DNA of 20,484 bases from Pancytospora philotis (taxonomy: Eukaryota; Microsporidia), in contig JALRLY010000221.1 in assembly GCA_023647555.1 (NCBI GenBank), forward strand, positions 3,681-24,164, in the 5' to 3' direction. Positions within the stretch are counted from its first letter, which is position 1. Every line of letters begins with the position of its first letter. The notes under the pieces were generated by a model that made no database searches, was not told the origin of the DNA, and saw nothing but the letters and a program-made list of their open reading frames with translations. Positions 1 to 20,484 of this stretch are shown here, in pieces. Position numbers and translations under genes: made by a program.

Positions 1-32
1 ATCATCACACAGAGTAATAGTAAGGGATTTAT

Positions 33-629
33 TTAAGCAAACTCAGCCATTCTCCTGTCGACCTCGCTGATGAAAGCGTTGTCGCCGACCAGAGTGTCTC
101 TCTTCGCATCCGTCTCGGCCTTGGCAGCGTTGAACTCAGCCTCTCTGGTCTTCAGCGCATCGACCAGGCTCTGGCAGAGCTTGGCGTGGTGCCAGCCGAA
201 GTTGCTCAGGAGCTCGCCGAGCGTGCAGGACGGCCTGGACACGTCGGTGGTCACCTTGAGCAGCGCCTTCGGGACCATGCTGCGCTCGACGTTCTCGAAC
301 TGCTTCGGGATGCCCTCGTAGACGGTGAGGTTGGCAATCGCCGCGGCTCCGCGCGCCGTCTTCCGGGGGACCATACCCCTGAACAGTTTGTGCTTGAAGT
401 ACTTGGACGGCTCGGACCAGTGGAAAGAACCGCGCTCCGGGTTGTACGGCGCCCTCTTCTCCTTGAAGGACTTGTACTTGCCGACCTGGCGGTGCAGCGG
501 GCCGGTGAATCTGGCGGACTCGATACACAGGACAGTGACCTTGTAGCCCTTCAGCAGCTTCTTAGCAACGACGGCGGCGAGCTTGCCCACGACGTGCTCG
601 GATGCATCTATAACCAGCGTCTTCTCCAT
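33..629 (-). CDS. RPL13A: 60S ribosomal protein uL13 (L13a/L16 family)
   Basis: Structural protein of the large ribosomal subunit, 198 aa, close to the usual eukaryotic length. The family features are clear: the N-terminal fold around VIDASEHVVGKLAAVVAK (residues 7-24), then RFTGPLHRQVGKYKSF, the GSFHWSEPSKYF segment and the basic RGMVPRKTARG motif. The frame stays open to 695, but the start at 629 is chosen because homology begins with MEKTLVIDASEHVVGKLAA and because CCC and an AAAATTTTTA element lie just upstream; the extra upstream residues only translate these promoter elements. The stop TAA overlaps an AATAAA signal, so the 3' UTR is probably very short. Identity is certain at family level. 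Confidence 0.95.
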   Translation of the reverse strand: MEKTLVIDASEHVVGKLAAVVAKKLLKGYKVTVLCIESARFTGPLHRQVGKYKSFKEKRAPYNPERGSFHWSEPSKYFKHKLFRGMVPRKTARGAAAIANLTVYEGIPKQFENVERSMVPKALLKVTTDVSRPSCTLGELLSNFGWHHAKLCQSLVDALKTREAEFNAAKAETDAKRDTLVGDNAFISEVDRRMAEFA

Positions 630-680
630 GTGGGCTAAAAATTTTGGCAAAAAATTTGCTCGATTTTCGCACAAAATTTG
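630..680 (-). promoter_or_regulatory. uL13 promoter with three AAATTT-like elements
   Basis: Immediately 5' of the uL13 start there are three A4-6T3-4 blocks on the minus strand (636-645, 649-657, 673-679), and a CCC at 632-634, 3 nt from the ATG. AAATTT-like and CCC/GGG-like elements near start codons are known microsporidian signals. Spacing this short implies a 5' UTR of only a few bases. Confidence 0.6.
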
Positions 681-1018
681 GCTGGCGCGCGGCATAACGG
701 CATCGCGGCTGGCGCATCTTGCGTGCCGCTGCCGGCGCCATCGGGGCGTGTGGCTGCTTCAAATCTTCATCGGTCATGAATGTGCATGCAACATTTTTTC
801 ATAGGAGTTGGGCCATAAGTAAGTCTGTGTAGCCGTCGCGCATTGTGCGGGCGGTAGCACAGGCCATACGGGAGAGTAAAGCCGCTCTAAGATGGAATCA
901 TTCCTATTTATACCGGTGCGCTACAGTTTTACTGTGCAATTATCACTCTTGCTACTATGTGTTTCTCAGCATCCAGAAGTAAAAATATGCACGCACTAGA
1001 CTGCTTAATGGTGCAAAA
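681..1018. other. intergenic, no gene recognised
   Basis: About 340 bases between the uL13 promoter and the tRNA-Ser gene. I find no ORF with coding character and no recognisable structured RNA. The last bases, 1015-1018, read TTTT on the minus strand and serve as the tRNA terminator. Confidence 0.5.
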
Positions 1019-1099
1019 CGATAATGACAGGATTCGAACCTGCGCACGTAAACGTAACAGTTTTCTAGACTATCGCCATAACCACTCGGCCACATTATC
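1019..1099 (-). tRNA. tRNA-Ser(AGA)
   Basis: Read on the minus strand this folds as a class II tRNA of 81 nt without an intron. The acceptor stem GATAATG pairs with CATTATC and is followed by discriminator G. The D arm has GGCCGAGTGGTTA. The anticodon stem-loop is ATAGT-CTAGAAA-ACTGT with anticodon AGA, which reads UCU serine codons. A long variable arm (ACGT-TT-ACGT) is the serine/leucine hallmark. The T arm is GCAGG-TTCGAAT-CCTGT. Four T residues follow almost immediately as a Pol III terminator. Confidence 0.95.
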
Positions 1100-1298
1100 T
1101 TTTGATTTTAGCTATCAGTAAGGTAGTAGGTATAGAGCAGTCTGCGTTTAGGCTGCGCATGGCTTTCCATGCAAGGTTAAATACATGAGGAGATGGCAGG
1201 GCAAGCATATCATAAAGCACAGGAATTTACTCGCGCAAACACAAAGTCATAGGTTTCCAAGCCCACTGCTACATAGCAGCCCATCACCGCCTGCGCTG

Positions 1299-1526
1299 CT
1301 ACTGGAGCTTAGCGGTGTCGTAGTGGTAGGTCAGCAGTAGCACAAACAGCAGGAAGGAAACGAAGGTCAGGATGCACTCCTCGGCGCGGTCGAGGTCCCC
1401 GAGCACAGCGATGGGCAGCGTGTTGGGCAGCGCACTGAGGACCATCACGTATATCACGTACAGATAGAGCAGCGTCACGGCAAACAGCAGCGTGTTGAGG
1501 TGCCAGTTCTTCAGCGCATGGCCCAT
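1299..1526 (-). CDS. small two-helix membrane protein, unidentified
   Basis: A 75-aa protein with two hydrophobic stretches, about residues 12-34 (starting NTLLFAVTLLYLYVIYVMVL) and 54-68 (ILTFVSFLLFVLLLT), joined by a short loop containing DLDRAEE. The start at 1526 is favoured because CCC lies directly before the ATG (1527-1529 on the plus strand) and codon use becomes GC-rich from there. The frame remains open upstream to 1730 but that part has no coding look. Size and topology resemble small accessory subunits of ER membrane complexes, but I cannot name a family, so the role is unknown. Confidence 0.6.
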   Translation of the reverse strand: MGHALKNWHLNTLLFAVTLLYLYVIYVMVLSALPNTLPIAVLGDLDRAEECILTFVSFLLFVLLLTYHYDTAKLQ

Positions 1527-1812
1527 GGGCTCAGCAAATGCTGCAATCAAGTTTGCAAGAGCAATTGAATGCAAACACGTGTTCCCTGCAAGAGAATCGC
1601 ATGCATGCGCGACAGTGCATAGAACAAGGCTGTCTCGAGGAACCAGCTGTTGAGAATGCACGATATTAAACAATGGGCGTCTGATACACAGAACTAGCCT
1701 GGTAAGCTTACTGCTGCTGTCGTATGACACGCATCAGCGAACAGCTTGACAAGCAAATGCTAAGAGAGCCGCTCCCCAGCAGCTTAACACGACAAGACGA
1801 ATTTGACGACGT

Positions 1813-2097
1813 TTAATTCTTGATCTCCTGCTCATCCTGTCTCTCCTCGGTGGGCAGGCTCACTTCCTCGCGGAGCATTCTATCGCCCTCCTCGGTCACG
1901 AAGTACCAGGCGTGCTGCCAGTTTCCGATTTTGGTCACGTACTTCTTGCTCTCGAGCGTCTTCAGAGCCTTGTGCACGAGCTCGTTCCTCACGCGCAGCT
2001 CGGGGTGCTCGCCCAGCTTGCTGAACGGCATGACGATCCCCTTGTGGACGTTGAGGAATCTCTTGAGGCAGTGCATCTCTCCGAACTTAACGAACAT
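1813..2097 (-). CDS. RPS10: 40S ribosomal protein eS10
   Basis: Small-subunit ribosomal protein with the winged-helix (plectin/S10) domain, 94 aa. Matches to the family run through the length: the N-terminal region with the GIVMPFSKLGEHPEL segment, VRNELVHKALKTLESKKYV, and the signature WQHAWYFVTEEGDRMLREEV, corresponding to the WRHFYWYLTNEGIQYLR region of other eS10 proteins. The long C-terminal tail of animal and plant proteins is absent; a short acidic tail ends the protein. The start at 2097 has two AAATTT-like blocks and a GGG/CC just upstream. The stop TAA lies inside ATTAAA, the common variant poly(A) signal. Confidence 0.93.
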   Translation of the reverse strand: MFVKFGEMHCLKRFLNVHKGIVMPFSKLGEHPELRVRNELVHKALKTLESKKYVTKIGNWQHAWYFVTEEGDRMLREEVSLPTEERQDEQEIKN

Positions 2098-2125
2098 TGG
2101 CCCTCAAATTTTTGAAAATTTTTAA
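2098..2125 (-). promoter_or_regulatory. eS10 promoter with two AAATTT-like elements
   Basis: Two A/T blocks on the minus strand (2106-2113 and 2115-2123) stand 8 to 26 nt before the eS10 ATG, with GGGCC between them and the start. This repeats the multi-copy arrangement seen at uL13. Confidence 0.55.
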
Positions 2126-2725
2126 CACAAGGCGTGCGCGCGCATGCAGACGCGGAGCTGGGCGCACCGCGAGCAGTGGCGGGTGCGCAGGCTTTTGGTT
2201 AAAAGAAGCGGATGGCAATTGTGTGTTTTTAGTATCGCAGACTTATTCTGGCAATTTTTATGTCGCTTCATAAAAGACCGGCCGCTAAAAGCACAGCCAT
2301 GGCATGCATATCCTTGTGTTTTAAATATCCAATGCAGTGCTAGTTTGGGCATTCTGCACACTAGTTGAGCCATTCGGCTCGAATACCACGCGCTGTTAGC
2401 AGCCACGCACGGATGCAGCCAGCCCGGGAGCCTCGCATCTAACCGCGCAAGATGTAAACAGTTTTGCTATGCATGATGCGCAGCACTACCATGCAAAATC
2501 AACATTCACGCATGTAGCTTCTCCCTTTCTTTTTACTCCGCGCAAATCCCGCGTATATTCGCTCAAACAAAGCGCAACAATTGTGCATTACTTCCCCCAG
2601 GCCATTGGCAATACTCGGACCTTGGAGGATACAGAAAGGCGCGTGTGCCTAGGCTATATAATCTAATATTTAAAGCCAATCTTCTGATTGATCAACACTG
2701 CTTAATTTTTTCCCTTCGAACCTGC
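2126..2725. other. intergenic, no gene recognised
   Basis: About 600 bases between the divergent eS10 and membrane-protein genes. The ORFs here are short, cysteine- and histidine-rich and AT-skewed, unlike the neighbouring genes, so I do not call any. The last part carries an ATTTTTTCCC block (2706-2713) about 13 nt before the downstream start and is probably the promoter of the gene at 2726. Confidence 0.45.
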
Positions 2726-3553
2726 ATGATCTATGGAATACTCGAGTACTGTATAAACTCGTTCAATGGGCCATACCACAACACCCCTGCGTACATCATC
2801 AACTACGACTCGGCGCTGATATACGCGCTGCCCTACGGCTGTCTGTACGTCGCGTTCGTGGGCCTGAAGACGCCCATCGTGTCCTTCGTCATCGTCCACA
2901 CGCTCCTGCTCTTCGGCTTTATCAAGAAGATCAATGGCTATCTGCAGGACATGGCGCGCACGGGCCTCCCTCCCTCCGTCCTGTTCAGGGCCCTGGCCGC
3001 GGTCCTTCTGAACGGCACCGCCATCGCCACCGCGGTGACTACGCTGCTCTACCTGTTCTACTTCTTCGAGTCGCGCCGCTTCATCGCGATCGTCGGGCGG
3101 GTCAACCACGCGCTGCTTTTCCTGCTCATCAACCTGCTCTTCCGCGACGCGCTCCTCTGCTTCGTGCTGCGCTTCGGCATCAACAAGCTCGTGATGTTCG
3201 GCTTCCGCTACAGCTTCTTCGCATACCGCAACACCTTCCGCATCAGCGTGTTCGTGTTCGTCGGCGTCTACTACTTCCTCAAGCTGTCGCCGCTGTGGAG
3301 CGCCGGCCTCGGGATCGCGCACATCGAGAACTACTTCGACTTCATAATCTGGCACAGCGACAACACATGGCGGCGCCTCGTCCTGTCGTATCTCCTCTTC
3401 ACTCTGCTGTTTGCCGCTGCCTTCCGCAGCCAGTCGGCCCTGCTGGCACCGCTCCCAGCACGCTGCGCCTACAGATCGCACAGCCTTCCGTGCGCACCGT
3501 CGCGGCGCTCTAAAAGCGAGGCAGACGCGAACGCGCAGCGCGACTTCCCGTAA
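2726..3553 (+). CDS. polytopic membrane protein, unidentified
   Basis: A 275-aa protein with about six to seven hydrophobic segments, near residues 30-47, 50-67, 88-114, 127-149, 172-188 and 217-235, separated by short basic loops (FIKKING, ESRRF, FRYSFFAYRNTF). The last 40 residues are hydrophilic and rich in Arg, Ser and Ala. The start at 2726 is chosen because strong coding composition begins there and an ATTTTTTCCC block precedes it; the frame is open back to 2645 without clear coding character. It is probably an integral protein of the ER or another endomembrane. I do not recognise a family; no catalytic motif is visible. Confidence 0.65.
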   Translation: MIYGILEYCINSFNGPYHNTPAYIINYDSALIYALPYGCLYVAFVGLKTPIVSFVIVHTLLLFGFIKKINGYLQDMARTGLPPSVLFRALAAVLLNGTAIATAVTTLLYLFYFFESRRFIAIVGRVNHALLFLLINLLFRDALLCFVLRFGINKLVMFGFRYSFFAYRNTFRISVFVFVGVYYFLKLSPLWSAGLGIAHIENYFDFIIWHSDNTWRRLVLSYLLFTLLFAAAFRSQSALLAPLPARCAYRSHSLPCAPSRRSKSEADANAQRDFP

Positions 3554-3672
3554 ACGGTGCCAACGCTGCCACGCAAGCTACCAACGCCAACTGGCTGCAA
3601 TGGCACCGCTGCAAAATAAATCTAATTTAGTGCTACTACGAGCAACCATCTGCCTCAGACAAAAAGCAAAAA

Positions 3673-3743
3673 TGCGTCATACGGGAATCGAACCCGTGTC
3701 TGCAGGATGGCAACCCACTATTATACCACTAAACCAATGACGC
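3673..3743 (-). tRNA. tRNA-Gly(GCC)
   Basis: A 71-nt intronless tRNA on the minus strand. Acceptor GCGTCAT pairs with ATGACGC, followed by discriminator A. The D arm is GGTTTAGTGGTATAAT, the anticodon arm GTGGG-TTGCCAT-CCTGC with anticodon GCC, and the T arm ACGGG-TTCGATT-CCCGT. A run of five T (minus strand, 3668-3672) overlaps its 3' end as a Pol III terminator, with a second run at 3661-3665. Confidence 0.96.
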
Positions 3744-3900
3744 TTAATATAAATAAGATAGCTAAGGATGTGCCGTCATGGCCGGCAGCGCAGTGCCTCA
3801 GTGACCGTAGTGATGATACAAATCAGCTTGTGCAAATGAATAAAGAGCAAGAAATTTAGTCATAAGATCAGAGCGGGATGGCACTGCGTGCGGCCACCGC

Positions 3901-4608
3901 CTAAAACTCTGGGAACGCAAAGTTCTGCAGGAAGACGGCCCTGGGCCTCTCAGCGGGGTGCTCCGCCTCGATGAGTATCCGCTGCACAATGCTCTTGATC
4001 GAAGCGAACGAGCTGGTCAGAATCCCGAGCTCGCTGAGGCTGGTCGCGGCCCGGAAGGCCGCCGGGTGCATGCGCATGAGCACCAGGATTGTGTACACGA
4101 CCTGCAGACAGGCCGCAGACGACGTCTGCAGCGCTACGCTCGACAGCTTGCGCAGGAAGTCGGTTACCACCGGAAGCTCGGTGCTCCTGTCCTCCAGACA
4201 GCGAAGGATGAACAGCAGAAAGTCTTCGGACTGCACCGTTTGGGCATCGATAAGGCCACACAGCCGGGCGTGGAACTCCTCGTAGGGGAAGTCGAAATCC
4301 TGGCGGATATGGAAAATGAGCTGCAGTGCGGGCAGCGCGACGGCCCCGTCCTCGGCCATTGCGGTCAGCTCGGCATGGAAGTTTCTCGGGTCGCGCACGA
4401 GAAACAGCAGATCGCCCACGCGCTCGAGCGTTCCTTTGGTCGGGAGCCGCGCCAGCAGCTTCTTGACAATGGGATCGATGAAGTGCTGCGCCAGCTCCTC
4501 GTTCGGCAGATCATTCGCGGCCTCAATCACCTCGTCGAGCGCGGCAGCCGTCTGCTTAGGGTTGCCGCTGTCCAGCACGCTCACCAGCCTATCCAGCGCG
4601 TCCTCCAT
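3901..4608 (-). CDS. Noc4-like ribosome biogenesis protein (CBF/Mak21 domain), shortened
   Basis: Probable nucleolar factor for 40S subunit maturation, 235 aa. Residues 93-185 follow the CBF/Mak21 domain as found in Noc4: LPALQLIFHIRQDFDFPYEE then FHARLCGLID, a helix LLFILRCLEDRSTELPVVTDF, LRKLSSVAL and a helix ending in MRMHPA, the counterparts of the FYxKLYxLL, FLSSxHLP, RLxRLAL and RRHP elements of the family. It is about half the length of yeast Noc4. In yeast, Noc4 works with Nop14. The start at 4608 has a TAAATTTTTA element 10 nt upstream. Assignment to Noc4 rather than Noc1 or Noc3 rests on motif memory and should be tested with a profile search. Confidence 0.65.
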   Translation of the reverse strand: MEDALDRLVSVLDSGNPKQTAAALDEVIEAANDLPNEELAQHFIDPIVKKLLARLPTKGTLERVGDLLFLVRDPRNFHAELTAMAEDGAVALPALQLIFHIRQDFDFPYEEFHARLCGLIDAQTVQSEDFLLFILRCLEDRSTELPVVTDFLRKLSSVALQTSSAACLQVVYTILVLMRMHPAAFRAATSLSELGILTSSFASIKSIVQRILIEAEHPAERPRAVFLQNFAFPEF

Positions 4609-4879
4609 CGGTGGCTGGTAAAAATTTACTGAAATGAGCTGTGAATAGCTTCTATAGGCAAGACCGTGCAGTGATTATATCGGCGATGTACAAAGAGGCA
4701 TAAAGAGCGCATACGTAAATGTATTAGCACAAGCGCTATTATAATCTTTTATACGCTATGCATGCACAAAGTATTAAACAGGCATGGGTTTCAGAAGCGA
4801 TGTTATAAAAAATGCATTCCAGTACAATTTAATCTACTCTACAGTCTATACTACAGCCATTTAACGGGCGGCCACCCGC

Positions 4880-5608
4880 TCATGGGCTGCTGAAGAACAC
4901 CTCCTTCTCCGTGCGGTCGCACTCGCTGCGCCACGTCTCGTACATCGTCTTGTAGAACCCGAACATCTTGCGGGTCGTGCAGAGCTCGCCCAGCATCTCC
5001 AGCACCGCCTTCCGTCCCAGCGAGCCGAAGATGGCAAAGATCGCACGGCAGTAGGCTTTCTTCAGCGCCGGGTGCATGGAGAGCGCGTAGCGGTGGTAGT
5101 CCACCAGCGTGTAGAACCCGCTGAACAGGCTCGCCACGGCCTCGGAGTGGCAGTACATCCGCACGCCGCGCGCCACCCGGCGCTCCTGCTCGGGCGTCGG
5201 CTTCTTCTTTGGGTCGAATACGTCCAGGTACGCCTTCCGCAGACGCACATCGGCCGGGCGCCCGAGGCTGTTCTGCCGCCTGACCTCCTCCTGCTCCTTG
5301 GCCTTCTTGAACAGCTTGTCGTTCATCGCGATGTACTCGTTCTTGATGGCGAACACATCGGGGTAGGGCTCGAACGCGGGCATGCGGCAGTGCGCGAAGA
5401 ACACGTCCAGATCCATGTCGGCGACCATCTGGCAGTACTTCTCGTAGTCGAAGCCGCTGTCCATAACTCTGGTGGCGTTGTCCGCCTCGGACTCGGGCGT
5501 CTGCTCGTTGTGCTCATCGTGCTCATCAGCTGTCGCGCCTGCGGTGCTCTCCCGCTCTGCCGCCTTCCGTCGGGCTGCTCTGGAGTTTCTTCTGAGGTCC
5601 GTCGCCAT
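4880..5608 (-). CDS. hypothetical protein with basic/acidic N-terminus
   Basis: A 242-aa protein that I do not recognise. The first 25 residues are strongly basic (LRRNSRAARRKAAER) and could be a nuclear or nucleolar localisation signal, followed by an acidic, probably disordered stretch to about residue 45. The remainder looks helical and globular, with an acidic/aromatic segment (FDYEKYCQMVADMDLDVFF), a charged middle (DPKKKPTPEQERR) and a hydrophobic helical C-terminal third (AIFAIFGSLGRKAVLEMLGE). The start at 5608 is preceded directly by CCC; the frame is open to 5665. It neighbours another unidentified gene on the same strand. Confidence 0.65.
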   Translation of the reverse strand: MATDLRRNSRAARRKAAERESTAGATADEHDEHNEQTPESEADNATRVMDSGFDYEKYCQMVADMDLDVFFAHCRMPAFEPYPDVFAIKNEYIAMNDKLFKKAKEQEEVRRQNSLGRPADVRLRKAYLDVFDPKKKPTPEQERRVARGVRMYCHSEAVASLFSGFYTLVDYHRYALSMHPALKKAYCRAIFAIFGSLGRKAVLEMLGELCTTRKMFGFYKTMYETWRSECDRTEKEVFFSSP

Positions 5609-5770
5609 GGGATGGCATTTGCTGCTGCAGTTGTAGAAAGCAGGATGCAACGATCGGGAATGCATAGTAGGATACTACAGAATGGCACGTAGCAACAATT
5701 AAACATGCGTTTACAAAGCAACCAGAATGGAACTGCAGGAAAATAGAAACGAGCGTCAAATACGAACGAT

Positions 5771-6559
5771 TTACTCCTTTGAGGCGCGCACCTCGGCACC
5801 GAAATCCTTGATGAACTGGCGGAAATGCTCAGTGAGCAGCAGGAAAATCCTGTACTTCACGCCGTGCACCTCGACGTATTTCATGGTCTTGTGCGCGAGC
5901 AGGAAGACCTCCTCGCTCCGCCGCGGCCACGACCGCAGGTTGTACCGCGAGAACTCGGGAAACTCGGCGCAGGCCGCGTCGAGCGCGTCCTTCTCCAGCG
6001 GCGCGACGGGCGATATGACGACAACGAACTCATCCTCGAGCTTTGCAGTGAGCTGGGCCTTCTCGTACAGCTCGTAGACAATGTCGATCGGAACGTTGGC
6101 GTAGCGCGCGCAGTAGAACAGCTTCCGATTAGCATAATCATAAGTATCGTATACTTTGTGCTCCATCTTACGTCTTTCTGCTTTTAGATCCTCCACATCC
6201 TTGTCAACTGCCGTCAGGTGGATATTATCGAGCAGCCCGGAGACCGTGTCGATGATTCTGCGCTCGAAGCATCCGCCGATCTCGTCGTAGTTGGCGAGCA
6301 CGCAGTAGCCGAGCACAAGATCGCCGCTGGTGATCGCGTCGACCTCGGGCAGGTGCTCCAGAAATCTGGACATGTAGTCTATGTAGGTGTCCTGGTTGAG
6401 CAGCATCGGTGCATCGTCGTGCGTGAGCTTCTTCTTTACGATCTGGTAGTCGAACGAGCTGCTCGAATCGCCAGCACTGCCCGACTCGCCCGCGCTGCTC
6501 GATGCGCTACTGCTCTCGCTGTTCTCCTCTCTGGTCTGCTTCGCTGGCTTTCTGCTCAT
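5771..6559 (-). CDS. hypothetical protein with Ser-rich acidic N-terminus
   Basis: A 262-aa protein without a recognised family. Residues 1-36 are low complexity, Ser/Glu/Gly-rich and probably disordered. A folded region follows: a helical part (TYIDYMSRFLEHLPEVDAI, ERRIIDTVSGLLDNIHL), a more AT-rich and charged linker around residues 115-145, and a C-terminal portion mixing strands and helices (DEFVVVISPVAPLEKDAL, VEVHGVKYRIFLLLTEHFRQ). The start at 6559 is supported by a TAAATTTTTA element 11 nt upstream, shared with housekeeping genes in the window, so a core cellular role is plausible. Function unknown. Confidence 0.65.
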   Translation of the reverse strand: MSRKPAKQTREENSESSSASSSAGESGSAGDSSSSFDYQIVKKKLTHDDAPMLLNQDTYIDYMSRFLEHLPEVDAITSGDLVLGYCVLANYDEIGGCFERRIIDTVSGLLDNIHLTAVDKDVEDLKAERRKMEHKVYDTYDYANRKLFYCARYANVPIDIVYELYEKAQLTAKLEDEFVVVISPVAPLEKDALDAACAEFPEFSRYNLRSWPRRSEEVFLLAHKTMKYVEVHGVKYRIFLLLTEHFRQFIKDFGAEVRASKE

Positions 6560-6680
6560 ATTAAATCGGCTAAAAATTTACGGCGGTAAAACCGGGAGCA
6601 GCGGCGGCAGGTGTAAAAATTGGGCCTGGCCGGATAAACATACGAGCAATACAAGCAGTGCTGCAGCAAAAATAAAGAGT

Positions 6681-7508
6681 TTATTCGATGTTCGCCATGC
6701 CCAGTGCTTTGCTGACCAGCTTTTCTCTGTCGAAGTCGGCCTTGAGCACCTCGAGCTCGACCTCGTAGATCGAATTGTCCGCGGAGTCTCTGTGGCTCTT
6801 CACCTCCGTGAGATCGAAGACGTAGTCCTCGAATGTGTAGCTCTCTCGCGCTCTGTAGCGCTTCTGCACCACAGTGTAGACTGCTTTCTGGCGCTTGAGC
6901 GCCTGGTCATCGGTCGCCACCGAGGAAAAGTCGCTGGCCTCCTCGGACATCGACCGGTCCGCCTCGTGCACGGCGCCGGGCTGCGCCTCGAGCGTAAGCA
7001 GCCTTATGACCTCTGGGGACTGGCTCCTAATCTCCACCGGCTCCAGCTCGGTCTCCTGGCTGAGGGCGATGCGCACGTCGTATTTAAACAGAGGGAAGTG
7101 GATGGTGATGCATTTGAGCCTCTTTTTGCTCTGGTACTTCAGCGCGCTCTCGCTCCGCACCACCCTGACGTTCCCGCTGAGAACCAGCACCGCGTCGGTG
7201 CTCTGGGATATCTCTGGCGCCGTGCCAGTATCCTGTCCTGCTTCTTTGGGTGCCGCATTCCCCAGCACCTTCGCGAGCTCTGCCTTGATCTTGTCGTAGT
7301 CCTCGCGCGCCACGCCGCTTACGAAGGACATGTTGGGCGCGTTCTTCTGGTATACGATCGGATGGGGCGCCGGCAGCACGACGCGCTCCTTCGTGATCCT
7401 GCTGCAGAGCCTGCCGAGCCGCAGCTCGAGCTCCTTGCCCGCCCCGAGCTCGCAGGAGTCGATGAATTTCCGGATGCAGACACGCACGTCCCCCAGTCCG
7501 CCATCCAT
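6681..7508 (-). CDS. mRNA 5'-triphosphatase (Cet1-type, tunnel/CYTH superfamily)
   Basis: Beta-subunit type capping enzyme that removes the gamma phosphate from nascent mRNA, the first step of 5' cap formation in the nucleus. In the 275-aa form, residues 25-33 read KELELRLGR, the metal-binding glutamate motif (E26, E28); DVRIALS is at 144-150; RARESYTF at 219-226 and FDLTEV at 231-236 match the Cet1 basic and strand motifs; YEVELEV at 248-254 is the second metal-binding motif (E249, E251, E253). Fungi and microsporidia use this metal-dependent fold. The start at 7508 has AATTT and CCC just upstream. An alternative ATG at 7652, with TTTTTTACCC about 14 nt before it, would add 48 residues. The stop codon lies inside AATAAA. 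Confidence 0.88.
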   Translation of the reverse strand: MDGGLGDVRVCIRKFIDSCELGAGKELELRLGRLCSRITKERVVLPAPHPIVYQKNAPNMSFVSGVAREDYDKIKAELAKVLGNAAPKEAGQDTGTAPEISQSTDAVLVLSGNVRVVRSESALKYQSKKRLKCITIHFPLFKYDVRIALSQETELEPVEIRSQSPEVIRLLTLEAQPGAVHEADRSMSEEASDFSSVATDDQALKRQKAVYTVVQKRYRARESYTFEDYVFDLTEVKSHRDSADNSIYEVELEVLKADFDREKLVSKALGMANIE

Positions 7509-7790
7509 GCCGGGCAAATTCTCAGGATTTTTGTAGAAAGATGCGTCAGAAGGCAAGCTCGTAAAAGGTCTATTGGTGCTGTCGTTGCATGCGCAGCCCG
7601 CAAGCTTCAGAGCCGGTAAGAGCAAGAAGTATCGACGAGGATTGAGATACATATGGACCTGGCAAGGGTAAAAAATTATGAATCAAAATTTATTTTTTAA
7701 AATTACACTGATCTCTATTATCAACAGCTAAACTGTTATGAATAACGTATTTACCCCTTTTATAGTCACTGCTTACGTACTAGGATTTTT

Positions 7791-8579
7791 TCAGCAGGAG
7801 CGCTGCGCCAGTGCCTGGAGCTGCTGCACGATCTCCCCGGTGCTTCCTGCAAGCGCTCTTGGATACTTGAGATGCACCAGGTACAGCGCGTCGCCGGAGC
7901 TGCTCTTCGTGTGGATGCCCTCTGTGTTCATGTCGGACTTTTCTATGCGCAGCGCGAAGGCCGCGCCGCGCTCCAGTGCCGCTACGTAGGCGGGCAAGTC
8001 GAATGCATCGAATGCTGCGCTGTCCGGAGCCAGGGTGTGCAGGAAATTCTGCGGCTGGTCCTTTGAGAGGCTGAATGCCGCTGTGAAAGCCTCTTTCTCC
8101 TGGCGCATGGTGTAGCTGTCCTTGCTCCTGTCCGGATTCGCCTCCTCGGTAGCGCCGACCAGGTCGATGCGGATGTCATGCGTGAACGAGGGATGGTGGA
8201 TGAAGCACAGGAGCTTGCGCGTCTTCCGCTGGTAGATGGGCACGCGCCCGCGATGGGAGATTTTACGGACACCGCGCCCAAAGGAAATGCTGTAGCCGCA
8301 GCTCGCGACTCCGAGCGAATCAAGCTTGCGCGCCAGCGCCCTGTACGTGCCGGCGCCTGCGTCGCTGCTCCATAGCAGCTCGTCAGGAAGCGCCGTGAAG
8401 ATGACCGCATGCAACGCACCGATGGACGCGCGGTACTTGGGCTCCAGCACGTACAGCAGCTGGCCCAGAGCGATCTCGATGTGCGAATACTCTGCCTCCC
8501 ATTTGATGCCTGTGAGGATCTTGTCGAGACAGCGCTGGATGTCCAACTCAGCGAGCTCGCCGGTGCTCTCCAGAAACAT
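7791..8579 (-). CDS. degenerate paralogue of the mRNA 5'-triphosphatase
   Basis: A 262-aa protein lying directly 5' of the triphosphatase on the same strand. By eye it aligns along its length: HIEIALGQL (33-41) against ELELRLGRL, KLLCFIHHPSFTHDIRIDL (122-140) against KCITIHFPLFKYDVRIAL, and ALYLVHLKY (231-239) against SIYEVELEV. Of the catalytic glutamates only E35 remains; E26 becomes H33, and the three glutamates of the C-terminal motif become L, H and K. It is therefore unlikely to bind metal or hydrolyse phosphate, yet the frame is intact, with a CCCC element before the start. It may be a structural or regulatory partner; Cet1-type enzymes can form dimers. The paralogy is inferred from visual alignment. 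Confidence 0.6.
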   Translation of the reverse strand: MFLESTGELAELDIQRCLDKILTGIKWEAEYSHIEIALGQLLYVLEPKYRASIGALHAVIFTALPDELLWSSDAGAGTYRALARKLDSLGVASCGYSISFGRGVRKISHRGRVPIYQRKTRKLLCFIHHPSFTHDIRIDLVGATEEANPDRSKDSYTMRQEKEAFTAAFSLSKDQPQNFLHTLAPDSAAFDAFDLPAYVAALERGAAFALRIEKSDMNTEGIHTKSSSGDALYLVHLKYPRALAGSTGEIVQQLQALAQRSC

Positions 8580-8755
8580 AATCTGGGGATTTGCAACAGC
8601 GCAATTTCTCGTAGCAATGCAACGATTGACAAGCAGTGCATTGATCGAAGAAGCCATGCAATATTCACTAGCACATCGACGAATACAATAAATGCACACA
8701 CAGCATCAAAGCGATATTATAAGCAACAAACACACAGCGCAGTGAAACGAACAAT

Positions 8756-9175
8756 TTATTCAGAAATTGCCTCCATGAGTCTAGCCTTGCTGTTGGTGAC
8801 GTGGATCCCGAGAAGCAGAGCCTGGTTTATAATCTCGACTCTCTTGCGGGCACCCACGGAGTGCTCGATCGTGGCGCAGTAGCGTCTGTTCACGCTCGTC
8901 AGCGCCTCGAGATCGGCCACGTTGCGCACGACGACCTCCCTGAGCCCGTTCGGGAGCAGGTCCCTGAGGATGGCCGGGGTGCCGTAGCGCTTGCCGGGGC
9001 GGGAGGGCAGGCCGCGGTGTTTTTTGCGCATCCTGTTGTCGAGACCGCGCGGGACCCTCCAGGACTCCTTCACCCTCATGTAGCGCTCGCTGTGGTATCT
9101 GTTGAAGGCCGGCTTCTTCTTGTACTCCTCTCTGATGAGCAGCAGAGGATTAGCTCTGTTTTCCAGATCAGCCAT
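8756..9175 (-). CDS. RPL32: 60S ribosomal protein eL32
   Basis: Large-subunit ribosomal protein, 139 aa, typical length. Family features: FNRYHSERYMRVKESWRVPR, GLDNRMRKKHRGLPSRPGKR, YGTPAILRDLLPNGLREVVV, RNVADLEAL and the C-terminal KRVEIINQALLLGIHVTNSK. The start at 9175 has CCC 2 nt upstream and AAATTT-like blocks within 40 nt. The stop TAA is contained in AATAAA (8755-8760 on the opposite strand). It is transcribed divergently from the RRM gene at 9499. Confidence 0.95.
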   Translation of the reverse strand: MADLENRANPLLLIREEYKKKPAFNRYHSERYMRVKESWRVPRGLDNRMRKKHRGLPSRPGKRYGTPAILRDLLPNGLREVVVRNVADLEALTSVNRRYCATIEHSVGARKRVEIINQALLLGIHVTNSKARLMEAISE

Positions 9176-9498
9176 GTGGGTAAAATCTTCACCAAAATTT
9201 GTAAAAATTTTTGAACGGCCGGGCTGAGGCGGGAGACGGGCGCTTGTAATAAACTGGAGGGTCGTAGCGGTGAGTGTTTGTGCTGGATGTAGGGCAGCAC
9301 CGTAGTATGGCTATATTATGGCCATAATATGATAGAAGAATGAACCTTCATGAATAAATCTAAAACTCATCAGTCTATTATTCTATCCATAACATAGTTT
9401 TACTATACTTGTACTTACACCACACTGCCACTCATTATTCCTCACACCGCGCGCCACGCGCCGCCCAAATAAAACGCAAATTTTTTCATCCACCACCC
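9176..9498. promoter_or_regulatory. divergent promoter region between eL32 and the RRM gene
   Basis: A 323-bp region between two divergent starts. On the eL32 side are CCC (9178-9180), a half element TAAAAT and two AAATTT-like blocks (9194-9200, 9203-9212). On the RRM side AAATTTTTT (9478-9486) and CCC (9496-9498) precede the ATG. Near the middle is a perfect 18-bp palindrome, ATATTATGGCCATAATAT, at 9313-9330. No gene is seen inside. Confidence 0.55.
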
Positions 9499-10365
9499 AT
9501 GTCTGAAAGTAGGAGTGCGATGTCCGTTGCTCCCGTTGCCGGCAAAAACATTTTCCAAAAGAGCAAAGACGCGCACCCGACCCCCATTCTCCTCGACTCG
9601 CCGTCCACCTCGCCCTGCCGCGTCTCCTTCGATCCCAGGCCGCGGATCCAGACGATCTCGTTCAACAACGGCGTGCCACGGGCCAAGAAGGCCGCGGCGT
9701 TCGAGGTCAAGGACAAGACGCTCATCCTCGACAGCTCGATGAAGGGCGCGGTCAAGAGCAAGGGCAAGAAGTTCACGACCATGGTCGCGAACGGGAACAA
9801 GCTCGTGCTGAAGTACCGGCGGCACGCGGACATGGAGGCCGATCTGCGCGCGCTCGGCCTGAAGAGCAAGACGTACATAGAGAACAAGATCATTGTGCTG
9901 GGCATTGGCTACAAGGAGACCGAGGAGAGCGTGCTCGCGTACTTCAAGCAGTTCGGCGAGGTCGAGAAGGTCGTGATGGAGAAGAACAAGAAGGGCATCT
10001 GCGCCGGCAAGGCGACGGTCACGTACACGAGCAGCGTGAACACCGGGCAGGTCTTCCGGCTCAACGGGCGGCTGCTCCGCATCGAGCGCATCAAGAAGCA
10101 GACGATCAACACCACGCGGCTGCACATTTCGCACATGACCAAGGACATGAACATCAGCAAGCTGCGCGCCGCGCTCAAGACCGGCGGATTTGTGCCGAAG
10201 AACATCCGGATCGATCTGAACGACGGCAAGAACCGCGGCTACGGCTTCATCGAGTTCCACACGCCCGACGAGGCCGGCGCGTTCATCGGCGAGTTCGAGA
10301 GTGTGCGTGAGCTGATTGGTCCGAACAGCTTTGTGGAGTTTTCCAAGGAGAAGAAACTGAAGTAG
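9499..10365 (+). CDS. two-RRM RNA-binding protein
   Basis: A 288-aa protein with two RNA recognition motifs. RRM1 spans about 129-200, with RNP2-like IIVLGI (131-136) and a degenerate RNP1 (KGICAGKATVTY). RRM2 spans about 207-285, with LHISHM (208-213) and a canonical RNP1 RGYGFIEF (246-253). The first 125 residues are basic and probably partly disordered; RVSF at 41-44 fits the PP1-docking consensus. The two adjacent RRMs and lysine-rich ends recall nucleolar proteins such as Nop12/RBM34, but this is only a guess. The ATG at 9499 sits directly after CCC with AAATTTTTT 12 nt before; the frame is open to 9409. AATAAA lies about 20 nt after the stop. Confidence 0.85.
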   Translation: MSESRSAMSVAPVAGKNIFQKSKDAHPTPILLDSPSTSPCRVSFDPRPRIQTISFNNGVPRAKKAAAFEVKDKTLILDSSMKGAVKSKGKKFTTMVANGNKLVLKYRRHADMEADLRALGLKSKTYIENKIIVLGIGYKETEESVLAYFKQFGEVEKVVMEKNKKGICAGKATVTYTSSVNTGQVFRLNGRLLRIERIKKQTINTTRLHISHMTKDMNISKLRAALKTGGFVPKNIRIDLNDGKNRGYGFIEFHTPDEAGAFIGEFESVRELIGPNSFVEFSKEKKLK

Positions 10366-10857
10366 TGCATGTTTGAACGGGCTGTTGAATAAATGGAGTT
10401 TGGAGCAGCGGTTTAAACATGCACGGTTTTCATTCTTGTTTATAGCTGCATTTGGGTTATTTTGAGCAGTGTTGGATATATAAATTGTTGACAGTGTATT
10501 TGAATTTAATATTGCGATTAATGTGTATAGCAAGGGTGTCTTTAGCAGAGAATGCGCTGCTGGTGGAGGTATTACTTGTATGCTAGCCTATCGTACCATT
10601 GGCTTCTAATGATTACATAGACAAAGCAGTAGGACCTGTGTGTATTTACGACAGTTGCCTTGTTTTATCGTATCTCTACGTATTGATGAAATTCACGCAT
10701 CGCATAAAACTCCAATGACAATCCCGGCTTGTCGAATGCATAACCATTGATCTTTCAATGTACAGCTGCTGCCTTTGCATGCGCAGGCAACAAAGCATAG
10801 CCTACGTGTCTACGCGACTAGGCCCTGGCAGAAAAATAAAATCTTTCCAAGCCGCCC
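10366..10857. other. intergenic, no gene recognised
   Basis: About 490 bases between two plus-strand genes. It begins with the RRM gene's probable poly(A) signal and ends with CCC immediately before the cullin ATG. I see no tRNA, no credible ORF and no long repeat. Confidence 0.45.
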
Positions 10858-13029
10858 ATGAGAGAATGCATAGCTGGGGCCCACCCGAAGAAAGACGATG
10901 TCAGAAGGCTCATCCATGCTATTTTTAGGAACAAAAAGCCGACCATGAGCTACTACGAGGCCACGCAGCGCAGCATTGCGCACAGATACGACCCGTGCTG
11001 GATCAGCAGGGTGGAGACGGACATCGAAAAGCTCGTTGCGCCTGCGTTTGCTGCCCTGTTCGAGCGGCACAAGCAGCCGCTGCACGATGAGACTGCCATC
11101 CTCGCGGACAGCCTGTGCCACGGCGCGACCAACACGCAGTTCACCGACAGCCTGTCGAGCTGCAACATATTCAGCAGCCTGCCTGCGCCGGAGGCAGAGC
11201 AGCAGCAGCGAATTATGAATTGCGTGCTCCGAGTATCTCCCGCCCACGCTGAGCAGCTGAGAGAGAATGCCGAGCGTGCCTGCTCTCTCATAAACAGCCT
11301 GGCTAAGGCACGGAGAAAGTACAGGGAGGTGATAAAGAGGATCTCCGTGATTCTGCAGCCCGTGGACTACGAGGTGCGCTTCCTCGGCAGGCGCGTTGGA
11401 ATGCTGGAGCGCGCATACAAGAGGCTCGTGCACAAGCTCATAGCCAAGCACCGCGCGGCCGTCACTGCTGCGCTCAGCGCTGTGTTCCTGCAGGAAAAGC
11501 TGGCGTTTATGCGCGGAAATGGGCTGGCCGAGGTAGAAACACTGACCGATGCATGCGAGGAGAGTCCCGCGAAGAGGCTCTGTCCCAACTCTCATTCGAC
11601 AAAGCCCATCGCATGCAGCAAGGCGATCAAGCAAGCGCTCGCCCTCCTGCAATCTTACAGCCTTAAGAACACGATCCTGCGGCGTGTCAGGAGGCGCATG
11701 GCCCAGCACGACCATTTGGTGCTGAAGGGCCGGGGCCTGGACTTCAAGTTTATGCAGACGTACTTCCAGGGGCTCTCTGCATTTTTCACCGGCAGTTTTT
11801 ATGCGCCGGTCGAGAGAAAGGCGCTCAGGCTGCTCTGTGAGGAATTAGATGGACAGGCGGTTGTGGAGCGATTGAAGCAGGGCTTCTCTGACGCGGTCCT
11901 TTCCGATTTATACGATGTGTACTTCAAGGCCGGGATGCTCGATCGGCTTGTGGTGGTTTACAGGGCCTTCATTGCTGTGCCCGTTTCCGATGACTATATC
12001 CAAGCGCTCTACGATGCCTATCAGCTGCATAAGCGCGTGCTGGGCATCTTTACCAGCCCGGTGTTCGAGGAGGTGTGGGCCCAGCAGCTGCAGAGCGCCC
12101 TCGATACGCCTCCTGCGGCAAAGCATTTCATTGAGACCGTTGATCGCCATATGAAGCTGCGCAGCAGAGGCGCGGACGGGTCTGATGATTTACTAGCCTT
12201 TCTTGCTCTGCTGGTCGATGTATCCAAGAACTACGAAAGCATACTGGACGGGCTGCGGCCTGCGCTCGGCGATCGGCTGCTGCGTGGCTGCTCCGATCTA
12301 GACGATGAGAGGGCGTTCCTTGGGCGGATTAGGCACAGCCAGGCAGCGCGGATGAAGGTTATGGTCAGGGATATCGGTGCAAAGGAGCGGGACAGCTGCA
12401 CGCTGCTGAAGGCCTTTCAGTGGCCGGCGTACAACGCAGAAGCTGTGCCCATTCTAGATGATTCTGCTGAATGCACAGAATTCCTGCGAAGCATTGCAAC
12501 TTTTAAGGAGAGCATCGAAAGCAAGCTGGCCGATGAGGGCCGCAAGGTAAAATGGCTCGATGCTCTCAGCAGGGTCGATGTAGAGATTAACGGAAGGCCG
12601 CTGCGCCTTACGCTGTTCCAGTATGCCATGCTGCTCAGGGTCAGGCAGGACGGATCAGTTTCGCTTGCCAGCCTGTCCGTACCGTCGGTCTTCCGCGAGC
12701 AGCTGCAGCTCCTAAAGAGCGGCGGGCTCTTGGAGGAAAGGAGCGGTGCTCTGTGCTTCCCGTCTGTGTTTGCCTACGGAGATTCCAATCGGTGCGTGCC
12801 TGAGCATTTCCAGCTGTGCACTGTGCAAATGGACGAGGCGGGCCACTCGAGCTCTGTGGACCACAAGTCCGTCGTAGAGGCCAAGATAGCGCGGCTGATG
12901 AAGAAGAAAAAGACGCTTCCGCTGGCTGAGCTTGTCCGCGAGATCCCCGACTCTGAGAAGTGCATAGAAGGACTCGTGGCAAAGGGGCTCTTAGAGCAGA
13001 AGGGTGATGAGATTATGTACGTAGTTTAA
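10858..13029 (+). CDS. cullin (ubiquitin-ligase scaffold)
   Basis: A 723-aa cullin, close to the usual family length. The N-terminal 400 residues form helical repeats. The cullin-homology domain is visible at KVMVRDIGAKERDS, then RKVKWLDALSRVDVEINGRP and LTLFQYAMLLRV, matching the RKLxWxxxLGxxxL and StyQmaiLL region. The C-terminal winged helix reads AKIARLMKKKKTLPLAELV and then IEGLVAKGLLEQKGDEIMYV, as in the IVRIMKxRK...L neddylation domain; K682 matches the NEDD8-accepting lysine. This separates it from APC2, which lacks that site. The protein would bind a RING partner and E2 and carry substrate adaptors. Which cullin class it is cannot be settled by eye. CCC directly precedes the ATG. Confidence 0.85.
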   Translation: MRECIAGAHPKKDDVRRLIHAIFRNKKPTMSYYEATQRSIAHRYDPCWISRVETDIEKLVAPAFAALFERHKQPLHDETAILADSLCHGATNTQFTDSLSSCNIFSSLPAPEAEQQQRIMNCVLRVSPAHAEQLRENAERACSLINSLAKARRKYREVIKRISVILQPVDYEVRFLGRRVGMLERAYKRLVHKLIAKHRAAVTAALSAVFLQEKLAFMRGNGLAEVETLTDACEESPAKRLCPNSHSTKPIACSKAIKQALALLQSYSLKNTILRRVRRRMAQHDHLVLKGRGLDFKFMQTYFQGLSAFFTGSFYAPVERKALRLLCEELDGQAVVERLKQGFSDAVLSDLYDVYFKAGMLDRLVVVYRAFIAVPVSDDYIQALYDAYQLHKRVLGIFTSPVFEEVWAQQLQSALDTPPAAKHFIETVDRHMKLRSRGADGSDDLLAFLALLVDVSKNYESILDGLRPALGDRLLRGCSDLDDERAFLGRIRHSQAARMKVMVRDIGAKERDSCTLLKAFQWPAYNAEAVPILDDSAECTEFLRSIATFKESIESKLADEGRKVKWLDALSRVDVEINGRPLRLTLFQYAMLLRVRQDGSVSLASLSVPSVFREQLQLLKSGGLLEERSGALCFPSVFAYGDSNRCVPEHFQLCTVQMDEAGHSSSVDHKSVVEAKIARLMKKKKTLPLAELVREIPDSEKCIEGLVAKGLLEQKGDEIMYVV

Positions 13030-13113
13030 TGCTAATATTAATAGGTAAATTATTGAAATTTGATTTTATTTTTGCTTGGGCACATTCTGTTATTGTTATT
13101 CTTTAAGTTATTA

Positions 13114-13386
13114 TCAGAACTCAGACTTGGCGAGCTGGCCATTCTGGTAGTCATCGTAAATCTTATCGAGCTCGCTGCGTTCTTTATTGATAGCAAAGGC
13201 AACCACATCGCCTTCTGCCCGTACCTCAATGGTATAGTCATCAAAGCTGACAGTGCGCAGCACATCTTTGTAGTACCTCTCTGATACGTTGATGATCCCA
13301 CTCACGGTGTTGTACAGCAGCGGATCGGGACTGCTCGTTCCATAGTAGAGCGACTTTGCCACGTACAGGTAGACACCTTCGTGCAT
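13114..13386 (-). CDS. small protein, possibly longin/SRX-like fold
   Basis: A 90-aa protein. The start at 13386 is preferred because CCC lies immediately before the ATG; the frame is open to 13446 but that part is AT-rich. The order of predicted elements (strand GVYLYVAKS, helix around NTVSGIINVSERYYKDVL, strand DYTIEVRAEG, strand DVVAFAINKE, helix SELDKIYDDYQNGQL) resembles longin or SRP-receptor-alpha (SRX) domains, which act in vesicle traffic and protein targeting. No diagnostic motif exists, so the fold idea is a weak inference and no gene name is given. Confidence 0.55.
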   Translation of the reverse strand: MHEGVYLYVAKSLYYGTSSPDPLLYNTVSGIINVSERYYKDVLRTVSFDDYTIEVRAEGDVVAFAINKERSELDKIYDDYQNGQLAKSEF

Positions 13387-13558
13387 GGGCTGTATTACAC
13401 AGTGTTTTATATTCGGATGAGGTAACTTATAGACAAACCATTGCAACTAATACAGTGGCAGCACAGCGTAAGAAAATGCGCAGTAGCAAAAAATAAATCA
13501 AACGAAGTGCATTTAGAATTTATCTACCAGAGGCGCCTGCTTTAAGACTAACATAAAT

Positions 13559-14605
13559 CTACCGCATCCCTATGGAATCCCTTTTGGTGACCAGGGCCGG
13601 GCGGTCGGCGATCTTCCAAAACTTCAACGACTCATCCGCCCCGAGGCTAACGATGGAGCACTGGTCGGGGCTGAGCGCGGTGTGGAGGACGCGCCCCTCG
13701 TGGCTGCCAAAGCTCATCTGCATCTTCATGCCGGAGACCCGCCACAGCCTAAGATCGTTCTCGCTGAAGCCGTGGCTGCTCACGAGCTCCTTGTAGCGGC
13801 TCAGGTACAGCAGCGAGCACACCTGGCTGTCCACGGCCACCGTCTTGAGGCACATGCCGTCGTTGGTGTCCCACAGCTTTATCGACTTGTCCTTGGTGCC
13901 GCCGCCCGTCGCCAGCACGTTGCTGCGCCAGGGGCACCAGGCGAGCGCCTTCACCGCCGATCCGTGGCCCTTGAGGATCCGCGGGACGGGCGAGCCGGCG
14001 CGCCACACGCGCACCGTGTCGTCGTTGCTGCCGCTTGCCAGATGGTCATTGCACCACTTGAGCCCGCATATCTCCTGCGTGTGCCCGCTGAATGTGCCGG
14101 CCACGCCGCTGCGCCGGTCTATGTTCACTATCCGGCCCGCCCGGTCGCCCGTGCTGATCAGCCGGTCCGAGGCGGCCGCCGCGCAGATCCTGACCGTGTG
14201 CTGCTTGCTGCCGCCGCACACGCCCTTCTCGTAGTCCAGCAGCGTAAGCGCGCCGGTGGAGTCCCCGACCGCGAGCCCGCCGTCCAGCCCGACAAGGCTG
14301 CTCACGTACCCGCCCGCCACGGAGAAAAGCTCGTTGACCTCCTTGGTATCCACGTTGTATGTGTACACGCACTCGCCCAGGCCGATGCTGATCACGGGCC
14401 CGTTCCAGTCCAGCAGGTTGAGGTAGAAGTCGTCCATGAGCCCCGGCGCGTCGAGCACGCGGTAGGGCGCGCGGTCGATGGGCCGGGCGGCCACGCGCTT
14501 CGAGCGCTCCACGACCTCGGGTATCGCGTAGATCGCTGCGTTCGAAAAGCTGCCGCGCGGATCGTCAGGGAGCGCCTGGTGCAGACCCGGGAAGTCCAAG
14601 CGCAT
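13559..14605 (-). CDS. CDC20: Cdc20-family APC/C activator, WD40 propeller
   Basis: A 348-aa coactivator that recruits D-box and KEN substrates to the anaphase-promoting complex. The diagnostic block RVLDAPGLMDDFYLNLLDW (49-67) is followed by GLGECVYTYN, GHTQEICGLKW (174-184), HLASGSNDDTVRVW, AVKALAWCPWRSNVLATGGG (217-236), SQVCSLL, YKELVSSHGF and SPDQCSIVSLGADESLKFW. The CPW.SNVLATGGGT and YKEL..HGF wording favours Cdc20 over Cdh1. The protein ends IGMR, a variant of the C-terminal Ile-Arg tail. Only about 48 residues precede the propeller and no C-box (DRFIP type) is visible. The start at 14605 has CCC adjacent and TAAATTTTTAGG just upstream; an in-frame TAA in that element excludes a longer uninterrupted form. 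Confidence 0.92.
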   Translation of the reverse strand: MRLDFPGLHQALPDDPRGSFSNAAIYAIPEVVERSKRVAARPIDRAPYRVLDAPGLMDDFYLNLLDWNGPVISIGLGECVYTYNVDTKEVNELFSVAGGYVSSLVGLDGGLAVGDSTGALTLLDYEKGVCGGSKQHTVRICAAAASDRLISTGDRAGRIVNIDRRSGVAGTFSGHTQEICGLKWCNDHLASGSNDDTVRVWRAGSPVPRILKGHGSAVKALAWCPWRSNVLATGGGTKDKSIKLWDTNDGMCLKTVAVDSQVCSLLYLSRYKELVSSHGFSENDLRLWRVSGMKMQMSFGSHEGRVLHTALSPDQCSIVSLGADESLKFWKIADRPALVTKRDSIGMR

Positions 14606-14901
14606 GGGCAGCCTAAAAATTTAGCGCCCTAAAATGACTGAGTAGGGATGTGTCTGGGTTGTCTAGCGCTGGTGCGAAGCCCTGGTGTATTGTAAGTGAG
14701 TGATTCTGGCGATTTATACAAGTATAGACATACCAGTGTGCTATTTACACGGAGTATGATGAAGGTGTAGCAGCTTAAGAGTATAGAAAATGAATACATG
14801 AACTTAAAACCTCATTATAGAATATTTATTACAGATTATGGCAGATTCATTAGCTCGTACTTTTCATCGCTCGCACCGACGCCATTGCTCATCGAGAATG
14901 C

Positions 14902-15141
14902 TCACTGCCCCATCGGGCCACCGTACCTCGGCATGGCTTCGTCCTCGAAGACCACATCAGGTACAAAGGAGTGCTGCACCCCGTCAGCTGCGCTGTCATC
15001 AGCATCCTCAAAGTGCCTGCTTGTGCTGCTCCTCTCGGTGATCTCCTTGAGCACCCTGTAGCGCTTCAGATTCGTCAGCGGCTTCCTCGCATGGCTCCCC
15101 AGGCCGATGCTCAAATTCTCCTTGTTTTGCGATCCGAACAT
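14902..15141 (-). CDS. KEN-box/D-box protein, candidate mini-securin
   Basis: A 79-aa hydrophilic, probably disordered protein encoded just upstream of Cdc20 on the same strand. It has a KEN box at residues 7-9 (SQNKENLSI) and a destruction-box match RKPLTNL at 19-25 (RxxLxxL), both recognition signals for APC/C-Cdc20. A basic stretch (KRYRVLKEITER) and an acidic C-terminal half follow, with FEDEAMPR at 65-72. This order - N-terminal KEN, D-box, acidic tail with a short E-rich motif before proline - is that of securin, the separase inhibitor, although securins are usually longer. The start at 15141 has CCC immediately before the ATG. Function is an inference; another APC/C substrate or inhibitor is possible. 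Confidence 0.5.
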   Translation of the reverse strand: MFGSQNKENLSIGLGSHARKPLTNLKRYRVLKEITERSSTSRHFEDADDSAADGVQHSFVPDVVFEDEAMPRYGGPMGQ

Positions 15142-15761
15142 GGGCTGCGTTTTCCCGGGATACTTGAGTCCAGGCACCGGGACCAATTGGATCAGCGAGC
15201 AGAAAACGCGGCGTGTCAGTGATCAATGGGCGCAGCTTGACACAAGTGCATCACTTGATAGGTTAGCTTGCCGGTACCACTAAAAATTGGAGCAACTTTG
15301 CGCCGTAAAATTGTGAATATTTGTTTTTTTGAAAATCACAACGTGTCCGTTACCGTCATACTGGAATGGACGAATGTTGGCAGATGGTTGCGACATGCAA
15401 TATTTGCAGCCAGCCAAGCGGAGGCATACACGCACTGGGAATTCAAAGAAAGTTGAATAATGCATCTACAGTCAGCTTATCAGTTAACGTACAGCCATAG
15501 ATACATCAATAAATCGCTGCACTCTATACATAGCACTTCAAATAGCATTAAATTTCCCGCACGTCACAAATCTCGAACGGCATCAGCTCAACTTTTATTA
15601 ATTTGAAACCTCGCATATTTTCTGGCTTCCGCCCCCTGTTTATCCCGCCAGCTAGCACCAAAATGCTGGTGCAATAGAATCCCAGCCAATTCCCAGAATA
15701 AACCGACACTTCTGCGCAGCCAGCACAGAGATCGGTCTTATCGCCAAAATTTTTCGTGCCC
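15142..15761. other. intergenic between divergent genes, no gene recognised
   Basis: About 620 bases with CCC elements at both ends. The GYF-gene side has AAAATTTTT (15746-15754) and CCC (15759-15761). A minus-strand 71-codon frame (15548-15763) and a plus-strand 62-codon frame (15268-15456) exist, but neither has the composition of its neighbours; the first begins by translating the promoter element itself. Confidence 0.45.
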
Positions 15762-16595
15762 ATGAAGGCTTATGAAGAGCAGATTAAGCTGCTGGAGAAC
15801 GCGGCCAAGCCCGCCGATCTGGTGGACAGCTACATCTTTTCTGAGGCGCCCGCGCCGCTGCGGGTCAACACCCCGCTGACGCCCTCCCAGGAGGCGCTGC
15901 TCTCCGACAGCAAGAAGGTTTTTTTCACGAAGCGCCCCGCCAAGCGGAGCACCGGGAAGCAGAGCCTCTGGAACGTGGACATGTCCTCGTCGGCGCCCGG
16001 CTACTTCGACGACTCGGGCAACTTCATCCTGGACGTCAAGGACAAGGTCGCGACCATGTGGCTCGTGAGGCAGGGCGGCGAGGAGAAGGGCCCGCTGTCG
16101 TCNAACGAGGTCAAGAAGCTGGTCGAGGCGGGCGAGCTGCGGCATGCGCAGATCAAGCGGACGTTCGACCGCGGGTACGTCGAGGCCGACAAGCTGATGG
16201 CNGAGGTCCCCTCGTTCTACTACGCGCGCAACATCAACAAGTTCTTCAGCGACAACATCATCGCGGAGCAGCGCACCGAGCAGCCGAGCACGGACGGCGA
16301 TGACTTCTACAGCAGCACCGTCGCCAAGACGCCGAACCCCCGGCTCCACAACTTCCTCAGCGCCAACAACATCACGGCCAGCCCGGACTTCCTCGTGCGG
16401 CTCATCAAGAACAAGACCAAGTCCGACGCGGTGAGCGCGCTGCACAGCGTGACGGGCCTCGAGGCGGTCCAGAACACGGTGCTGGTCGAGCTGCTCGTGA
16501 AGGACGCCAAGACCCAGATCCTGAGCGACGTAGACAAGGACGGTTTCTTCATAAACAACGGCAGCCAGAAGGGCCGCAGGAGCTACCGGAAATAA
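15762..16595 (+). CDS. GYF-domain protein
   Basis: A 277-aa protein with a GYF-like domain at about 99-150 (MWLVRQGGEEKGP, then EVKKLVEAGELRHAQIKR and FDRGYVEADKL). GYF domains bind proline-rich partners. The preceding GYFDDSGNFIL (80-90) resembles the GHFDADGNYFL segment of CD2BP2/Lin1, a U5 snRNP factor; the alternative is a GIGYF/Smy2-type translational regulator. The C-terminal part (PNPRLHNFLSANNITASPDF onward) is helical and unassigned. Two ambiguous bases, 16103 and 16202, fall in third positions of TCN and GCN codons, so residues 114 and 147 are Ser and Ala regardless. ATG 15762 is chosen over an upstream in-frame GTG because CCC directly precedes it. The stop TAA lies inside AATAAA. 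Confidence 0.72.
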   Translation: MKAYEEQIKLLENAAKPADLVDSYIFSEAPAPLRVNTPLTPSQEALLSDSKKVFFTKRPAKRSTGKQSLWNVDMSSSAPGYFDDSGNFILDVKDKVATMWLVRQGGEEKGPLSXNEVKKLVEAGELRHAQIKRTFDRGYVEADKLMXEVPSFYYARNINKFFSDNIIAEQRTEQPSTDGDDFYSSTVAKTPNPRLHNFLSANNITASPDFLVRLIKNKTKSDAVSALHSVTGLEAVQNTVLVELLVKDAKTQILSDVDKDGFFINNGSQKGRRSYRK

Positions 16596-16718
16596 ACTGT
16601 TTTCTGTGCGGCTTTGTATGTCAGACCCATTTATTTATGGTTCCGCAGTTTAACTAAAAATCGTACTGTGATTTAAACACAGCATGATGATATCGTTTGC
16701 TAGAGCTTTTTCTAAAAT

Positions 16719-18131
16719 TTATTGTGCTGCCCGGGCCGTGCGTGCCGCCTCCCGCTTACTTATTCTAGAAGCGGCCTGCAGCTGCGCCGCTATGGTTTTT
16801 TTCAGCTTTAGATCCCATCTGTCAAACGACTGGTCCTCACAGGCGTCCACCACGAACTTGTGAAAAGCCAAGAGTCTATCGTGCGGGATTTTTGCTATCA
16901 GCGGCGCGATCTTGGGCGTCATGGACGAGTATCTGTAGAGCATCTTCTTAAGCTGCTCGTTGCTCAGCGCGGCCAGAAGATCGGCAATAATCGCCTCGCC
17001 ATCCGCTACTATACGCGAATGCCAGACCACAGGAATGAGCCATACGTTCAGGCCGGTGGGCAGGTGGCGGTAGTTGGCTGACCAATGGTCGGCCAAGAAA
17101 TCGGCGATGGTCGCATCGCTTGGCAGCCCCACCAAGACAGGGCGGTATTTATCCAGGACTGCCTGTGCCACAGATTCGATCTGCTGCGAAAGCTGCTTCC
17201 TGAATTGTATTAGAAAATTCAGCATCGTTTCCTCGTCCCTCCAGCGGAAGCCATCAATGCCACCGCGCGATAGCAGCGCCGTGGCTAGGATGCCGCAAAA
17301 AGCGTCCTTGTGTAATACAGCAGCCTTCTCATTCATTCCATTGGCGGCTATGCTATCAATCATCACCACAGCCATCTCTTCGAGAGTTTCCGCGTCGAAG
17401 ATATCAAGATCGAGCATCGTGCTCATAAACGGCCTGTTGAAATCGCGCTGCAGCCTGGGATCGTTGTATTTTCTGGCCACCCTGCGGCCCATGGCTTCAA
17501 ACTCCATGCACAGGGCATCTTTGCTCCAGTCAGCCCTTATAACCAGCAGAGAAATCAGCTCGTGCAAAAGCGGCGTTGAAGGGGTCAGGGCGCTGGCGTA
17601 AAGCTCCTCATCACTGCGCAAGTCGCACACCAGCCGATCAAGTTTGCGGTAGAGGGCCTGCGCCTTTTCCAGATAGTCGTCGCGTGACTGGACGCGGCGG
17701 CGCTTGGGCGCTGCGGCATACCCAGTGCTCCCAGCTTCGTGGTCCCTTATGAAAACGGCGAGGGCCTTCCGCACGCTCAGCAGAGCCTCGAGACCGCTGC
17801 TCACCAGCCAGCTGGAATCGGAGCCGGGTGTTTCGTGCTCCACCAGATCGAGCATCATCATCACCTTGTCAGCGTCGCGCCTGCTATCCACGAAGTCCCG
17901 CTGCTGCATCTTTATCTCAGCCGAGTCGCTGGTGCTGCCAAACGACGTGATTGTCCGGTCTATGAACTTTCCAACCGCATCTGCGAAGACTTGCTGCTCA
18001 GAGGCGCTGCAGCGGCTTCCGGTGTGGTACCACTCTACTACATCCGCGCGGTCCGCGGGCGCAGGGCTGCCGGCCAAGCAGTGCTGGCCGCAGGCGTATA
18101 ACAAAAATACCGCTGCCGCTCTTGCATGCAT
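16719..18131 (-). CDS. secreted helical protein with NLS-like motif
   Basis: A 470-aa protein starting with a probable signal peptide (MHARAAAVFLLYACGQHCLAG, cleavage near residue 21). The rest is predicted mostly helical, with few cysteines and no membrane segment. PKRRRV at 142-147 is a strong monopartite nuclear-localisation match, flanked by predicted helices. There is a tryptophan-containing central region (LIPVVWHSRIVADGEAIIAD) and a basic C-terminus. No family is recognised. Secretion plus an NLS fits a protein exported by the parasite into host cells, but retention in the parasite is equally possible. The start at 18131 is the first ATG of the signal peptide, with CCC five bases upstream. 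The stop is inside AATAAA. Confidence 0.7.
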   Translation of the reverse strand: MHARAAAVFLLYACGQHCLAGSPAPADRADVVEWYHTGSRCSASEQQVFADAVGKFIDRTITSFGSTSDSAEIKMQQRDFVDSRRDADKVMMMLDLVEHETPGSDSSWLVSSGLEALLSVRKALAVFIRDHEAGSTGYAAAPKRRRVQSRDDYLEKAQALYRKLDRLVCDLRSDEELYASALTPSTPLLHELISLLVIRADWSKDALCMEFEAMGRRVARKYNDPRLQRDFNRPFMSTMLDLDIFDAETLEEMAVVMIDSIAANGMNEKAAVLHKDAFCGILATALLSRGGIDGFRWRDEETMLNFLIQFRKQLSQQIESVAQAVLDKYRPVLVGLPSDATIADFLADHWSANYRHLPTGLNVWLIPVVWHSRIVADGEAIIADLLAALSNEQLKKMLYRYSSMTPKIAPLIAKIPHDRLLAFHKFVVDACEDQSFDRWDLKLKKTIAAQLQAASRISKREAARTARAAQ

Positions 18132-18309
18132 TAAAAGGGCCGTCACCGTCGCTTTACAAAGAAAATCTGATCAAAATTTGCGTCCGCTGCAATATAAACA
18201 TAATGATGGCACTATGCAGGTGCAGCAATTTAAGCAACTTTAATGCGTAACTACCGCTGCTTTGTTTGATTAGTAATAAATAAACACGTAAGAAATTAAC
18301 AGCAGTGAT

Positions 18310-18885
18310 TTATAGATTGAGTCTGGAGAGAATATCAGCGAATATCTCATCAATCGAGCGCCTCCCATCGACGGCCTCCATCAGGCCCTCGCCGACCATG
18401 CGCCTGTACGTGTCGTAGACCCTCTTTTGCAGGTCGATCTGGTCGTGCGCCTCCTCGCCGAAGCCGCTGCGCTTAGCCACGGTCTCCGCATCGGCATCGA
18501 TGAAGAACACGCGGTTGGGGACGGGCAGGTGGCTGTCCGCCTGCTTGCACCACTCGTAGTCCAGCCCCTTCGCCGCAGAGTACGCGGCGCCGCTGTACCA
18601 GTACCTGTCGCACACCACGTGCCCGTGCTGCAGGGCATTGTGGATGGCCTCGGCCTTCTCGTAGCGGTTGGCGGAGTAGAGCAGATGCAGCACGGCCGGA
18701 CACATGCTCGGCACGGCCTTGTTGCCCTGCTTCAGGAAGTTGTCGATCAGCACGCCGGTGCTGCTGCTGCGGTCCGGGAATGCGAAGCACTTGCAGCGCT
18801 GCAGCCGCGCCGCGAGCATGCTGCACACCGTGCTCTTGCCCGAGCGGTCGAGACCTTCGAGCACGATGAATTTATGTACAGCCAT
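18310..18885 (-). CDS. TMPK: thymidylate (dTMP) kinase
   Basis: Phosphorylates dTMP to dTDP with ATP, needed for dTTP supply. The 191-aa protein has the P-loop GLDRSGKST at 11-19 within FIVLEGLDRSGKST, the DRY motif at 93-95 (VCDRYWYSGAAYS), LPVPNRVFFID at 120-130 and a lid region around AKRSGFGEEAHDQ. Length is normal for eukaryotic enzymes. The start at 18885 fits the family N-terminus and has TAAAATTTT 7 nt upstream; the longer frame to 18921 has no other ATG. Microsporidia lack much of nucleotide synthesis, and retained kinases of this kind would work on imported or salvaged precursors. Confidence 0.95.
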   Translation of the reverse strand: MAVHKFIVLEGLDRSGKSTVCSMLAARLQRCKCFAFPDRSSSTGVLIDNFLKQGNKAVPSMCPAVLHLLYSANRYEKAEAIHNALQHGHVVCDRYWYSGAAYSAAKGLDYEWCKQADSHLPVPNRVFFIDADAETVAKRSGFGEEAHDQIDLQKRVYDTYRRMVGEGLMEAVDGRRSIDEIFADILSRLNL

Positions 18886-19152
18886 CCTCGGATAAAATTT
18901 TGCCTGGATATGTGCAAGCAAATGCGTGGCGTAATAGAAATGAGGCTCTGTGTTTTCAAACGAGGAGGCAGGCCGTAGAACAGGCTCGTTTGTGCATACG
19001 ATTTGAAGGATGCTCTATAACGCGGTCGTATATAGGGTTAGGACGGGCTGTGCGGCTATTCAAGCAGACCGCAATAGTACTACTCGAATAAAATGCACTG
19101 CCACGATCAAACAAAGCCATAAACTAGAAGAAAGATGAACGTACAATTTGAT

Positions 19153-20097
19153 TTATATAATAGATGAGGTGGAGCTGGCGGCTTTGCTCTCGCTATCGCT
19201 ATCATCCAGTATGGTTCGCTTAGCAGCTTTGGTCGCGCTGTCCGTGAGCTTAGACTGCTCGCCGCCGGTAGGGGTGGCACTTTCGCCGGCAGCCGGGGTG
19301 CTCGAGCTTCCGCTGTCCGAGCCGCTGCTGCCCCAGCACTTTGACTTGTCCGTGCTACTCGCATCGGGCTGCTTGCTGTCGCTGCCAGACCAGCAGAGTT
19401 TCGCAGAGTTTGCGGCTTCTTCGCCAGTCGCGGCTTTACCGTCAGCTGCTGCTCCATCCTCAGTCTTTGAGCCGCTGCTGCCCCAGCACTTCGACTTGTC
19501 TGCGCTGTCGGCATCGGGCTGCTTGCTGTCGCTGCCGGACCAACAGAGCTGCGAAGAATTTGCGGCTTTATCGCCAGTCGCCGCATCGCCAGCTGCAGTC
19601 CCGTTCTCGGTCTTTGTGTCACTGCTGCCCCAGCACTTCGATTTATCCGTGCTATCCGCGTCGGGCTGCGCGCTGTCACTGCCGAACCCAAACAGCTTTG
19701 AGCTGTTCACCGAGTCCTGTGCGTCCTTTGCATCTCCCGTTCCACCGTTCGCCGAGTCCTGCGCATCCGTGGATCCGCTGCTGCCCCAGCACTTAGAGTC
19801 CTGCGCATCGCCATCGCCGCCGAAACCGAGCAGGCTCGCGCTGTTGCTCTTGTGGCTCGTAGAGCAGACCGAGGAGCTTTTCTGGCAGTTCACGCCGTTC
19901 GGGCAGTCCACTCCGGTGGGGCACAGGAAGGTCTGCTTTTTCCCATTCGAATCGGCATCCGCTGTGACCTGGCCGTTGGCGGTCGGTGTGACCGTGCTGC
20001 TATCTGGAGGACAGGTGCCGTCCGCGCTCGTATCGTCCGATCCGAACCAGGCCCAGGCAGCTGCGCAGTGCATGAATGCGTGTAGTAACACCAGCAT
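19153..20097 (-). CDS. secreted Cys/Trp repeat protein
   Basis: A 314-aa low-complexity protein rich in Ser, Asp, Gly, Ala and Lys. Residues 1-16 form a signal peptide (MLVLLHAFMHCAAAWA). A small cysteine cluster follows (C29, C59, C65, C71, C78; FLCPTGVDCPNGVNCQ). Residues 88-258 hold four units of about 50 residues, each pairing a LCWSGSD or LFGFGSD motif with a DKSKCWGSS motif. The C-terminus is acidic (LDDSDSES). The pattern resembles a secreted structural or surface protein, perhaps of spore wall or polar tube, but no family is recognised. No AAATTT element is seen; the promoter type differs from housekeeping genes. The fully open antisense frame reflects composition only. Confidence 0.75.
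   Translation of the reverse strand: MLVLLHAFMHCAAAWAWFGSDDTSADGTCPPDSSTVTPTANGQVTADADSNGKKQTFLCPTGVDCPNGVNCQKSSSVCSTSHKSNSASLLGFGGDGDAQDSKCWGSSGSTDAQDSANGGTGDAKDAQDSVNSSKLFGFGSDSAQPDADSTDKSKCWGSSDTKTENGTAAGDAATGDKAANSSQLCWSGSDSKQPDADSADKSKCWGSSGSKTEDGAAADGKAATGEEAANSAKLCWSGSDSKQPDASSTDKSKCWGSSGSDSGSSSTPAAGESATPTGGEQSKLTDSATKAAKRTILDDSDSESKAASSTSSII
19321..19800 (-). repeat. tandem ~150-bp coding repeats, four copies of the CWGSS motif
   Basis: The marker CTGCTGCCCCAGCACTT (plus strand) recurs with CCCCAG starting at 19331, 19481, 19628 and 19784, giving spacings of 150, 147 and 156 bases, all multiples of three. The first two intervals are most alike; the copy nearest the N-terminus is the most diverged. 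Such arrays change length by recombination. Confidence 0.85.
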
Positions 20098-20484
20098 GCG
20101 GAAAAGCGCGCTGAATTATTTATGGGTTTGGTAACCAGTAAGCGCATCGCGCTCTCGCTGGCCTCGGCTGATTGGTCTTCCATCTATGCGCTGGCAGCCC
20201 ATTTATCAGCGCGACTATGGCTGTCGTGTTTCAGATTTTCTGTCCTTGATTGGGCAGGGATGCTCAGAGCCAAGTGGTTGGCTGAGCAATAACTGCTTAG
20301 CCACACCAATGTGCAGTGTCTTTGTAGAGATTTTGCAGCGATGGATGCCAAAAATTAGCCTGTAACGCTTGCAGCTAACCTAGCAGCAACATTCATTATC
20401 GTACTAATGCGCTCGATAATAGTCAGATGCCACAGTAGAAGTGCTGAAAGAAAGGAAAACCCGCATCAGCAAAATAGAGCGCCA
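20098..20484. other. upstream flank of the repeat-protein gene, no gene recognised
   Basis: About 390 bases to the end of the window. I see no tRNA, no credible ORF and no strong AAATTT or CCC element near the 20097 start; a plain AT-rich stretch (about 20115-20125) could hold the promoter. Confidence 0.4.

Follow-up and report, generated by a model that had tools for sequence, protein, structure and literature searches.

A Candidate Minimal Securin of 79 Amino Acids Encoded beside Cdc20 in the Microsporidian Pancytospora philotis

Introduction

Securin functions as the brake against chromosomes separating too early. Securins are too divergent to be recovered by ordinary searches. In both human securin and the Pds1 protein of yeast, the KEN box is found at about residues 8–11, before the D-box. 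Pds1 is about 370 amino acids in length and Cut2 about 300.

Fungal and animal securins have been described as non-homologous (PMC3195147). The segment of human securin that occupies separase as a mimic reads EIEKFFP, and a docking motif, LPE or VPE, located 11–14 residues downstream, is kept in vertebrates and some other groups, although not in all (PMC6858450). In the yeast and worm complexes, securin makes a long contact along separase (PMC6858450). As for the motifs associated with the APC/C, the consensus of the D-box is given as RxxLx[D/E][O]xN[N/S], that of the KEN box as [DNE]KENxxP and that of the ABBA motif as Fx[ILV][FY]x[DE] (PMC5717348).

For the Microsporidia, Table 2 of PMC3195147 holds an entry for separase but none for securin. 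Encephalitozoon has been described as an exception to the large size of separases (PMC4626109). The literature searched, which included excerpts of PMC3195147 and PMC4626109, yielded no description of a securin from Microsporidia.

The window analysed here is a stretch of 20,484 nucleotides. It originates from Pancytospora philotis, a nematode-infecting microsporidian, whose genome was searched as 83 contigs comprising 3.68 Mb. A cyclin encoded on contig C45 of this genome shows 100% identity to a P. philotis protein at NCBI. The species has been placed in the Enterocytozoonida clade (PMC10393165). Within the window, an open reading frame (ORF) of 79 amino acids is a candidate for a minimal securin, a reading based on sequence to which a probability of slightly under one half (about 0.48) is given.

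The Candidate Gene and Its Neighbourhood

The ORF list of the window places the candidate on the minus strand, with the TGA stop codon included in its span (Table 1). The Cdc20 gene lies 296 bases downstream and shares the strand. A preliminary description of this DNA had reported the coordinates and length of the ORF, its KEN box, its RKPLTNL and EDEAMPR motifs and its same-strand Cdc20 neighbour, and each of these was recovered as described.

Table 1. Coordinates of the candidate ORF, its motifs and associated signals, and the neighbouring Cdc20 gene within the window.
Feature	Position	Strand	Details
Candidate minimal securin or small APC/C substrate	14902..15141	-	79 aa + stop codon; motifs, coding signals
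KEN box, residues 7–9, preceded by Asn (NKEN, 6–9)	15115..15123	-	
D-box RKPLTNL, residues 19–25 (R at P1, L at P4, L at P7; Asn at P9 missing)	15067..15087	-	
Pseudosubstrate-like EDEAMPR, residues 66–72	14926..14946	-	P6 E, P4 E, P1 P on the Pds1 reading
Partial ABBA-like DVVFED, residues 62–67, without F at P1	14941..14958	-	Overlaps EDEAMPR
GCCC directly 5′ of ATG	15142..15145	-	
AATAAA, about 70 bases past the stop codon	14825..14830	-	
Cdc20, 348 aa	13559..14605	-	WD40_CDC20-Fz, E = 1.9e-92

Two further ORFs, of 87 and 67 amino acids, overlap the candidate on the opposite strand. A set of 73 ORFs of 300 amino acids or more, none overlapping another, served to train codon scores, and the candidate was compared with 443 pieces of real genes and 139 spurious ORFs. 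The candidate stands at the 37th percentile of the real-gene pieces and is equalled by 6.5% of the spurious ORFs, a comparison that is somewhat generous to real genes because the pieces were cut from the training genes. Both overlapping antisense ORFs have a negative score. Synonymous codon use alone provides poor separation, with 24% of the spurious ORFs reaching the candidate's value.

Signals flanking the ORFs were counted in 71 long genes and 137 spurious ORFs, leaving out two of the 73 genes and two of the 139 spurious ORFs that have fewer than 60 bases upstream. In 26 of the long genes and five of the spurious ORFs, GCCC stands no more than 8 bases from the ATG, and AATAAA within approximately 150 bases of the stop codon is found in 16 and two, respectively; the candidate possesses both. 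An AAATTTT-type upstream motif, present in 29 of the 71 long genes and in none of the 137 spurious ORFs, is missing from the 60 bases 5′ of the candidate. On the basis of codon use, the GCCC at its ATG and the AATAAA, the 79-residue ORF is probably a gene, and probably an unannotated one.

Other genes of the window were also characterized. A cullin-like protein of 723 amino acids is encoded near Cdc20 at 10858–13029 on the plus strand, with matches to Cullin_Nedd8 (E = 3.5e-4) and Cullin (E = 0.015) that fall below the Pfam cut-offs; it could represent a diverged cullin and not APC2. On the minus strand, an mRNA capping triphosphatase (PF02940, E = 2.6e-19) sits beside a look-alike ORF of 288 amino acids (6681–7652 and 7791–8657). 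The latter has no match in Pfam and is possibly a diverged tandem duplicate of the triphosphatase. A 314-amino acid protein at 19153–20097 (minus strand), with an N-terminal hydrophobic stretch and DKSKCWGSSGS-type repeats, has no Pfam match and looks secreted. A protein at 15762–16595 (plus strand) resembles the GYF domain with a score that does not reach the Pfam cut-off (E = 0.0028), and its translation contains undetermined residues (X).

Homology Searches

Sequence homology of the 79-residue protein to a known securin family was not detected in Pfam, in the protein collection or among the PDB matches. The protein has no hit in Pfam or NCBIfam. Against 5.8 billion proteins, ten candidates sharing sequence words were obtained, none at E ≤ 10, and the ORF itself was also not returned. 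This search is of low sensitivity, as exact five-residue words must be shared; it did return the Cdc20 neighbour. The six matches in the PDB were weak (E = 0.53–1.1), all to the hydrogenase maturase HydE, and were taken as chance. Compared with its own genome, the protein matches only itself, and a search for synteny in contigs of viruses and prokaryotes yielded nothing usable, the one locus obtained being 34% identical and part of a bacterial MAG record. The Pfam Securin and Mad3_BUB1_I models found nothing in the genome, which proves nothing because neither model rang in the control genomes. The protein is probably disordered, with whole-chain charge–hydropathy only just on the disordered side.

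The Cdc20 Receptor and the APC/C

The pockets of Cdc20 were compared with those of human Cdc20, using residues that we take to be those of the D-box and KEN pockets. In the D-box pocket the two proteins share L176, D177, P179 and Y207, with Ile in place of V200. In the KEN pocket D184, N329, T377, Q401 and R445 are kept and N331 is replaced by Asp. Among 84 Cdc20 hits, the KEN-pocket triplet reads NDD in three, this Cdc20 included, NDN in 74 and two other forms once each, while five hits were unmatched by the triplet pattern. Both pockets appear to be largely preserved.

In the genome only this Cdc20 passes the family cut-off; 12 further matches score lower. Of these, the best two were considered as a second coactivator (Cdh1) and rejected, as they fit other WD40 families better; NCBIfam provides no name for the first of the two. 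The single coactivator detected here differs from the orthologues of both Cdc20 and Cdh1 reported in four microsporidia (PMC3195147).

Regarding the APC/C itself, APC10 is present in the genome (E = 3.2e-23). The APC11 model, which also catches other RINGs, gave 16 matches (best E = 2.1e-12). Seven of these 16 are located on a single contig (C58, 16133–40548), five of them within 16133–22019, pointing to RING proteins that may have expanded locally. A HORMA protein (E = 7.9e-9) is possibly Mad2.

The Degrons

The KEN box and D-box that the preliminary description had placed at the N-terminus are borne out by the sequence, the D-box core resembling that of most of the cyclins described below, though its Asn at P9 is missing. 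The downstream Pro of the KEN consensus is also missing from the protein.

The chance occurrence of such motifs was assessed in six-frame ORFs that were complete and reached 60 amino acids or more. The 609 ORFs of this kind came from the window and 20 other stretches of 10 kb, which together amount to 220,484 bases or 6% of the genome. KEN occurs in six of the 609 ORFs, and within this 6% of the genome it falls in the first 30 residues of the 79-residue ORF only. RxxLxx[ILVM] is found within the first 40 residues of 45 of the 609, whereas R.PL.N[ILVM] has one occurrence in the 104,784 residues of the background, in the candidate. Genome-wide (approximately 10,200 ORFs), the expected number of ORFs that combine KEN within the first 30 residues with the loose RxxLxx[ILVM] within the first 40 is about 1.2, so the bare pair of motifs is unremarkable. 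With KEN and the tighter PLxN[ILVM] the expectation is about 0.03 ORFs, which is not a clean p-value because the motifs of the candidate itself enter into the rates and because the tight pattern was derived from this ORF together with the cyclins. It is the tight form of the D-box, the location beside Cdc20 and the coding signals that speak for the 79-residue ORF.

The comparison with cyclins covered the best 44 of 515 matches (P0121–P0164), the genome's own cyclin included. In 37 of these 44, P[LF]xN[IV]TN is present within the first 40 residues, and the motif of the genome's own cyclin is GVPLKNITN. Thus, the PLTNL of the candidate looks like a local destruction-box dialect. As the canonical RxxLxx[ILVM] occurs in the first 40 residues of four of the best 44 only, this dialect is usually without the Arg that the 79-residue protein has. 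KEN is found in the first 60 residues of three of the best 44. It was also noted that Lys or Arg often stands a few residues before the cyclin P[LF]xN[IV]TN, a D-box form of this lineage in which Arg at P1 is mostly missing.

The degrons of the 79-residue protein are therefore credible: they agree with the consensus forms of the KEN box and D-box, and a similar motif stands at the N-terminus of related cyclins. This fit suggests that the protein would be degraded via the APC/C, and it is likely that the protein is a substrate or ligand of APC/C–Cdc20.

Separase and Its Substrate

The preliminary description had held that the lack of a separase gene in the genome would refute a securin. The genome does encode a separase, of 625 amino acids (Peptidase_C50, E = 3e-34). 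Its HGSG at 520 (H520) aligns to human separase, as does C542, where one deposited human sequence has Ser. The PDB chains that it matches are 2,160 or more, 1,596 and 1,262 residues long, presumably those of human, yeast and worm, along with chains of 540–619 residues taken as fungal protease-domain constructs. A separase reduced to 625 residues fits a short inhibitor.

A Scc1-like protein of 314 amino acids (Rad21_Rec8_N, E = 8.1e-9) contains exactly one [DES]xExxR site, SIEELRR at 164; the consensus reported for the yeast separase site is SIEVGR (PMC4626109). The C-terminal Rad21 model found nothing in the genome search and was sub-threshold on this protein (E = 0.067), and an entry for Scc1 in Microsporidia is missing from Table 2 of PMC3195147. 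For these reasons, the name Scc1 is likely rather than certain.

The Acidic Tail and Its Alternative Readings

When EDEAMPR is read as a mimic, E68 occupies P4, M70 P2, P71 P1 and R72 P1′. It has Glu at P4, a hydrophobic residue at P2 and Arg at P1′ in common with the genome's own SIEELRR. With the Pds1 segment DIEIAPQR (PDB 5u1s_B) it shares an acidic P6, Glu at P4 and Pro at P1, while its P5 is Asp where both Pds1 and human securin have Ile. A large hydrophobic P1 is described in a review, whereas EDEAMPR has Pro. Shuffling of residues 26–79 produces [DES]xExxP in 7.2% of cases and [DE]xEx[MLIVF]P in 1.2%, and the match is weak.

No LPE or VPE follows EDEAMPR, there being only seven residues after R72, and a VPD upstream is on the wrong side; the docking motif NxLxPhiE is likewise absent from the protein. 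The long contact along separase could not form because the chain ends seven residues past R72, although such a contact may be unneeded with a separase of 625 residues. Of the two fungal forms given in the preliminary description, DIEIAP is seen in Pds1, and DIEYMP was not found in the 20 papers searched for it. Its account of an acidic inhibitory tail goes as far as an EDEAMPR that resembles Pds1 position by position except at P5; it is weakened by the frequency of the pattern in shuffled tails and the missing LPE. The tail hints that the protein could bind and inhibit separase.

A different function may be served by the same region. DVVFED fits three of the four defined ABBA positions and could be an ABBA-like Cdc20-binding motif instead of part of a mimic. 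The protein would then be a pseudosubstrate inhibitor of APC/C–Cdc20, of the Acm1, Mes1 or Mad3/BubR1-tail type, in which KEN, D-box and DVVFED jointly bind Cdc20 and keep other substrates away. All three elements can be read as Cdc20-binding, adjacency to the Cdc20 gene fits equally, and the model of the Mad3/Bub1 N-terminal domain, which rang in no control genome, had no match in this one. However, P1 of DVVFED is D and not F, leaving the set of KEN, D-box and canonical ABBA incomplete. The four lysines (7, 20, 26 and 32) in and around the degrons would be substrate-like, and the order of KEN then D-box near the N-terminus, along with an acidic tail, suits a securin better. Such an inhibitor is an unlikely identity for the protein.

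Slightly more doubtful is a small APC/C substrate with no link to separase, for instance a regulator of the spindle or of replication that is degraded at anaphase. The degrons are the best-supported part of the protein, a KEN box plus a D-box is found in many APC/C substrates (PMC5717348), and the tail match is weak. On the other hand, an inhibitor is to be expected where a separase and an apparent Scc1 site are both encoded, and the background of 6% of the genome contains no second ORF with such an N-terminal KEN. Least probable is a real small gene with a coincidental KEN and RxxL, or a spurious ORF, which would suit the expectation of some 1.2 such pairs genome-wide, the failure of the low-sensitivity collection search to return the ORF, the overlapping antisense ORFs and the missing AAATTTT-type motif, but is opposed by a codon score in the real-gene range beside negative antisense scores, by GCCC and AATAAA, and by the tight D-box core.

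Proposed Function as a Securin

As a minimal securin, the protein would be recognized through its N-terminal KEN box and D-box by the Cdc20 encoded next door, acting on the APC/C, and would then be destroyed at anaphase. The C-terminal EDEAMPR would occupy the active site of the 625-residue separase, where it would imitate the Scc1 site SIEELRR without being cleaved.

The securin proposed in the preliminary description retains a probable gene, the degrons, Cdc20, a separase and a Scc1-like site, and loses ground on the weak tail match and the absent LPE. It is not filed as a proven securin because homology was looked for and not found, and because separase binding is a prediction. Tentatively, as far as the literature searched goes, it may be smaller than any other known securin and the first to be described in Microsporidia.

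If the securin reading is true, two degrons and one seven-residue active-site mimic are contained in 79 residues and paired with a separase of 625. The genome, with its single detected APC/C coactivator, would reveal how few components an anaphase switch requires. A small candidate beside CDC20, facing a reduced separase, makes the restraint of separase in minimal eukaryotes directly testable. It also provides a search recipe for securins: a short ORF with an N-terminal KEN, a PLxN-type D-box and an acidic [DE]xExxP tail.

Comparison with Known Systems

Pds1 of S. cerevisiae has N-terminal degrons followed by an acidic [DE]xExxP segment, as does the 79-residue protein, and Cut2 of S. pombe is likened to it by this layout of degrons and then an acidic segment, a likeness of arrangement and not of compared sequence. 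In contrast to both, the candidate is far smaller, has no VPE-type motif after the mimic and no long C-terminal part, and its sequence homology to them is not detectable.

Like human securin (PTTG1), the candidate has KEN near the N-terminus, then a D-box and a possible mimic, which in the human protein is of the EIEKFFP type. The position of its KEN box ahead of the D-box is shared with human securin and Pds1 alike. It differs from PTTG1 in the absence of LPE, of NxLxPhiE and of a match to the Pfam securin model.

The resemblance to Acm1, Mes1 and the Mad3/BubR1 tail is that of a small protein with KEN and D-box and a possible degenerate ABBA. Unlike these, the candidate is without a canonical ABBA motif and carries the four lysines in and around its degrons.

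Compared with microsporidian mitotic cyclin B, the candidate lacks the cyclin fold and the Asn at P9. It has the RxxLxx[ILVM] that is missing from the first 40 residues of 40 of the best 44 cyclin matches, and the two proteins have in common an N-terminal destruction-box-like core, PLxN[ILV].
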